Source: Syntrophomonas sp. (GTDB lineage: Bacteria > Bacillota > Syntrophomonadia > Syntrophomonadales > Syntrophomonadaceae). From it: a stretch of 64,000 nt of DNA. The notes under the pieces are model-generated. The model was not told the DNA's origin, searched no databases, and saw only the letters and a program-made list of their open reading frames with translations. Each line of letters starts with the position of its first letter. Position 1 is the stretch's first letter. The stretch is from contig JAENZE010000011.1 of assembly GCA_016841425.1 (NCBI GenBank), forward strand, positions 73,225 through 137,224, given 5' to 3'. Position numbers and translations under genes: made by a program. Below, in pieces: positions 1 to 64,000 of the stretch.

Positions 1-122
1 ATAATGAAGATGGCGGAGAATGAATTCTCCGCTACATGGGATATGGTGATGTTGTAATAGGTTGGGCATGACTGCCGCTTGTCGGGAACCTGCTGGTAGG
101 GGAGAATGAATTCTCCGCTACC
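1..122. repeat. Palindrome-ended dispersed repeat, copy A
   Basis: The left palindrome (13-32) has arms GCGGAGAAT/ATTCTCCGC with a 2-nt centre. The right palindrome (about 98-119) is nearly the same. Between them is a core that includes GCATGACTG and GGAACCTGCTGG. The whole arrangement, including the preceding ATAATGAA, recurs at 1757-1877. It ends 12 bases before the stop codon of the minus-strand regulator gene. The size (about 110-120 bp), the palindromic ends and the lack of coding suggest a small non-autonomous element. It may continue left of the window. Confidence 0.75.
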
Positions 123-134
123 TAAATAAGGTTA

Positions 135-1367
135 TTATATGCCTCCCGGCTGCACTGCTTTAACACTGCTGTCAATATCCACCTGTTGATTACTGGAAAA
201 GCGCCGGAAATTAAATTTAATTCGGCGCATTACCAGGTCGGTGTTTTCCAGAGTAATCTCGGGCAGGAGAATAAGATACTGGGATTCGTTCCAGCGGCAG
301 ACTACATCCCCTTTACGCAGGCTGTTCAGGAGGGTTTCTTCCAGGCAGTTCATATCATTTCTCATCTGTACCAGGTCCTCATTTTCCCAGTTAGGCCAGG
401 ACAGGGTAAGCATGCCCAAAAAGACTGACTGCCCGGTACGTTCATTGCGTCGCACTTCCAGGTTGTATAGATAACGAAAAACATCACTGGTGCAGAGAAA
501 GGCAACGTTTGATTCAGGTATATCATACAGGCTGTTCTGAACCAGATGAAGGTCACGATTTACAGAATTGTTCTGAAATAAAATATTACGATACAAGTCT
601 CTCATAGAGGATGACATTTCTATACCCATCTCCCGGTAAAAGACTGAAGAGGTATATTCGTAATGAGACTGCGCCTGTCTTGATCGGCCAGCTGCAATTA
701 ATGCCCGCAGATAACGAAAGTGGAATTCTTCTTCAAAAAATTCGATAAGAAAGGCGTTCTCCAGAACTTCGATAATCTCTTCATTTCTTCCCTGATCATG
801 CAGAAGAGTGGTTAAATCAAGCACCAGTTGTATATAGAGATGATTGTAATAATTTCTTACCGGAATTACCCACTCGGCATAGGAAATTTCCGGCAGGTAA
901 TCTCCTTTATACAGCCTGGCTGCCTGTTGGTATTTTTCAATAGCGGAATTCGGATCTTTTTGAGTAATATGCACTGCTTCATTATATAAACTTTCGAATT
1001 CCTGAGCATCCAGCCAGTAATCGGTATTCTTATTAAGAGCATAAGCTCCGCCAGAAAAAATGATGCAGGAATTATCTTCTGGAGTATCTTTTTTGTCTAA
1101 AAGCATACGCAGTCTGTATATCTGGGTACGAAGCGCCTGTTTGGCATCAGTATAATCACGGTCCGGCCATAAATCTTCCATAATTGTTTCCGAATAAGTC
1201 GGTTTATCCCGTTTGGTAATAAAATATTTACATAATTCCCATATACGGTAGGAACGTTTATTTTCACCAGAAATTATATCACTGCCCCGGCGCACCATGA
1301 ATTGGCCCAGAGTCATAATCTCCAATACCCCATCTTTGTTTATTTTCTCTCCCCGAATATCATTCAT
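135..1367 (-). CDS. BTAD/SARP-like transcriptional regulator with degenerate GGDEF-like C-terminus
   Basis: A 410-residue soluble protein. Residues about 15-110 look like an OmpR/SARP winged helix (MTLGQFMVRRG then a basic LRTQIYRLRMLLDKK helix). Residues about 125-265 are the helical TPR-like bacterial transcriptional activator domain. Residues about 285-400 resemble a GGDEF fold in which the signature region reads RKGDVVCRWNESQYLILLP, so the GGDEF loop is lost and cyclase activity is not expected. The start is ATG with AGAGGT about 9 bases upstream. No target gene can be named from the context: the gene stands alone and ends beside repeat copy A. Family membership is fairly sure; the signal sensed is unknown. 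Confidence 0.75.
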   Translation of the reverse strand: MNDIRGEKINKDGVLEIMTLGQFMVRRGSDIISGENKRSYRIWELCKYFITKRDKPTYSETIMEDLWPDRDYTDAKQALRTQIYRLRMLLDKKDTPEDNSCIIFSGGAYALNKNTDYWLDAQEFESLYNEAVHITQKDPNSAIEKYQQAARLYKGDYLPEISYAEWVIPVRNYYNHLYIQLVLDLTTLLHDQGRNEEIIEVLENAFLIEFFEEEFHFRYLRALIAAGRSRQAQSHYEYTSSVFYREMGIEMSSSMRDLYRNILFQNNSVNRDLHLVQNSLYDIPESNVAFLCTSDVFRYLYNLEVRRNERTGQSVFLGMLTLSWPNWENEDLVQMRNDMNCLEETLLNSLRKGDVVCRWNESQYLILLPEITLENTDLVMRRIKFNFRRFSSNQQVDIDSSVKAVQPGGI

Positions 1368-1666
1368 AACTCATATACCTCTGATAGAATAACCTCATCG
1401 TAAGATTAAAATACCCGTCCAGGTATAGAACAGGCAAACATTGTTTTTATTATCGTAGAACAAAGTATTAAACTTCATTGAATTTAACTATTGTTAAGCT
1501 AAACTATCAATTCGATTGTATCTCCAGAAATACCTTCCTGAAAAGGCAAAAAAACCATAGAAATAATACAAATTTAGCAGTAAATATCGTGAAAAAACAT
1601 TTTTGTCACCTGAAAGAGTGATATTTTGTCCGGAGCAGCATATTAAAACTTGGAACAGGTGATATT

Positions 1667-1711
1667 ATGAGCTATAGCCTGCTGGATAGAATGCAGGAAA
1701 AGTGGAAATAA
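1667..1711 (+). CDS. Possible 14-residue micro-ORF
   Basis: ATG preceded by AGGTGAT at a suitable distance opens a 14-codon frame (MSYSLLDRMQEKWK) ending in TAA. It would make a short amphipathic peptide. It is too short to judge by composition, and no promoter is clear upstream. It could equally be a relic or chance. Confidence 0.2.
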   Translation: MSYSLLDRMQEKWK

Positions 1712-1756
1712 TACGGAGTTCAGATTGGGAAACTAAATATCTGCCGTAGTCATCGG

Positions 1757-1877
1757 ATAATGAACGAGGCGGAGAATGAATTCTCCGCTACATGGAGGTG
1801 GTAATGTTGTCATCGGTTGCGCATGACTGTCGATGGTCTGGAACCTGCTGGCAAACAGAATTAATTCTCCGTTACCC
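1757..1877. repeat. Palindrome-ended dispersed repeat, copy B
   Basis: Aligns with 1-122 from the leading ATAATGAA to the trailing TTACCC. The left palindrome (1769-1788) is intact and identical in its arms. The right palindrome has decayed to AGAATTAATTCT (1857-1868). The core shares GCATGACTG and GGAACCTGCTGG with copy A with scattered substitutions, so the copies are related but not recent. Confidence 0.75.
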
Positions 1878-2100
1878 AGGGGACCACAATTTGCAGCTGA
1901 TGAATCTGTGGATGTAGCTGAGACGTACAATAAAAAAGCGGAAGGCTTAAGGTCGGCCATAATGTGAGAGGGGCTGTATGCAATCCTAACAGCAAGCCCC
2001 TCGCTTCTAGTATTACTTTCCTGAATTATGACAGGTGAGCACGACTCCCTGAAGAAATGGCAAATGAAGAAGGCTCCTGTTATGTTCATTTGTTTCGTTT

Positions 2101-2316
2101 TTAGTATACCATTACATCAATGGTATTCTGTTTCAATTTGTAGTTAGAGCACAAGCTCTCCGTATCCGGGTTATCGGTTGCATACTGAATCTCCACCATT
2201 CCGATATCATCCAAAGGTGAATCGACTTCAATACTATCCAGAGAGCAAATACCTCCGCCCCAGTACTCACAGGTTGAAACCCGGCAGCGAATGGTCTGGC
2301 TACCTTCTTTAGTCAT
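2101..2316 (-). CDS. DUF1540-type small cysteine protein
   Basis: A 71-residue protein with the DUF1540 pattern: C11-x4-C16-x6-C23 followed by an I-E-V segment (CRVSTCEYWGGGICSLDSIE) and a fourth cysteine near residue 56. In this family the cysteines are thought to bind a metal, and members are common in spore-forming Clostridia; the function is not established. The start ATG has AGGGGTG about 7 bases upstream. It is a single gene between two non-coding stretches, with no partner visible. Confidence 0.75.
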   Translation of the reverse strand: MTKEGSQTIRCRVSTCEYWGGGICSLDSIEVDSPLDDIGMVEIQYATDNPDTESLCSNYKLKQNTIDVMVY

Positions 2317-2840
2317 GTATAAGCACCCCTATCTTTTTTGAATAGGATGCACGTACTGCAAGCTATTTATCCGCCAAAATCAACAGTCTATTAATAAAGG
2401 CAATAATTTCCTTAGTATCCTGGCTGGCCTTCGGGGGATAGGAGGTTGCTTATTTAATTCCGCTTAAAAACTGAGCCTGTTATATGCCTGAATAAGGCTC
2501 TCCCCGGTGATAAGACCCAGAAAAGGGGGAGCGCGAGTGTCTTTTCCTTGATACTGTCCAAAAGGATCTTGGCGGCAGGGATTTTATAGAAAATAAAGAA
2601 TAGAATACTAACGGATTAATTATCAGCGATGCTAATCAACAGTATAGGAATATGTTTTATTTGTAAAATGACCGGGTTATAGGGTAGAAGTCAGGCGTAC
2701 CTGTATATGAGTATAAGAACGACGACTAACCGCCTGCGTTCAGAGAGGGAACCTGTCGTTCCCGGAGATGAAAATCACCCGATCTTGAAGGGAACCGTCC
2801 TCAAGTATCGTTTTTAACCTTTTTTAGGAGGGGCATATGG
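2317..2840. other. Structured 5' region upstream of the sigma-54 activator
   Basis: No gene seen. There are several stems. GAGCCT/AGGCTC and CTCCCC/GGGGAG lie around 2465-2540. Three more come just before the gene: CAGGCG 2692-2697 with CGCCTG 2731-2736, GGGAAC 2747-2752 with GTTCCC 2758-2763, and CTTGA 2784-2788 with TCAAG 2801-2805. A T-rich run and the ribosome site follow. The last stem contains GGGAACCGTCC, which resembles the REP family found elsewhere in the window. I could not match the region to a known riboswitch class. Confidence 0.4.
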
Positions 2841-4262
2841 TTGAGTGATTTAGTTAGTTTTGAGCATCATCAAAAAAGTATGCAGATTAAACTTGATCGG
2901 CTGCAGTATCTTAATAGTGCGTATGTTGATATTTTTATGCATATGCCGGATGGAGCCATTATAGTTAATCCGAAGGGAAAGATTAAAGAGGTTAACCTGG
3001 CAGCGCAAGCAATTATGGGTCAAAGTCTGCAGGAAATGCAGGGAAAAAACGTGAGTGAATACCTGGGGATGAATATCCCACATATTAGGGCTATGCTGGA
3101 GAATGGCCAATCTTACCGGGATGTGGAGTTGTTAATACCGGGGCAGGAACGCAACCTGCATGCGGTTATCTCTGGCATACCATTTAGAAATAAGGGTATT
3201 ATCAGGGGAGGAGTTATATACCTTAGTCCTATAGAAAAGATTCACCTCCTGGTCAATAGATTCACCGGGGCTCGGGCCAGTTATTCTTTTAATGATATTA
3301 TTACTGTTAGTCACAGCATGACAGAGGCTATACACCTTGCTAAAATGGCAGCTGCCAGTGCCAGTAATGTTCTGCTGGAAGGGGAGAGCGGTACCGGCAA
3401 AGAAGTGTTCGCACAAGCTATACATAGTGAAAGTCAGCGAAAAAACGGCCCGTTTGTAGCAGTGAACTGTGGTGCTATCCCGAGAGAATTGGTCGGGAGT
3501 GAGCTCTTCGGTTACATTGAGGGTGCATTTACAGGAGCACGTAAGGGTGGCAGCCCCGGGAAATTTGAGCTGGCCACCGGGGGCACTCTGTTTCTGGATG
3601 AAATCGGGGACATGCCTCTGGAACAGCAGGTGACTCTTCTGCGAGTACTGCAAGAAAAAAATATTACCCGTATAGGGGACAGTCGGACAATTCCAGTTGA
3701 CGTAAGGGTTATCTGTGCTACCAACAAAAATCTATGGCAGGAAGTTGAAACCGGCAACTTCAGAGTCGACCTGTATTACAGATTGAACGTAATTAATATC
3801 GATATTCCTCCACTAAGACAGCGCAGAGAAGATATTATAGTATTGTTCGATTATTTTCTAAGCAAAATTCCTGCGGGTAAGGCACCTATAGAAGAAGAAC
3901 GAGGAAGAATTGAAGAATCTCTGCAGCAGTACAGCTGGCCTGGAAACATTAGAGAAATGCAGAATGTGGTAGAGAGAATGGTACATATGGCCGGCAGCCT
4001 TCCGGTTGGAGTAAAACATTTACCTCCTGAACTGCGTCGTACACCAGGTGAAGCAGTTAACAGTTATACAGCCGTTGATTCATCAGAGACAAGCATATAT
4101 GAAGCTCGGGAGAACCATAAGAAAGTCATGCAGGAGCAGGAACGGGATATGATAATCAACTTGCTCAAATATTTCCAGGGTAATATTAGTCGAGTAGCCC
4201 GTGAAATGGGGGTTAACCGCAGCACTATATATCGAAAAATGAAGCTTTACAAGATTAATTAA
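2841..4262 (+). CDS. Sigma-54-dependent transcriptional activator with PAS sensor
   Basis: A 473-residue enhancer-binding protein. Residues about 18-130 form a PAS domain ([16 protein letters not shown]). Residues about 155-395 form the AAA+ sigma-54 interaction domain, with Walker A GESGTGKE, the sigma-54 contact loop GAFTGA and Walker B-like [12 protein letters not shown]. The C-terminus (about 430-473) is a Fis-type helix-turn-helix ([20 protein letters not shown]). The start is TTG: AGGAGG lies 9 bases upstream, while the nearer ATG at 2837 reads only four codons to a stop. It is followed by a terminator and then a sigma-54-type promoter in front of hsp20, so it probably controls that gene. 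The ligand sensed by PAS is unknown. Confidence 0.93.
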
Positions 4263-4274
4263 AGTGTAGCATTA

Positions 4275-4312
4275 TGGCGCAAAATGCGTCACTGTACCAC
4301 AATGCGCATCAC
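4275..4312 (+). promoter_or_regulatory. Candidate upstream activator sites (tandem ATGCG repeats)
   Basis: Two related blocks, CAAAATGCGTCAC (4280-4292) and CACAATGCGCATCAC (4298-4312). The first overlaps an imperfect inverted repeat TGGCGCA/TGCGTCA (4275-4291). They lie about 100-140 bases upstream of the sigma-54-type promoter, the usual distance for enhancer sites of sigma-54 activators. Confidence 0.5.
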
Positions 4313-4366
4313 TTTTTAAATAAGATGAATTTAAACTCATAATATTAATACGATACTAAAAAAGAT

Positions 4367-4392
4367 CGCTCTGTAAGGGCGGGCTTTTTTTT
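4367..4392 (+). terminator. Terminator of the sigma-54 activator gene
   Basis: CGCTC (4367-4371) pairs with GGGCG (4377-4381) with one wobble, followed shortly by a run of eight T (4385-4392). It separates the activator gene from the hsp20 promoter. Confidence 0.65.
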
Positions 4393-4412
4393 GCTGGTTA
4401 GAAAACAATGAT

Positions 4413-4430
4413 TTGGCATATTAATTGCAT
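4413..4430 (+). promoter_or_regulatory. Sigma-54 (-24/-12) promoter for hsp20
   Basis: TTGGCA at 4413-4418 and TTGCA at 4425-4429 match the consensus TGGCAY-N5-TTGCA with the correct GG to GC spacing. It is 53 bases upstream of the hsp20 start and directly downstream of a sigma-54 activator gene. Confidence 0.8.
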
Positions 4431-4482
4431 ATATTATTTTTATCACTGAAAAATAAAGCTCAAAGCAAAGGAGGATGGGAAC

Positions 4483-4914
4483 ATGTTCGATCTAACGCCC
4501 TTTCGGAGAAGGAAGGAATTGGCAGAAAGCCTGTTCAACCCGGATTTGGTAAAAGATTTGTTTAGTGGTGATTTAATTAATGAACTGGGTATGAGTATCC
4601 GAGCAGATATAAAGGAAAGTGAAAATGAATATATAGTAGAAGCGGAACTGCCCGGAGTTAACAAAGAAGAAATAGTAGTCGAGTTTAAGGAAGATGTTCT
4701 TACCATCTCAGCCCAGAAGCAGAAAGATATAGATGAAGAAAAAGAAAACTATGTTCGTCGGGAAAGAAAACGAGGCAAAGTGAGCAGGAGCTTCTATGTA
4801 CAAAATATCCATAGTGAGGGAATAACGGCAGATTATAAAGATGGAGTTCTGAAAATTGTACTTCCTAAGATGAAGGAAACCCCTTCAGACAGCCACCGAA
4901 TAGAAATTAAGTAG
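4483..4914 (+). CDS. Small heat shock protein (Hsp20/alpha-crystallin)
   Basis: A 143-residue cytoplasmic chaperone that holds unfolding proteins. The alpha-crystallin domain covers about residues 40-143 (IKESENEYIVEAELPGVNKE near its start, DYKDGVLKIVLPK near its end), with a short N-terminal arm rich in FNP/FSG. AAAGGAGG lies 9 bases before the ATG. The preceding DNA has a sigma-54-type promoter and candidate activator sites, which is an unusual control for an Hsp20 (SigmaA with CIRCE/CtsR, or SigB, is more typical). The MORN gene follows 59 bases later and may be co-transcribed. Confidence 0.95.
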   Translation: MFDLTPFRRRKELAESLFNPDLVKDLFSGDLINELGMSIRADIKESENEYIVEAELPGVNKEEIVVEFKEDVLTISAQKQKDIDEEKENYVRRERKRGKVSRSFYVQNIHSEGITADYKDGVLKIVLPKMKETPSDSHRIEIK

Positions 4915-4973
4915 AACAAAGACGGCTTGCTGAATGACTATCTAGATAATGATAATGAGAGGCGGAATTACAA

Positions 4974-5294
4974 ATGGTAAGAATTGAGAATCTGACTTTA
5001 AGTAATAATATCATAGCCAACTATGAGGGAGAAGTTCAGGACGGTAAACCCCACGGCCTGGGAAATGCTTATTACAGAAGCGGGGGCAGATACGAAGGCC
5101 AATGGAAAGAGGGCAAACGCTGCGGTAAGGGTAAAGAATATTACCCGGATGGAACTCTTCGCTATGACGGTGAATGGGAAGATGGAGGCCGCAGCGGCCA
5201 GGGCAAATCATACTACACCGATGGAAATTTAGCTTATGAAGGTAAGTGGATTAATGATAGACCAGAAAATTTCCCCCGATCTACTTCCTTCTAA
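4974..5294 (+). CDS. MORN-repeat protein
   Basis: A 106-residue protein made of about four MORN repeats (G-x-x-Y-x-G-x-W pattern: GGRYEGQWKEGKRCGKGKEY, LRYDGEWEDGGRSGQGKSYY, LAYEGKWINDRPE). MORN repeats form flat beta sheets that often bind lipids or proteins; no enzyme domain is attached and there is no signal peptide. GAGAGGCGG lies upstream of the ATG. It sits between hsp20 and a strong terminator, so it is the last gene of the presumed sigma-54 transcript. The function in this setting is unknown. Confidence 0.88.
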   Translation: MVRIENLTLSNNIIANYEGEVQDGKPHGLGNAYYRSGGRYEGQWKEGKRCGKGKEYYPDGTLRYDGEWEDGGRSGQGKSYYTDGNLAYEGKWINDRPENFPRSTSF

Positions 5295-5371
5295 TATACA
5301 CTCTCACTCTCCGCACGTACCAACCGATAGAATTCAATACCCCCCCCCATCCCTATTACATCTCCATATAA

Positions 5372-5399
5372 AACCTGCCGAGCGCAGGTTGTTTTTTTT
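5372..5399 (+). terminator. Rho-independent terminator after hsp20-MORN
   Basis: AACCTGC (5372-5378) and GCAGGTT (5384-5390) form a perfect 7-bp stem with loop CGAGC, followed by G and eight T. A run of nine C lies just upstream (5340-5348). Confidence 0.92.
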
Positions 5400-5655
5400 G
5401 TATATTAAATTATATATTCTAATGAATTATTTTTGATTATACTGAATAATATGCAGGAATTTCTCACCAGAATATATAATGTGAAACCATTAGCATATTG
5501 CAACGCAAAACGGATAACACTCCAAATACATAATAAATTAAGATTCAAGGCAAATGCTGGCATGCCACGCCAAAATCTCTAAGATACTTAGCACCATTAG
5601 ATTATCATTATCGATTAAGGGACCATTGGACAATTAACAAGTAAGGAGGAATAAG
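5400..5655. other. Leader region of the glycine cleavage operon, no glycine riboswitch seen
   Basis: AT-rich, with a TATAAT at 5475-5480 that could be a -10 box but has no good -35. I looked for the glycine aptamer signatures expected before gcvT and did not find them. No ORF with a ribosome site is present. Confidence 0.4.
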
Positions 5656-6762
5656 ATGTCGTTAAAACAAACACCACTATATCCTATGCACCTCAAGTAT
5701 AACGGTAAAATTATAGATTTTGGCGGTTGGGAACTGCCGGTACAATATGAGGGTATGGGGATAATCAAAGAACACAATATGGTTCGTGAAAAGGCAGGAC
5801 TCTTCGATGTATCGCATATGGGTGAGGTTCTGGTCACCGGTGATAAGGCTGAGGAATTTGTACAAAGACTAGTTTCCAACGATATTAAAAGCATGCAGGA
5901 CTTTCAGGTTATCTATGGTCTTATGTGTTATCCCAGCGGTGGTGTGGTCGATGACCTTCTTGTCTACCGTTACAGTAACAGCAAGTATCTTCTGGTAATC
6001 AATGCTGCCAATGTTGAAAAGGACTTTGCGTGGATACAAGAAAACCTTATCCCGGGTGTAACGGCTGATAATGTATCAGACGAATATGCCCAATTAGCCT
6101 TACAGGGGCCCGCGGCCCAGGAAATATTGCAGCAGATTGTTGATGTTGACCTGGACAGTATCAGGTTTTTCTGGTTCAATCCTGAAGTTAAAATATCTGG
6201 AGTAGAATGCATTGTTTCTCGGACTGGATATACTGGTGAAGATGGATTTGAAGTATATGTCCGGCCCGAGGATGCAGTCTTTATCTGGGAAGAAATACTG
6301 CATGCGGGTGGAGAGCTGGTGAGTCCGGTTGGGCTAGGAGCCAGGGATAGCCTCAGGTTTGAAGCTAAACTGCCATTGTATGGGCAGGAGATAGATCAGG
6401 ACATTACGCCCCTGGAAGCAGGACTGGGCTTCTTTGCAAAACTAAATGGAGATGATTTTATAGGCAGGTCTGCTCTACTAAGTCAAAAGGAAGAAGGTTT
6501 AAAAAGAAGGCTGGTTGAGTTTTCGATGATTGGAAAGGGAATTCCTCGAGCTCATTATGAGGTGCAAAAAGATGGAGTTCATATTGGACATGTTACCACC
6601 GGATTGCATGCTCCCACCTTTAAAAAGCCTATCGGTCTCGCGCTGATAAACATTAATTATACAGAACCGGGCACCCGCCTAGATATCATGATCCGGGATA
6701 AAGCTATCGAGGCAGTAGTAGAACCGGGGATATTCTATAAGAAAAAGACTAAATCTAAATAA
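5656..6762 (+). CDS. gcvT: Glycine cleavage T protein (aminomethyltransferase)
   Basis: A 368-residue T protein. It moves the methylene group from the aminomethyl-lipoyl arm of GcvH to tetrahydrofolate and releases ammonia. Family features are visible: DFGGWELPVQYEGMGI near the N-terminus, FDVSHMGE, LALQGPAAQEIL, GYTGEDGFEVY near residue 190, and GARDSLRFEAKLPLYG in the folate-binding part, then the C-terminal barrel with GHVTTG. AAGGAGG precedes the ATG. First gene of gcvT-gcvH-gcvPA-gcvPB-lpdA. The length is normal. Confidence 0.97.
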   Translation: MSLKQTPLYPMHLKYNGKIIDFGGWELPVQYEGMGIIKEHNMVREKAGLFDVSHMGEVLVTGDKAEEFVQRLVSNDIKSMQDFQVIYGLMCYPSGGVVDDLLVYRYSNSKYLLVINAANVEKDFAWIQENLIPGVTADNVSDEYAQLALQGPAAQEILQQIVDVDLDSIRFFWFNPEVKISGVECIVSRTGYTGEDGFEVYVRPEDAVFIWEEILHAGGELVSPVGLGARDSLRFEAKLPLYGQEIDQDITPLEAGLGFFAKLNGDDFIGRSALLSQKEEGLKRRLVEFSMIGKGIPRAHYEVQKDGVHIGHVTTGLHAPTFKKPIGLALININYTEPGTRLDIMIRDKAIEAVVEPGIFYKKKTKSK

Positions 6763-6817
6763 TAGTTAAGCTTACCTGCTCAGAGATAGCGGAGTATCCG
6801 ATAATTTCAAATGTTTT

Positions 6818-6844
6818 ATCTCCCCAGCCATGAGTACGGGAGAT
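6818..6844 (+). other. Stem-loop between gcvT and gcvH
   Basis: ATCTCCC (6818-6824) pairs perfectly with GGGAGAT (6838-6844) around a 13-base loop. No T-run follows, so it is more likely an mRNA-stability or processing element that adjusts gcvT against gcvH than a terminator. Confidence 0.4.
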
Positions 6845-6895
6845 TTAGCAGTGATAATTTATCTGCATTAATAAAATTTAATGGAGGGGTTAGTA

Positions 6896-7279
6896 ATGAA
6901 TATTCCTAAGAAATTGCTGTATACCAGCGAGCACGAGTGGATTAAGGTTGACGGAGAAAGAGGTCACATAGGTATCACTGATTATGCTCAGCACCATCTG
7001 GGGGATATAGTATTTGTCGAACTGCCAGAAATAGGTGAAGAAGTTGCCATGGGTGAGTCTATGGGAGTAATCGAATCTGTAAAGGCCGTAGCCACACTTT
7101 TCAGTCCGGCGGGCGGAAGAGTAATAGAAGTCAATGATGAATTAGAGGAAGCTCCGGAGTTATTAAATGAAGACCCTTATGGAAACTGGATAGCCATTGT
7201 AGAGTTGAGTACCTCTGATGATCTGGATAAACTTATGTCCGCTGAAGAATACACAGCGTTCTGTGCCAATCTCGACTAG
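6896..7279 (+). CDS. gcvH: Glycine cleavage H protein (lipoyl carrier)
   Basis: A 127-residue lipoyl carrier that shuttles the aminomethyl group between P, T and L proteins. The lipoylated lysine is K63 in ESVKAVA. The N-terminus LLYTSEHEWIKV and the segment ITDYAQHHLGDIVFVELP are typical. I chose ATG 6896 rather than the in-frame ATG 6881 because GGAGGGG (6883-6889) overlaps the longer start and sits correctly for 6896, and the family starts here. It lies 133 bases downstream of gcvT with a stem-loop between. Confidence 0.97.
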   Translation: MNIPKKLLYTSEHEWIKVDGERGHIGITDYAQHHLGDIVFVELPEIGEEVAMGESMGVIESVKAVATLFSPAGGRVIEVNDELEEAPELLNEDPYGNWIAIVELSTSDDLDKLMSAEEYTAFCANLD

Positions 7280-7359
7280 TGTCAGCACCATCATCTTACG
7301 TAAAAGTTAAATTACTGGTATATGTCATGGAAAATTTTATTATTTAAGGAGGGAGTTCG

Positions 7360-8673
7360 GTGAAGTATACTCCTAATCCGCAATCTGTAGTAGAGGAAAT
7401 GCTGCAAACTATAGGATTAAAGAGCTTGGATGAATTATTCAGTGATATTAAAGCTGAAGTGAAAGTCCAAAATGCTTTGAATCTTTCCGAAGGAATGGGC
7501 GAGATGGAAATTCGTCGGAGAATGAAAGATCTGGCCGCCAGGAATCTTACTACAGAAGACTACCCATGTTTCCTGGGAGCCGGTGCTTATGATCATTATA
7601 TACCGGCAGCATTAGAACAGCTGTTGCTGCGTTCTGAATTCTACACCGCTTACACCCCCTATCAACCAGAAATAAGTCAGGGCATTTTGCAGTCTATTTT
7701 TGAATATCAGACCATGATATGCAAACTCACTGGAATGGAAGTGGCAAATGCTTCAATGTACGATGGGGGGAGCGCTCTGGCCGAAGCCTGTAATCTGGCC
7801 TGTACCAGCAGTAAAGGCCGAAAAAAGGTTATTATTTCGGACACGGTTCACCCTGAATATCTAGATATTTTAAAGGCTTACTCTCTTTCAGGGAGGATGG
7901 AAGTAGTGTTGATACCGGGTAAAGACGGAGCAGCAGATATCGACACTATGATCAAGGCAATCGATAGTGAAACTGCCTGTGCCGTGATTCAGCAACCCAA
8001 TTTCTATGGCATATTGGAAGAAGCTGAAGCTCTGGAAAAGGCAGTTCATGAAAACAAGAGTATGTTTATTATGGCCGTGGAACCAATTTCACTGGCTTTA
8101 TTGAAGTCTCCAGCCGAATGGGGTGCTGATATTGCAGTGGGAGAAGGGCAGCCCCTGGGAAACAGCCTGAGCATGGGAGGACCCTACCTGGGATTTTTTG
8201 CGGCCCGAAAAGACCTGATGCGTAAAATACCAGGCCGGATAGTGGGACAAACCAAAGATCTGGATGGCAAGAGGGCATATGTTTTAACCCTGCAGGCCCG
8301 TGAACAGCACATACGCCGTGAAAAGGCAGGTTCGAATATTTGCTCCAATGAAGCGCTCTGTGCCCTGGCGGCCAGTATGTATTTGACTTTTGTAGGTGAG
8401 AAAGGCCTTAAAGATATCGCAGTTCGCTGCCACCAACTGGCAGTATATGCTCAACAGCAACTGGAACAGGTTGGAATGAAATTAAAATTTAACAAGCCTT
8501 ACTTTATGGAATTTGCAGTTAAAGTCAATGATCCTGGAGCCGCTAATCGGAAACTGTTGGAAAATGGAATCATAGGCGGATACGAACTGGATGGTGCTCT
8601 GCTGCTGGCTTTCACCGAGAAGAGGACCAGAGAAGAAATCGACCAGCTGGTTGCAGTGTTAGGAGGGAAATAG
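7360..8673 (+). CDS. gcvPA: Glycine dehydrogenase (decarboxylating) subunit 1
   Basis: A 437-residue N-terminal half of the split P protein, which with GcvPB decarboxylates glycine and loads the aminomethyl group onto GcvH. Typical segments: [41 protein letters not shown] and [20 protein letters not shown]. The start is GTG with AAGGAGGG 7 bases upstream. It ends one base before gcvPB. The two-subunit P protein is the usual form in Clostridia and Bacilli. Confidence 0.97.
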
Positions 8674-8674
8674 G

Positions 8675-10126
8675 ATGAGTAAACTTATCTTCGAAAGGCA
8701 TATCAAAGACAGCAATTCCTTTACCCTGCCTCCGCTGGCAGTACCTGCAGCTGATATAAGTGATAGCATTCCCCGGCAATTCCTGCGCAACCAGCACATA
8801 GCCCTGCCGGAAGTCAGTGAAGTCGAGGCCGTACGCCATTTTACGGAGCTCTCTACTCGTGCATACGGGGTGGATAGCGGTTTTTACCCGCTGGGATCTT
8901 GTACTATGAAATATAATCCCAAGATCAATGAGTGGGCCAGCAGACTGCCAGGATTAGCCGGACTTCATCCTTACCAACCGGAAGAAACCATACAGGGCGC
9001 CTTGCAGATATATTATGAGATGCAGGAGATGCTTTCCGAAATAACCGGCATGGATGGGTTTTCACTTCAGCCTGCTGCCGGTGCGCATGGTGAAATGGCC
9101 GGGGTTATGACTATCAAAGCCTACCATCAGAATCGCCAGGATCACCAGAGAACCAAAATGATGGTCCCCGACTCAGCTCATGGAACTAACCCGGCTACCG
9201 CTAACATGGTAGGGTTTGAGGTGATCGAAGTTGAATCAAATAATCGCGGTCTGGTAGACCTTGACGATCTGCGGGGTAAGATGAATGAACAAGTGGCCGG
9301 ACTGATGCTCACCAATCCTAATACTCTGGGGTTGTTCGAGGAGGAAATCCACGAAATAGCAGCCATAGTACATGAAGGTGGGGGCTTGCTATACTATGAT
9401 GGAGCTAATTTAAACGGTGTTATGGGAATTGCCAGGCCTGGAGATATGGGGTTTGATGTCATACACGTTAACCTGCACAAGACTTTCGGAACTCCCCATG
9501 GTGCGGGAGGACCCGGCTCAGGACCAGTGGGCGTCAAATCTATACTGCTCGATTTTTTGCCCAGGCCGGTAGCAGTCAAAAAGGGTGATACCTATGCATT
9601 TGATTATGATATGCCCCTGTCTATCGGTAAGGTGAAGAACTTCTATGGAAATTTTGGAGTTATAGTGAAAGCTTACGTGTATATAAAGGCATTGGGAGCG
9701 GAAGGAATAAAGCAAGCCTGTCAACACGCGGTATTAAATGCCAATTATCTTCGCCATCAGTTGCGGGATAATTACAATATTCCTTTGGATAGACTTTGCA
9801 AACATGAATTTATAGCTAATTCTAAACGACAGGCCAATCAGAACCATGTCTCTACCATGGACATCGCCAAACGTCTTATTGATTATGGATATCATCCGCC
9901 GACTATTTATTTTCCGCTTATAGTGAGTGAAGCGATGATGTTCGAACCTACTGAGACTGAGAGTAAAGAGCGTCTGGATGAATTTATTGAAGCTATGCGA
10001 GCTATCGCCCGGGAAGCGGAAGAAGAGCCGGAATTGGTCACCAATGCGCCGCATAATGCGGTGATCAGACGAGTCGACGAAGTAACCGCAGCCCGAAAAC
10101 CTGTAGTCAAGTGGGAGGCCCCTTGA
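8675..10126 (+). CDS. gcvPB: Glycine dehydrogenase (decarboxylating) subunit 2
   Basis: A 483-residue PLP subunit of the P protein. The PLP lysine is K269 in [16 protein letters not shown]. Also visible are [13 protein letters not shown] and [13 protein letters not shown]. The ribosome site AGGAGGGAAATAGG lies within the end of gcvPA, so the two subunits are translationally coupled. The C-terminal tail overlaps the ribosome site of lpdA. Confidence 0.97.
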
Positions 10127-10128
10127 GT

Positions 10129-11508
10129 ATGAAAGACCTGATTATAATAGGTGGAGGTCCAGGCGGATATGTGGCTGCAATCCGCGCCCGTCAACTGGGC
10201 ATGAATGTGGTGTTGATTGAAAAGGACCGGGTGGGTGGGGTCTGTCTGCATCGGGGTTGTATCCCCACCAAGGCATACTACCGGAATGCCCTGGCTATGA
10301 GAGATATATGCAACAGCAGCGAGTTTAACATTCAGTTAGATAATGTATCCTTTGACATAGCCGGAGCTAAAGAACGTAAAAATAAGATAGTTAATAATTT
10401 ATTCGGGGGCATTGAGAAACTGCTGCAGGATAATGGGGTAGAAAGAGTCACCGGCCGAGCTGAGTTACTGGATAAAAACACGGTGCGGGTCAACGGCCAA
10501 TCAATTCAGGGTCGGAATCTGCTGTTGGCCACAGGATCGGTCCCTGCTTCACTGCCCATCCCTGGGATCGATCAGCCAGGAGTCTTAAACAGTGATCAGA
10601 TGCTGGATCTCGACCAGGTTCCGGACCGGCTGGCGGTTATCGGGGGAGGAGTAATAGGACTGGAGTTTGCGTGTATATTCAATTCGTTTGGCAGTCAGGT
10701 GAAGATTTTTGAATTTTTGCCTACCCTGCTAAACACCATGGATAACGAACTGGGTAAACGTATGCTGGTATTCCTGAAAAAACAGAACATAGCCGTTCAT
10801 ACTTCTGCCTCAGTAGAAAAAATAGAAAGAGACGCCGATGCTTTAAAGATTACCGCCCAGGGGAAAAAAGGTATTATAGAAGTCCCCGCCGACATCATAC
10901 TGGCAGCCGGTGGCAGGCAGCCATATACTGAGGGATTAGGCTTGGAAAAACTGGGTATAGAAATCGACGCATCCGGTTTTATTAAAGTGAACGGCAGCTT
11001 TGCCACCAGTGTAGAAGGCGTATATGCTATTGGTGATGTGATTGGAGGCTTCATGCTGGCTCATGCGGCCTCCGAAGAAGGGATAGCAGCAGTTGAAAAC
11101 ATAGCCGGACAACATACCCGGGTTCATTATCATGCGGTACCGGGATGTGTCTTTTCCATACCTGAAATCGCCAGTGTTGGCATGAGTGAAGAGGAAGCCC
11201 GGATCAGGGGAATCGAGTACCGGATCGGCAAATTTCAGTTTGCTGCTAATGGTAAGGCGCTCACCATGGGTGAAACAGATGGAATGGTTAAAGTTATCGC
11301 CGATAAAGATGATGTGATCATTGGAGTGCATATTATTGGCCCTCATGCCAGTGACCTGATAACAGAGGGGACAATGATGGTCAATAATCAGATGAAAGCT
11401 GCTGAATTAACTGGTATTATCCATCCCCATCCCACCTTGTGCGAAGCACTCATGGAAGCAGTACTGGATGTCCAGGGAAAAGCTATTCACGGTGCCAGGC
11501 ACCGTTAA
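10129..11508 (+). CDS. lpdA: Dihydrolipoyl dehydrogenase (L protein)
   Basis: A 459-residue FAD flavoprotein that reoxidises the dihydrolipoyl arm of GcvH and makes NADH. The FAD motif is GGGPGG at residues 8-13. The redox cysteines are C39 and C44 (GGVCLHRGCIPTK). The NAD motif is GGGVIGLEFA near residue 180, and the His-Glu active pair is in HPHPTLCEA near the C-terminus. ATG 10129 is preferred (GGGAGG 10 bases upstream, just before the gcvPB stop); TTG 10123 and GTG 10111 are in frame but poorly spaced. A GGTGCC palindrome lies over its last codons. Confidence 0.96.
   Translation: MKDLIIIGGGPGGYVAAIRARQLGMNVVLIEKDRVGGVCLHRGCIPTKAYYRNALAMRDICNSSEFNIQLDNVSFDIAGAKERKNKIVNNLFGGIEKLLQDNGVERVTGRAELLDKNTVRVNGQSIQGRNLLLATGSVPASLPIPGIDQPGVLNSDQMLDLDQVPDRLAVIGGGVIGLEFACIFNSFGSQVKIFEFLPTLLNTMDNELGKRMLVFLKKQNIAVHTSASVEKIERDADALKITAQGKKGIIEVPADIILAAGGRQPYTEGLGLEKLGIEIDASGFIKVNGSFATSVEGVYAIGDVIGGFMLAHAASEEGIAAVENIAGQHTRVHYHAVPGCVFSIPEIASVGMSEEEARIRGIEYRIGKFQFAANGKALTMGETDGMVKVIADKDDVIIGVHIIGPHASDLITEGTMMVNNQMKAAELTGIIHPHPTLCEALMEAVLDVQGKAIHGARHR
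11489..11505. repeat. GGTGCCAGGCACC palindrome, copy 1
   Basis: ACGGTGCC-A-GGCACCGT is a perfect 8-bp inverted repeat covering the last lpdA codons and followed by GTTAACTT-like sequence. Related copies are at 13703-13719 and 22379-22393. Confidence 0.7.
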
Positions 11509-11580
11509 CTTGCTGTTAACAACTTAACCAAACATGTCTGTAGGACACAAGTTCAGAGGAAAATTGTACGGATGAATGCT

Positions 11581-11604
11581 TAAGACCGCTTGGGTCCGGT
11601 CTTA
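11581..11604 (+). terminator. Likely terminator of the gcv operon
   Basis: TAAGACCG (11581-11588) pairs perfectly with CGGTCTTA (11597-11604) around an 8-base loop, followed by a pyrimidine-rich CTTTCTCC rather than a pure T-run. Confidence 0.55.
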
Positions 11605-11786
11605 CTTTCTCCACTATAAGTTAACTGGTGATACTTTAGATTGATAGGCTGAAACAAGTTATGTTCCCGCCAAATGAATCGCCTTTATCCCCCTGCGCTA
11701 ACCTCAAGCTTTCATCCCCAAGAAGCTATTTTCGTACAACTTTCGCACTTACCCACTGGCGAGTTTCATGAAGGAGTGTTAACAGG

Positions 11787-12773
11787 ATGATAGAAATTAT
11801 AAATAACTCGCATGATCCCTATTTTAATCTGGCCCTGGAAGAATACGCAGTAAAAAACTGGTCCGACGGCCAGAGTTATTTTATCCTATGGCAGAACCAA
11901 CCAGCGGTTATCATAGGCAGAAACCAGAATACTATTGAAGAAATAAACCAGGTCTACATTGAAGAACAGGGGATACGAGTAGTGAGGCGGATGTCCGGGG
12001 GAGGCGCTGTTTACCACGACCTGGGCAATCTTAATTTTACTATAGTGGTAAATGAAAACAACAACTTTGCAAACTTCGAAAAATTCACCCGGCCTGTCAT
12101 AGCGGCACTCAGGAGAATCGGGATTGAGGCGGAAAATAATGGGAGGAACGACATCAGCATCGAAGGCCGAAAGTTCTCTGGCAATGCCCAGTATAAATAT
12201 AAAGACCGGCTTTTGCATCATGGCACCATTTTATTCGATTCTAATTTGGAACATATGGCTGCCGCATTAAATCCAGGTGAACAAAAAATATCCTCCAAGG
12301 GCATCAAATCAGTTCGGAGCAGGGTCACCAATATCAGTGAACATCTTCCTGCTCCGGTCAGAGTGGAGGAGTTCAAGCAAATATTGACAGAAGAAGTACT
12401 GCAGGGAGAAAAGGATAACCATACATATAACCTCTCTGATACCGAACTGCAGGCTGTCAAGTATCTGAGGGACAATAAGTATGCTTCTTGGGCCTGGAAT
12501 TATGGAAGTTCTCCCGCTTATAACATCAAGAAAACCGGCACTTTTGCCTGGGGAAACATCGATATTCGTTTGGATGTCAAACGCGGCCTGATAAGTGGAT
12601 GCCGAATATACGGTGATTATTTCTCGGCAGGAGATATTGCAGAATTAGAGAAGGCATTGATTGGGCAGGAATATCGGGAAGAGGAGATCAAGCAATGTCT
12701 TGAGCGAGCCCAGCTTAGCAAATATCTTCCTCAAACCGATGAAAATGAATTTACGGCTCTGCTGTGCAAATAA
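11787..12773 (+). CDS. lplA: Lipoate--protein ligase
   Basis: A 328-residue ligase that activates lipoate with ATP and attaches it to lipoyl domains, here presumably GcvH. The lipoate-binding signature RRMSGGGAVYHDLGNLN is near residues 68-85 and the nucleotide-site lysine region KFSGNAQ near 135. The C-terminal accessory domain (about 245-328) is present, as in bacterial LplA of normal length. AAGGAG precedes the ATG. It lies 278 bases after lpdA, likely on its own transcript; no lipoyl synthase is in the window, which fits lipoate salvage. Confidence 0.94.
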   Translation: MIEIINNSHDPYFNLALEEYAVKNWSDGQSYFILWQNQPAVIIGRNQNTIEEINQVYIEEQGIRVVRRMSGGGAVYHDLGNLNFTIVVNENNNFANFEKFTRPVIAALRRIGIEAENNGRNDISIEGRKFSGNAQYKYKDRLLHHGTILFDSNLEHMAAALNPGEQKISSKGIKSVRSRVTNISEHLPAPVRVEEFKQILTEEVLQGEKDNHTYNLSDTELQAVKYLRDNKYASWAWNYGSSPAYNIKKTGTFAWGNIDIRLDVKRGLISGCRIYGDYFSAGDIAELEKALIGQEYREEEIKQCLERAQLSKYLPQTDENEFTALLCK

Positions 12774-12804
12774 AAAAACAAAGCAGATATGCGGAGGGAC
12801 AATA

Positions 12805-13698
12805 ATGCAGCTGAAACACATTAAAGGAAGCACCTATGCGTTGGAAAGTAATTCTTCAGCCATTGGTCTATACTTATTCAAAGATGGCAGTTGTCTGCTG
12901 ATCGACAGCGGACCTAACCAGACTCGGGCCGCTGAGGTTCTGCATATTTTGAAAGAATCAGGCTGGTTGGTATGGGGGATATTTAATACCCATGCACACG
13001 CAGACCACTGCGGAGGGAACCAGCATATCCAGAAGCATAGCCATTGCCCGATACTGGCTTCGGATATCGAGGCTGTTTTCATTAACCATCCTTTACTAAC
13101 TCCTTATAGTATATATTCAGCTCATCCCATAAAACTATTGACCGGAAAATTTCTCATGCCTGACCCGTCCAGAGTGAGCAACCTGGCAAGACCAGGAACT
13201 GAAATTATTAATGGAGTTGAATTCTTAGTATTGGACCTGGCTGGACACAGCCTGGGGCACATTGGAATTATGACTCCCGATCAGGTTGTGTTCGTCGGCG
13301 ATAGCCTGATTAGCCAGGATGAGCTGGAGCTTAACCCGTTTTTATACCTGGCTGATCTGGGCCAACAGTTTAGGACTCTGGAGACATTAAGGGATAAAAG
13401 CCATCTGCCATTCTACCTGTCCCACGGAGGATTGATCGATAATATGCCAGAGATCATCAATGTCAATTATGAAATGCTGAGCGATATAATGCTTATGCTG
13501 AAAGATATCTTGCGAAAGCCCTTGACCCGGGAGGAAATAATGCGGGAAGCTATTGCCAGAAAGGGTCTGCAGGTGAACCGCAACCATTATTTCCGTCTGT
13601 GGGCCAGTTTATCAGCTTTTTTATCTTATATGTGTGATCAGGGCCAGGCTGTAGTTTACATAGAAGAAGGATACCTGAAATTTTCTCTTAAAAGTTAA
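12805..13698 (+). CDS. MBL-fold metallo-hydrolase
   Basis: A 297-residue metallo-beta-lactamase-fold protein. The metal ligands are H63, H65, D67 and H68 (NTHAHADHCGGN), a further His in LAGHSLGHIG and an Asp in VFVGDSLIS. The C-terminal part (about 215-297) is a helical, winged-helix-like extension seen in some family members. I chose ATG 12805 because GCGGAGGGA lies just upstream; the frame is open further back but overlaps lplA. It follows lplA by 31 bases and is likely co-transcribed. The substrate is not predictable (glyoxalase II-like or other thioester and phosphodiester hydrolases). Confidence 0.9.
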   Translation: MQLKHIKGSTYALESNSSAIGLYLFKDGSCLLIDSGPNQTRAAEVLHILKESGWLVWGIFNTHAHADHCGGNQHIQKHSHCPILASDIEAVFINHPLLTPYSIYSAHPIKLLTGKFLMPDPSRVSNLARPGTEIINGVEFLVLDLAGHSLGHIGIMTPDQVVFVGDSLISQDELELNPFLYLADLGQQFRTLETLRDKSHLPFYLSHGGLIDNMPEIINVNYEMLSDIMLMLKDILRKPLTREEIMREAIARKGLQVNRNHYFRLWASLSAFLSYMCDQGQAVVYIEEGYLKFSLKS

Positions 13699-13702
13699 CA
13701 GA

Positions 13703-13719
13703 ATGGTGCCAGGCACCAT
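13703..13719. repeat. GGTGCCAGGCACC palindrome, copy 2
   Basis: ATGGTGCC-A-GGCACCAT is a perfect 17-base palindrome four bases after the MBL gene. It has AGTTAAC on its left and AAGTTAACTT on its right, so the repeat unit is about 35 bases. Confidence 0.7.
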
Positions 13720-13753
13720 AAGTTAACTTCTAACTACTGGATTGGAGTGATGG

Positions 13754-14323
13754 ATGATGGACACCATGACCTGCATTAAGAACCGCAGAAGTGTAAGGAG
13801 ATTCACCGAACAGGAGGTGCCTGACGAAATCCTGGAGGAACTCCTGGAAGCCGTCCGGTGGGCTCCATCGTGGCACAATACTCAGTGCTGGGAAGTTGTT
13901 GTGGTCAGGGATAAGGACAATAAAGAAGCTATTATTGAACAGCTGAGTCCTGGAAATCCGTCTGCTCGGGGAGTAAGGCAGGCGCCGGTGGTTCTGGTAT
14001 TCTGTGCCCGCATTGGAATATCCGGGTATATCAAGGGGAATCCGCTTACCGTAAAAGGCGATTGGTCTATGTTCGATATGGGTATCGCCGGACAAAATTT
14101 CTGCCTGGCTGCTCATGCCAGAGGTTTGGGAACCGTTCATATAGGAGCATTTAATCATAAGCAAGTAGACCGAATACTCGGACTACCGGAGGAAGTGGAG
14201 AGTGTAGAAATAATACCGCTGGGTTATCCTGCGCATCCAGGACTAAAACCGACCAGGAAAGAAAAGCAGCAATTTGTACATTATGAAAAATACGCTGTAT
14301 CAACTAGGTCAGATCCAGGGTAG
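13754..14323 (+). CDS. Nitroreductase-family FMN oxidoreductase
   Basis: A 189-residue nitroreductase fold protein. The phosphate-contacting N-terminal segment is IKNRRSVRRFTEQEVPDE, followed by EAVRWAPSWHNTQCWE and, near the C-terminus, GLGTVHIGAF and IIPLGYPAHPGLKP. Such proteins use FMN and NAD(P)H to reduce nitro, quinone or other substrates. GGAG lies 6 bases before ATG 13754, and the second codon is also ATG. It is convergent with the LCP gene. Confidence 0.93.
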   Translation: MMDTMTCIKNRRSVRRFTEQEVPDEILEELLEAVRWAPSWHNTQCWEVVVVRDKDNKEAIIEQLSPGNPSARGVRQAPVVLVFCARIGISGYIKGNPLTVKGDWSMFDMGIAGQNFCLAAHARGLGTVHIGAFNHKQVDRILGLPEEVESVEIIPLGYPAHPGLKPTRKEKQQFVHYEKYAVSTRSDPG

Positions 14324-14372
14324 TATCAGCATGCGGGGGAGGGAGGGCCGTCTCTTACTATGGAGCAAGACA

Positions 14373-15263
14373 TCAAAATTGATTCACCCAGGGTGGTGCA
14401 TTGAGATAAGTCTCATAGCGGTGACCATTAAATAATGAATCGAGAAGGCTCCGAGCGATTTCACGATCCACTTCCCAAAAACTAGCCCCTGTATAGGAGG
14501 ACCAGTAATGGTATCCGGGTAAAGTCTGAGTGATCAGATTTTCGGGCTTATAGCATGGCGCCAGGTGAGCCAGGTACAGCACATCCCGCAGACTTATATT
14601 GGTCGTAACATTTTCTGTTATTTCACTGGCGATACCCGGCAAACGAGGAAGGTTTTCTTTTTTCAGTATCTGATCAGCCAGGGCAGTAATAAACCTCTGC
14701 TGACGATTTATCCTGCCTATATCTCCGTCTGAGTCACTGCGATACCGCACATACGTCAAGGCTTCCTGGCCGTTCAAGCAATGATATCCTTTATTTAAAT
14801 AAACTCCCGTAGATGGGCTCTGGATATCTACATCAACATCTAGATATATACCGCCCAGCTGATCAATAATATCTTTAAAACTAGTGAAGTTGGCTAAGAT
14901 GTAATGCTGTACTCGGGTATCCATTAAGGCAGATATTTCCTGGCATAAAGCCTCAGGACCCTGCAGCTGGTTGATCATGTTTATTTTGGTGTTTCTGCCC
15001 TCAAATTCTATCCGGGTATCCCGGGGAATTGATATTACTGCGGCCTGCTTAATCTGATCATTTATGCTTAACAGCATAATGGTATCACTGCGTGCATTTA
15101 TCTCATCCGGGCGTGCGTCTGTACCAATCAGCAGAATATTAGCAACTTCACCATTTTTCAATCGGTCTTCCAGGCTGATGGGGAAGGCCCTATATATTTC
15201 AGCGCTAATTAAGGTCAAGCCGATTACCAGGGTGAAAATAATAATGGAGTTTATCTTATACAC
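14373..15263 (-). CDS. LytR-CpsA-Psr (LCP) family cell-wall glycopolymer ligase
   Basis: A 296-residue membrane-anchored LCP protein. One N-terminal membrane segment (about residues 5-22) is followed by the extracytoplasmic LCP domain with its arginine and aspartate motifs: GTDARPDEINARSDTIM, SIPRDTR, and the segment from YVRYRSDSDGDIGR to QQRFI. LCP enzymes transfer undecaprenyl-linked glycopolymers to peptidoglycan. The start is GTG with AGGAGAG 6 bases upstream. Monocistronic and divergent from sdaAB. Confidence 0.93.
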   Translation of the reverse strand: MYKINSIIIFTLVIGLTLISAEIYRAFPISLEDRLKNGEVANILLIGTDARPDEINARSDTIMLLSINDQIKQAAVISIPRDTRIEFEGRNTKINMINQLQGPEALCQEISALMDTRVQHYILANFTSFKDIIDQLGGIYLDVDVDIQSPSTGVYLNKGYHCLNGQEALTYVRYRSDSDGDIGRINRQQRFITALADQILKKENLPRLPGIASEITENVTTNISLRDVLYLAHLAPCYKPENLITQTLPGYHYWSSYTGASFWEVDREIARSLLDSLFNGHRYETYLNAPPWVNQF

Positions 15264-15465
15264 GACAACTCTCCTGTTTATAAACCTGTAGTATTAATTT
15301 TATGCTCTAAAATATGAAAAATGTGTTATTAGGACAGGATTAGGCTTCAAATGGTTTGTGGTTAGGGATTGACAACAATATTCAAGCAGTGGAGTACCTC
15401 ATGAAAAATATGGAGCAGGGGCAGAATAACATAAGCAGTTGTTACACAAAGAAGGTGAATATGTA

Positions 15466-16125
15466 ATGGCTAGCATCTTTGATATTATTGGGCCGGTAAT
15501 GGTCGGACCATCGAGTTCCCATACTGCGGGGGCCGCCAAACTAGCGAATATTGCCCGCCGGATTTGTGGAGAAAAAATACGAAAAGTGGATTTTTATCTG
15601 CATGGCTCCTTTGCTGAGACCTGCCGCGGACACGGCACGAACCAGGCTCTCCTGGGAGGAATTCTGGGCATGAATGCGGCAGACGAGAGGATTAGGGACT
15701 CATTTGAGTACGCCCGCGATTTTGGTGTAGAATACGATTTTCATTTTGCCGATCTGGGGGATGTCCATCCCAATACCGTAAAAATAGTTATGACCTGCAC
15801 TGATGGTTCGGTTTGCGAAATGATAGGTGCATCAATTGGCGGAGGCGAGGTTAGGATTTCATCTATAAACAATACCCACATCGAATTCTCCGGGCAATAT
15901 CCGACCATAATTACTGTTCACCAAGACAAGCCGGGTATAGTAGCGCAGGTAAGTACGGTTTTTGCAAAACATAAGGTTAATATTGCTTTTCTTAAGGTGT
16001 TTCGTCAGTGGAGGGGCAGTGAGGCATCAATGGTGTTAGAGACTGATGAGGAAGTTTCACAAACTATGCTGGATGAAATTTCTTTGATACCAGAAATAAT
16101 AAAAATAGTATTCATCGATATATAA
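15466..16125 (+). CDS. sdaAB: L-serine ammonia-lyase, iron-sulfur-dependent, beta subunit
   Basis: A 219-residue beta subunit of Fe-S L-serine dehydratase (serine to pyruvate and ammonia). Residues about 1-140 hold GPSSSHTAGAAKLA and LHGSFAETCRGHGTNQALLGG; residues about 145-219 are an ACT domain (ITVHQDKPGIVAQVSTVFAK). ATG 15466 has GAAGGTGA 7 bases upstream. It is followed 24 bases later by sdaAA. Confidence 0.96.
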   Translation: MASIFDIIGPVMVGPSSSHTAGAAKLANIARRICGEKIRKVDFYLHGSFAETCRGHGTNQALLGGILGMNAADERIRDSFEYARDFGVEYDFHFADLGDVHPNTVKIVMTCTDGSVCEMIGASIGGGEVRISSINNTHIEFSGQYPTIITVHQDKPGIVAQVSTVFAKHKVNIAFLKVFRQWRGSEASMVLETDEEVSQTMLDEISLIPEIIKIVFIDI

Positions 16126-16149
16126 AATAGTACAAATGGAGGGCGGGTA

Positions 16150-17037
16150 ATGTATCAGTTCAGTCGTGCCAGAGAACTGCTGGAAATCTGTGAGAAACAA
16201 AATCTTGAGCTGCCAGATGTAGTAATCTTATCAGAAGAAGAGGAGTGGGGCCGTAGTAGAGATATGATATGGGATGAAATGGAATGCAAGTTGAGAGTTA
16301 TGGAGAACTCGGTTAGGAAAGGACTTGAACCAGACTTTAAATCTACAGGTGGTTTGATAGGTGGAAATGCTGCTAAACTAAATTCCTATTTATCTTATGA
16401 CAGTCTGGGAGGTAAAGTTATCAACCAGGCTGTTGCTTATGCTTTAGCGATAACAGAGTATAATGCTGCAATGGGAAAGATCGTAGCTGCACCTACAGCG
16501 GGTTCCAGCGGCATTCTACCCGGCGTAGTTATTGCCTTAAAAGATGAGAAACAATACTCTCATGAACAGATTATTAATGCTCTGTTTGTGGCAGGCGGTA
16601 TTGGCAAGGTCATAGCAAGTAATGCTACACTGTCCGGTGCAGCAGGAGGATGTCAGGCAGAATGCGGAGCAGCTTCAGCCATGGCCGCTGCCTCAGCAGC
16701 TTATCTGGGAGGGGCCAGTCCGAGAAGATGTGTGCAGGCTGCAGCGATGGCTCTTAAAGGACTCCTGGGTTTAGTATGTGACCCGGTGGCTGGATTGGTT
16801 GAAGTTCCATGTTCCAAACGTAATGCTACGTCAACTGCAAATGCAATTATCTGTGCTGATATGGCTCTGGCAGGAATTAGTAGTTTTATTCCTTTTGATG
16901 AAGTTGTTGATGCTATGTTTCGGATAGGTAATATGATGTCTGATGATTTAAAAGAAACGGCCCGGGGTGGGTGTGCTATGACTCCCACTGCATTAGAATT
17001 CGCAAAAACATTCAGAGGCAGTATGATGAAAAGCTGA
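16150..17037 (+). CDS. sdaAA: L-serine ammonia-lyase, iron-sulfur-dependent, alpha subunit
   Basis: A 295-residue catalytic subunit that binds the 4Fe-4S cluster through cysteines in CDPVAGLVEVPC and in GGCAMTPTA. APTAGSSGILPGV and SGAAGGCQAECG are characteristic. GGAGGG precedes the ATG. Operon with sdaAB. With the glycine cleavage operon upstream this gives a route for both serine and glycine use. Confidence 0.96.
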   Translation: MYQFSRARELLEICEKQNLELPDVVILSEEEEWGRSRDMIWDEMECKLRVMENSVRKGLEPDFKSTGGLIGGNAAKLNSYLSYDSLGGKVINQAVAYALAITEYNAAMGKIVAAPTAGSSGILPGVVIALKDEKQYSHEQIINALFVAGGIGKVIASNATLSGAAGGCQAECGAASAMAAASAAYLGGASPRRCVQAAAMALKGLLGLVCDPVAGLVEVPCSKRNATSTANAIICADMALAGISSFIPFDEVVDAMFRIGNMMSDDLKETARGGCAMTPTALEFAKTFRGSMMKS

Positions 17038-17205
17038 CTTATCCCCCAAAAAATTAGTAGTAAACAAAAGCTTCCTTCGAAAAATAGAACGCAGGTTGGG
17101 ACTATTCATAAAAGGCTATATGATATATCTAAGCATGATAACATATGCTAGCATTGTTATAAAGAACTGTTTTTACACCTGTGGTAAGTGAGAGGAGGAA
17201 GTGGA

Positions 17206-20200
17206 ATGAATAAAAGCGATTCGCTTCGGGAAATACTGGGTCCCGGATGGGGTAATCGGGTTAGCTTTGATGAATTGGAAAGAAAAATATATGCTCACGA
17301 TATGGGAGTAATTCCCTCCATGGTTAGACCGCTGGTTGGAAATCCTATACCCGATGGTATTGTACAGCCGATAACAGAAGAAGAACTGGTCGATCTGGTA
17401 AACATGGCCAACCGGAACAACATAAAACTTACTCCACGAGCTAAGGGTACTTCAGGTTATGGTGGAGTCCTGCCAGTAGACGGAGGTCTGGTGGTAGAGT
17501 TTAATCGGATGCGCAGAATAATAGATATAGATAAGACCAACCGTACTGCGGCAGTCGAAGCTGGAGTGGTATGGAAAGAACTGGAATACCAGCTTAATCA
17601 GAAGGGTTTGACCCTGGCCGTTTACCCTACCAGCGCACCATCATCTACAGTGGGGGGCTGGCTGGCGCAGGGGGGAGCGGGAATAGGCAGCTATGAATTC
17701 GGCTACTTTATAGATAATGTTATATCAGCCCGGGTAGTCAGACCTGACGGAGCAGTGCAGGAGTTTGTTGGACCAGAACTGGAACTAATAAGCGAAGCTA
17801 ACGGCATTACCGGCTTCATAACTCAGGTAGTAGTTAGAGTAAAGCAGTTGAAACCAATGCATACTAATGCTATTGCCTTTGACACAGTAGATGACCTGGC
17901 TGGTTTCATGATCGGTCTATATCATCGTAAGGTTATGGTATGGTCAGTCACTTTTATTAATCCAGAAGCCGCCCGGATGAAAAACCAACTGCCGCCTCAT
18001 CTCCATCATGGCCGACCAGTAGAGGATACCAACCGCGTAATCATTCCTGAGAAATACATAGCCTTATTGGCGTGCACTGCAGACCGCTGTGATTTGATAC
18101 TAAATGATGTAATGGAGCTAGCACAGCTGAATAATGGAGAATTATTAGGAGAAGAGATTTCCAATCATGAGTGGGAAGGCCGCTTTGAGCCCATGAAGGC
18201 TAAACGGCTGGCACCGTCATTGATTCCCAGTGAAGTAGTGGTTCCAGTTAGTGAATTGGCAGCGGTAATAAAAGAAACCAGCCAGGGAGTCAAACATCCT
18301 TTCATCCTGGAAGGATTTGCAACCAACCGAAAAGAATTCGTTCTGCTGGGATTTATTCCTCATGATGAACGCACTTTGAATTTTAATTTAGCTTACGGTC
18401 TGTCATTAACTGCCCTGGAAGCCGCTCGCAGGAACGGAGGACGTCCTTATGCGACGGGGTTATACTTCACTGGATTTGCCGCCGAAGTACTGGGAAAGGA
18501 ACGTCTGGAGAGACTGCAGCAGTTCAAGCAGGAAGTAGACCATAATGAAATTATGAACCCGGGGAAAGTAATGGATGGGACCCTTGTATCCAGTGGGCTC
18601 AAATTAGCCAATGCCTTTGAACCGCTGATAAGAGTATTTGGGAATTGGGCTAAAACCAAGCAGGCCGGGGAAGTATTTAAAGATAGAAAAGGCATACCCG
18701 GCGATGTTGCCTGGTACACCTATGCCTGCTCCCAGTGCGGATATTGCGTAGATGAATGTGACCAGTACTATGGACGGGGATGGGAGTCTCAGTCTCCCCG
18801 CGGCAAGTGGACATTTTTAAAGATGTACCTGGAAGGGGAAGTGGAGTGGAATCAGAAAGCCGTTGATAACTTCCTGGCCTGTACCACCTGTGAACTCTGC
18901 AACCGGACCTGTCAGTTGGACCTGCCCAATGAATCTTCCTGGCTGAAGCTCAGGGGATTGCTGGTTGATGATATGGGATACCGGACCTTCCCGCCCTTTG
19001 AGATAATGGTTAATACCATGCGTCAGCAGGGTAATATATGGGGCAGTTACGCCCGGGACCGGGATCGATGGATGACAGATGAAATTAGAGCCCTGGTTAA
19101 AGAGCAGGGAGAATATGCATTCTTCCCGGGCTGCACGTCATCTTTTGTAGAACATGACGTAGCACAAGCCGGGGCTCATATTCTGCATGCAGCTGGAATA
19201 GAATTTACCTATATCGGGAAAGAAGAACAATGCTGTGGAATTCCTATGCTGGTAGCAGGACGATGGGAAGTATTTGCCGAGACCGCTGCAAAAAACATAG
19301 AAAACATGAAGAAGACCGGGGCCAGGACAGTGATCACTACCTGCCCAGCCTGCTGGCTGGTATGGGAAATATATTATAGGCACTGGGCAGAGGATAATGG
19401 GATTGAGTATCCCTTCCATGCCATGCACTATGCCGATGTACTAGCAGATAAAATCGATTCGGGTAATTTCAGCCTTCCTGGCAATATAAATCGAAAAGTT
19501 ACTTATCATGATCCCTGTCACATGGGCCGGGCAGGGGTACGATTCGAAGGTCCCCGTACCCTTATAAATGCCATACCGGGCAGTAATTTCAGGGAGATGC
19601 GCTTCAATAAATATGACGCTCACTGCTGTGGGGCGGTATTAAGCCTGGTGGCTGACCCGGATGTAGCAGAAGAACTTGGTGCGGTAAGGATTAAAGAAGC
19701 TCTGGATGTAGGTGCAGATACCTTGATAACTGCTTGTCCCTGCTGCCGGGTGCAGTTAAAACGTTCACGGGATCTAAAGCAGATGCCCATTGAGATTAAG
19801 GACCTGGCCACCCTGGCAGCCCAGTCACTCGGTTTTAATATCCCCGATTCTGATTTGGTAATCGATGAAAAATGGGGTGTTTTTGAACAGATGATACGCT
19901 TAATGACCCCCTGGGGAATGGCTGATATGATGGTGGAAATGATTCCAGAGATGATCCAAGCTATGCCAGATGTCTATCGCAGCATGATGAATATGGCGGT
20001 TGAATCTCCAGATATCTTCAAAGAACCGATGATTACCATGATGAAAGCGGTTATGCCCGCGTTATTCCCTAAACTGATGCCAGACATGATGCCCAGGATA
20101 ATGCCCAGGATGTTGGAAAAGGTAGGAGAAGCTATAATCATGCCAGATTATCTTAAGGAGCAAATGCCATCCTTAATGCCTAAAACCATGGAGATCCTAA

Positions 20201-20277
20201 TGCCGAAGATGCTGGATGAAATAATACCTTATTTTATGCCTAAAATGCTGGAGTATATAAGGACAGGGGGAAAGTAG
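17206..20277 (+). CDS. FAD-linked oxidase fused to Fe-S/CCG (HdrD-like) domains with Met-Pro tail
   Basis: A 1023-residue fusion. About 45-230 is an FAD-binding type 4 (PCMH) domain (TPRAKGTSGYGG, WLAQGGAGIGS). About 230-460 is the GlcD-type cap. About 500-590 is a ferredoxin-like pair (CSQCGYCVDEC, CTTCELCNRTC). About 635-875 has two CCG domains (FFPGCTSSF, EQCCGIPM, DPCHMGRAG, DAHCCGAVL). It probably oxidises a 2-hydroxyacid such as lactate or glycolate and passes electrons to a quinone or other carrier; the substrate is inference. Residues about 890-1023 are unusual: about 28 methionines, many as MP pairs. GAGGAGG precedes ATG 17206; the frame extends back to GTG 17188, but that start overlaps the ribosome site. 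Confidence 0.92.
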   Translation: MNKSDSLREILGPGWGNRVSFDELERKIYAHDMGVIPSMVRPLVGNPIPDGIVQPITEEELVDLVNMANRNNIKLTPRAKGTSGYGGVLPVDGGLVVEFNRMRRIIDIDKTNRTAAVEAGVVWKELEYQLNQKGLTLAVYPTSAPSSTVGGWLAQGGAGIGSYEFGYFIDNVISARVVRPDGAVQEFVGPELELISEANGITGFITQVVVRVKQLKPMHTNAIAFDTVDDLAGFMIGLYHRKVMVWSVTFINPEAARMKNQLPPHLHHGRPVEDTNRVIIPEKYIALLACTADRCDLILNDVMELAQLNNGELLGEEISNHEWEGRFEPMKAKRLAPSLIPSEVVVPVSELAAVIKETSQGVKHPFILEGFATNRKEFVLLGFIPHDERTLNFNLAYGLSLTALEAARRNGGRPYATGLYFTGFAAEVLGKERLERLQQFKQEVDHNEIMNPGKVMDGTLVSSGLKLANAFEPLIRVFGNWAKTKQAGEVFKDRKGIPGDVAWYTYACSQCGYCVDECDQYYGRGWESQSPRGKWTFLKMYLEGEVEWNQKAVDNFLACTTCELCNRTCQLDLPNESSWLKLRGLLVDDMGYRTFPPFEIMVNTMRQQGNIWGSYARDRDRWMTDEIRALVKEQGEYAFFPGCTSSFVEHDVAQAGAHILHAAGIEFTYIGKEEQCCGIPMLVAGRWEVFAETAAKNIENMKKTGARTVITTCPACWLVWEIYYRHWAEDNGIEYPFHAMHYADVLADKIDSGNFSLPGNINRKVTYHDPCHMGRAGVRFEGPRTLINAIPGSNFREMRFNKYDAHCCGAVLSLVADPDVAEELGAVRIKEALDVGADTLITACPCCRVQLKRSRDLKQMPIEIKDLATLAAQSLGFNIPDSDLVIDEKWGVFEQMIRLMTPWGMADMMVEMIPEMIQAMPDVYRSMMNMAVESPDIFKEPMITMMKAVMPALFPKLMPDMMPRIMPRMLEKVGEAIIMPDYLKEQMPSLMPKTMEILMPKMLDEIIPYFMPKMLEYIRTGGK

Positions 20278-20380
20278 CGCAGGCATCGGCCGGCCAGCTA
20301 AGCAGCACAATTAGAATTTAACAGATTCAATTGTGGTGCAGCCTGCCATTCCTTGCTCATGAATAGGAAGGTGAGTACAG

Positions 20381-22372
20381 ATCGAAGAAATCCTGCTCAA
20401 TGATATAGTAATTATATTTGGCATAGCGGTGGTGGTACTGTTTATATGCCATAGACTAAAAATACCCTCTATCGTAGGGTTTCTGTTGACTGGCATACTA
20501 GCCGGTCCATATGGCATTGGTCTGGTAAAATCTGTACAGCAGGTTGAAGCTATAGCTGAAATTGGAGTTATCCTGCTTCTATTCAGCATCGGTCTGGAAT
20601 TTTCTTTTAAAAGCCTGATGAGTATTAGAAAGACCATTCTGCTGGGTGGAAGCTTTCAGGTAGGGTTGACTATCATATTAACCTTTTTAGTATCACGCGT
20701 GTTAGGTTTGCCAGTGAATCAGGCGGTATTTCTCGGCTTCCTGGTATCTCTAAGCAGTACTGCTATTGTACTCAGACAGTTAGGTGAAAGGCTGGAAATG
20801 GATACTCCTCATGGAAAGACCGCCCTGGGGATTCTCATCTATCAGGATATTATAGTAGTGGCTATGATGTTATTTACCCCCTGGTTAGCTGCCGGAGCGG
20901 CTGCTACTGCCAGCCTGTGGATGGTGCTGCTAAAGGCATCCGTTTTAATGGTAGCGGTAATCATCCTATCAATATACGTACTTCCGCCGGTGCTCTACCA
21001 GATTACCCGGACTCAGAGCCGGGAACTGTTTATGTTAAGCATCATCGTGATATGTTTGTCAATAGCGGGTCTTACTTACAGTGCAGGGCTTTCCCTGGCC
21101 CTGGGAGCGTTCTTGGCTGGCTTAATCATTGCCGAATCAGAATACAGCCATCAAGCCCTGGCCAATGTTATACCTTTTATGGATACCTTCACCAGCCTGT
21201 TTTTTGTTTCCATAGGTATGCTTTTGAGTGTGCAGACGGTGTTTACCCATCTGGGAACCCTATTTATCTTTACCCTGGCTATCCTGGTACTGAAAGGGCT
21301 GGTGGCTTCGCTGGCTGCCATAATTTTGGGATATCCCTTGCGGGTAGCGGTAATGGTTGGATTTACCCTGTGCCAGGTGGGGGAATTTTCCTTTATCCTG
21401 GCCCAGAGCGGTATAGCTAACGGGCTGCTGAGTGGTGAACTCTACCAGGGATTTCTGGCTGCCTCGATCTTGACCATGATACTTACCCCCTTCCTTATCA
21501 CAGCTGCACCCGGTGCTACTGCCAGGTTGTGTAACCTTCCCCTGCCGGAACGACTGAGAAGCGGAAGGTATCCCTGGACAGTTGATTTGAAAGCTGATAT
21601 AGAACAGGAAAACCACCTGGTGATTATAGGTTTCGGGGTTAATGGCAGAAACTTATCCCGGGCAGCGCAATATGCGGGTATTCCTTATGTAATACTAGAG
21701 CTTAATTCTGAAACTGTGCGCCAGGAACAGGAGAACGGACAACCTATATATTTTGGGGATGCAACTCACGAGACCGTTCTCCAGCATGTTAAAGTTAAGG
21801 AAGCCAGGGTGGTGGTTATAGCTATCAGCGATTCTGCTGCCTTACGGAGAATTACTTTTATGGTCAGAAAAATAAACCCGCTGACTCACATCATTGTTCG
21901 TACCCGGTTGATAACTGATATGGCCGATCTGCATGAATTGGGTGCTGATGCAGTGATCCCAGAGGAATATGAAACCTCGGTGGAGATATTTGCACGGGTG
22001 CTGGATCAGTACCTGTTGCCCCGCAGCGAGATAGAAGAATATATTGAGAAAGTACGCAGCGAGGGGTACGAAATGTTGAGAACGGTTTCTCTGCAGGCCA
22101 GGGAGAGGAATATTTTGAATAGATCCCTTAGCGATATGGAAGTTAAGAAAATTAAAGTCAAGCAAGAATCGGATTTGGTAGGCAAAACACTGGCAGAGGC
22201 AGATGTTCGCAAGCTTCATGGGGCTACCATACTAGCTATTAATAGGGGAGAAGAGTATCTGCCTAATCCCGGCGCTGACAATATAATAGAAGCTGACGAC
22301 TGTTTGATAATAATAGGAAGACCAGAGGAAATAAGAAGCGCAGCGAGGATGCTGAGCAACGCTCAGAAATAG
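20381..22372 (+). CDS. Kef-type cation/proton antiporter with TrkA-N and TrkA-C domains
   Basis: A CPA2-family membrane antiporter of 663 residues if it starts at ATC 20381. The Na/H exchanger domain has about 12 membrane segments (residues about 5-385). TrkA-N has the nucleotide motif GFGVNGR and covers about 405-520, and TrkA-C covers about 575-655. The first ordinary in-frame start is GTG 20429, but that would remove half of the first membrane helix and has no ribosome site. ATC 20381 has AGGAAGGTGA 7 bases upstream, and the extra residues (EEILLNDIVIIFGIAV) complete the helix. It likely exports K+ or Na+ under NAD(H) or nucleotide control. Confidence 0.88.
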   Translation: MEEILLNDIVIIFGIAVVVLFICHRLKIPSIVGFLLTGILAGPYGIGLVKSVQQVEAIAEIGVILLLFSIGLEFSFKSLMSIRKTILLGGSFQVGLTIILTFLVSRVLGLPVNQAVFLGFLVSLSSTAIVLRQLGERLEMDTPHGKTALGILIYQDIIVVAMMLFTPWLAAGAAATASLWMVLLKASVLMVAVIILSIYVLPPVLYQITRTQSRELFMLSIIVICLSIAGLTYSAGLSLALGAFLAGLIIAESEYSHQALANVIPFMDTFTSLFFVSIGMLLSVQTVFTHLGTLFIFTLAILVLKGLVASLAAIILGYPLRVAVMVGFTLCQVGEFSFILAQSGIANGLLSGELYQGFLAASILTMILTPFLITAAPGATARLCNLPLPERLRSGRYPWTVDLKADIEQENHLVIIGFGVNGRNLSRAAQYAGIPYVILELNSETVRQEQENGQPIYFGDATHETVLQHVKVKEARVVVIAISDSAALRRITFMVRKINPLTHIIVRTRLITDMADLHELGADAVIPEEYETSVEIFARVLDQYLLPRSEIEEYIEKVRSEGYEMLRTVSLQARERNILNRSLSDMEVKKIKVKQESDLVGKTLAEADVRKLHGATILAINRGEEYLPNPGADNIIEADDCLIIIGRPEEIRSAARMLSNAQK

Positions 22373-22378
22373 TTAACG

Positions 22379-22393
22379 ATGGTGCTGGCGCCA
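22379..22393. repeat. GGTGCC-type palindrome, degenerate copy 3
   Basis: ATGGTGCTGGCGCCA lies seven bases after the antiporter stop, flanked by AGTTAAC and AACTTATTAACTT. It matches copies 1 and 2 with two changes, again at a gene's 3' end. Confidence 0.5.
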
Positions 22394-22538
22394 ACTTATT
22401 AACTTATACATATATCTTGTATACCAGATAAAAAAGTCTTACACTAGATATAGCGGGAAATTATTAGTGAAGGCCAGAAGGCGGGACTGAAGAAAACATA
22501 TCTTGCTTAAGTAACACATTGAAAGGATTCTTTATGTT

Positions 22539-22955
22539 ATGAAATTAGAACATTGTATTAATTTTGCCCTAACCAAGGCACAGCAGGCGGTACAGCAGCT
22601 TTTTAAGGCCGAGCTGGCACCTTTTGGAATAACACCAGGCCAGTATGCCATACTAAGCTGTCTGTGGGACCAGGATGGGCAAACGCCGCGTCAGCTGGCA
22701 GACCGGCTTTCACTTGATAGTTCATCTATTACGGGGATTCTGGATCGGGTTGAGCACAAGGGTTTGATAGAGCGTCAGCCTTGTCCAAAGGATAGAAGGG
22801 CTCTGCAGGTAGTATTGACTCCAAAAGGTCGAGAATTAGCCCAACCGGTGAATGAAGCAATTATTCAAGCCAATAAAAAAGCTCTGGCGGCATTTGAAGA
22901 CCAGGATACTCAAAATCTGAAAAAATATCTCCACCAGCTAAACCCCGGAGAATAG
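22539..22955 (+). CDS. MarR-family transcriptional regulator
   Basis: A 138-residue winged-helix dimer. The recognition helix and wing are visible (TPRQLADRLSLDSSSITGILDRVEHKGLIERQPCPKDRRALQV read in pieces from about residue 45 to 90). MarR proteins usually repress nearby transport or stress genes and respond to small phenolic or oxidising ligands. AAAGGA lies about 12 bases before the ATG, a rather long spacing. It stands alone between the antiporter and a convergent HD-domain gene, so its target is not obvious. Confidence 0.9.
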   Translation: MKLEHCINFALTKAQQAVQQLFKAELAPFGITPGQYAILSCLWDQDGQTPRQLADRLSLDSSSITGILDRVEHKGLIERQPCPKDRRALQVVLTPKGRELAQPVNEAIIQANKKALAAFEDQDTQNLKKYLHQLNPGE

Positions 22956-23041
22956 TGCTGTGGCTTACCTGATCAGCATGGACGCTCACTATATGCCGAA
23001 GGTGCAAGGCACGCAGCTCAGACCGCAGGTCGGTATGTTTC

Positions 23042-23605
23042 TTAAGATAAACCCTGTTTAAACAGTTCGTCTACCAGCTTTTCGAATTCATTGAACATAC
23101 AGGGGAGATATTTGCGGTTCTGGCGCAGAACGTCTACCAGTCCTCTATAATACCATTCCTGCTGCTGGCGGCCTCGATTAAAACGACTCCATAATTCATC
23201 ACCGTATAATTCATAATCCCTCAGCATAGTTCTAATATTATTGAGTTTATCAGCCATAGTTGTAAGCCAGATATCACGGTCAATATCCTGGAGGGACTTA
23301 AGGGTATGATTCTTGCGTTCTTCCCAGGGCAGTGATTTATCCGGTTCAGAACAAGCCTCAACCAGTATACGGACCCTATTCCCAAAGAGCTTTTCTACTT
23401 CTTCCAGAGTCAAGCTGCTATCTTCTACTACGTCATGTATGATGCCTGCTATTACTGCATCGGTAGTAGCCCCGGCTTCAGCTAGAATAATAGCTACAGC
23501 CATGGGATGTGAGATATAGGGAATGTTAGAGCCTTTCCGGACCTGCCCGGCATGCGCCTGGGCAGCTAATTCACAGGCCCGTTCAATACGAAAATCATGT
23601 TTCAT
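23042..23605 (-). CDS. HD-domain phosphohydrolase resembling the (p)ppGpp hydrolase domain
   Basis: A 187-residue protein with a RelA/SpoT-type HD domain and no synthetase domain. Motifs: HAGQVRKGSNIPYISHPM, GIIHDVVED (metal-binding HD plus the ED pair of SpoT hydrolases) and ADKLNNIRTM. This arrangement matches small alarmone hydrolases (MESH1/SAH), which remove pyrophosphate from (p)ppGpp. TAGGAGA lies 8 bases upstream of the ATG. Its neighbour on the same strand is UspA, which fits a stress context. Confidence 0.88.
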   Translation of the reverse strand: MKHDFRIERACELAAQAHAGQVRKGSNIPYISHPMAVAIILAEAGATTDAVIAGIIHDVVEDSSLTLEEVEKLFGNRVRILVEACSEPDKSLPWEERKNHTLKSLQDIDRDIWLTTMADKLNNIRTMLRDYELYGDELWSRFNRGRQQQEWYYRGLVDVLRQNRKYLPCMFNEFEKLVDELFKQGLS

Positions 23606-23662
23606 AAGAAAAGTCTCCTAATACCGCGCTCATTTGGCTGTTCGCTATTGCTGTTGAAACAG

Positions 23663-24106
23663 TCAATTATCTTTTACAATCATAACTGGGCAGGGGGATA
23701 ATTTCGCTACCCGGTCACTGACACTTCCCAGCAGCAAGCCAGATACGGCACCTAGACCACGGCTGCCCATTACGATAAGGTCACAAAAACCATCTCGAGC
23801 TTTGGTGATAATTACCTGAGCAGGCATTCCCCATTCTAACTCGGTTTCAACTTCTACCGCAGCAGGACTTACAGCTTTAAGGGTATCCGCCAAAATCTTT
23901 TCCCCTCCGCTTCTTAAACCATCTATCATAACATCTGTTATCACGGGCAGAGATTGAGGAGGTCCCATGCTAAAAAGCTGGGAGTGATTAACCACATGCA
24001 GAAGAGTAATTTTGCTGCCATGTTTTTGAGCGATTACTACCGCCTTCCGGGCAGCATTGGTGGAGAATTTGGAACCGTCTACCGGTACTAGTATATTCTT
24101 GAACAT
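23663..24106 (-). CDS. Universal stress protein, UspA family
   Basis: A 147-residue UspA domain protein. The N-terminus is MFKNILVPVDGS and the C-terminal nucleotide motif reads MGSRGLGAVSGLLLGSVSDRV, the G-2x-G-9x-G-S pattern of the ATP-binding type. I placed the start at 24106 because GGGGGG lies 7 bases upstream and the family begins here; the open frame extends back another 25 codons without similarity. It lies 57 bases upstream of the HD hydrolase gene, probably one transcript. Confidence 0.93.
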   Translation of the reverse strand: MFKNILVPVDGSKFSTNAARKAVVIAQKHGSKITLLHVVNHSQLFSMGPPQSLPVITDVMIDGLRSGGEKILADTLKAVSPAAVEVETELEWGMPAQVIITKARDGFCDLIVMGSRGLGAVSGLLLGSVSDRVAKLSPCPVMIVKDN

Positions 24107-24283
24107 AATATCCCCCCTTATTTCTTGAATAGAAATAACAACAGTTGAATACCGGAATAAAATCTGAAAAGTAAAACACATTCTGTTTAATGCAGGCAGA
24201 AGTTAAAAATTGGATGATAAGGTCTGCTTAGCTCTATTATACTGTAGATTGATATATTTCCAAAGAACCCCATAAAAATTAAA

Positions 24284-24301
24284 ACCCGCACCATAGCGGG
24301 T
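24284..24301 (-). terminator. Terminator of the 24.3-24.6 kb minus-strand gene
   Basis: ACCCGC (24284-24289) and GCGGGT (24296-24301) form a 6-bp stem. Read on the minus strand it is followed by TTTTAATTTTTAT. Confidence 0.75.
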
Positions 24302-24322
24302 AATGAATTGTTCCTGACATAA

Positions 24323-24601
24323 TCAGATGTCCTTTTCATCAGTAGATGTCTCGTCTGTATTTCGGGTTCTAAAATACTGATCTAAAAAATTATAAAGTTC
24401 CACTACTTGTTTGCCTTCCAGGGTTAAGCAGGTAGGTTGAATATAGCTGCCATTTTCGGTAGTACTCTCCGCTGAAAATATTCTTAACAATAAATGGTCA
24501 TCATCTTGCTCACTATTACCAAAGTATTTAAGCGCTGCTATCGTGTCATTGCTCCTATCTAAACATTTGGTCATAACATCAAAACCACGAATCTTCTTCA
24601 T
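24323..24601 (-). CDS. Small hypothetical protein
   Basis: A 92-residue acidic, soluble protein that I do not recognise. It begins MKKIRGFDVMTKCL and ends in a run rich in Asp, Glu and Thr. The middle (LTLEGKQVVELYNFLDQYF) is probably helical. GGGGAGGTG lies 6 bases before ATG 24601, a strong ribosome site, and a clear terminator follows, so it is very likely a real monocistronic gene. No membrane segment or signal peptide. Confidence 0.7.
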   Translation of the reverse strand: MKKIRGFDVMTKCLDRSNDTIAALKYFGNSEQDDDHLLLRIFSAESTTENGSYIQPTCLTLEGKQVVELYNFLDQYFRTRNTDETSTDEKDI

Positions 24602-24768
24602 TGGACACCTCCCCATATATGTATACTATTTTAAAAATAAATATTAATTCCAAAATATTATCATTTAACAAATTATAACAAAATAATTATTTAATGTATG
24701 TTAAATTAAGGTTAAGCTGACCTACCTTTACAGGCTAATTCAAAACTTCCTGATTAATACTTCTTTAA

Positions 24769-25086
24769 TTAGATTACTTTCCTATTTATGCATCCTGAAA
24801 TTCCCACTACCATAAATATCATACTTAAGCACCATGATATACACATCATTCCAACTGTCAAAGTGTTTTCCTCTGACAACATTACAGAGGGAATATTCAC
24901 TTCATTATTTATTAGTTGCATGAAGAAGAACATACTGACAGATAACATCACCAACTGGGGCAAAAACCATAGCAGACCTTTATTACCGCTTCTTCGCCAT
25001 AGAATCCAAAGAGAGATACTGGTCGCTGCAATTATAAATACAAACCCGGCTAGAATTAAACCGGATGCTTCCTGTTCTAATGGCAT
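24769..25086 (-). CDS. Small three-helix membrane protein, hypothetical
   Basis: A 105-residue protein with three predicted membrane segments (about 10-30, 40-58 and 78-100) and short loops. I do not recognise the family. ATG 25086 has AGGAGTG 6 bases upstream; the open frame extends 20 codons further back without a better site. It is divergent from cadC and may be of unrelated function. Confidence 0.65.
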   Translation of the reverse strand: MPLEQEASGLILAGFVFIIAATSISLWILWRRSGNKGLLWFLPQLVMLSVSMFFFMQLINNEVNIPSVMLSEENTLTVGMMCISWCLSMIFMVVGISGCINRKVI

Positions 25087-25182
25087 ATTAACACTCCTAA
25101 TAAAATCTATTTCTAAGTAATTATTCGTCATGAAATGGCTTACCACCTTTTAACACTTTCATTTCAGACTTGGTACAGAGAC

Positions 25183-25211
25183 TTGACGGATAGGATCAAA
25201 GAAGTAATAAT
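25183..25211 (+). promoter_or_regulatory. cadC-cadA promoter
   Basis: TTGACG (25183-25188), a 17-base spacer and AATAAT (25206-25211). The CadC-type operator starts 7 bases downstream of the -10 box. Confidence 0.6.
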
Positions 25212-25218
25212 GATCATA

Positions 25219-25232
25219 TGAACAATTGTTCA
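25219..25232. promoter_or_regulatory. ArsR/SmtB-type operator
   Basis: TGAACAATTGTTCA is a perfect 14-base palindrome and matches the TGAACA-TGTTCA core of CadC/SmtB operators. It covers the expected transcription start just upstream of cadC, which indicates autoregulation. Confidence 0.8.
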
Positions 25233-25264
25233 GGTTATAATCGTTTCCAGTAAGGAGGTCGCTC

Positions 25265-25624
25265 ATGAATCCGTCATTTGATGATATCTGCCAGGTAAGA
25301 TGCATTCACACTGAGAAGGTGAGTAAGGTCCGCCAGCATATGCTACAGGATGATATAATCAATAGTCTGGCCGAACTTTTTAAGAGTATGGGTGATCCAA
25401 CCCGGCTGAGGATACTTCATGCTCTGCGGCAGCAAGAATTGTGTGTGTGTGATCTCTCAGTGGTGGTCAATTCATCAGAGTCAGCCGTATCACATCAGCT
25501 GAGACTGCTGCGCACCCAGAAATTAGTTAAATTTAGAAGAGAAGGTAAAGTATTATATTACTCACTGGATGATCATCATATAGAGATGTTATTCCATCAA
25601 GGATTAGAGCATGTAAACGAGTAA
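25265..25624 (+). CDS. cadC: CadC-like metal-sensing ArsR repressor
   Basis: A 119-residue ArsR/SmtB winged-helix repressor. The N-terminal pair CQVRC (C9, C13) and the helix-3 pair ELCVCDLS reproduce the four-cysteine Cd/Pb/Zn site of CadC. DDHHIEMLFHQGLEH at the C-terminus fits the second, helix-5 zinc site. The recognition helix is SSESAVSHQLRLLRTQKLV. AAGGAGGT lies 6 bases before the ATG. The perfect operator upstream and cadA downstream make its role clear. Confidence 0.93.
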   Translation: MNPSFDDICQVRCIHTEKVSKVRQHMLQDDIINSLAELFKSMGDPTRLRILHALRQQELCVCDLSVVVNSSESAVSHQLRLLRTQKLVKFRREGKVLYYSLDDHHIEMLFHQGLEHVNE

Positions 25625-25822
25625 TCTTGATTCATGTCAAGATCAGATCAAATGTTATTCCTATATAGCATCCATAATTGCTTAATTTAAATCAGGGATA
25701 GAATTAATTAACTATAAGGTAATCAACATATTAGAGAAGCAGCAGGTGAAATTTATAAACAGGAAAGAAATTGAACTGTACATTTAATTAAGATGGCGGT
25801 AGAAAGGAAAGAGACAGGCTTT

Positions 25823-27922
25823 ATGAAATATTTGCTGCAGGGACTTCATTGTGCTAATTGTGCTGCTAAAATCGAAAATCAAATAAACGAGATACCGGAC
25901 TTAAAAGATGTAAAAATAAATTTGGCTACTATGTCATTACAATTGGAACCTTCATATTTTAATCAGGTACAGGAAATTGCTGATAGAGTGGAACCTGGGG
26001 TCCGTCTGATACCTGTAGAAAAAAACGCCGTCAAGGTAGAAATGATGGATGTTTTTTATATCAGGAATGATTTTATCCGAATAGTCATCAGTGCGGTATT
26101 GCTGGGGGGAGCTCTGGTAGCAGCGCAAAATACCACTTACGCTTATATACCATATATATTTTATGCTGGTGCCTATTTGACAGCTGGATATCCTGTATTA
26201 AGCCGGGCTATTAACAATGTTTTTCGGGGACCAATATTTGATGAAAAATTCTTGATGGCTATAGCTACTATAGGTGCAATAGCAGTAAATGCCATAGGAG
26301 AAGCTGTTGGTGTCATGCTTTTCTATGGAGTAGGACAGATGTTTCAGGATCTGGCAGTTAACAGATCGCGGCGATCGATATCTGACCTAATGAATCTGCG
26401 TCCGGATTACGCCAATTTGCTGCAGGGCGGCAGGAGTGAAAGAGTAGATCCGGCTGCTATTATGGTTGGACAGGTAATTGAAGTTAAACCGGGTGAAAGG
26501 GTGCCCCTGGACGGTACGGTCATAGAAGGGAGTTCATATGTAGATAGTTCTGCTCTTACCGGGGAGTCTAAACCTCGCCGGGTTGAAGCGGGGATGGAAA
26601 TTCTCAGTGGAGTGATTAACAGCTCCGGACTGTTGAGGATTAAAGTCGATAGAGAATATGCCCAATCTTCAGTAGCCAAAATACTGGAACTGGTAGAGAA
26701 TGCCGCAGGGCGGAAAGCACCTGCTGAACTGTTTGTTGCCCGTTTCGCTGGCAGGTATACCCAGATAGTAGTAGCAGGGGCACTAATTACCGCTTTCTTG
26801 CCACCGCTGTTTATCCCCGGGGCAGAACTTAACGCCTGGATTTATCGGGCCCTTATTTTATTGGTTATTTCTTGTCCCTGTGCCCTGGTAGTTTCGATAC
26901 CCCTGGGTTATTTTGGAGGTATAGGAGCTGCATCCCGAGCTGGGATACTAGTCAAAGGAGCCAATGTGCTAGATGAATTAGTAAGTGTACACACGGTGGT
27001 ATTCGATAAAACCGGAACCCTCACCCGGGGGGTGTTCGAAGTAGCAGAAATCGAATGCTATAATGGCTTTTCAGAGCAGGAAGTGTTGGAATGGGCAGCG
27101 CTGGCCGAAATACATTCCAATCACCCTATAGCCAGGTCAATAAGAGAAGCTGGGATGGGCCAACTGGATCCAACCCTGGTTGAACAGTATGAAGAGATAA
27201 AGGGTATGGGAATAAAAGCACTTATAAAAGGTCAGCCGGTATTTATAGGAAGCAGCCGCCTTCTGGAAAGAGAAGGGGTAGAGTCCTATAAAATCTCGGA
27301 TAGGGGAAGCAGGGTTCATCTGGCAGTTAACGGCAAGTATGCGGGTTCTTTGTTGATATCCGATGAGATTAAAAAAGATGCAGCAGAAGCAATACAGCAG
27401 TTAAAAAAGCTTGGTGTGAGTCAAATTATAATGTTGAGCGGAGATGATAGAAAGACAGCGGAAACAGTGGGTGGCGAATTAGCTGTAGATCAGGTATATG
27501 CTGAACTTCTTCCTCAGGATAAAGTAGTAAAAATGGAAATTATTAAAGAATTCATTCCGAGTCAGCAGGGGAGACTGGTATTTGTAGGTGATGGCATAAA
27601 CGATGCCCCGGTTCTAGCTCAGGCTGATATTGGTGCGGCCATGGGTACCATGGGATCTGATGCCGCGATTGAAGCAGCTGATGTAGTGTTAATGGATGAC
27701 CACCTGGGTAAGCTGCCCCGTGCTATAACAATTGCACGGTTCACCCGGAAAATTATTATCCAGAACATTTTACTGGCCCTGGGTATAAAAGCTGCAGTTG
27801 TTATTTTGGGTTTACTTGGAATTGCCACCATGTGGGAAGCAGTGTTTGCTGATGTGGGAGCAGCCCTGCTGGCAGTTCTGAATTCGGTGCGAACTCTGCA
27901 GTTTGGGAGCCGCACTCCGTAG
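25823..27922 (+). CDS. cadA: Heavy-metal P1B-type ATPase (Cd/Zn/Pb exporter)
   Basis: A 699-residue P-type ATPase. The N-terminal metal-binding domain has GLHCANC (C10, C13). The membrane metal site is CPC (SCPCALVVSIPLG), the phosphorylation site DKTGTLT, the nucleotide-domain HP pair NHPIARS and the hinge GDGINDAPVLAQAD. The CPC motif and the CadC partner point to Cd2+/Zn2+/Pb2+ export. ATG 25823 is preferred because AAAGGAAAGAG precedes it; ATG 25793 has no ribosome site. It follows cadC by 198 bases without a terminator. Confidence 0.95.
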   Translation: MKYLLQGLHCANCAAKIENQINEIPDLKDVKINLATMSLQLEPSYFNQVQEIADRVEPGVRLIPVEKNAVKVEMMDVFYIRNDFIRIVISAVLLGGALVAAQNTTYAYIPYIFYAGAYLTAGYPVLSRAINNVFRGPIFDEKFLMAIATIGAIAVNAIGEAVGVMLFYGVGQMFQDLAVNRSRRSISDLMNLRPDYANLLQGGRSERVDPAAIMVGQVIEVKPGERVPLDGTVIEGSSYVDSSALTGESKPRRVEAGMEILSGVINSSGLLRIKVDREYAQSSVAKILELVENAAGRKAPAELFVARFAGRYTQIVVAGALITAFLPPLFIPGAELNAWIYRALILLVISCPCALVVSIPLGYFGGIGAASRAGILVKGANVLDELVSVHTVVFDKTGTLTRGVFEVAEIECYNGFSEQEVLEWAALAEIHSNHPIARSIREAGMGQLDPTLVEQYEEIKGMGIKALIKGQPVFIGSSRLLEREGVESYKISDRGSRVHLAVNGKYAGSLLISDEIKKDAAEAIQQLKKLGVSQIIMLSGDDRKTAETVGGELAVDQVYAELLPQDKVVKMEIIKEFIPSQQGRLVFVGDGINDAPVLAQADIGAAMGTMGSDAAIEAADVVLMDDHLGKLPRAITIARFTRKIIIQNILLALGIKAAVVILGLLGIATMWEAVFADVGAALLAVLNSVRTLQFGSRTP

Positions 27923-28065
27923 AAGAGGGATAGGTTAATTTCTTTAGGGGCAGATAAAACTCAGTTCTATTTCTAACCGAGATGCCAAATTATGACATAT
28001 TCCTGGGAAGTTTTAGTTTATCGTAATAAATGAAGACTATTTGTAAATCCGAGGAGGCAGCATCG

Positions 28066-30168
28066 GTGGAAAATATAAATGAACTGGATAATCAATTTTC
28101 GCATGAATGGACTGACCTGAGTATGAAAGCAGGTTATAAGCGGAAAGAGCAGGATATATATATCGAGGAATGGCTGCTGCCTTATAATAATAAATCAGCA
28201 GGAAAACCAGAATCCAGGGAGAATCCTTGCTCAGGAAAAAAATATCGTTTTGCCGACCTGGTAGATATATCCTTGATAGATAAGCTATTACATGGATGTT
28301 ACTCAATTACGGGAGTGACCAATGCCCTTCTTGATATAGATAATAAAATCCTGAGCGCGGTGGGTTGGCAGGATATTTGTATTAAGTTCCATAGGGCCTC
28401 TCCGTATACAGAAAAACGGTGCCGGCAGAGTGACAGTTACATATTCGACCATTTATGTGTTGGATCTTATGTTGGGTATAAATGCAGGAACGGACTGGTA
28501 GACTATGCTGTTCCCATTATTGTTGAAGATCAGCATCTGGCTACTATTTATGCCGGGCAGTGTCTCCATGAACCCCCGGATAAGGAATATTTTCGCCAGC
28601 AAGCCAGAGAGAATGAATTTGATGAGATAGAATACATGAAGGCACTTGACCAGGTACCAATTATTTCTAAAGAGCATATGGAAAATATCATGAATTTCTA
28701 TTCCCAACTGGTTCAAGTTATCGCAACTATGGGTCTGGAAAGGAGACGGCAGATAGAAGCAGCTGAAGGCAAATTTGTCAAAGCATTTCACTGCAGTCCC
28801 GACCCAATTACTATTACTACACTGGAAGAAGGTCGTTACGTTGAAGTGAATGATGCCTGGGTAGAGAGAACAGGTTTTGCACGGCATGAGGCAGTAGGGC
28901 ACACCGGGGGAGAATTAGGTATTTGGCTGAGTCCGTATAAAAGGGAACTGCTGACAAAAAGTATTTGTAAAAGTGGAAGTGTACAATGCATAGAGACTAA
29001 CTTTCGAACCAGGTCGGGAGAAATAAGGAATTATCTGATATCAGCCGACATATTAAACATTGACCAAACCAGCTATCTATTGTGCATACATAAAGATATT
29101 ACAGAACGTAAGCAGATGGAAGAGAAACTGCGTTTGTCTGAAGAGTGCTTCTCCAAAGCCTTTAATGCCAGTCCTATTATCATGTGTATTACCACTCTAG
29201 AGGGAGAGGGTACGGTTATCGATGTTAACGATCAGTTTTGCCGGGTGCTGGGTTTCACCCGTGAAGAGGTACTGGGCAAAAACTCATTGGACGCAGGATT
29301 TTGGCTGGATGTCAGTGAACGCCTATTGGTCACCATCATGATTAAAAAGAAGCAGTCGGTAAGGGATATGGAAATACAATTTGTCACCAAAAGCGGAGAA
29401 TTACGAATGGGACTATATTCAGCAGAAAGAATTGATATAGCTGGACAGGCCTGTATACTAAGCCTTTTAATTGATATTACCGAAAGGAGACAGATGGAGA
29501 TAGAAATGAACCGTCTGGACCGCCTTAACCTGGTTGGAGAAATGGCTGCCAGTATTGGTCATGAAATAAGAAATCCCATGACCACGGTAAGGGGCTTTCT
29601 TCAGATGTTACAGGGCAAAAATAATTACCTGGATGATAGTGAAACCCTGGAACTTATGATTGATGAGCTTGACAGGGCTAACGCAATAATCACAGAATTT
29701 TTATCTCTGGCCAAACACAAACTGGTTAAACTGGAAGATACTGACCTTAACCTGATAATAAGGCATATGATGCCTCTTTTGCAAGTGCATGCCTTGCCCC
29801 AGGATAAACTGGTGCAGCTCCAACTGGCCGATTCTGCCAGGGTACTGGCAGATGAAAAGGAGATACGTCAGTTATTGCTCAACCTGGTTCGTAATGGGTT
29901 GGAAGCCATGCCTCCGGGGGGGGTATTAACCATAAGGACTGTCAGGGAAGGGCAGTACATAGTATTAGCCATTGAGGATCAAGGTCCAGGAATTGCCCCT
30001 CAAATCTTGGAGAAAATAGGAACTCCTTTCTTCAGCACCAAAGAGAATGGAACCGGCCTGGGGCTAGCGGTATGCTATGGCATAGCCAGGCGGCATAACG
30101 CATCTATCGATATAGAGACTAGTTCAGAGGGGACCACTTTCCAAATCAGGTTTAACAGCATGCTATAA
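28066..30168 (+). CDS. PocR-domain sensor histidine kinase with two PAS domains
   Basis: A 700-residue soluble kinase. About 55-235 is a PocR ligand-binding domain (DLVDISLIDKLLHGCYSITG, then cysteines in the KRCRQSD, HLCVG and YKCRNGL segments). About 245-360 and 365-485 are two PAS domains. The phospho-acceptor is H499 in GHEIRNPMTT, and the C-terminal HATPase ends with the G2 box GTGLGLAV. PocR domains bind small organic ligands or metals. GTG 28066 has GAGGAGG 8 bases upstream; ATG 28030 is in frame but has no site. No response regulator is adjacent, so it is an orphan kinase. Confidence 0.92.
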   Translation: MENINELDNQFSHEWTDLSMKAGYKRKEQDIYIEEWLLPYNNKSAGKPESRENPCSGKKYRFADLVDISLIDKLLHGCYSITGVTNALLDIDNKILSAVGWQDICIKFHRASPYTEKRCRQSDSYIFDHLCVGSYVGYKCRNGLVDYAVPIIVEDQHLATIYAGQCLHEPPDKEYFRQQARENEFDEIEYMKALDQVPIISKEHMENIMNFYSQLVQVIATMGLERRRQIEAAEGKFVKAFHCSPDPITITTLEEGRYVEVNDAWVERTGFARHEAVGHTGGELGIWLSPYKRELLTKSICKSGSVQCIETNFRTRSGEIRNYLISADILNIDQTSYLLCIHKDITERKQMEEKLRLSEECFSKAFNASPIIMCITTLEGEGTVIDVNDQFCRVLGFTREEVLGKNSLDAGFWLDVSERLLVTIMIKKKQSVRDMEIQFVTKSGELRMGLYSAERIDIAGQACILSLLIDITERRQMEIEMNRLDRLNLVGEMAASIGHEIRNPMTTVRGFLQMLQGKNNYLDDSETLELMIDELDRANAIITEFLSLAKHKLVKLEDTDLNLIIRHMMPLLQVHALPQDKLVQLQLADSARVLADEKEIRQLLLNLVRNGLEAMPPGGVLTIRTVREGQYIVLAIEDQGPGIAPQILEKIGTPFFSTKENGTGLGLAVCYGIARRHNASIDIETSSEGTTFQIRFNSML

Positions 30169-30181
30169 AATGTTTTCCTTA

Positions 30182-31549
30182 TTAGTTTGCTTCCGGGTCT
30201 ATCTGCTGCTGCTTGGGACTTAATTTGTTCAAATGTCTGAAAAGTACTACCGCAGTTACCATGGAAGCAGTAAAATCCGATACCGGAGAAGACAGCCAGA
30301 TACCGTCCAGGTGAAAGAAATGCGGAAAAATAAGCAGCATCGGGATCAGAAAGATAACTTGCCGCAGCATATTAAGAAACATCGATGTGAGACCCTGCCC
30401 GATGGCCTGAAAGAAATTAGCACTAATGATTTGAAACCCAATTACCGGCATACATAACAGGAAAATCCTTATACCATGGGTTCCGAGTTGAACCAGTTCC
30501 TTTTCCGAAGTAAATGCCGCCATGATTGGTCCCGCAAAAGCCTGAATCGAAACGAATCCCAGCGATACGATGAAGGTGGCATATAAAATGGCCAGCTTAA
30601 GGGACTCTTTTACCCGAGCAAAATTTTCAGCACCATAGTTAAAACCGACAATTGGCTGCAGACCCTGGCTGATACCGATCACCGGCATAAGAGTAAACAT
30701 GGTGATGGTATAGATGATGCCGAAAGCGCCTATGGCTGAATCACCGCCATACTCAGCCAAACCCTGATTGAAAAGGATGACTATAAAACTGGATACCAGC
30801 TGCATAGCAAAGGGAGCTATACCGATACTTATGATGCTCAGGATTATTGGTTTGCTTAGACGCAGGCTTTTCATACGCAGCTTGACTACACTGGCCGGGC
30901 TGAGAAAATGCCTGATAACCAGGGAGGCCGAAACGGCCTGGGAGATGACGGTTGCTACAGCAGTACCCGGCATTCCCAGCCCTAAAATATAGACGAAAAC
31001 GAAATCCAGCACCACATTTAAACCGGCATTGATCAGCATGATATTCATAGATATACGCGGATTACCTTCAGAACGGATGGTAGCACCTAAGCCAAAGGCT
31101 ATATGCTGAAAAACTGATCCCAACAGAATGATGCTGATAAACTGCCGCCCGTAAGGAAGTATATCCGGACTAGCTCCAAAAGCCGTCAGGAGCTCATCCA
31201 GCCAGAACAGCAATACTCCCGATACGACTATAGCAATTATTAACAAGAGGAAAAGGGCATTACCCAGAATATGTTCGGCTTCCTCATAACGTTTTTGACC
31301 CAGGCGAATGGAGATCATCGCCCCAGCCCCAATTCCAACCAGCATACCGAAGGCCATGACGATCAAAGAAATGGGCATGGTAACTGACATCCCTGAAATA
31401 GCGTCCGCACCTACCACGTTCCCCACAAACAGCCGATTGATTATCATATATGACGAGTTGGCCAGCATCCCGATGATGGCCGGCAAAGAAAACTGCCAGA
31501 GCAGATGGTTTATTTTTTTCTCTCCTAATTGTAGGGCTCTTTCATCCAT
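30182..31549 (-). CDS. MATE-family multidrug/Na+ efflux transporter
   Basis: A 455-residue, 12-helix MATE protein (LLWQFSLPAIIGMLANSSYMI at the N-terminus read in two pieces, VGIGAGAMISIRLGQ, and QGLQPIVGFNYGA in the second half). Typical length for the family. It exports cationic drugs or metabolites using Na+ or H+. GAGGT lies 6 bases upstream of the ATG. Convergent with the PocR kinase and probably independent. Confidence 0.94.
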   Translation of the reverse strand: MDERALQLGEKKINHLLWQFSLPAIIGMLANSSYMIINRLFVGNVVGADAISGMSVTMPISLIVMAFGMLVGIGAGAMISIRLGQKRYEEAEHILGNALFLLLIIAIVVSGVLLFWLDELLTAFGASPDILPYGRQFISIILLGSVFQHIAFGLGATIRSEGNPRISMNIMLINAGLNVVLDFVFVYILGLGMPGTAVATVISQAVSASLVIRHFLSPASVVKLRMKSLRLSKPIILSIISIGIAPFAMQLVSSFIVILFNQGLAEYGGDSAIGAFGIIYTITMFTLMPVIGISQGLQPIVGFNYGAENFARVKESLKLAILYATFIVSLGFVSIQAFAGPIMAAFTSEKELVQLGTHGIRIFLLCMPVIGFQIISANFFQAIGQGLTSMFLNMLRQVIFLIPMLLIFPHFFHLDGIWLSSPVSDFTASMVTAVVLFRHLNKLSPKQQQIDPEAN

Positions 31550-31759
31550 TATTCTACCTCGTCTAAAATCCCGGTTTATGATTCATTTAATAATATTATA
31601 AGAACCGCTCTTAAGGGCCAGCACATTAAACCCAAGTATGAATCACCATTTGAAATTGTACCACTAATAAAAATTTAATAACAGAAAAATTAAGGAGGCT
31701 GGCCTTAGTCGAATTACCCTGTAGAAAACAACTATTGTTAATGAATTATGGAGGGAGAA

Positions 31760-31954
31760 TTATGAAAAACTCTCCCCCCATTTGGATAATTGCTCATTTC
31801 TTGGTCCCAAAATCTCTTGGCCCGTTAGACCACCAGGTTTAGTGTGTTTACTATTACGGTTACAGCTTGAGCGCGGGTGGACCATCCTTTTGTTATGAAA
31901 TGCTATCTTCGTAACCGCACATTATTTTATCTCGAATAGCAACACAAACGGCAT
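31760..31954 (-). pseudogene. Interrupted small ORF with one in-frame TAA
   Basis: On the minus strand AGGAGG precedes ATG 31954, which reads ten codons (MPFVLLFEIK) to TAA. The same frame then continues for 53 codons to a second TAA, with protein-like composition (TKPGGLTGQEILGPRNEQ, SKWGES). This looks like a small gene with one stop mutation, or two overlapping short frames. I recognise no family. Confidence 0.3.
31762..31842 (+). CDS. Possible 26-residue peptide
   Basis: ATG with GGAGGGAG 6 bases upstream opens a 26-codon frame (MKNSPPIWIIAHFLVPKSLG and six more residues). The ribosome site itself sits in an imperfect stem with the CTCTCCCCCCAT that follows. The frame overlaps, on the opposite strand, the interrupted ORF at 31760-31954; at most one of the two is likely to be coding. 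Confidence 0.25.
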   Translation: MKNSPPIWIIAHFLVPKSLGPLDHQV

Positions 31955-32093
31955 TTTGCGCCCTTGCCTCCTCTACAAAAAGAAATCCCCTGCTTTGCGC
32001 AAAGGAAGCTCAATGCAAGGCTGATTTATAATCCTGCCTGTTCGCTATAATATTTTCACTCTAGCTCTTTTCTAAACTCTCGTCAGGGTGTCG

Positions 32094-32111
32094 ATAAAAG
32101 TTGGCACCCTG
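32094..32111 (-). terminator. Possible stem-loop after the 45-residue gene
   Basis: CAGGGTG (32094-32100) and CACCCTG (32105-32111 region) form a 7-bp stem about 25 bases beyond the stop codon of the small gene. There is no proper T-run, so it is a weak terminator candidate. Confidence 0.3.
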
Positions 32112-32135
32112 CCAGAGCGAGCCTAAAAAGGGATC

Positions 32136-32273
32136 CTATTTTTGCTTTTTCCACTTTTTATAAACGTCATCAGGTAGGGGCATATAGAAGTCAATGGCCC
32201 CGCATGGATTCTCGATTGAACAAATATCCTCGTTCGTATCGGAACTAGCCTTTGCTCTTTTTTCGTTTTTCAT
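32136..32273 (-). CDS. 45-residue small protein with strong expression signals
   Basis: A 45-residue charged protein: MKNEKRAKASSDTNEDICS at the start, then ENPCGAIDFYMPLPDDVY, ending in the lysine-rich KKWKKQK. Two cysteines (C18, C24), no membrane segment. AGGAGGTGATT, an almost full anti-Shine-Dalgarno match, lies 7 bases before the ATG, and a TTGACT/GATAAA promoter lies 53-81 bases upstream. It is a solitary gene between non-coding stretches. I do not recognise the family; the expression signals are the main evidence that it is real. Confidence 0.6.
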   Translation of the reverse strand: MKNEKRAKASSDTNEDICSIENPCGAIDFYMPLPDDVYKKWKKQK

Positions 32274-32325
32274 CAAAAAATCACCTCCTAATAAGTTCTA
32301 TTGTTATTTTGTCCGCGTATTGCTT

Positions 32326-32354
32326 TTTATCTCGTCCAGTTTCTGTAAAGTCAA
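32326..32354 (-). promoter_or_regulatory. Promoter of the 45-residue gene
   Basis: On the minus strand TTGACT (32349-32354) is followed after exactly 17 bases by GATAAA (32326-32331). It points at the small gene that starts at 32273. Confidence 0.6.
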
Positions 32355-32453
32355 CGAGATAACCCTTCCAGAACATATTAGAAATTACTGCCCGACCCAC
32401 AGTTCAAGGGAGAAATGGTGCTAAAGAGGGGCAGGAAATTTCGGGTATTATGA

Positions 32454-33002
32454 TTACTGCTGTTGTTGGATAATGGCTTTTTCAATTCTTTCCAGTCGCT
32501 CTTCTATCACGTGGTAGGGACTGGAGAAAATACCGCTCTCATTGTCGAAGAGGCGATTATCAAATATCCTTTCGAAAGTGAACGAGTTGTTAAACTGGTC
32601 GTCATAGCTGACGGTGATTATCCGGCTGGATCTTAGCATCCTTGAGTATTCATCTTTAGATGCAATCTGACATCTTTCACGAAACTGCTGTTCTGGAGTC
32701 AGAGATTCTACGCTGATTTGCTTGAATTGAAGATTTCCCAACTCAATAGGTGGATCGATGCTCACAGTTATATTTTTAGCTATACCTGCGCCGGTATTTG
32801 TTGCCAGCAGATAAAGCCACTCTCCTTTAACCTCCAGATCAGCAATTATATTAGGCTGTACCCTGCATTGCACATTGGTTTTTACCAGCTTGAAAGCGAT
32901 AGTAACATAACCTAAAGCAGCCACAGCCGCAATGACTGAGGCCAGCAGTGCATAAAGAGCATTATATTTTAGAAGATGATTGATAAAATTGCTAAACTCC
33001 AT
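32454..33002 (-). CDS. Hypothetical membrane-anchored protein
   Basis: A 182-residue protein with one N-terminal membrane helix (about 15-38, YALLASVIAAVAALGYVTI), followed by a beta-rich soluble part (about 55-150) and a short coiled helix at the end (EERLERIEKAIIQQQQ). The layout resembles small bacterial proteins with an extracytoplasmic or cytoplasmic beta-sandwich after one helix; I cannot name the family. GGAGTGG lies just before ATG 33002; the frame extends 8 codons further without a better site. Confidence 0.65.
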   Translation of the reverse strand: MEFSNFINHLLKYNALYALLASVIAAVAALGYVTIAFKLVKTNVQCRVQPNIIADLEVKGEWLYLLATNTGAGIAKNITVSIDPPIELGNLQFKQISVESLTPEQQFRERCQIASKDEYSRMLRSSRIITVSYDDQFNNSFTFERIFDNRLFDNESGIFSSPYHVIEERLERIEKAIIQQQQ

Positions 33003-33103
33003 GTTACCACTCCAAATTATTATCACTTTGGCAAGATATTACCGCCAGCTAGTCCGGGGAGGAGTTTATAATATAATTGGCTTTTCCTAATCCTTGTATA
33101 CTA

Positions 33104-33129
33104 AACCCAAGGGGACGGTTCTTCCGGTT
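33104..33129. repeat. REP-type repeat, left flank of transposase relic
   Basis: AACCCAAGGGGACGGTTCTT and on to CCGGTT. It is the inverted counterpart of 33534-33558 with few mismatches and shares the GGGGACGGTTC core of the other REP copies in this window. Confidence 0.8.
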
Positions 33130-33174
33130 GCGTGATCTTCTGATTCTGTTATTGTATATCAGAGGTGATTTGAT

Positions 33175-33517
33175 ATGTGAAGAACTGTAGGAAAGCGGAG
33201 CGTATTGGTATAATTGGAAATATCAATGATGCGGGCGTTTATTTCAGGACAGATACGAAAGTGAAGCTGTTGAAGATGATAAATATTTTTTAACTGTCTT
33301 AAATAATATACACCGAAACCCTTTAACGGCTGGAATCATAAAGGATATTGCTGAGTACAAATGGAGTGAAAATACAGGAAATAGTAAAATGATTGATACA
33401 GATTTTGCACTGAAGCTGTTTAATGACAACAAGGAAAAAGCAAAAGATGAGGGGCTGTCAACAAGACAGTTGGCGCGATCAACAGGAATTAGCAGAAGTA
33501 TTATTTTGAAGGCGTAA
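33175..33517 (+). pseudogene. Decayed REP-associated (Y1_Tnp/RAYT-type) transposase
   Basis: From 33233 to 33517 the frame reads RLFQDRYESEAVEDDKYFL, then NNIHRNPLTAGIIKDIAEYKW and a C-terminal helix-turn-helix STRQLARSTGISRSIILKA, which is the classic C-terminal part of Y1 transposases (GHLFQDRY, YIHRNPVKAG). The catalytic tyrosine/HUH middle part is missing. Upstream, AGAGGTGAT and ATG 33175, now followed by TGA, read R-T-V and R-K-A like a RAYT N-terminus, then the frame shifts. So it has a stop, a large internal deletion and a frameshift. It is flanked by inverted REP copies. Confidence 0.8.
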
Positions 33518-33533
33518 TCCATAACCAGTTTCA

Positions 33534-33558
33534 AACCGCAAGAACCGTCCCCTTGGTT
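33534..33558. repeat. REP-type repeat, right flank of transposase relic
   Basis: AACCGCAAGAACCGTCCCCT and on to TGGTT. It is an inverted copy of 33104-33129. Its end supplies the stop codon of the minus-strand receiver-domain gene. Confidence 0.8.
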
Positions 33559-33946
33559 ACCCATCTCGCAAACATACTAATCCCGCTTCGATTGAAAGCT
33601 CGACCGCATTGGCAATCTGTACTGCGGGAAGAACAGTAGGAAGACAGGCGGTTACTTTTAGATCAAACATATTACATATATCAATATGCGCTGGATTATC
33701 GCTTAATATGAACAGGTCGGATGATGGACAGCAGAAGCGCAGCTCCTTTAACCTGGATGAATATTTTTTATGCTCATCTAACTTCCATATTACAATATCA
33801 GGCTGTAAAATACTGGCTTCGAATATAAGGTTATCTGATGGCACATCACCTATCACCTCATATGAGACCATGTTTTCGAAAGCCGCTATAAGATTATTAG
33901 CATATAAAAGGCTATCGCTGCATAAAAGAATTTTCCATGGTTTCAA
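33557..33946 (-). CDS. Truncated response-regulator receiver domain
   Basis: A 129-residue protein resembling the receiver domain of a NarL/LuxR-type response regulator (WKILLCSDSLLYANNLIAAF at the start, LQPDIVIWKLDE at the usual phosphorylation strand, ACLPTVLPAVQIANAVELSI at the end). The usual phospho-aspartate region reads DIVIWKLDE, so the site is altered. The frame stops inside the REP repeat and there is no DNA-binding domain, so the gene was probably cut short by that insertion. TTG 33946 has GGGGTGAT 5 bases upstream; GTG 33955 overlaps the ribosome site. Confidence 0.6.
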   Translation of the reverse strand: MKPWKILLCSDSLLYANNLIAAFENMVSYEVIGDVPSDNLIFEASILQPDIVIWKLDEHKKYSSRLKELRFCCPSSDLFILSDNPAHIDICNMFDLKVTACLPTVLPAVQIANAVELSIEAGLVCLRDG

Positions 33947-33955
33947 AAATATCAC

Positions 33956-34351
33956 CCCGCCAGTTCTGAATCAAACTAAAAACAATTTATTCATCTCTCT
34001 ATAAAATGCGTAAATCAGAGCATAAAAAATGGGGTCAGACTCGCATTATTTTATTTAACGCGGATATTTCTTGGTCAGATATTTAAGGGGCTCAGGGCCT
34101 GAAGATATCATCAGGGCATAAAAGCATACCATATGTACAGTTAAATAGTTATAATAACAATTAGTGAATGATTAGCAAATTATGCATTTATTGGCTCTAT
34201 ATTAAGCGGATAATTAGAGTTTAAGATATAGAAACAGACTTCAATTGACGATAACTAACAAGGGATGTCTATCTCTTACAACTAAACAGGTTATGCCTGA
34301 AGAGCAGAAACGAAGCTCTAAAGATTATATAACAAAGAAGGGACATGATAT
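33956..34351. other. Intergenic stretch with a GGGGTCAGACTCG half-repeat
   Basis: About 395 AT-rich bases between the receiver gene and the divergent GGDEF gene. TGGGGTCAGACTCG at 34030-34043 matches the core of another palindrome family that is commonly associated with Y1 transposases, here as a single half-site. A stem AGAGC/GCTCT lies near 34302-34320. No c-di-GMP aptamer signature seen. Confidence 0.4.
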
Positions 34352-35605
34352 TTGCCAATGCGAATACGCGATTCAATGAATGGAAGTATTGAAGTAGAAT
34401 GCCAGATGGAATTTGAAAGAGAGATTGCTTTACAAAATATTGACCGGGGAAGACTGTTTGCTATGGTCATAATAATAATAGAGATAACTCTATTCCTGGC
34501 TAATCTATATTTTTCCCACAAAACCGTGACCATTGAACATAGTTTTCAATCTTCTTATTATGCTATTATGTATGGAATAACGATCATTGTGACCGGTATA
34601 TATTTATACCTGTCTGGCTGCTTGAAAAAAAGACTTCAGCTTAAAATGTCATATCTCAAAATATTATTGGTTTCTTACCTGACTTTTATTATGGCCTGGT
34701 CGGCAGTGATAACCCTATTTGATCAGCGCTTATACGGGAACGTATCAGCCTATTTAGTGGCTTTGATCCTGGGATCAATAATATTCTATATGGACAGCAG
34801 AATGTTAAGCATCCCCTATCTTATTTCCCTCAGCATACTCATAATAGGTTTGCCCTATTTTCAATCATCGACAGCCATCTTGATAGGACATTATGTTAAT
34901 GTTGGGATATTTGTGCTCTTGTCATGGGTAATGACTAAAACATTATATGAAAATATCGTGAAGGATTTTGCTTCTCGTTGGGAGATTAAGAAAAAAAATA
35001 ATCAGTTAAGCAGTATAAACAGCCAATTATCAGATGAAATTGTATTAAGAAAGAAAATTCAAGGAGAGCTGGAAGAGGCTAATCAAGAACTCAAGAAACT
35101 ATCGCTAATGGATGACTTGACCGGAATACCCAATAGAAGAAGTTTGGACAGTTTCCTGGATCGGGAATGGAACCGGGCTGTACGGGAAGGGAACTCGATT
35201 TCACTGCTAATGATAGATATAGATTATTTTAAAGCCTTTAATGATAATTACGGTCATTCATCAGGCGATGATATCCTGATAAAGGTTGCTCAGACAATAA
35301 ATGGCCATTGCCGGCGTTCCAGCGATTTTGTAGCCAGGTTAGGGGGGGAAGAATTTCTATTCATAGCTGTAAATATGGATGAAGAAGGTACTAGAAACCT
35401 GGCCGAGAAGATAAGAGATAGCATTCAGAAACTTAAGATTATCCACGAATATTCCCAGACCGGGTCTTATTTGACAGTAAGTATTGGTATCACTATAGTT
35501 AAGCCATCTTTAAACGATAAACCTGGTGTTAGTATTAACAAGGCCGACCGGGCGCTATATAGTGCCAAATTAGCAGGAAGAAATAGAGTGGCCGCCTCTA
35601 ATTGA
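34352..35605 (+). CDS. Membrane-bound diguanylate cyclase (GGDEF)
   Basis: A 417-residue protein. About 30-215 contains six or so membrane helices. About 215-250 is a coiled coil. About 250-417 is a GGDEF domain with signature RLGGEEFLF and an intact I-site (RSSD five residues before GGEEF) for c-di-GMP feedback. It should make c-di-GMP from GTP. The MASE-like membrane part is not one I can name. TTG 34352 has AAGGGA 8 bases upstream; ATG 34358 is a possible alternative. Confidence 0.93.
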   Translation: MPMRIRDSMNGSIEVECQMEFEREIALQNIDRGRLFAMVIIIIEITLFLANLYFSHKTVTIEHSFQSSYYAIMYGITIIVTGIYLYLSGCLKKRLQLKMSYLKILLVSYLTFIMAWSAVITLFDQRLYGNVSAYLVALILGSIIFYMDSRMLSIPYLISLSILIIGLPYFQSSTAILIGHYVNVGIFVLLSWVMTKTLYENIVKDFASRWEIKKKNNQLSSINSQLSDEIVLRKKIQGELEEANQELKKLSLMDDLTGIPNRRSLDSFLDREWNRAVREGNSISLLMIDIDYFKAFNDNYGHSSGDDILIKVAQTINGHCRRSSDFVARLGGEEFLFIAVNMDEEGTRNLAEKIRDSIQKLKIIHEYSQTGSYLTVSIGITIVKPSLNDKPGVSINKADRALYSAKLAGRNRVAASN

Positions 35606-35678
35606 AGTTGTTAAACTGCTTTGATATGGTATTATTATCTTGGTTTCCCTGTCAGAAATATTATTAGGAAGTGATAAT

Positions 35679-36848
35679 TTGACCAATGAAAATATTCATT
35701 ACATAGAACTGGACGGCAAACAGATAATTCTTATCGGGACAGCCCATGTATCTCCTAAAAGTGTAGATGATGTTAAAGAGGTAATACAGGCAGAACATCC
35801 GGATACGGTATGTATAGAATTATGTGAATCTCGCTATCAAAATATTTCCGATAATGATCGGTGGAAAAATACCAATATAACAAAGATTATCAAGGATGGT
35901 CAGGCCCTGCTGCTGTTAGTAAATCTAATCCTTTCCTCTTATCAAAAAAGGCTGGCCCAGCAGTTCAACATCAAGCCTGGGCAGGAGATGCTGCAGGGGA
36001 TTGCCTCGGCTAAGGAGGTGGGGGCGGAGCTGTGCCTGGCGGATCGGGATATCCAGACTACCATGATGCGTTTATGGAGGAGTATTGGTCTGTGGGGAAA
36101 AATGAAATTATTTTTCCAACTTATTATAAGTATGTTTATTGATGAAGAAATAAGTGAGCAAGAAATGGAGAAGATGAAGAGCGGTGATATGCTGAGCTCA
36201 GCGTTAGAAGACCTCGCCCAGTCTTTCCCTCATATTAAATCCATTTTAATTGATGAAAGGGATCAATACCTGGCTCAAAAAATTAAGGAAACTGCCGGAG
36301 ATAAGGTGGTGGCAGTATTAGGAGCCGGTCATATTCCAGGAATTAAGAAAGAACTTGCCCAGGAGCATGACATGGCCAAGCTATCCCTGGTTCCGCCTCC
36401 ATCCAAAGTAACCAAAACAGTGGCCTGGGCTATACCGGTGTTAATATTGGCCTTAATTATATCAACTTTTTCTGTAGATAAAGCCGCCGGAATAGATCAG
36501 ATGGCAGCCTGGATCATATGGAACGGTTCTTTATCGGCCCTGGGAGCTTTGCTGGCTTTTGCTCACCCATTTGCCATCCTGACAGCATTCGTAGTCTCAC
36601 CTATTAGTTCCTTAAATCCACTATTAGCTGCGGGATGGTTTGCTGGTCTCACGGAAGCTATAATCAGAAAACCTAAAGTAGAGGATTTTGAGAACATCGC
36701 TGAGGATATAAATTCGGTAAGGGGATTCTGGAATAATAAGGTTACTCACATCCTGTTGGTAGTAGCTCTAGCAAATGTAGGGAGCAGTCTGGGAGCCATG
36801 TTTGGCGGAATAGAAGTTGTAAGACACTTCATCAATACCTTTGTATGA
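35679..36848 (+). CDS. TraB/PrgY family membrane protein
   Basis: A 389-residue TraB-domain protein. The signature is GTAHVSPKSVDDVKEVI near residue 20 and IELCESRYQ, then VAVLGAGHIPGIKKEL near residue 230. The C-terminus has three or four membrane helices (about 255-385). PrgY of enterococci inactivates peptide pheromone; in most bacteria the role is unknown, and the fold is related to metallopeptidases. TTG 35679 has AGGAAGTGA 5 bases upstream; the longer TTG at 35640 has no site. It follows the GGDEF gene by 73 bases. Confidence 0.9.
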   Translation: MTNENIHYIELDGKQIILIGTAHVSPKSVDDVKEVIQAEHPDTVCIELCESRYQNISDNDRWKNTNITKIIKDGQALLLLVNLILSSYQKRLAQQFNIKPGQEMLQGIASAKEVGAELCLADRDIQTTMMRLWRSIGLWGKMKLFFQLIISMFIDEEISEQEMEKMKSGDMLSSALEDLAQSFPHIKSILIDERDQYLAQKIKETAGDKVVAVLGAGHIPGIKKELAQEHDMAKLSLVPPPSKVTKTVAWAIPVLILALIISTFSVDKAAGIDQMAAWIIWNGSLSALGALLAFAHPFAILTAFVVSPISSLNPLLAAGWFAGLTEAIIRKPKVEDFENIAEDINSVRGFWNNKVTHILLVVALANVGSSLGAMFGGIEVVRHFINTFV

Positions 36849-36914
36849 GCAAACCATAAGCAGAGTCATGTTCAAGTGATCTGGCAGCCCGGATTTCCCC
36901 CATAAAGCGTATAA

Positions 36915-37469
36915 TTATTTAATTTTATCCAGTACCTGTTCAGCCAGTGCTTGGGCTGCCTCCAGATCATCAGTTTCATTTCCCAGTCCTACCGTAATAG
37001 AGAAATATAAATCATCGCTCTGCAGTACATGCAGGCCAGCCCCTGCTTGCAGACCGCTGCCGCCCCAGAATGCCCTGCCGCCCAGCCCGTCAATTTGCTG
37101 TACTGTATCTAATAGGGCTATGGAATCATCATATAACCTGGCTGCAGTATAGCCATTGTTCTGCATGGCATCGGTAAATGCTCCTGTCTGATGCAGAGAT
37201 AATTGCACAAATCTTACCTGGGTACCTTCTGTAAGCGGGGAATAGAAACACACTGTTCCCACCGGGCTTTCACTTATTTCGGGCTCTCCCACTGCTTCAC
37301 CAAGTATTGCTTCAGCATCTGCTTGAGATACTAGGTCGGCAGGATTTAATAATCCGGTATCCTCGATAACCTGGACACCAGCCTGGTCAACGGTATTTTG
37401 TCCTCCACAACCATTAGCAATAGCGAAAACCGCCAGCAATACCAGCCAGACAAACAAATTTTTCTTCAT
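36915..37469 (-). CDS. Putative lipoprotein (DUF3558-like)
   Basis: A 184-residue lipoprotein with a signal peptide (KKNLFVWLVLLAVFAIANGC); the lipobox cysteine is C21. The mature part begins with a Thr/Gln-rich linker and then LVSQADAEAILGEAVGEPE, which resembles the start of DUF3558-type lipoproteins, with one further cysteine in GTVCFYSP. The function is unknown. AGGAGGC lies 8 bases before the ATG. It is convergent with the TraB gene. Confidence 0.8.
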   Translation of the reverse strand: MKKNLFVWLVLLAVFAIANGCGGQNTVDQAGVQVIEDTGLLNPADLVSQADAEAILGEAVGEPEISESPVGTVCFYSPLTEGTQVRFVQLSLHQTGAFTDAMQNNGYTAARLYDDSIALLDTVQQIDGLGGRAFWGGSGLQAGAGLHVLQSDDLYFSITVGLGNETDDLEAAQALAEQVLDKIK

Positions 37470-37577
37470 TTATTAATGCCTCCTGTCCTATTAGTATGAG
37501 TATCTAAATATATCCAATATATACTAATTCTTTATATGATCCCATTATCCTCTCTAAAGATGAAGAGGTTGTACAAT

Positions 37578-37647
37578 AGACAGGGGGACGGTTCTCTGTC
37601 TTGAGGTTTATTGCGATTTAGTAGACAGGAGAACCGTCCCCCTGTCT
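37578..37647. repeat. REP-type inverted repeat, GGGGACGGTTC family
   Basis: AGACAGGGGGACGGTTCTC (37578-37596) and its exact inverse (37629-37647) are separated by 32 bases. It is intergenic between the lipoprotein and YdbC genes. The core is the same as at 33.1, 33.5 and 46.4 kb. Confidence 0.85.
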
Positions 37648-37789
37648 TTCGGCCTGGGACTCATCGGGGAAGAGAATCAAAACGGCTGCCAGGTCTAGGT
37701 CTAGAAAATAATAAGAGGGAGAAATCTATTGAAAATAAAAAGTAAAAAATATACAATTGTGTAAAATAAAAGAATGGGAGGAATGCTTG

Positions 37790-38026
37790 ATGGCCGATAT
37801 TAAATTCGAAATCACCAGAGTTGTAGGTGTATTATCTGAGGGATCAAAAGGATGGCAAAAAGAAATCAACCTGGTAAGTTGGAATAACCGCAGCCCTAAA
37901 ATAGATATTCGTGATTGGGGCCCGGAGCACGAGAAGATAGGAAAGGGCATAACACTCAATAAGGCGGAACTAATTAAGCTGAAAGAACTCCTCCAGGATA
38001 TTGACTTTGATTTGCTGGAAGGATAA
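37790..38026 (+). CDS. YdbC/PC4-like single-stranded nucleic-acid-binding protein
   Basis: A 78-residue protein of the YdbC family, which has the PC4 (transcriptional coactivator p15) fold and binds single-stranded DNA. Diagnostic segments: IKFEITRVVGVLSEGSKGW, INLVSWNNRSPKIDIRDWGP and EKIGKGITLNKAE. GGGAGGA lies 8 bases before ATG 37790; the frame extends 11 codons further back without support. A single gene between a REP copy and the efflux operon. Confidence 0.9.
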   Translation: MADIKFEITRVVGVLSEGSKGWQKEINLVSWNNRSPKIDIRDWGPEHEKIGKGITLNKAELIKLKELLQDIDFDLLEG

Positions 38027-38079
38027 CAGTTGACTTATAGTATTAACATATACGGGCGTACAATATGCAGCAGCCTGGA

Positions 38080-40020
38080 TCAAGCCAGGTTAGCTCCTGT
38101 AAACTGGCTGTTATAGAGATCTGCATAGAACCCTTCTTGCGCCAGCAGTTCTGCGTGAAGACCCTGTTCAATAATGGCACCATGATTCATTACCAATATC
38201 AGGTCTGCTTCTCTAATGGTTGAAAGTCTATGGGCGATAACAAAACTCGTTCTTCCTTTCATCAAAGTGCCCATAGCTTTCTGAATCAGTACTTCAGTTC
38301 GAGTATCTACGTTGCTGGTAGCTTCATCCAGTATAAGGATAGCCGGGTTCGCCAGTATAGCCCGGGCGATGGTAAGAAGCTGTTTCTGTCCCTGGGATAT
38401 ATTAGAGGCTTCTTCATTTAAGATAGTGTCATAGCCTTCGGGCAGAGTCATTATGAAATGATGGGCGTGAGCTGCTTGAGCTGCATCAATAATATCCTCT
38501 TCGGCTGCTCCTTCTCGGCCATAGGCGATATTATCTCTGATGGTTCCATTGAAGAGCCAGGTATCCTGCAGCACCATACCAAACATGGTGCGCAGATCGC
38601 CTCGTTTCATGTCTCTGATGTCTATTCCATCTACTGTAATGCGGCCCTCCTGAACTTCATAGAAACGCATGATCAAGTTAACCAGGGTAGTTTTGCCTGC
38701 TCCAGTAGGGCCTACGATGGCAACAGTCTGACCTTCTTTAATATCGATGTTCAGATCGTCGATAAGAGGAACATCCTCTTTGTAGCTGAACCGGACATGT
38801 TCAAATTTAACCCGGCCCTGAGGAAAGGGAATCACCTTAGGGTTCTCATGGTCTGGAACCTCTTCGGTTTCATCCATGATTTCAAAAACCCTCTCCGCGG
38901 AAGCGACGGTAGATTGTAATATGTTAGCTATGTTGGCCACCTGAATGATGGGGTGGGTAAACTGCCTGATATACTGGATAAATGCCTGAATATCACCAAT
39001 TTGAATAACCTTCTGGGCTACCATAACGCCGCCGATAATACATACTAAAACATATCCGATATTATTGACGAAGTTCAAAGCCGGGAAAATAATGCCGGAC
39101 ATAAACTGAGCTTTCCATCCTACCCCGTACAGACGGGAATTGATAGCCTTGAACTTCTCTATTGAGTCCTTCTCATGACCGAATACCTTGACAATTTTAT
39201 GTCCGGAATACATTTCCTCCACATGGCCATTTAGTTCACCCAGACATCTTTGCTGCTGAACAAAATACCGCTGTGAGTACTTGGTAACGATTCCAGTTAT
39301 GAGGACACTAACCGGCAGAGACACCAGCGCTATCAGAGTCAAAAGGGGACTGATACTCAGCATCATAATTAATATACCGACAATTGAAACGAATGATGTG
39401 ATCAGTTGAGTCAGGCTCTGCTGCAGGGTATTGGCAATATTGTCCATATCATTGGTTACCCGGCTCAGGATTTCGCCATGAGTACGCTGATCAAAATATT
39501 TAAGGGGGAGATGATCCAGCTTGGTTTTTACGTCATTGCGCATCCGGTAAACGGTTTCCTGGGACACAGTAGACATTACATAGGCCATAATGTAACTGAA
39601 AAGAGCACTCAAGAGATAAAGACCAATCAACAGCAACAGAATCCTGCCAATATATTCTAAATCGAAGGTCGGGATAGGTTGTTTTCGCAGCTGATTAATA
39701 TATGTTATCGGCATATTATTCTGTATGGCGGTATTCAACTGTAATAAATAAGTATATTTAGCCAGAACCCCTTCGCCTAATTTGGTAGTGGCCATCCCCA
39801 TAATTTTTGGTCCAACGATGGAGAACAGGGTACTGCCGACAGCCAGACAAAAAACCACTATGAATCGGTACTTCTCCGGACTCAAGTATTGGACTAATCT
39901 CTTCAGGGTTCCAGAAAAATCCCGAGCTTTTTCTGCCGGCATCCCTATAGGTGGACCACCCATAGGTCCCCGGCGGGGTGGTGTCTGAGTTCTTGATTGG
40001 TTTTGCTGATTCATATTCAT
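38080..40020 (-). CDS. ABC exporter half-transporter (multidrug type), second subunit
   Basis: A 646-residue fused membrane and ATPase protein. Six membrane helices (about 50-380) are followed by an ATPase domain (about 400-640) with Walker A GPTGAGKTTL, the signature SQGQKQLL (degenerate LSGGQ) and Walker B AILILDEATSNVD. The N-terminus carries a Gln- and Pro-rich tail (SRTQTPPRRGPMGGPP). AGAGGAGATT overlaps the end of the preceding ABC gene. With its partner it should form a heterodimeric drug exporter of the YheH/YheI or LmrCD type, in which one ATP site is degenerate. Confidence 0.94.
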   Translation of the reverse strand: MNMNQQNQSRTQTPPRRGPMGGPPIGMPAEKARDFSGTLKRLVQYLSPEKYRFIVVFCLAVGSTLFSIVGPKIMGMATTKLGEGVLAKYTYLLQLNTAIQNNMPITYINQLRKQPIPTFDLEYIGRILLLLIGLYLLSALFSYIMAYVMSTVSQETVYRMRNDVKTKLDHLPLKYFDQRTHGEILSRVTNDMDNIANTLQQSLTQLITSFVSIVGILIMMLSISPLLTLIALVSLPVSVLITGIVTKYSQRYFVQQQRCLGELNGHVEEMYSGHKIVKVFGHEKDSIEKFKAINSRLYGVGWKAQFMSGIIFPALNFVNNIGYVLVCIIGGVMVAQKVIQIGDIQAFIQYIRQFTHPIIQVANIANILQSTVASAERVFEIMDETEEVPDHENPKVIPFPQGRVKFEHVRFSYKEDVPLIDDLNIDIKEGQTVAIVGPTGAGKTTLVNLIMRFYEVQEGRITVDGIDIRDMKRGDLRTMFGMVLQDTWLFNGTIRDNIAYGREGAAEEDIIDAAQAAHAHHFIMTLPEGYDTILNEEASNISQGQKQLLTIARAILANPAILILDEATSNVDTRTEVLIQKAMGTLMKGRTSFVIAHRLSTIREADLILVMNHGAIIEQGLHAELLAQEGFYADLYNSQFTGANLA

Positions 40021-40023
40021 AAT

Positions 40024-41751
40024 CTATGCAATCTCCTCTTGTGATAACTGGGAGGACACGATCTCATAATATACCTGGCTATTTTCCAGGAGTTCCTTAT
40101 GTCTGCCGATTCCAGCTATCTGACCTTCATCTAACACGATGATTTGATCAGCATCCATGACCGTACTAACTCTCTGGGCCACAATTATCATGGTGGAATT
40201 AACGATTTCATCTTTCAGCGCAGCTCGAAGACGAGCGTCAGTTTTAAAATCAAGGGCGGAAAAGCTATCATCCAGGATATAAATACCAGGTTTTCTGACC
40301 AGAGCCCGGGCAATGGAAAGACGCTGCTTCTGTCCTCCGGATAGATTAGTTCCGCCCTGAGCAACAATTGATCCATAGCCATCTTGCATGGCGTTGATGA
40401 ACTCGCTGGCCTGGGCAATACCAGCAGCGTGCTCAATCTCATAGTCGGCAGCATCAACTTTACCGTAACGAATGTTGTCGGCAATAGTTCCACTGAAAAT
40501 AACAGGGGTCTGCGGTACAAAACCCATTTTTGCACGAAGTTCCTGCTGGCTCATCTCCCGTACATCCAAACCGTCTACCAGAACACTGCCACTGGTAACA
40601 TCATAAAAACGGGGTATCAGATTGATCAGGGTGGATTTGCCCGAGCCGGTGCCGCCGATTATAGCGGTCACCTCTCCTGGCCGGGCTTTGAAAGATATAT
40701 TGCTAATGGCGGGGTTTTCTGCTCCGGGATAGAAAAAGGTCACATCATTGAATTCTACATAGCCTCTCTGTTCCGGTGAAGATTTAGCATCTTCGGGATC
40801 AACGATGGTCGGTTCCATATCCAGCACTTCATTGATACGAAGAGCCGATGCCTGAGCCCGGGGCACCATAACAAACATAATCGTAACCATAATAATAGAA
40901 AACATTATCTGCATGGCATATTGTACAAACGCCATCATATCTCCGATCTGCATGCTGTTTTGCGCAATGCGAAGCCCACCAAACCATATTATGGCAATAG
41001 AAGTTAAATTCATGAAAATAATCATAACCGGCTGCATAGAAGCCATGATTTTATTGACCCGAATAGATGTATCAGTCAAGTCGCGATTAGCTTGATCGAA
41101 ACGTATAGTCTCTTTTTTTAGCCGGTTAAAGGCACGTATGACTCTTATCCCGGTTAAATTTTCCCTCAACACCAGGTTGACCTTATCCAGCTTGATCTGC
41201 ATGGCTTTAAACAGGGGGACGATAAAAGAGGCCAGACCGCCGATAAAGGCCAGCATCAGAGGAAGTACTACGACCAGGATCAAGGTCAGGTGCTGATCCC
41301 TGGAATAAGCCATGAAGATACCCCCGATGCACATGATCGGAGCATTGACCATAAAGCGAAGACCGATTACCAGAAGGGTCTGTACCTGGGTAATGTCGTT
41401 GGTAGTTCGGTTAATAAGCGAAGCGGTTCCAATTTTATCGAATTCATGCAGGGAATAGTTTTCTACCCGGGAGAATACTTTATCCCGGGTATCTCGTCCA
41501 AAACTCATCCCGATAATAGATGAGAGATAACTGCCCACAATGGAACATAAGCTGCTGATAAGGGCTACTACTAACATGTAGTTCCCGAATCTCCAGACAT
41601 AGCCGGTATCACCCTTCATCATACCGTTGTTAACCACTTCTGACATTAGGGTAGGAAGATAAAGCTCAGCTAGAGACTGGGCAAAAAGAAATAAAACTAC
41701 CCAGAACAAACTCCAGGTGTATGGTTTTAAGCCGCTGAATAATTTAATCAT
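40024..41751 (-). CDS. ABC exporter half-transporter (multidrug type), first subunit
   Basis: A 575-residue fused membrane and ATPase protein. Six helices (about 15-310) are followed by the ATPase domain with Walker A GGTGSGKST, canonical LSGGQKQR and IYILDDSFSALD. The residue after Walker B is Asp rather than the catalytic Glu, as in the asymmetric subunit of heterodimeric exporters. ATG 41751 is preferred over TTG 41760 because TGGAGAT is 10 bases upstream of it. Three bases separate it from the second half-transporter gene. Confidence 0.94.
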   Translation of the reverse strand: MIKLFSGLKPYTWSLFWVVLFLFAQSLAELYLPTLMSEVVNNGMMKGDTGYVWRFGNYMLVVALISSLCSIVGSYLSSIIGMSFGRDTRDKVFSRVENYSLHEFDKIGTASLINRTTNDITQVQTLLVIGLRFMVNAPIMCIGGIFMAYSRDQHLTLILVVVLPLMLAFIGGLASFIVPLFKAMQIKLDKVNLVLRENLTGIRVIRAFNRLKKETIRFDQANRDLTDTSIRVNKIMASMQPVMIIFMNLTSIAIIWFGGLRIAQNSMQIGDMMAFVQYAMQIMFSIIMVTIMFVMVPRAQASALRINEVLDMEPTIVDPEDAKSSPEQRGYVEFNDVTFFYPGAENPAISNISFKARPGEVTAIIGGTGSGKSTLINLIPRFYDVTSGSVLVDGLDVREMSQQELRAKMGFVPQTPVIFSGTIADNIRYGKVDAADYEIEHAAGIAQASEFINAMQDGYGSIVAQGGTNLSGGQKQRLSIARALVRKPGIYILDDSFSALDFKTDARLRAALKDEIVNSTMIIVAQRVSTVMDADQIIVLDEGQIAGIGRHKELLENSQVYYEIVSSQLSQEEIA

Positions 41752-41783
41752 AAATGACAATCTCCATCCAGTGTTAGTAGTCC

Positions 41784-42926
41784 TTATTGAATATCAACCG
41801 GGGCTTTATCCACCAGAGCATGGCCGTTGGTAACCGCCACCTGTTCACCTTCATCAAGCCCCGCGAGAATTTGGGTACCCTGATCATGGCTGATTCCGGT
41901 TGTTACAACTCGTCGGTTAGCAATCTGATCCTTGATGACAAAGACGCAGCTTTCCCCTTGATCCTGGATGATAGATGATGAGGGAATTATGATTCCTTTA
42001 GTTCTGGTATTTATGAAAGCGTGAGCTGATAGACCTGCTATCAGGTTGTTGTCATTATCAATAGCTATTTCTATAGGGAAAACCTCACCAGTGCTCACGG
42101 CTAAAGGACCGATACAGGTAACAGTACCCTTCCAAAAAGTTGCAGGATAACCGTCAATGGTGATATCCATCTGGTCGCCAGTTTTTAATAGAGCCAGAGT
42201 TTCTTGATTAATGGTAGTTTTTAATTTTAGTACAGAATTATCGATGATTGAAATAACCGAAACACCTGGGGAGAGTATTTCCCCCACGTCAATATTTCGG
42301 GATGCCAGTACCCCGGAAATGGGACTTCTTACGGTTGCGTTCTCCAGCTGGATATTTAAGTTTATAAGATTAGCCTGGGCAGCGTCTATGGCAGCCTGCG
42401 CTTGTTCCAGGGCAGGGCCAGAGGCATTCTGATACTGCGCTTGAGCAGTATCCAGGCTGGTCTGGGCATCATCCATCTGGTTTTCAGATACTGCCCCGGC
42501 TTCAAATAATATCTTTATCTGCTCATAGTTTCGCTCTGCTTTGCCAAGATTTATCTCCGCCAGCCCAGCCTGACTCTCAGCCGCCAGCGCGGCTGCCCGG
42601 GCAGATTTGAGGCTGGCCTCGGCCTGTATGAGCTGACCTCTAATAGATTCACTATCCAGTCGGATGAGAATATCACCTTCATTAACCATCTGGCCTACCG
42701 CATAACCCAGGCTGACCACCTTGCCGGATATTTTACTGGAAACATCAACGGTTTGACACGGTACCAGAACACCGCTCAATTCCAGGGGTACTTCCAGGTC
42801 CTGATAACTGGCCGAAGCCGTTGTTACTGGAACAATTTTATTTTCCTCTGCACATCCACAGCAGGCCATAAGCAGTAACAGGATTGAACCGGCCAGAATG
42901 ATAAGTCCTTTATTTTGCCTATTCAT
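41784..42926 (-). CDS. Efflux periplasmic-adaptor-type (HlyD/RND MFP) lipoprotein
   Basis: A 380-residue membrane-fusion-type protein. The lipoprotein signal peptide ends in LLLLMACCGC. It is followed by the barrel and lipoyl halves (KISGKVVSLGYAVGQMVNEG, then VRSPISGVLASRNIDVGE) around a long coiled coil (about 95-195, very Ala- and Gln-rich). In Gram-positive bacteria such adaptors work with ABC or MFS exporters in the cell envelope. It lies 32 bases before the ABC genes and 17 bases after another adaptor gene, in the same operon. Confidence 0.93.
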   Translation of the reverse strand: MNRQNKGLIILAGSILLLLMACCGCAEENKIVPVTTASASYQDLEVPLELSGVLVPCQTVDVSSKISGKVVSLGYAVGQMVNEGDILIRLDSESIRGQLIQAEASLKSARAAALAAESQAGLAEINLGKAERNYEQIKILFEAGAVSENQMDDAQTSLDTAQAQYQNASGPALEQAQAAIDAAQANLINLNIQLENATVRSPISGVLASRNIDVGEILSPGVSVISIIDNSVLKLKTTINQETLALLKTGDQMDITIDGYPATFWKGTVTCIGPLAVSTGEVFPIEIAIDNDNNLIAGLSAHAFINTRTKGIIIPSSSIIQDQGESCVFVIKDQIANRRVVTTGISHDQGTQILAGLDEGEQVAVTNGHALVDKAPVDIQ

Positions 42927-42943
42927 AAGAAAACCCCATTTCT

Positions 42944-43642
42944 TTATTTGATATGAATTTTAATAACCGCATTCATCCCCGGCATCAGAGTTAGCTGATC
43001 AGCATCCATAATACTTATATAAACCGGGATCAGCTGAGTAACCTTGGAGTACGTACCGCTGGTATTTAAAGAGGGCAGGGTACTGAAGGCGGAGGTGGTA
43101 GCCTGTCCCACACTTTCTACATAACCCTGGAAGTTTTTATTAGAATAGGCATCAATTTTAATATCAACCTTTTGTCCTTTTGCAATTTTCAGAATATCTG
43201 TTTCTTCAATGTGAGCTTTAATATAAAAATGAGCAGTATCTGCTATGGTGGCAATCTCCATCCCGGGACTAATCACCTGGCCTTTTATAGCATTTGACTG
43301 AACCACTTTACCATCTATAGGAGACTTGATCTCTGATTTGCTTATAATTAAATCAGCCGAGTTGGCCATTGCTTGGGAGTTTGTTGATGAACTAGTTATC
43401 ATGCCGCTGACATCTTGCTTTCCCATAACCTGTCCGCCCTTAACATAGTCACCTTCTTTGACATCCCAATTCTTAACTTTCCCGGTGAGTTCTGGCGTGA
43501 TGGTAACCATGTCGCAGGTAACCTGGGCGTCTTCAGTAGAAAAAAAGTACATGCCTTGATAGACATAGTAGGATAATCCGGTTACCCCGGCCAGAAGAAC
43601 AACTATTCCTAATATCGATAAGATCTTTTTCAACTTTTCCAT
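42944..43642 (-). CDS. HlyD-family secretion/efflux protein
   Basis: A 232-residue EmrA/HlyD-like protein with one N-terminal membrane helix (about 8-30) and lipoyl halves (GKVKNWDVKEGDYVKGGQVM, IKSPIDGKVVQSNAIKGQVI). The coiled-coil hairpin is nearly absent, so it is short for the family. AAGGTGG lies 9 bases before ATG 43642. It is the first structural gene after marR. It may be a second adaptor for the same exporter. Confidence 0.9.
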   Translation of the reverse strand: MEKLKKILSILGIVVLLAGVTGLSYYVYQGMYFFSTEDAQVTCDMVTITPELTGKVKNWDVKEGDYVKGGQVMGKQDVSGMITSSSTNSQAMANSADLIISKSEIKSPIDGKVVQSNAIKGQVISPGMEIATIADTAHFYIKAHIEETDILKIAKGQKVDIKIDAYSNKNFQGYVESVGQATTSAFSTLPSLNTSGTYSKVTQLIPVYISIMDADQLTLMPGMNAVIKIHIK

Positions 43643-43690
43643 TCTATTGACCACCTTAATAAATTTTAGTGTTTAACATGGCAGGTACTG

Positions 43691-44128
43691 TTAAGTAACA
43701 CCTTTGAGAATTACTTGTATTCTTTGCAGCAAGTCATCAAGCTCATCAAGTTGATTTTCCGGCAGTTCGCTTAGTTTTTCTTCGAATTTATGTTTGATAT
43801 CTGCCTTCAGTTCGGTATAAGTCCTTAAACCTTCTTCGGTAATCTCTATCAGCACTATACGTCGATCATTCTCATCAGATCTTCTTACTACCCACCCGGA
43901 CTCTATAAGCTTATAAATCAGAGGGGTAAGCTGCTGCTTGGATATGGCCATTTTATTAGCCAGTTCGGTCATGGGCAAAGGTCCTTTGAGGGCTAAAAAG
44001 GATATGGCATGGAATTGAGCATGGCTTAATTTGAGCCGCGTTATCTGCTCTGCGGGTCTAAAGTAGTTCTGACGCATATAAGTCAGCAAAAACATAAAAT
44101 TGTCAACCACTTTTTCTAATTTAGTCAT
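43691..44128 (-). CDS. MarR-family repressor of the efflux operon
   Basis: A 145-residue winged-helix regulator (LSHAQFHAISFLALKGPLPM, MAISKQQLTPLIYKLIESGW, VRRSDENDRRIVLIEITEEG). It is the first gene of the five-gene efflux operon, and an 11-bp perfect inverted repeat lies 68 bases upstream of its start over the probable promoter, so autoregulation is likely. ATG 44128 has GCAGGTG 9 bases upstream; the in-frame ATG 44149 overlaps that site. The inducer is unknown. Confidence 0.93.
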   Translation of the reverse strand: MTKLEKVVDNFMFLLTYMRQNYFRPAEQITRLKLSHAQFHAISFLALKGPLPMTELANKMAISKQQLTPLIYKLIESGWVVRRSDENDRRIVLIEITEEGLRTYTELKADIKHKFEEKLSELPENQLDELDDLLQRIQVILKGVT

Positions 44129-44195
44129 TTTAAATTTACACCTGCTCATTAAAAATCATAAATTGCTTAGATAAGTATAAATGTTCAAGACAAAA

Positions 44196-44232
44196 TAGTA
44201 AACAACAATTTACTGTTAAGGGTTGTTTACTA
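44196..44232. promoter_or_regulatory. MarR operator over the efflux-operon promoter
   Basis: TAGTAAACAAC (44196-44206) and GTTGTTTACTA (44222-44232) are an exact 11-bp inverted repeat with a 15-base spacer; an inner AGTAAA/TTTACT repeat is also present. On the minus strand TTTACT then, after 17 bases, TATACT gives a promoter whose -35 box lies inside the left arm. Confidence 0.75.
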
Positions 44233-44381
44233 AAGGAAACATTGGAAATGCTTCTGGTGATATGCAGTATGGATACTCCACCATTGGTCTCGATATCCGA
44301 TTGGACCGCCGTATATGGAATTGGGAAACAGGGCTGGAATAGACGCTTGATATATTAAGAGCCAGAAGGTTAGCCTGTATG

Positions 44382-44410
44382 TTGACAATCATGGACTATC
44401 AATATATAAT
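44382..44410 (+). promoter_or_regulatory. Consensus SigmaA promoter of the DUF6323/DUF6179 operon
   Basis: TTGACA (44382-44387), a spacer of exactly 17 bases and TATAAT (44405-44410), a perfect consensus promoter, 114 bases before the first gene. Confidence 0.88.
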
Positions 44411-44445
44411 ACAAGTACATGGTGCATAAAAAATAAATATAACAC

Positions 44446-44485
44446 ATTACAATAACTATGTCAATATAATTATTGTAATTTTTTT
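44446..44485 (+). promoter_or_regulatory. Attenuator-like or operator palindrome in the leader
   Basis: ATTACAATAA (44446-44455) and TTATTGTAAT (44470-44479) pair perfectly and are followed by a T-run (44479-44485). It lies between the promoter and the first gene, so it could end transcription early or be a protein-binding site. Confidence 0.5.
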
Positions 44486-44523
44486 ATTGGGTTATTAGAG
44501 TCCTTCACAAGGAGGCTAATGTA

Positions 44524-44988
44524 ATGAACCTGCTGGATATCCAACGTTCTCTAGGAAAAGAGCTTAACATCAGCGAAATACTTCAAACTAATCTGGAGTC
44601 CCAAAAATATGGCTTGATAATAACAGCATCCGAAGCACAGGATATAATCGAGGCAAGAAACCAGGCCATTCAAAGCCATGGAAGAATCGAACTGGGTACG
44701 GGTGTAATAAAAAAGATCATAACCCTGTTCTGCGGATCACCTTACATGAGGGGTAATGAATATATACAGAATATAAATGAACTGATTGATATATTCTATT
44801 ATTTCAAAACTGAAACCCAGGATTTAATTGGTGATGATGAACTGCTAACAATTATGAAAGAATTTTATGATAGTTCCTGCCAGGGATCTCTTGAGCTCCT
44901 GAGGAGCAGGGAATTGGTGCTGTTTGTCAGGGATTTCAGAAGCAGTCTTCTGAAAAATAACTATGATCAGGAAACGGAGCAGCGGTGA
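44524..44988 (+). CDS. DUF6323 family protein
   Basis: A 154-residue, mainly helical, soluble protein. It resembles the DUF6323 family by recall (YGLIITASEAQDIIEARNQA, RIELGTGVIKKIITLFCGSP), which is usually found directly before a DUF6179 gene in Clostridia. The function is unknown. CAAGGAGG lies about 7 bases before the ATG. It shares the TGATG stop/start with the next gene, so the two are translationally coupled. No signal peptide or membrane segment. Confidence 0.7.
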   Translation: MNLLDIQRSLGKELNISEILQTNLESQKYGLIITASEAQDIIEARNQAIQSHGRIELGTGVIKKIITLFCGSPYMRGNEYIQNINELIDIFYYFKTETQDLIGDDELLTIMKEFYDSSCQGSLELLRSRELVLFVRDFRSSLLKNNYDQETEQR

Positions 44989-46400
44989 TGAGATCCAGTA
45001 ATATTGAAAAGTATATACCGCTCAAAAGAGAGCATTTAGATCCCCAGCACTATACCCTTTCACTGCTTAAAGAGGCTGAACGGCTGGGTTTAATCAGTCA
45101 GAAGACTATAGATAATATTCATAGGCAGTTCATGGTTTTGTTAGGAGAATTAATCATCAAGTTCACCGGGGGAGAAAGTACATCAGTCAAAATAGAAACT
45201 GGAGAAAGGATCATGCTGTCAATTCTATATTGTATGGATGCCTGTACCCGCAATTTCAACCACCCTCGGGATGCTATTAACCTGCTTACATCAAATAGTA
45301 TCAAGGAAACATATCATGCCGGCCTGGAAATAGTGGAGTCATGCCTGAGGGATACCGAAATTCTGTATCAAAAAATTAAGAACAACAAGTTGGACATTCC
45401 CAGCGAGGCATATCAATCTACTATAGATAAAGATTTACCTGACTTTTTCCGGAATTATGATATCTTTTTTAGTGCTCAGGATACTATAGCCACATTTGAC
45501 TATCCGCTGCTTTTTGATGATATGAAGGTTGAAGGCATTTATTATATCAGGCAATATCTGATCAAATTAAACATTGAAACCAGTTTCTGCCATCTTTTTG
45601 ATCAACAGGACATAAAGAAGCTCTTGTATAATTATGGCAGAGTTTACAGCATTGATTATAAAGAAGCCTTAATAAACATATTTGAGATAGTGCTGACCAA
45701 TTCTATTTTTTCTGTATTGTCTGGCAATAAGGCCCGAGAGATACTGATTAACGAAATCCAGTTTGCCTTTCTTCAAGAGAAGTTTAAAGAACTTAATCCT
45801 GCCCAGTGCTTACACCATATAAGCGAAGCAGTTGAACTTCTTATTACTGAGCTGTGTATTATCAATCCTAAGTTGAAGGATTACATCCGTAGACTCAAAA
45901 GGGTATTGATGCCTAGATTTTTATGCGCTCGGGAACACAATAACCTGGCTAATGTCGTTATTATTGATGTTGAAGATAATCTGCAGGCAGACATCTTTTT
46001 TGATGAAGGCAATAGACTGAATAATGATGGTTTTTGCAGCCTGGTAGAGGGAATTATGGAACAAGCTGAAGCAGCCGGGAAAGTCGAACTTATAAGCAGC
46101 AATATTCAATCCCTGGCTGATTTTATTGATATTTTGGAGGCGGACTGCTTATATGGAGAAGAATTCAAGACTTTGTTTAATACCCTGGGAGACCTGGAAT
46201 TAGCTATTCTGGCTAGAATCGTGTTTATGGAAGACCTCAGAGCAGACCCGATCAACTTTTCCTTATTAACTACGTCAGAACAGTATGCCCAAATGAATTG
46301 GCAGATCGAATATCGCGGGTTTGTGCAGGGATTGAGCTTAGATCGCTTGAAAGCTATTGAGAAACTTATTCTTTCACCCGTTCAGGTGGCTGAATTATAG
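44988..46400 (+). CDS. DUF6179 family protein
   Basis: A 470-residue helical soluble protein that I recognise as DUF6179 (TLSLLKEAERLGLISQ near the start, FDYPLLFDDMKVEGIYYIRQ in the middle). The function is unknown. It starts in the TGATG overlap with the DUF6323 gene; the paired, coupled order indicates a two-protein complex or pathway. The consensus promoter and palindrome lie before the pair. A REP element follows directly. Confidence 0.7.
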   Translation: MRSSNIEKYIPLKREHLDPQHYTLSLLKEAERLGLISQKTIDNIHRQFMVLLGELIIKFTGGESTSVKIETGERIMLSILYCMDACTRNFNHPRDAINLLTSNSIKETYHAGLEIVESCLRDTEILYQKIKNNKLDIPSEAYQSTIDKDLPDFFRNYDIFFSAQDTIATFDYPLLFDDMKVEGIYYIRQYLIKLNIETSFCHLFDQQDIKKLLYNYGRVYSIDYKEALINIFEIVLTNSIFSVLSGNKAREILINEIQFAFLQEKFKELNPAQCLHHISEAVELLITELCIINPKLKDYIRRLKRVLMPRFLCAREHNNLANVVIIDVEDNLQADIFFDEGNRLNNDGFCSLVEGIMEQAEAAGKVELISSNIQSLADFIDILEADCLYGEEFKTLFNTLGDLELAILARIVFMEDLRADPINFSLLTTSEQYAQMNWQIEYRGFVQGLSLDRLKAIEKLILSPVQVAEL

Positions 46401-46407
46401 AACCTGT

Positions 46408-46504
46408 ATGCGACAGGGGACGGTTCTCCATTTGTCGCATTAAAATGCGACAAATGGAGAACCGTCCCCTGTCGCATGCAAATGGAGAACCGTCCCCTGT
46501 CGCA
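46408..46504. repeat. REP cluster: perfect 33-bp hairpin plus a third copy
   Basis: 46408-46440 and 46445-46477 are exact inverse copies of 33 bases with loop TAAA. Each contains GGGGACGGTTCTCCATTTG. A third partial copy lies at 46479-46504. It could also act as terminator for the DUF6179 operon. Confidence 0.92.
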
Positions 46505-46563
46505 CTGTCGCATGTTTGTCGAAGATGGGATAGAAAATTTTCATAATGTGCTCACGGCAGTTT

Positions 46564-46588
46564 TGTTATTGGCGAAAAATGTTATAAT
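46564..46588 (+). promoter_or_regulatory. lysA promoter (extended -10)
   Basis: TATAAT (46583-46588) preceded by TGT makes an extended -10 box. The -35 region (TTTTG around 46561) is weak. It is 55 bases upstream of the gene. Confidence 0.5.
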
Positions 46589-46642
46589 TTACTTCAACAG
46601 GTTAGTTGATTTAATAAAAGAACAAAAAGACGGAGGTTGATT

Positions 46643-47935
46643 ATGAAAGGCACATTTGTTAACCTGGACCAATTAAAGGAGATTACCCAAAAATACCCTA
46701 CCCCCTTTCATTTGTATGATGAAAAGGGTATCAGAGAAAATGCTCGCAGATTACATCAGGCATTTGCCTGGAATAAGGGGTTTAAAGAGTATTTCGCAGT
46801 AAAAGCTACTCCTAATCCAGCAATATTGAAGATATTAAAGGAAGAGGGCTGTGGAGTAGACTGTTCATCATATACAGAACTAATGATGTCTGATGCCGTT
46901 GGTTTTTATGGAGATGAAATAATGTTCTCATCCAATGTCACCCCCGAGGAGGATTTTATTTTAGCCCGGAAATTAAATGCCACTATAAACCTGGATGACA
47001 TAACTCACATTGAATTTTTGGACCGGGTAGCAGGAATCCCAGAAACAATCAGCTGCCGGTATAATCCGGGCGGTGATTTTACAATTAATAATGCCATAAT
47101 GGATACTCCTGGAGAAGCCAAGTATGGTTTAACCCGGGCGCAGTTGAGTGAAGGGATCAGACTGCTAAAGGATAAAGGGGTAAAACACTTTGGCCTGCAT
47201 GCCTTTTTAGCCAGCAATACCACGGATAATCAGTATTACCCGACTCTGGCAAGAATCCTCTTTAAAACCGCAGTTGAATTGAAGCAGGAGACAGGGGCCC
47301 ATATTGCCTTTATTAATTTCTCAGGTGGCATTGGCATACCTTATAGACCGGAGCAAAGGCCAGCTGACATAATGGAAATTGCCGGGGAGGTTCGTCAGGC
47401 CTATGAGGAAATATTACTCCCCGCCGCCATGGATGACGTATCCATATATACGGAATTGGGACGGTATATGGCAGGTCCTTACGGTTGTCTGGTTGCTACT
47501 GCTATACATGAAAAACATATTTATAAGGAATACATAGGCCTCGATGCCTGTGCTGCCAACCTGATGCGGCCGGCCATGTACGGAGCCTACCACCACATCA
47601 CGGTAATGGGTAAGGAAGACCAGCCCCTGGAATACAAATATGATGTTACCGGCGGTCTGTGCGAGAACAATGATAAATTTGCTATAGATCGAATGCTGCC
47701 TAAAATTGATGTAGGAGACCTGTTGGTAATACATGACACCGGAGCCCATGGATATGCGATGGGTTATAATTACAATGGTAAACTGCGTTCAGCTGAAGTT
47801 CTGTTAAAAGAAGATGGCTCCAGCGAGCTGATTCGCAGAGCGGAAACCCCGGCTGATTATTTTGCCACCTTTGATTTTGATGATAACCTGCAGAGTCAAT
47901 TCATAGCCAAATATCCGGAGATTTTTAAAATTTAA
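46643..47935 (+). CDS. lysA: Diaminopimelate decarboxylase-type PLP enzyme
   Basis: A 430-residue fold-type III PLP decarboxylase (meso-diaminopimelate to lysine). The PLP lysine is in EYFAVKATPNP, the substrate-sensing CGVDCSSYTEL follows, and the phosphate-binding glycine loop is FINFSGGIG; YTELGRYMAGPYG, CENNDKFA and DTGAHGYAMGYNYNG are typical of LysA. ATG 46643 has GGAGG 7 bases upstream; TTG 46637 touches the ribosome site. Carboxynorspermidine or arginine decarboxylase are less likely alternatives. A strong terminator follows. Confidence 0.92.
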   Translation: MKGTFVNLDQLKEITQKYPTPFHLYDEKGIRENARRLHQAFAWNKGFKEYFAVKATPNPAILKILKEEGCGVDCSSYTELMMSDAVGFYGDEIMFSSNVTPEEDFILARKLNATINLDDITHIEFLDRVAGIPETISCRYNPGGDFTINNAIMDTPGEAKYGLTRAQLSEGIRLLKDKGVKHFGLHAFLASNTTDNQYYPTLARILFKTAVELKQETGAHIAFINFSGGIGIPYRPEQRPADIMEIAGEVRQAYEEILLPAAMDDVSIYTELGRYMAGPYGCLVATAIHEKHIYKEYIGLDACAANLMRPAMYGAYHHITVMGKEDQPLEYKYDVTGGLCENNDKFAIDRMLPKIDVGDLLVIHDTGAHGYAMGYNYNGKLRSAEVLLKEDGSSELIRRAETPADYFATFDFDDNLQSQFIAKYPEIFKI

Positions 47936-47976
47936 AGCAGATAGCTTCACCAACCAGGTATGGGGATATCGTAAGC

Positions 47977-48020
47977 AAGGCTCAACATTCAGATATACTG
48001 GCTGTTGAGCCTTTATGTTT
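47977..48020 (+). terminator. lysA terminator
   Basis: AAGGCTCAACA (47977-47987) and TGTTGAGCCTT (48003-48013) form a perfect 11-bp stem followed by TATGTTTTT. Confidence 0.88.
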
Positions 48021-48080
48021 TTGAGCCCATGCAGTTCTGACTGACTAAAAAAAATACTGTGTGTAAAAATATGTAAATAT

Positions 48081-48089
48081 TGCTATAAT
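48081..48089 (+). promoter_or_regulatory. Toxin promoter (extended -10)
   Basis: TGCTATAAT: TATAAT at 48084-48089 with TG one base upstream. The -35 region is poor, which is common for extended -10 promoters. Confidence 0.6.
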
Positions 48090-48109
48090 AGAACATAAGT
48101 TCGTGGGGT

Positions 48110-48136
48110 CCCCTGACTGCTTTCCAGCAGAAGGGG
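48110..48136 (+). promoter_or_regulatory. Leader hairpin sequestering the toxin ribosome site
   Basis: CCCCT (48110-48114) pairs with AGGGG (48132-48136), and CTGC (48117-48120) with GCAG (48127-48130). AGGGGG is the Shine-Dalgarno element of the toxin, so the intact transcript would be translated poorly until the leader is opened, as in type I toxins. Confidence 0.6.
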
Positions 48137-48146
48137 GTGATAATGA

Positions 48147-48215
48147 ATGAATACATATGAATTCCTGTTATTCATGGTTCTTATGATATTTATTCTAGCT
48201 CTCATAACGAAATAG
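48147..48215 (+). CDS. Small hydrophobic type I toxin (holin-like/TxpA type)
   Basis: A 22-residue peptide starting MNTYEFLLF, then one continuous membrane helix (MVLMIFILALI) and a C-terminal TK. The start and the helix match the putative holin-like toxin family of Firmicutes (MxTYExLxLM pattern). ATG 48147 has AGGGGGTGAT 7 bases upstream; the ATG at 48143 opens only a four-codon frame. It has a structured leader, a two-way terminator directly after the stop, and a convergent promoter 100 bases downstream. Expected to depolarise or perforate the membrane. Too short for homology to be decisive. Confidence 0.7.
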   Translation: MNTYEFLLFMVLMIFILALITK

Positions 48216-48305
48216 AGCTACCGGGCTATTAGGCTCTGGCAGCTCTTGCAGCTGATATTATTTTTGCTGGAATTGTTGTTGGGGGTGATCAGCCCCACGA
48301 ATCCT
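48200..48305 (-). ncRNA. Predicted antisense RNA antitoxin
   Basis: The promoter at 48312-48340 on the minus strand should start an RNA near 48305 running toward and over the 3' end of the toxin gene, with no ORF. Terminator stem: GAGCTGCC/GGTAGCTC (plus-strand 48215-48222 with 48238-48245), followed on the minus strand by TATTTCGTT. Convergent overlap with the toxin 3' end is the TxpA/RatA layout. The exact ends are inferred. Confidence 0.55.
48215..48245. terminator. Bidirectional stem between toxin and antitoxin RNA
   Basis: GAGCTACC (48215-48222) and GGCAGCTC (48238-48245) pair with one wobble. On the plus strand TTGCAGCTGATATTATTTTT follows, and on the minus strand TATTTCGTT. A second stem (GTTGGGG to CCCCAC, 48283-48298) lies downstream. 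Confidence 0.55.
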
Positions 48306-48311
48306 AATTTA

Positions 48312-48340
48312 TTTATACCATAAGGTAAGCAGTGTCTCAA
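48312..48340 (-). promoter_or_regulatory. Antitoxin RNA promoter
   Basis: On the minus strand TTGAGA (48335-48340), exactly 17 bases, then TATAAA (48312-48317) preceded by TGG as an extended -10. It is much stronger than the toxin promoter, as expected for an antitoxin RNA. Confidence 0.75.
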
Positions 48341-48450
48341 GTTATTTCAATAACATTCTTTAACTTAAATATATTCTCATATTAAATTGATTTTGAAACA
48401 TTGAGCTCCTTTTAATAAGTTTTGTCCTGGCCCAAGGAGAAAGGGCTTAA

Positions 48451-49947
48451 CTAGATTATGAACAAGTTTTTCTTAAAGACTCTCTTAAATTCTTCAAAAT
48501 GCTGCAGAGCATCATAAATTTCAAGTTGGGCATCATCATTGCTGCTGGTTTTTATTATCACGTCATCACCGCGAATATCAACGAACAGGTCCTTGATGAT
48601 ACCGCTCATTGACCGGTCTAAACTGCGGGCCAGGCGCAGCAGAACCCCTACCTCTCTGATAGCAGCCAGATCCGTATTATTCAGCAACGGTGAAAAATTG
48701 GATATCTGAACCGGGGTTTTTTTATCATGATAGGCAGCAATACAGGCACTTAAAACCAGTTCGCGATGGGTCAAACCGTTGATTTCCAGGTTAAGCATGG
48801 TGTACAGAATGTGCTGGTTCTGCTGGTAATAATTAATGACAATCCCACAATCGTGAAGCATAGCAGCAGTTTTAATAACGCGGGAAAAATCCTCTGTAGT
48901 GCTGCTTAGTTCCTGCAGTTGCCGAAAAAGGCTCCAGGTATGACGGTATACAGTAGAAGCATGACGGTGATCCAGGCTGTAATTCTTGATATTATTGCTG
49001 ATAGACCAATCCAAGGCGTCACCTTTAAAGTCCCCATGGCGGTTTAGATATTCATATAGTATACCCTCCCGTAGGCCATAGCCGCTGATCTGCAGTTTTC
49101 GAATATTGCAATAATCAAGCAGGGTGTTAACCATGGTGGTTGCCCCCAGAATGATGTCGGCTCTATCCCGAGACAGCCCTTTGATCCGCTGCCTTTGTTT
49201 CAGAGGTTTGTTTTTGATATTATGGTGTATCTGGCGTACGTCTTCAACCTCGAACTGGTAATTGTGGGGCAGGTCCAGGGGGTATTTCTTAAAGCGGCGA
49301 TCAATCCGCCCTATATTACGAAAACTTCCTCCGATTCCTATGAGAACAGGACTTCCGCTATTCTTAAGCCAGCTGATCTTATCAAAGTTTTCCCATAGAG
49401 TTCTTTTCAGGGACTCTTCCTCAGGTTTGGATTTTTCATTTAAATCATACAGCTGGGTCAAGTTAACCGATCCAAAGGGGATAGAAATCAACTCAGCTGC
49501 TTGTTTATCTTTTACCCAGATAAGTTCGGTGCTTCCACCACCAATATCCATGAGCAGAGCATCGGTAATATTCATGCTGTTAGCTACACCCAGGTAGTCA
49601 TAGTAGGCCTCTTCCTGGCCTGAAAGCACCCGAACCTTGAAACCGGTTTCATCCTTGATACGATCCAGCAGTTCATCCCGATTCAGCGCACGACGCACTG
49701 CATCGGTTGCTACTACGATTATTTCATCTGGCTGAACGGCTTCACAGAGATTGCCAAACATCTTCATGATCCTGACTGCCATATCAGCTCTCTGGGGCTT
49801 GATAATTCTATCCGGGCAAAAATCTTTGGCCAGGCGGGCGGATTCCTTGATATCATGTACTATTTTATAATTGCCTTCCGGCCCAATGCGGACCAGCACC
49901 AGGCGAATAGAGTTGGAGCCTATGTCTATAATGGCTAATGTTTTCAT
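48451..49947 (-). CDS. ppx: Exopolyphosphatase (Ppx/GppA family), canonical
   Basis: A 498-residue exopolyphosphatase that removes terminal phosphate from polyP or pppGpp. The phosphate loops are intact: IIDIGSNSIRLVLV near the N-terminus and MDIGGGSTELIWV near residue 140, with SGQEEAYYDYLG carrying the catalytic glutamate region. The C-terminal half has an HD-like domain (TAAMLHDCGIVINYY, ACIAAYHDKKTP). ATG 49947 has GGGAGG 7 bases upstream. It is divergent from the second Ppx-like gene and ppk. Confidence 0.94.
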   Translation of the reverse strand: MKTLAIIDIGSNSIRLVLVRIGPEGNYKIVHDIKESARLAKDFCPDRIIKPQRADMAVRIMKMFGNLCEAVQPDEIIVVATDAVRRALNRDELLDRIKDETGFKVRVLSGQEEAYYDYLGVANSMNITDALLMDIGGGSTELIWVKDKQAAELISIPFGSVNLTQLYDLNEKSKPEEESLKRTLWENFDKISWLKNSGSPVLIGIGGSFRNIGRIDRRFKKYPLDLPHNYQFEVEDVRQIHHNIKNKPLKQRQRIKGLSRDRADIILGATTMVNTLLDYCNIRKLQISGYGLREGILYEYLNRHGDFKGDALDWSISNNIKNYSLDHRHASTVYRHTWSLFRQLQELSSTTEDFSRVIKTAAMLHDCGIVINYYQQNQHILYTMLNLEINGLTHRELVLSACIAAYHDKKTPVQISNFSPLLNNTDLAAIREVGVLLRLARSLDRSMSGIIKDLFVDIRGDDVIIKTSSNDDAQLEIYDALQHFEEFKRVFKKNLFII

Positions 49948-50175
49948 TCCAACCTCCCGAGAATAAAATTTCAATAGTTTTTACTAATATATCACAAAAA
50001 AACTGCTGCTCCTTTCTATGCTTGGTTAAAACTTTTAGCCGGGGTAAAAATTGTGTAAAAACTCAAACTACTGCTACCAGCTTTATCAAGACAAGGTATA
50101 ATGTAGATAAATAGTAGTTACAAGAAATGACAAATTAGTATAAGGATTGATAGAAACGAGAAATGGAGATGGGCG

Positions 50176-51723
50176 ATGAAGAAGGGATTTCCTAAAACTG
50201 TAGCCGCCATTGATGTGGGCAGCAACTTCCTGCGTATGATGATTGCGGAGGTTTCCTCCCGGGGCAGTATCATGATTTTAGAGGACCTTTTTAAACCTAC
50301 TCAAATTGGGAGGGATACTTTTGCTACCGGAGCGATAGGACTTCAGTCGGTTAGGGAGTTGTGCAGTACTCTGCGAGGCTTCCGGCGCTTAATGAAGGAT
50401 TACCAAATCCGTGAATACCGGGCTCTGGCCACCTCGGGTCTCCGTGAGGCATACAATCAGCTTTATGTGCTGGAGCAGATCAGGGTAAGAGCTAACCTGG
50501 AAGTAGAAGTGATAAACAATGCGGAAGAACGCTTCATCATGTTTAAAGCTATACGGGATAGTCTCTCCAATATTAGCGAGATGAGACAGGAAGGAATCCT
50601 GGTAGTTAACATCGGCATGGGAGGCGTTGAGACAACTATATATAACCAGGGAACCTTGCAGTTTACCGAACATATTAAAGCGGGGTCCTTGAGACTGCGG
50701 GAAATCCTGGCCGATTTGGAACGAACCACGCTGGATTTTTCTAGTATTGTAGATGAATTCGTAGAGAGTAAAATTTACCTCCTGGAGTCAGTGATCAGAT
50801 CTATGATGATCAAAAATGTGGTGGGCCTGGGGGGAGAATTAAGCTCTATTCTTAGCCTATGCCAGAGAGAGAATCTGACCCGGGAAAAGAATTACCTTCC
50901 AGCTCGGGCATTGCTGGGCATCCACACCAACATCCGACACATGACTGTTGACCAGCTTATTAACCGTTATGACCTGCATCGTAATGAAGCTGAAATTCTC
51001 TTACCATCGGTGATTATCTTCAAGAGATTCCTGGAGTTCACCGAGGCCAAGGGTATTCATGTGCCGATGATCGCTCTTCGCCACGGTATTATAGCTAATA
51101 TGGTTGATGAGTGGTTTGATACCCAGCGTAAATATGACTTTGCCAATGATATTATTAGTTCGGTGTGGTATATTGCACGAAAGTACGCCATTGATGAGGA
51201 TCATGCCGCACAGGTAGCCAACCTTTCTCTCTCCATCTATGACCAAACCAGATCAATACATAAACTGGGGGAAAGGGAGAAACTTTATCTGCAAATAGCA
51301 GCTATTATGCATGACATAGGGAAGTTTGTCAATATGATCCAGCACGAAAAGCATTCCAGCAGCATCATTCGTTATCAGGAGATAATGGGCTTGTCTAAAC
51401 GAGAACTAAATATTATTGCTAATATAGCCAGATATCACAGTGAAAGGGAACCAACTTTTAATGATGCCCGCTTCAAGGCATTGAAGGATAACGATAAAAC
51501 ACTGGTCAGCAAGCTGGCTGCAATATTAAAACTGGCTGATGCCCTGGATATTACTCACAAACAAAATGTAAGGTCGATTGAGATAAGTACTTCGGGTGAC
51601 CGTCTCCATTTTACATTTTTCACCCAGGGCGAAATTCTCTTGGAGGCCTGGAATTTTGAAAACTATTGTGACTTTTTTGAGGAAGTGATGGGAGTACGTC
51701 CCGCCATTAAATATAAAGGATGA
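50176..51723 (+). CDS. Ppx/GppA paralogue with altered phosphate loops
   Basis: A 515-residue Ppx/GppA-like protein. The first loop reads AIDVGSNFLRMMIAE where canonical enzymes have DIGSNSxRL, and the second reads VVNIGMGGVETTIY where they have MDIGGGSTEL, so the Asp and one Gly are lost. The glutamate region is NAEERFIMF. The C-terminal HD domain looks intact (AAIMHDIGKFVNMI, IARYHSEREP). It is 6 bases upstream of ppk and surely co-transcribed. It may be a regulator of polyP or (p)ppGpp metabolism or act only through its HD domain. GGAGATGGG precedes the ATG. Confidence 0.9.
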   Translation: MKKGFPKTVAAIDVGSNFLRMMIAEVSSRGSIMILEDLFKPTQIGRDTFATGAIGLQSVRELCSTLRGFRRLMKDYQIREYRALATSGLREAYNQLYVLEQIRVRANLEVEVINNAEERFIMFKAIRDSLSNISEMRQEGILVVNIGMGGVETTIYNQGTLQFTEHIKAGSLRLREILADLERTTLDFSSIVDEFVESKIYLLESVIRSMMIKNVVGLGGELSSILSLCQRENLTREKNYLPARALLGIHTNIRHMTVDQLINRYDLHRNEAEILLPSVIIFKRFLEFTEAKGIHVPMIALRHGIIANMVDEWFDTQRKYDFANDIISSVWYIARKYAIDEDHAAQVANLSLSIYDQTRSIHKLGEREKLYLQIAAIMHDIGKFVNMIQHEKHSSSIIRYQEIMGLSKRELNIIANIARYHSEREPTFNDARFKALKDNDKTLVSKLAAILKLADALDITHKQNVRSIEISTSGDRLHFTFFTQGEILLEAWNFENYCDFFEEVMGVRPAIKYKG

Positions 51724-51729
51724 TAGATT

Positions 51730-53799
51730 ATGACCAAAAAAGCCGCTAGACATAAAGCCATGGTGGATACAGAATTGTTCATAAACCGGGAAGTCAGCTC
51801 CCTGGAATTCAATAAACGGGTTCTGGAAGAGGCTTACGACTTGTCAAATCCCTTGTTGGAAAGAGTTCGTTTCGTATCCATCGTTAGTTCAAATCTCGAC
51901 GAATTTACCAGCGTTCGTGTAGCAGGGGTATGGGATCAGGTGTTGGCTGGTCTGGAAAAAACCGATGAATCCGGATTAACCCCCCGACAGCTGATGATTC
52001 AGCTTTGCGGACTTATGCATGAACTAATGGGCGATATGTATAAATGTTTTAATCGGTCTTTAAGACCAGCTCTTAAAAGGGAAAACCTGGTCCTGTCTAA
52101 ATATAAGAAGATTACCCAGAAGCAGCAGGATTTCATCGAAAATCTTTTTATGAAAACTATCTACCCGGTATTAACCCCAATGGTAGTAGACAAGAGCAGA
52201 CCTTTTCCTCTTCTAGCTAACCGGAGTTTAAATATCGGTCTGCTCCTGGAAGATGAGCAGCAGGGATCTGAGCCGGTGTTTGCTACTATTCAAGTACCAG
52301 GTGTTCTGGACCGACTGATAGAACTACCGGCAGAAGACAATAAAAGAATATTTGTTCTCCTGGAAGACATTATTAAAGGACATATGGGGCAGCTGTTTAC
52401 CGGGCACAAGGTAGTGGCCATGGGCTGCTATCGCATAATTCGCAATGCTGGATTGGGAGTAGATGAGGAAGGCGCGGAAGATCTGCTGGAAGCCATTCAG
52501 CAGTCCCTCAAAATGCGCAAATGGGGAGAAGTAATTCGCCTGGAATTGGAGCAGGGGATGGAGGAACGTTTAGTAAAATTCCTGGTGGAAGAGCTGGAAG
52601 TGCCTGAAAGTGGAGTATACCAGATTAAAGGTCCTATTGATCTTACCTTTTTAAATCGTTTAAGTAATCTGGTCGGGTATGAACACCTGCGCTATCCCCA
52701 CCTGAGACCTCATCTGCCAGAAGCATTTGATTTAGAAGAAGATTATTTTAAGGTTATTTATGATAACGACCTCTTGGTGCATCACCCCTACGAATCTTTC
52801 GACCCGGTAGTTAACCTGGTCAGCCAGGCTGCCAACGATCCAGATACTCTGGCCATCAAACAGATATTATACCGGGTAAGCGGTAATTCTCCTATAGTTG
52901 CCGCCCTGGCCCAGGCTGCTGAGAATGGCAAGCAGGTGACCGTGCTGGTGGAAATAAAAGCTCGATTTGACGAGCAACAAAACATAAACTGGGCTAAACA
53001 ACTCGAGAAAGCTGGCTGTCATGTTATCTATGGGCTGATGGGATTGAAAACTCACGCTAAAATCTTGCTCATAGTACGTAGAGAAGAAACCGGTATCAAG
53101 CGTTATCTTCATTTAAGCACTGGTAATTATAATGATGTAACAGCGAGAGTGTATGAGGATGTAGGGTTTTTTACCTGTGACCCGTACCTGGGAGCAGATG
53201 CTTCGGCATTATTCAATATGCTGTCAGGTCTTTCCAACCTGGGACCGCTTTATAAAATGCACGTAGCACCCAGCGGTCTTAGGAAGAAGTTTATGGCAGA
53301 CATACAGAAAGAGGCCTACAATGCTCGGGCTGGAAGAAAAGCACGTATAATCGCTAAAATGAATTCGCTTATTGATAAAGAAATTATAGAAAATTTATAT
53401 GAGGCTTCCCAGGCTGGAGTGAAAATAGACTTGATTGTTCGGGGTATATGCTGTTTGAGGCCTGGAATCAAAGGTTTGAGTGAAAATATACAGGTGCGCA
53501 GTATCGTCGGCCGATTTTTGGAACACAGCCGTATCTATTACTTCTATAACGATGGAGGGGAAAGGGTTTACCTATCCAGCGCGGACTGGATGCCCCGCAA
53601 CCTGGACCGCCGAGTAGAGACCATGTTTCCCATTGAAGAAATAAGCCTACGTAATAGGGTTATAGATATCCTGAATGCATATCTAAGGGACACTATGAAA
53701 GTGCGCCTGCTGAAGGCAGATGGATCCTATGTACGGATGGACCGCCGCGGCAAAGCTAAATTCAGTGCTCAAGAATACTTCCTGGGAACCAGCGTGTAA
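51730..53799 (+). CDS. ppk: Polyphosphate kinase 1
   Basis: A 689-residue PPK1 that makes polyphosphate from ATP and the reverse. The N-terminal domain holds LFINREVSSLEFNKRVLEEA and FVSIVSSNLDEFTSVRVAG. The phospholipase-D-like halves carry the histidine motifs: GLKTHAKILLIVRRE (phosphorylated histidine) and FLEHSRIYYFYNDG. The C-terminus has LSSADWMPRNLDRRVE. Full length for the family. AAAGGATGATAG overlaps the end of the upstream Ppx paralogue. Confidence 0.97.
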   Translation: MTKKAARHKAMVDTELFINREVSSLEFNKRVLEEAYDLSNPLLERVRFVSIVSSNLDEFTSVRVAGVWDQVLAGLEKTDESGLTPRQLMIQLCGLMHELMGDMYKCFNRSLRPALKRENLVLSKYKKITQKQQDFIENLFMKTIYPVLTPMVVDKSRPFPLLANRSLNIGLLLEDEQQGSEPVFATIQVPGVLDRLIELPAEDNKRIFVLLEDIIKGHMGQLFTGHKVVAMGCYRIIRNAGLGVDEEGAEDLLEAIQQSLKMRKWGEVIRLELEQGMEERLVKFLVEELEVPESGVYQIKGPIDLTFLNRLSNLVGYEHLRYPHLRPHLPEAFDLEEDYFKVIYDNDLLVHHPYESFDPVVNLVSQAANDPDTLAIKQILYRVSGNSPIVAALAQAAENGKQVTVLVEIKARFDEQQNINWAKQLEKAGCHVIYGLMGLKTHAKILLIVRREETGIKRYLHLSTGNYNDVTARVYEDVGFFTCDPYLGADASALFNMLSGLSNLGPLYKMHVAPSGLRKKFMADIQKEAYNARAGRKARIIAKMNSLIDKEIIENLYEASQAGVKIDLIVRGICCLRPGIKGLSENIQVRSIVGRFLEHSRIYYFYNDGGERVYLSSADWMPRNLDRRVETMFPIEEISLRNRVIDILNAYLRDTMKVRLLKADGSYVRMDRRGKAKFSAQEYFLGTSV

Positions 53800-53934
53800 T
53801 CAGTAGTTGATAACTGGTAATCATCTTGAACCATAACAAAATATTAGATGATCCAGCCTCACCCAGGTATAGACTGGGTAATTTGAGGAAATCCTGGAAT
53901 AAGACGTTATGGTATACGCTTCCGGGAGAGTAAA

Positions 53935-54891
53935 ATGTACAGTATTTTAAAAACATTCAACCCTGAAATTTTTCAAGGTAGGTACAAATCAAAAAACTAT
54001 TTTGAAGGTTGGTATTTTAAGCTCATAGATGAATCAGAAGATAATATATTTTCTGTTATTCCAGGAATAGCATATGGACAATCTAAAGAAGATAAGCATG
54101 CTTTTATTCAGCTAATAGATTCTACCAACTATAATACTCGTTATTTAAAATATGATATTGCAAAATTTAAATATTCTAAATCTGATTTTAGTATCCGTAT
54201 TGATGATAATACTTTTGATAGAAATGGAATAAATTTAAATCTTAATCACGGTGAATTTAGATTACAGGGAACATTAAAATTTCATGATATTATTCCCTTC
54301 CCCAAGACAATATTCAACCCTGGAATTATGGGGCCATATTCCTTTGTTCCTTTTATGGAATGCTACCATGGTATAATAAATATCCAGCATCGGATTGAAG
54401 GAAATTTAATTATAGGTGATAGTGATATAAACTTTAGCAGAGGGAATGGCTATATAGAGAAGGATTGGGGCAAATCCTTCCCCGAATGGTGGATATGGAT
54501 ACAGTCAAATGATTTTGCAGAAGGAAATATTTCCGTAATGTTTTCAGTTGCCAAAATACCCTGGATCGGAAAGCATTTTACCGGATTTGTTTCCTTTTTA
54601 AGCATAAAAGGGAGACTTTATCGTTTTGCTACATATACTGGTGCAAAAATTAGACATCTTGAATATAAAGACGGAAATATACAAATAAATGTAAGCGATA
54701 AGAAATACTCTATGACCATTTCAGGGAAGTACAAAGAAAGCGGAATTCTTATAGCACCAAAAAACGGACTTATGCATCGTAAAATCGCTGAAAGTATTTC
54801 CTCGAACATAGAAGTTACCTTGGAAGATTGGAGAGGAAACCTTATTTATAATGGATATGGAAAAAATGCTGGTATGGAAATAGTTGAGTAA
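53935..54891 (+). CDS. Tocopherol-cyclase-like protein
   Basis: A 318-residue protein of the tocopherol cyclase family (FQGRYKSKNYFEGWYFKLID at the N-terminus, GNGYIEKDWGKSFPEWWIWI in the middle). Plant enzymes cyclise prenylated quinols, but bacterial members in anaerobes have no known substrate and often occur without quinol prenylation genes. The coding sequence is visibly AT-richer than ppk upstream, which hints at horizontal acquisition. GGGAG lies before the ATG. It is a solitary gene. Confidence 0.85.
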   Translation: MYSILKTFNPEIFQGRYKSKNYFEGWYFKLIDESEDNIFSVIPGIAYGQSKEDKHAFIQLIDSTNYNTRYLKYDIAKFKYSKSDFSIRIDDNTFDRNGINLNLNHGEFRLQGTLKFHDIIPFPKTIFNPGIMGPYSFVPFMECYHGIINIQHRIEGNLIIGDSDINFSRGNGYIEKDWGKSFPEWWIWIQSNDFAEGNISVMFSVAKIPWIGKHFTGFVSFLSIKGRLYRFATYTGAKIRHLEYKDGNIQINVSDKKYSMTISGKYKESGILIAPKNGLMHRKIAESISSNIEVTLEDWRGNLIYNGYGKNAGMEIVE

Positions 54892-55052
54892 TAAGGGATA
54901 CCTACTATGAACCATAAAATATGCGTCGATGCAACGGGGCTTTTTTGTTTCTGGTTAAGCAGCTGTGAATGTAAAAGAAAAAAAGTCAGGATTTATCTTT
55001 AAAGCAATGATGGTGAGTGCTGATGGAGTATAATAGAGCCGGAAATAGCAGG

Positions 55053-55095
55053 AAGTCCAGGTGACAAAAGGACGGTCCTTTTGTCACCTGGACTT
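55053..55095. repeat. Perfect 21-bp-arm palindrome
   Basis: AAGTCCAGGTGACAAAAGGA and on to C is repeated exactly in inverse at 55075-55095 with one base between. The centre (GGACGGTCC) contains the GGACGGT core of the REP family, here with a different outer sequence. Confidence 0.85.
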
Positions 55096-55121
55096 GATAA
55101 GACAACTTGATAAGCGTAAAC

Positions 55122-55145
55122 AACCGGGCTTTCAAAAGCCCGGTT
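55122..55145 (-). terminator. tRNA-Trp terminator
   Basis: AACCGGGCTT (55122-55131) and AAGCCCGGTT (55136-55145) form a 10-bp stem with a TCAA loop 15 bases beyond the tRNA 3' end, followed on the minus strand by GTTTACG; the plus-strand side has TTTTACTT. Confidence 0.75.
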
Positions 55146-55160
55146 TTACTTACTTTATAA

Positions 55161-55236
55161 TGGCAGGGGAGAGAGGCCTCGAACCCCCAGCCCCTGGTTT
55201 TGGAGACCAGTGCTCTGCCAATTGAGCTACTCCCCT
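55161..55236 (-). tRNA. tRNA-Trp (anticodon CCA)
   Basis: A 76-base cloverleaf on the minus strand. The acceptor AGGGGAG/CTCCCCT, discriminator G and an encoded 3' CCA are visible. The D arm is TAGCTCAATTGGCAGAGCA, the anticodon arm CTGGTCTCCAAAACCAG with anticodon CCA, and the T arm GGGGGTTCGAGGCCTC. A promoter and a terminator flank it. Confidence 0.96.
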
Positions 55237-55276
55237 GCATTTAATGATGATTAATAAGGCATCATCAGCAGAATCA

Positions 55277-55305
55277 ATTCTAGCATATATTCTTTACTGC
55301 ATCAA
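55277..55305 (-). promoter_or_regulatory. tRNA-Trp promoter
   Basis: On the minus strand TTGATG (55300-55305), 17 bases, TAGAAT (55277-55282) preceded by TGC as an extended -10; 41 bases before the tRNA. Confidence 0.7.
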
Positions 55306-55578
55306 GAGTGTATTTTTTCCGTTTATGTTTACTTCAAAAGGAATCAAGGACCAGACTTAAAAGCTTAGTCACTATGTTACCTGACTACTGCAAGACCTTT
55401 ATTTACTATTATAATGCGCTGGTCTTATCGGGCTTATTTTTTGGCAGTAAGTATAAAGAAATTGTCTCACTTGCAGGAAGCAGGAAATACGCCTGAAACC
55501 TTAGAGCAAAGATATCAGAGAATTATACTGACACGGACAAATACCTATCTATGATAATACATCAGATAAAAAAAATGC
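55306..55578. other. Non-coding stretch after the tRNA promoter
   Basis: A 62-codon open frame begins with GTG but has no ribosome site and unconvincing composition, and it overlaps the tRNA promoter. I see no other feature. Confidence 0.4.
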
Positions 55579-55914
55579 TCAGCGCTGGAAAATGGGAATA
55601 TCATCATTTATTTCCTTAACTATCTCAACCAGGCCCATAAATAAGCCTCCTTCATACCAGGGTGACTGAATAATGAGTTTTTTTGCTCCGTCTTTTTCGC
55701 TTATGTAACAATTATCGCTCTGCTTTTCCAGCATATTCTTTAATATTTCCCGGGCTTCCGGAGGATGGCAGTCCAGCAGTGATTTTCCTATAAGTTCGTA
55801 TCCTCCGTTTTTAGCGAAAAGCAGGGCTGACTTGACGTTCATGGCGGTGATGATGCCCTTGGTATCACAAACCGTTATGGCGGCTGGGAATTCTTGTATC
55901 CATGCTGCATTCAT
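55579..55914 (-). CDS. Single PAS-domain protein
   Basis: A 111-residue protein made of one PAS domain (WIQEFPAAITVCDTKGIITA, then NVKSALLFAKNGGYELIGKS and LLDCHPPEAREIL) that ends after the PAS fold. It has no kinase, GGDEF or DNA-binding domain, so it may sense a small ligand or pass a signal to a partner. GGGAGG lies 8 bases before ATG 55914; the frame extends upstream for 63 codons without similarity. It is divergent from ddl. Confidence 0.85.
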   Translation of the reverse strand: MNAAWIQEFPAAITVCDTKGIITAMNVKSALLFAKNGGYELIGKSLLDCHPPEAREILKNMLEKQSDNCYISEKDGAKKLIIQSPWYEGGLFMGLVEIVKEINDDIPIFQR

Positions 55915-56130
55915 AAATAAATCCTCCCTTATATTTCTTAGAATAATAATACTGGAGCTTATATAATCATAAATAAAATTCCAACTAAAATCGACCTGCA
56001 TTTTGCACTGGAATGGAATATAATCTAAAATAATCCTAGGCAATGGAATAATAATAGATGCAAAATAATAGTTCTTACATAAACCTGCCTTTGAGGTGGG
56101 CAACTAAATTTTAACAGGGCGGTGAATAGA

Positions 56131-57060
56131 ATGATAAATGTTCTGGTGTTGATGGGTGGGCTGTCCGAAGAAAGGGAAGTATCTCTGAGGAGCGGGGCAG
56201 GAGTATATGATGCATTGAAAAAGGTTGGTTATCAGGCTAGAACCCTGGATTTAAGCAGAGAGAACCTTGGAAAAATAAAAGATATCAGTCCGGATGTAGT
56301 CTTTATTGCTTTACACGGAAAATATGGAGAGGATGGAACGGTGCAGGGATATCTTGATATCCTAGGAATCCCTTATACTGGTTCCGGAGTTGAGACCAGT
56401 GCCATCTGCATGAACAAGGGAACTACGAAAAAGGTTTTTCGCTATGAGGGAATTCCTACTGCTGACTTCGTAATTATTAATAAATATAAATACCGTCGGA
56501 ACCAACCCAATGTGAATGAGATAGTCAGTGAACTGGGACTTCCACTGGTAGTAAAGGCTGCTACCCAGGGCTCCAGTATCGGAGTATATATAGTAAAAAC
56601 GCCAGAGGAATTGGAGTCGGCTATTGAAGAGGCTTTTAAATATGACCAGGAGGTAGTAATCGAAAAGTTTGTTGAGGGTCCTCAGCTGACTGTCTCAATT
56701 ATAGGAAACGAAGATCCGCAGGTTTTACCTATTATAGAGATAACTGCCGCCAATGAATTTTATGATTATGAGGCCAAATACACACCTGGTATGTGTGAAC
56801 ACATCATACCTGCCCGGGTGAGTGAATCGGTATATAACAAAGTTTTAGAGATAAGCAAAAAAGTATATACCAGCTTTAAATGTCGGGGTTATGCCCGGGT
56901 AGATTTTATGATTGATAAAGATGAAAATCCTTATGTTCTGGAAATAAACACTATTCCAGGAATGACAGCTATGAGTCTGGTTCCCGATGCTGCCAGAGCA
57001 GCAGGCATAAGCTATGAAGAATTGGTAGACCGCATAGTATGCCTGGCACTGCAGAAATAG
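56131..57060 (+). CDS. ddl: D-alanine--D-alanine ligase
   Basis: A 309-residue ATP-grasp ligase that makes D-Ala-D-Ala for peptidoglycan. The substrate loop LMGGLSEEREVSLRSG, the ATP-grasp lysine VVKAATQGSSIGVYIV, GYARVDFMIDKDENPYVLE and the metal-binding EINTIPGMTAMSLVP are all present. ATG 56131 is preferred with AGGGCGGTGA just upstream; GTG 56122 is in frame but overlaps that site. The hypothetical gene at 57.1 kb follows. Confidence 0.95.
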   Translation: MINVLVLMGGLSEEREVSLRSGAGVYDALKKVGYQARTLDLSRENLGKIKDISPDVVFIALHGKYGEDGTVQGYLDILGIPYTGSGVETSAICMNKGTTKKVFRYEGIPTADFVIINKYKYRRNQPNVNEIVSELGLPLVVKAATQGSSIGVYIVKTPEELESAIEEAFKYDQEVVIEKFVEGPQLTVSIIGNEDPQVLPIIEITAANEFYDYEAKYTPGMCEHIIPARVSESVYNKVLEISKKVYTSFKCRGYARVDFMIDKDENPYVLEINTIPGMTAMSLVPDAARAAGISYEELVDRIVCLALQK

Positions 57061-57141
57061 AAAGATAAAAAGGTATTCAAGGAGCAGATATAGAAAAAGA
57101 AATAGAAAATTAAAGCGTATTATGCGAACTGGGGTATAAAC

Positions 57142-57462
57142 ATGACGAATTTTCTGCCGGCCGGGATGATAAATGAAACCCTGGAAGATATCTGCCATAA
57201 AATTACTGAACTAAAGGAGAGGCTTGTTCAAGGTGATACCAGCTGCGTCCAGAGGGGCCTTCAGGAACTGGAAGATATGACTTTGGATCTATGGGTATTT
57301 ATCGAGAAATTTACCTGTCAGCCTTTGATATATACCGGTGCTGGGAGTACAGAGGAGATTATTAAGAGACTGGAATGGGCTCTGGCATTTAGCGAGGAAG
57401 TTAACCCTATGGATTTATTAATGCTGCAGCAGGAGATCAAAAAGAAATCATCTTATAAATAA
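57142..57462 (+). CDS. Hypothetical helical protein
   Basis: A 106-residue, all-helical soluble protein (MINETLEDICHKITELKERL, LQELEDMTLDLWVFIEKF, MLQQEIKKKSSYK). I do not recognise it. Its length, charge pattern and position 81 bases after ddl, ending at a terminator, suggest a real co-transcribed gene. GGGG is the only ribosome-site-like sequence before the ATG. Confidence 0.6.
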   Translation: MTNFLPAGMINETLEDICHKITELKERLVQGDTSCVQRGLQELEDMTLDLWVFIEKFTCQPLIYTGAGSTEEIIKRLEWALAFSEEVNPMDLLMLQQEIKKKSSYK

Positions 57463-57476
57463 TAACTATAACCGAC

Positions 57477-57513
57477 AATAGCCTTGAGATATTTTATCTT
57501 GGGGCTATTTTAT
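57477..57513 (+). terminator. Terminator after the hypothetical gene
   Basis: AATAGCC (57477-57483) and GGCTATT (57503-57509) form the base of a longer wobble-containing stem, followed by TTTATG. Confidence 0.65.
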
Positions 57514-57556
57514 GTCAAAATAACACTAATAAGCAAATGTTTAAGGAGGCCAACAA

Positions 57557-59269
57557 TTGTTTAATGTTGAGGATTTGGCCCGAAAACTAGAAAAAATTGA
57601 TGGTTTAGGGTACAAAGCATACAAGGATATCCAGGGATATTATGAAACCAAAGATGGCTTTCTCTATATCGACCATGTTCAAGCTGACCCTTTTGCACCT
57701 CCCAGCAAAATCAGGGTAAGAGTTCCTATGTCAAGAGCAGGGTTCCCAGTATATCTTTATGAAGGGGTGCGTGTAATCGCCCTGGAAGATATTATTGCCC
57801 GCAAAATAAGAAGTAAAATAAAAGAAAATAACTCACATCAATATGGAAGCGGAACAAACGGAAGTATACATATCGATGCCGGGCAACAGCAGATATTAAA
57901 GCGTACTGCAGTCAGGATTAGCGATGATTTCGTTGAGGCTCGCATAACAGTAAGACTTCCAGCCGCCGGGCGGAGGATACAGGGCCGTGCAGCGCGGAAA
58001 TTACTATGCGAGGAGGTAGTACAAATTGCTGAGCAATCCCTGATATATGTTAAGGATGAAGAGAAGCATCTGGCTGAGTGGGTCTATCTTTATGAAGATC
58101 AGAACGTTATCAGGGCCAATTTAGCTAAATATGACCTGGCAGCATTCGTTGCGAATGGTTCAATTTTGCCCAGGGAAAGCGGCAATAGTGACCTGCCCAT
58201 GGCGGAAAAGGATAGCGTATTGTTTAAAAGTCCTCCCAGTTTAGAAGTTGAAATGGATACTATTCATCACGGCAAAATTAAGGGCATGAGTATACCCCGA
58301 GGGGTCAGTCTTATTGTGGGGGGAGGATACCATGGAAAAAGCACTCTCTTACGGGCAATCGAGAGGGGAATATATAACCACATTAATGGAGATGGTCGGG
58401 AATGGGTTATTACTTCCAGTGACGCAGTAAAAATTAGAGCTGAAGATGGACGTAGTGTCGAAAAAGTTGACATAAGATATTTTATTGACAACCTGCCACT
58501 GGGGCAGGATACCCAGGAGTTTTCAACTGCCAATGCCAGCGGCAGTACTTCGCAGGCCGCGAATATTATGGAGGCAGTGGAAACTGGCGCAAATCTGCTG
58601 CTTCTTGATGAGGATACCAGCGCCACCAACTTTATGCTCAGGGACGCCAGGATGCAAAAACTTATTGAAAAAGAAAAAGAGCCTATAACGCCATTTATTG
58701 ATAGGGTGCGCCCCTTGTATGAAAAACATGGTATATCCACCATACTGGTTATAGGTGGGGCAGGTGATTATCTGGATGTTGCTGATCGAGTTATTATGCT
58801 TGATGCTTACCAGGCATATGATATTACAGAAAGAGCTCGAGAAGTGACCCGAGCTATGAAGAGTGATAGAGTACAAGAAGGTCAGAGTCAGATGTTAGGC
58901 TCTCCTCCACGAGTAATAAAAAGGGCTAGTTTCAGCTTTGCCCGGGGAGATAGAGTTAAGGTATCAGCCAAAGAACTATACACTATTATGGCCGGTGGGG
59001 AAATAATCGACATGGGAGGGATAGAACAGCTCTTGGATCCAAGTCAAACCCGGGCGATTGCCGAGTGTCTTCGTTATATGGAAAAATATGTGGATGGTCG
59101 GCGAACTTTGAAGCAGGTGCTGGATTTAATCTGTAGGGATATGGATAAGGATTTGGCTAATGTGACTCGATATCAAACCGGAATGCATCCCGGTGAACTG
59201 GCAATACCGCGAAGGTATGAACTGGCGGCTGCCATCAATCGCCTCCGCACTCTCCAAATCGGTCTTTAG
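57557..59269 (+). CDS. ABC-class P-loop ATPase (predicted ATPase of the ABC class)
   Basis: A 570-residue soluble ATPase without membrane helices. An N-terminal half (about 1-240) with SRAGFPVYLYEGVRVIALED is specific to this family. The ATPase core has Walker A GGGYHGKSTLL near residue 260, the signature region TANASGSTSQAANIMEA and Walker B ANLLLLDEDTSATNFM. Its role is unknown; members are widespread in bacteria. TTG 57557 has AAGGAGG 8 bases upstream. Confidence 0.92.
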   Translation: MFNVEDLARKLEKIDGLGYKAYKDIQGYYETKDGFLYIDHVQADPFAPPSKIRVRVPMSRAGFPVYLYEGVRVIALEDIIARKIRSKIKENNSHQYGSGTNGSIHIDAGQQQILKRTAVRISDDFVEARITVRLPAAGRRIQGRAARKLLCEEVVQIAEQSLIYVKDEEKHLAEWVYLYEDQNVIRANLAKYDLAAFVANGSILPRESGNSDLPMAEKDSVLFKSPPSLEVEMDTIHHGKIKGMSIPRGVSLIVGGGYHGKSTLLRAIERGIYNHINGDGREWVITSSDAVKIRAEDGRSVEKVDIRYFIDNLPLGQDTQEFSTANASGSTSQAANIMEAVETGANLLLLDEDTSATNFMLRDARMQKLIEKEKEPITPFIDRVRPLYEKHGISTILVIGGAGDYLDVADRVIMLDAYQAYDITERAREVTRAMKSDRVQEGQSQMLGSPPRVIKRASFSFARGDRVKVSAKELYTIMAGGEIIDMGGIEQLLDPSQTRAIAECLRYMEKYVDGRRTLKQVLDLICRDMDKDLANVTRYQTGMHPGELAIPRRYELAAAINRLRTLQIGL

Positions 59270-59837
59270 CACAAAAGCTGGTACTTTATCTGATATAATG
59301 AGTCTTAAGACCGCTGTAGAAATATTTTATAGCAACGGTTTAGTTAAAAAATTATGTAAGGTTGTTCTTAAGATACTTAAGGATAGAGGTAGGGGTTCCC
59401 AGAATGAGTACAGGACCAATCCCGCCCCTCATAAAAAATCGTAGTTTTAGCAGGGGATTAGGAAGTGAATGTGTAAGAAAGAGAGGGAGATACTAGCTGA
59501 AGGAGTAGCAGGAAACCATAAATCACCTTTTGACATCACGAGATGTTATGGTACCCTATGGATATATGTATACTTTAGGCATAAGATGCTGTCTTTATTG
59601 ATCACCGCCTGATGGTAATGAGAGATGACCTATGTGTTTAGATGATGAGACCAGCAATCATAGAAGCACTAATAGGATGGCATAGTTGAAGGGTATTTCT
59701 TACGTGGAGTCGATACGAATATTCATAAAAGATATTGTTGTGAAAGCCAGGCGGACATCAACAATTCTTTAGACTACAAGGTTAACCAACAAGCTTTTAC
59801 TCGCTAGGGATACTAAACAAATGGAGGAGATTATTGA
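59270..59837. other. 570-base intergenic stretch
   Basis: Between the ABC-class ATPase and UPF0182 genes. I see a TTGACA near 59539 without a matching -10 at 17 bases and a CTTAAG...CTTAAG repeat near 59370. A small frame at 59193-59444 is an overlap shadow of the ATPase gene end. No RNA family was recognised. Confidence 0.4.
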
Positions 59838-62603
59838 ATGGAACAGAGAATGAACGGCAGTACAATACGATTAATCATATTTATAATAATCCTCGGGGTG
59901 CTGTCGCTTTTTACTGGACTTTATTCGGAGTGGTTATGGTTTGAATCCGTTAACTATGGCAGTGTTTTTACTACCATAATGCTGAACAAGATAGCCCTTT
60001 ATGCCGCCTTGTTTACTTTCGGATTTCTCTTGTTCTATATCAACTTGCAGATTACCCGTAAGAATATGGGCATAAGAGAAAAGGATGAAACTGCGGATGA
60101 GGTCAGAGAAGTTATATATCTGGACCAAGAGCGGCCTTCACCCTGGAGAGACTTTATGCAGGGGGCTTATGCAAAATGGATATTTCTGGGCATAAGCCTG
60201 TTCGGAGGTCTGATATTAAGCTCGGTCGCAGGCGATTTTTGGATTGTAATACAGCAGTATATTAACCGGGTATCGGTAGGAACGCTTGACCCTGTTTTTG
60301 CCAAAGACCTGGGATTTTATTTCTTTAATCTCAATTTCTATCAGTTCATATACAGCACGGTTATGACCGGCTTAATACTGGTTACCATTACCGTAGGGGT
60401 CATATATGCTCTTAATGCTTCTTCGGATTTGTTATTCGGCAACTGGAGACAGTTTACTGTAGCTAAGAGCCATATAGCCATTTTGGTGGCATTAATATTC
60501 GGCTTGAAAGCCTGGGGATATGTCCTCTCTTCATATGGTATTCTCTTTTCTCCCGAAGGGATAGTGTTCGGTGCCACCTACACCGATATGTATGCCAGGT
60601 TACTGTCCTACAGAGTTTTGATGGTGATATCAATTATCGTGGCTGTGCTCATTTTTATTAACATATTTGTCAAGAAATTCAACTTGGTCCTGATAAGTAT
60701 TGGGGTATGGATACTGGTGGCCATAGTTCTTGGTGGTGTTTATCCTACAGTAATACAGAGCTTCATCGTACAGCCCAACGAATTTAACAAAGAAAGACCC
60801 TATATAGAACGGGCTATAGAATACACCCGAGCTGCGTATGGGCTTAATAATGCAGAAATACAGCAGTTTGATGTCGATAACCAACTGGATATATACGACC
60901 CTGATCATAAGAGTACAATTGATAATATAAGATTATGGGACTGGCAGCCTTTAATGACCACTTACAAAAATCTGCAGCAACTGCGGCCGTATTATGTGTT
61001 TGATGATGTAGACGTAGACCGTTATGTCATTGATGGTAATTATAGGCAGGTTATGGTGTCAGCCCGGGAGATAGACCAGGCAGAACTGCCTGAACAGGCC
61101 AAGACCTGGATAAACCAGCGCCTTATGTACACTCACGGATATGGTCTGGTAGTGAGCCCGGTCACGGAAGTGGCAGAAGAAGGTTTTCCAGAATTCTTTG
61201 TAAAAGACATACCTCCCAGATTTAGTACTGATTTAACCATGGAAAGACCAGAAATCTATTTCGGAGAAGTGACAAATAATTATGTCATTGTTAATACTTT
61301 GCAGAAGGAATTTGATTATCCAATGGGGGAACAGAACGTATACGCTACCTATGAAGGTGATAATGGGATAAAAGTTAAATCCATCTTCAGGAAATTGGCG
61401 TTTTCATGGGTATTGAAGGATTACAAAATGATGCTCTCTAACCAGGTAACCAATGATAGTCAAATTCTAATGAATAGAAATATTGTAGATCGAGTGAAGA
61501 TGGTAGCGCCATATTTAGGATATGACTCTGATCCCTATATTGTTATCAATGACGATGGCAAGCTTTATTGGATTATGGACGCTTACACCTATACCAATAA
61601 ATATCCTTATTCAGAACCTTTTGATTCGGCTCGGAACAACTATATCCGTAATTCCGTGAAGGTGACCATTGATGCTTATACTGGAGATATGATGTTCTAT
61701 ATAGCTGATGAAAATGATCCAATAATAAAGACCTATGCGGCCATATTCCCTAATATCTATAAGCCTATCAGCCAGATGCCAGAAGGCTTGAAGTCTCACG
61801 TCAGGTATCCGGTAGATATGTTTATGATTCAGGCTAATACCTATAGGACTTTCCATATGTCCGACCCCTATGTTTTTTATAACAAGGAAGATCCCTGGCT
61901 GATTCCGATGGAAGTGGTAGAGGATAAATCACAGGCTATGGAACCATACTATATAATCATGCGGCTGCCGGGTGAAGAAGAAGCTGAGTACATTTTAATG
62001 ATGCCTTTTACTCCAAAAAGCAGACCCAATATGGTAGGGTGGATGTGTGCTCGTATGGATGGAGACAATTATGGTAAACTGCTGGTCTACAACTTCCCTA
62101 AACAGGAGACCATTTATGGTCCCGAACAGATAGAGTCCAGGATCAACCAAAATACAGTAATAGCTCAGCAGCTCAGCCTCTGGGATCAGAGGGGTTCCAG
62201 GGTATACCGCGGCAATCTGCTGGTAATTCCTATGGGTAAGTCTATCCTATATGTAGAACCTATGTACTTGCAGGCAGATAGCAGCAAGCTGCCTGAATTA
62301 AAACGGGTAATTGCAGGTTTTGGTAATAAAACGGTGATGGAACCAACTCTGGAAGAAGCCCTGGTCGCTTTATTTGGTAAGGACAGCGAGGCAGAGCCAG
62401 GTGATACAGATCAGATTCCAGACGATACTCCTAATGTAAGTCCGGGTTCTGGCAGTGTTTCTGAACTCGCCCGACAGGCCCGCCAGTATTATGATCAGGC
62501 TCAGGAGAGCCTGGTGGCTGGTGATTGGAATGCTTATGGGAATAATCTTGAAAAACTTAAAGAAACACTTGCCCAACTAGAAGCAACAGCAGGCGTGGAA
62601 TAA
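59838..62603 (+). CDS. UPF0182 family large membrane protein
   Basis: A 921-residue membrane protein. About seven helices lie in residues 1-310, then a long extracytoplasmic domain (about 320-840; [20 protein letters not shown] at its start) and an acidic, disordered stretch before a final coiled helix (about 850-921, [16 protein letters not shown]). UPF0182 proteins are widespread in Clostridia and Actinobacteria and have no assigned function. GGAGGAG precedes the ATG. Full length for the family. The longest gene after the FAD oxidase. Confidence 0.93.
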
Positions 62604-62659
62604 CTAACGCAGCTATAATTTCATCCCGTAAAAAATACAAGATAGCGGTGCAAACACCT

Positions 62660-62685
62660 GTAGCGGAGAATTAATTCTCCGCTAC
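62660..62685. repeat. Perfect 26-base palindrome, single-copy relative of repeats A/B
   Basis: GTAGCGGAGAATT and its exact inverse AATTCTCCGCTAC. It is the palindromic end module of repeats A and B, here alone in the 168-base gap between UPF0182 and the SGNH hydrolase. It could also act as a terminator. Confidence 0.8.
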
Positions 62686-62770
62686 TTTCAGGGTGGGATA
62701 AGAGGCTGGCCGATATTTTATTTGCAGCATGTCATACCAAATATTATTTATATACAGGAGGATTTAGCAG

Positions 62771-63322
62771 GTGTCGAAAAAAACGAAAATTGTCTGCCTG
62801 GGTGACAGCATTACCTGGGGCTTTCCGTTTGGTCCCGCGGTTTCATGGGTAAGCATGCTTCAAGATAGTCTGGGTGTTGAGGTAATTAACAAAGGCATTA
62901 ATGGCAACACTACCAGCGATATGCTGCGCCGTTTTGATAGAGCAGTCTTGAGTTATGAACCTACCCATATAGTGATTATGGGGGGAGCCAACGATGTATT
63001 AATGGCGGAATCTTTTGATAGGATTGTAACTAATATTCGTCTGATGGCAGAAAAGGCCGAAGAGAATAACATAAAAGTGATCTTTGGACTTCCTACCGCT
63101 ATAGACGACAAATACCTTGAAGAACTTATAGCCAGAATAAGGGACTGGATGAGAAACTATGCGGAGATAAAAGAAATCCCGGTAATTCCATTTAACCGGG
63201 CTTTTTATGATAAAAACGGTCAGTTGAGAACAGAACTGCTGCTTCTGGACGGAGCTCATCCCGCTGTTGAAGGATATCAGGAAATGTTTAAACAGATAGA
63301 CATAAATATCTTTAAAGAATAA
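62771..63322 (+). CDS. SGNH/GDSL-family hydrolase
   Basis: A 183-residue esterase-fold protein. The catalytic serine is in LGDSITWG (residues about 10-17), the oxyanion glycine and asparagine in NKGINGNTT and GGANDV, and the catalytic Asp and His in LDGAHPAVEGY. It probably hydrolyses esters of lipids or sugars. No signal peptide is seen, so it is cytoplasmic. GTG 62771 has AGGAGGATTT 5 bases upstream. It is convergent with the ThiI-like gene. Confidence 0.93.
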   Translation: MSKKTKIVCLGDSITWGFPFGPAVSWVSMLQDSLGVEVINKGINGNTTSDMLRRFDRAVLSYEPTHIVIMGGANDVLMAESFDRIVTNIRLMAEKAEENNIKVIFGLPTAIDDKYLEELIARIRDWMRNYAEIKEIPVIPFNRAFYDKNGQLRTELLLLDGAHPAVEGYQEMFKQIDINIFKE

Positions 63323-63349
63323 ACGCTGCTCCTGCCAGGTCCAGAAAAA

Positions 63350-64000
63350 TTAGACACTGGGTGGAACATCGGCAGCTGGCAATGGTTTAATAGTTAGTAT
63401 TTCTATCTCCCCCTGGGATTTGGAAAATACTTTGATTTGAGCCTGGGGTTCTTGTTTGGCATCGCTGTATCTCGCCACGATAGATGCTGCATATTCCAGG
63501 TCATGCCGGGTCAATTCATTTTTCATACACCGAACAGCTGCCAGAGGGCCAGGTCTATCTGCCACCTTTAGAAGCAGATCTGAATCAAGCACTATATTTT
63601 CAAGACGCTGGTTCTCAGAACGATTTCGGCCTACTACCAGCAATATTCCATCGGATATATAGAAATGCCTGCCCAGCCTTAAAATCTGCATCTGTTGGGA
63701 AGAAGGTTCGTTAACCAGATGAAGTATATGCCTCAGACGGTTAGCAAAATTAGACTCGGTTAACAGGCACCCTCCAGCCGGAGAAGGATAATCTTTCAGC
63801 CCATATTTATCTGCTAGTTCCATCTGTCTGATACGTCCCCGGCCATTAACATCTAAAAGCTTTTCCCGTTCTATCCAACCCTCTCGTTCAGGAAGGGTTT
63901 CGTCCAGTAGTTTGCCGGATAGAGGTCTGACTACATAACCTTTGAATCCGGAAAGTTTATCAACTGCATTGAGGGCAGAGCGGTTCTGACTCATTGGCCT
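63350..64000 (-). CDS. ThiI/MnmA-like thiolation protein, C-terminal part (partial)
   Basis: The C-terminal part of a protein that runs off the right edge. The frame is open to the last base, and the codons before the ATG at 63994 read R-P, giving RPMSQNRSALNAVDKLSGF and continuing RPLSGKLL, REGWIEREKLL and the diagnostic YPSPAGGCLLTESNFANRLR. This matches the C-terminal half of the MnmA/ThiI-like proteins with an NFACT-R-type tail found in Clostridia (GRHFYISDGILLVVGRN). The N-terminal ATP-binding half would lie outside the window. The role is probably tRNA or sulfur-transfer chemistry; this is inference. Confidence 0.8.
   Translation of the reverse strand, partial: RPMSQNRSALNAVDKLSGFKGYVVRPLSGKLLDETLPEREGWIEREKLLDVNGRGRIRQMELADKYGLKDYPSPAGGCLLTESNFANRLRHILHLVNEPSSQQMQILRLGRHFYISDGILLVVGRNRSENQRLENIVLDSDLLLKVADRPGPLAAVRCMKNELTRHDLEYAASIVARYSDAKQEPQAQIKVFSKSQGEIEILTIKPLPAADVPPSV

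Follow-up and report, generated by a model that had tools for sequence, protein, structure and literature searches.

We analysed a 64-kb window, C20:73225-137224 of a 3.58-Mb Syntrophomonas genome in 27 contigs, in which positions 33104-33558 hold a dead Y1/HUH tyrosine transposase gene enclosed by inverted 23-nt ends (33107-33129 and 33534-33556, 96% complementary). The features of this locus, read largely against the intact transposase gene L005 of the same genome, are as follows.

33104-33129, + strand: left terminal inverted repeat, AACCCAA-GGGGACGGTTC-TTCCGGTT, from the sequence; the same end flanks intact L005.
33175-33180, + strand: remnant start codon with a TGA directly after it (ATG-TGA; GTG CCA in the parent), by comparison with L005.
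33202-33203, + strand: junction of a ~223-bp deletion that took away the HUH motif (parental GNHVHLL) and shifted the frame, from blastn blocks against L005.
33227-33229, + strand: second TGA in the transposase frame (CGA, Arg, in the parent), from the translation against L005.
33230-33442, + strand: catalytic-domain remnant, the C-terminal part of the Y1 fold (RLFQDRY...NIHRNP...), from a match to NF047646 (E=3e-6) and 77% amino-acid identity to L005.
33305-33307, + strand: AAT (Asn) codon in place of the catalytic-motif Tyr of YIHRNP in L005, from the translation against L005.
33443-33444, + strand: junction of a ~183-bp in-frame deletion between the catalytic domain and the C-terminal helix-turn-helix (HTH), by comparison with L005.
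33446-33517, + strand: C-terminal HTH remnant (...GLSTRQLARSTGISRSIILKA) and stop, from Pfam HTH matches that are weak and fall under the cut-off, in the relic as in intact L005; the DNA is 87% identical to L005.
33534-33558, - strand: right terminal inverted repeat, AACCAA-GGGGACGGTTC-TTGCGGTT, from the sequence.
33557-33955, - strand: 132-aa gene next to the element, the right end of which supplies the gene's stop codon (33557-33559), by comparison with sister-species orthologues.

The initial annotation had described a decayed Y1-type transposase between inverted repeats, a description that is borne out because an intact relative with the same ends is present in the same genome. Between the ends the plus-strand frame reads RLFQDRYESEAVEDDKYFLTVLNNIHRNP...GLSTRQLARSTGISRSIILKA in translation, and its portion at 33230-33514 finds its best profile match in NCBIfam NF047646 (REP_Tyr_transpos, the REP-associated tyrosine transposase), where it covers positions 103-146 of 146, the last third of the profile, although the match falls short of the model's own cut-off. 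Pfam Y1_Tnp returned no match to the relic fragment in the profile search, and intact L005 matches the same family (PF01797) at E=5e-16; since Pfam misses the fragment, the profile search that had been proposed as a refutation of the transposase assignment would be ambiguous on Pfam alone. Alignment with L005 by blastn gave three DNA blocks of 89, 87 and 81% identity that cover both ends, and the protein identity extends over 74 residues. Relative to L005 the relic lacks the ~223 bp with the HUH motif, a further 9 bp and the ~183 bp before the HTH, so the earlier statement that the middle of the gene is deleted holds for losses at 33202 and at 33443, and the N-terminus that had been called broken by TGA is indeed interrupted, directly after the start and again at 33227. 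An active transposase has an intact HUH motif, a catalytic Tyr and an open frame; here the HUH motif is deleted, the Tyr is changed to Asn and two stops stand in the frame, such that the gene, judged by its sequence, is disabled in several ways at once. Its deletion junctions occur only once, and taken alone the relic is an unremarkable fossil of a kind already described.

Orthologues of the gene at 33557-33955 are 129 aa long and free of the element in two sister species (G001 and G003), and a copy of the element probably inserted at the 3′ end of this gene and decayed afterwards. In the search for an empty target site, G001 and G003 aligned on the right side only; as the left side cannot be aligned between species, neither the precise point of insertion nor a target duplication, if there is one, can be read. 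To the left of the relic, positions 32454-33026 carry a 190-aa frame on the minus strand that has no Pfam match, and no similar DNA was found at the corresponding site in the sister species. On the other side, at 34027-34041, lies TGGGGTCAGACTC, which agrees with the GGGGWSAS motif of other ends described below.

A genome search for an intact, flanked Y1 transposase, which the initial annotation had suggested, returns L005 at C15:110168-111024, one of nine Y1 transposase genes in the genome. L005 encodes 252 aa, carries the motifs GNHVHLL and YIHRNP, which conform to the patterns NH[VY]H and Y-x-x-NP, and lies between the same ends as the relic, with the consensus AACCAA-GGGGACGGTTC-TTGYGGTT for both. 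Its C-terminal matches to HTH_23 and HTH_26 at residues 223-249 fall below the Pfam cut-offs and make a weak domain call. The named relatives with the closest transposases are Syntrophomonas, and a search by sequence found no solved structure for the transposase. The common core also flanks three other transposase genes of this genome with different arms, so that L002, L004, L005 and L008 have ATATCAA, GTGGACA, AACCAA and TGCGACA, respectively. The ends of L007 are GGGGACGTTC and those of L003 differ from them at one or more bases, the two being listed as GGGGACGTTC or GGGACGTTC, while the end of L006 is GGGGACAGGTTC with its core given as GGGGACAG. L009 is flanked by a canonical GTAG double-foot REP, a real GTAG REPtron that is unlike the L005-type ends. 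Other Y1 branches may use GGGGACAG, GGGGTCAG or GTAG in place of the GGGGACGGTTC plan.

The exact core occurs seven times in the window and, with up to one mismatch, eight times against 0.5 expected, a number reached in 0 of 100 shuffles. It had been claimed that the relic's core recurs at 37.6, 46.4 and 55.05 kb and links the relic to the dispersed palindromes; this is right for the first two sites and wrong for the third, and the link exists at the level of the core and not of the arms. At 46.4 kb (46416-46497) there are three ends with TGCGACA arms, which belong to the family of L008 and not to that of the relic, and the intact L008 gene lies at C20:38.7 kb, before the window and ~34 kb from its start. 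At 37.6 kb (37584-37641) there is an inverted pair of ends with ACAG arms, and among the genome's nine transposases none with such arms was found. The copies at these two sites thus have the core alone in common with the relic's ends, and the 55.05-kb repeat, AGTCCAGGTGACAAAAGGACGGTCCTTTTGTCACCTGGACT, has GGACGGTCC rather than GGGGACGGTTC. This last repeat (55059-55100) is a palindrome with a perfect 18-bp stem and the centre ACGGT, outside the GGGGACGGTTC family.

To describe the ends more broadly we gathered those adjoining transposase genes by the core alone, which yielded 62 ends from 36 loci, with both Bacillota and Bacteroidota represented, and tested a register of arm, core, two bases and arm against a control in which arms were shuffled among loci. 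Stem pairing reached 4.71 of 7 pairs compared with 2.55 in the shuffled control (z=12.4), and other registers were at or below chance with the exception of a six-base spacer in the L008 family. A held-out set from the same taxonomic family, from which ends already seen had been removed, gave 5.47 pairs versus 2.53 (17 ends at 9 loci, z=6.9). Core positions were used to select the ends, and their conservation is therefore partly built in; the base that follows the core lies outside the selection and is T in 56 of the 62 ends. Arm sequence tracks transposase relatedness (Mantel rho 0.31, with 1 of 999 permutations as large). Among 80 related transposases the core, with up to two mismatches, was present upstream of only 35 and on both sides of 24. 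The plan common to the 36 loci and the 9 further ones is a near-invariant GGGGACGGTTC, two spacer bases and pairing arms that co-vary. For several ends, hairpin folding clearly surpasses that of shuffled sequences, and the AACC type of the relic is not among them: the relic's own ends, folded alone, do no better than shuffles (z 0.16 and 0.65), and in the family register their pairing is limited to the outer 4-5 bp. Our literature search found no description of an end design with an invariant 11-base loop and a stem that varies between elements, and a search for GGGGACGGTTC returned unrelated papers only.

The sister species G003 has an intact element at a site that is not syntenic with that of L005. 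The two elements share 95.4% identity across 875 bp, from one end to the other, and beyond the ends nothing is alike; between the species, homologous DNA close to the intact copies and to the site of the relic shows about 73-85% identity. The two coding sequences differ at 13 synonymous and 14 non-synonymous positions, and the resulting pN/pS of ~0.27 indicates that the transposase protein was under selection. Short derivatives that carry both ends and part of the gene were found at C13:18.5 kb, C15:205.1 kb, C15:208.2 kb, C5:283.7 kb and other sites. Those at C13:18.5 kb and C15:205.1 kb lie in unrelated places, are 88% identical over ~315 bp with homology that halts at the ends, and share one deletion junction (parent positions 221|772). 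One junction at two loci means that copying of the derivative followed the deletion, and this must reflect either activity in trans or an unusual duplication; with its ends kept, its interior deleted and its multiplication afterwards, this derivative is MITE-like. Taken as a comparison of sequences, these observations indicate that the family moves or has moved, and horizontal transfer between species, instead of transposition within a genome, could account for the 95% copy. The flanks of the intact copies were located in the search for empty sites, and other insertions or rearrangements lay in between.

Truncated tandem copies of an end lie outside the ends of L005, L010, L011, L013, L015, L024 and L069, with the core broken at various points, and look like replication slippage. 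A fixed nick directly after GGTTC, suggested by the truncated copies at L011, L015, L024 and L069, proved unsupported, because the copies at L005, L010, L011 and L013 break inside GGGG or after GGGGAC, breaks that slipped replication fits as well. Separately, an IS110-family element (PF01548, PF02371) lies beside the GGGG of the core at G000:C22, ~72.6-74.15 kb (L141:1135-2650). The same IS-side end, CAACTACAATTTACA|GGGG, is present at three ends (the others at C5:283950 and C14:72), so the core looks like a target of this element; insertion of an IS110-family element into REPs is already known for ISPpu9 (PMC8450116).

Among described systems the closest are the TIRYTs (Di Nocera 2013, PMC3733652), RAYT-like transposases that lie between terminal inverted repeats, several of them with GGGGWSAS. 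That report describes their repeats as small dispersed families in single, dimeric or grouped copies and gives diverse terminal repeats for RAYT-like transposases outside the GTAG group. Most TIRYTs fall in TnpA_Y1 subclass 2.1, which equals group 1 of Bertels and comprises proteins of ~240 aa with an NHVH HUH motif, Y-x-x-NP and a C-terminal HTH-like extension (Quentin 2018, PMC6006769). L005 shares these protein features, with 252 aa against ~240 aa and allowing for the weak HTH call, and the family shares with the TIRYTs and TIRtrons the RAYT-related Y1 transposase, the terminal inverted repeats and the dispersed small repeat families. It differs from them in its core, GGGGACGGTTC, where GGGGACGG is one base off GGGGWSAS (it misses the A) and L006 has GGGGACAG, and in a plan of fixed core and paired variable arms, together with non-syntenic copies of whole elements, that the consulted text of PMC3733652 does not describe. 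The authors of the subclass 2.1 survey found no REP-like sequences near its genes (PMC6006769), whereas the genes here have ends that pair in one register. IS200/IS605 elements (IS608, ISDra2) likewise combine a Y1 HUH transposase with subterminal hairpins and whole-element movement, but in the present family a single sequence, in inverted copies, forms both ends, tnpB is absent, and the protein is marked by Y-x-x-NP and a C-terminal HTH. REPINs and MITEs resemble the short inverted end pairs and the internal-deletion derivatives that would need transposase in trans, although the derivatives here are few and retain recognisable pieces of the parent gene.

We conclude that the relic is very probably a dead internal-deletion copy of a TIRYT-type element with a subclass 2.1-like Y1/HUH gene and the ends AACCAA-GGGGACGGTTC-TTGYGGTT, the class being assigned by protein features and layout. 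The initial annotation had spoken instead of a RAYT between REPs, and of this the Y1 transposase with its own inverted ends stands and the REP label is too loose; the comparison with intact proteins that it had called for aligns the relic with L005, which fits the TIRYT type and not a canonical RAYT. A canonical RAYT/REP fossil, in the strict sense of a REP-associated transposase that is domesticated and immobile and whose REPs bear the GTAG tag, would agree with NF047646 as the best profile match and with ends dispersed as inverted pairs in the manner of REPINs. We nevertheless consider it improbable, because a hairpin-foot GT[AG]G belongs to the canonical subclasses (2.2, 2.4, 2.5, 2.7 and 2.8) and neither the relic nor L005 has a GTAG or GTGG adjoining its arms, while L009, the true GTAG REPtron of the same genome, looks different; moreover, the conserved segment lies inside the stem and not at its foot, the parent protein is longer, at 252 aa, with a C-terminal HTH, and 95% copies are non-syntenic.

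That the related copies arose through segmental duplication or an assembly artefact, and not by transposition, might be argued from the fragmented assemblies and from copies near contig ends (C14, C5), yet two independent comparisons both show homology halting at the inverted ends, and the G003 flank matches the backbone of the sister species, which makes contamination unlikely; we regard this explanation as very improbable. Least probable of all is that the relic is not debris but a domesticated small protein, a truncated regulator made from the HTH remnant. The remnant can be read to its stop, and the second of the two large deletions preserves the frame, but two stops and a frameshift lie upstream, the catalytic residues are lost and the sister species are without the element.

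Returning to the TIRYT-type element, Y1/HUH transposases of the wider family cut and join single-stranded DNA at ends marked by hairpins. By analogy, the element would move as single-stranded DNA with its transposase recognising both ends. In most families the end would form a hairpin whose stem of ~6-7 bp serves as an element-specific address, and the near-invariant GGGGACGGTTC may be a common segment for recognition or cleavage; copies with both ends preserved could still be served in trans by the transposase of an intact copy elsewhere. We therefore put forward tentatively, at somewhat below even chances, a modular design in which the near-invariant GGGGACGGTTC(T) loop serves all the elements as a module for recognition or cleavage, and the stem of each is an address that co-evolves with its transposase, such that several transposases in one genome are kept apart despite their common loop and the relic and the short derivatives are non-autonomous riders. 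The relic alone matters little; the modular design of the ends and the evidence for mobility are the parts that merit specialist attention. A single end plan in Bacillota and Bacteroidota, together with copies at new sites, would give this group of transposases a recognisable substrate and an activity that can be tested in vitro.
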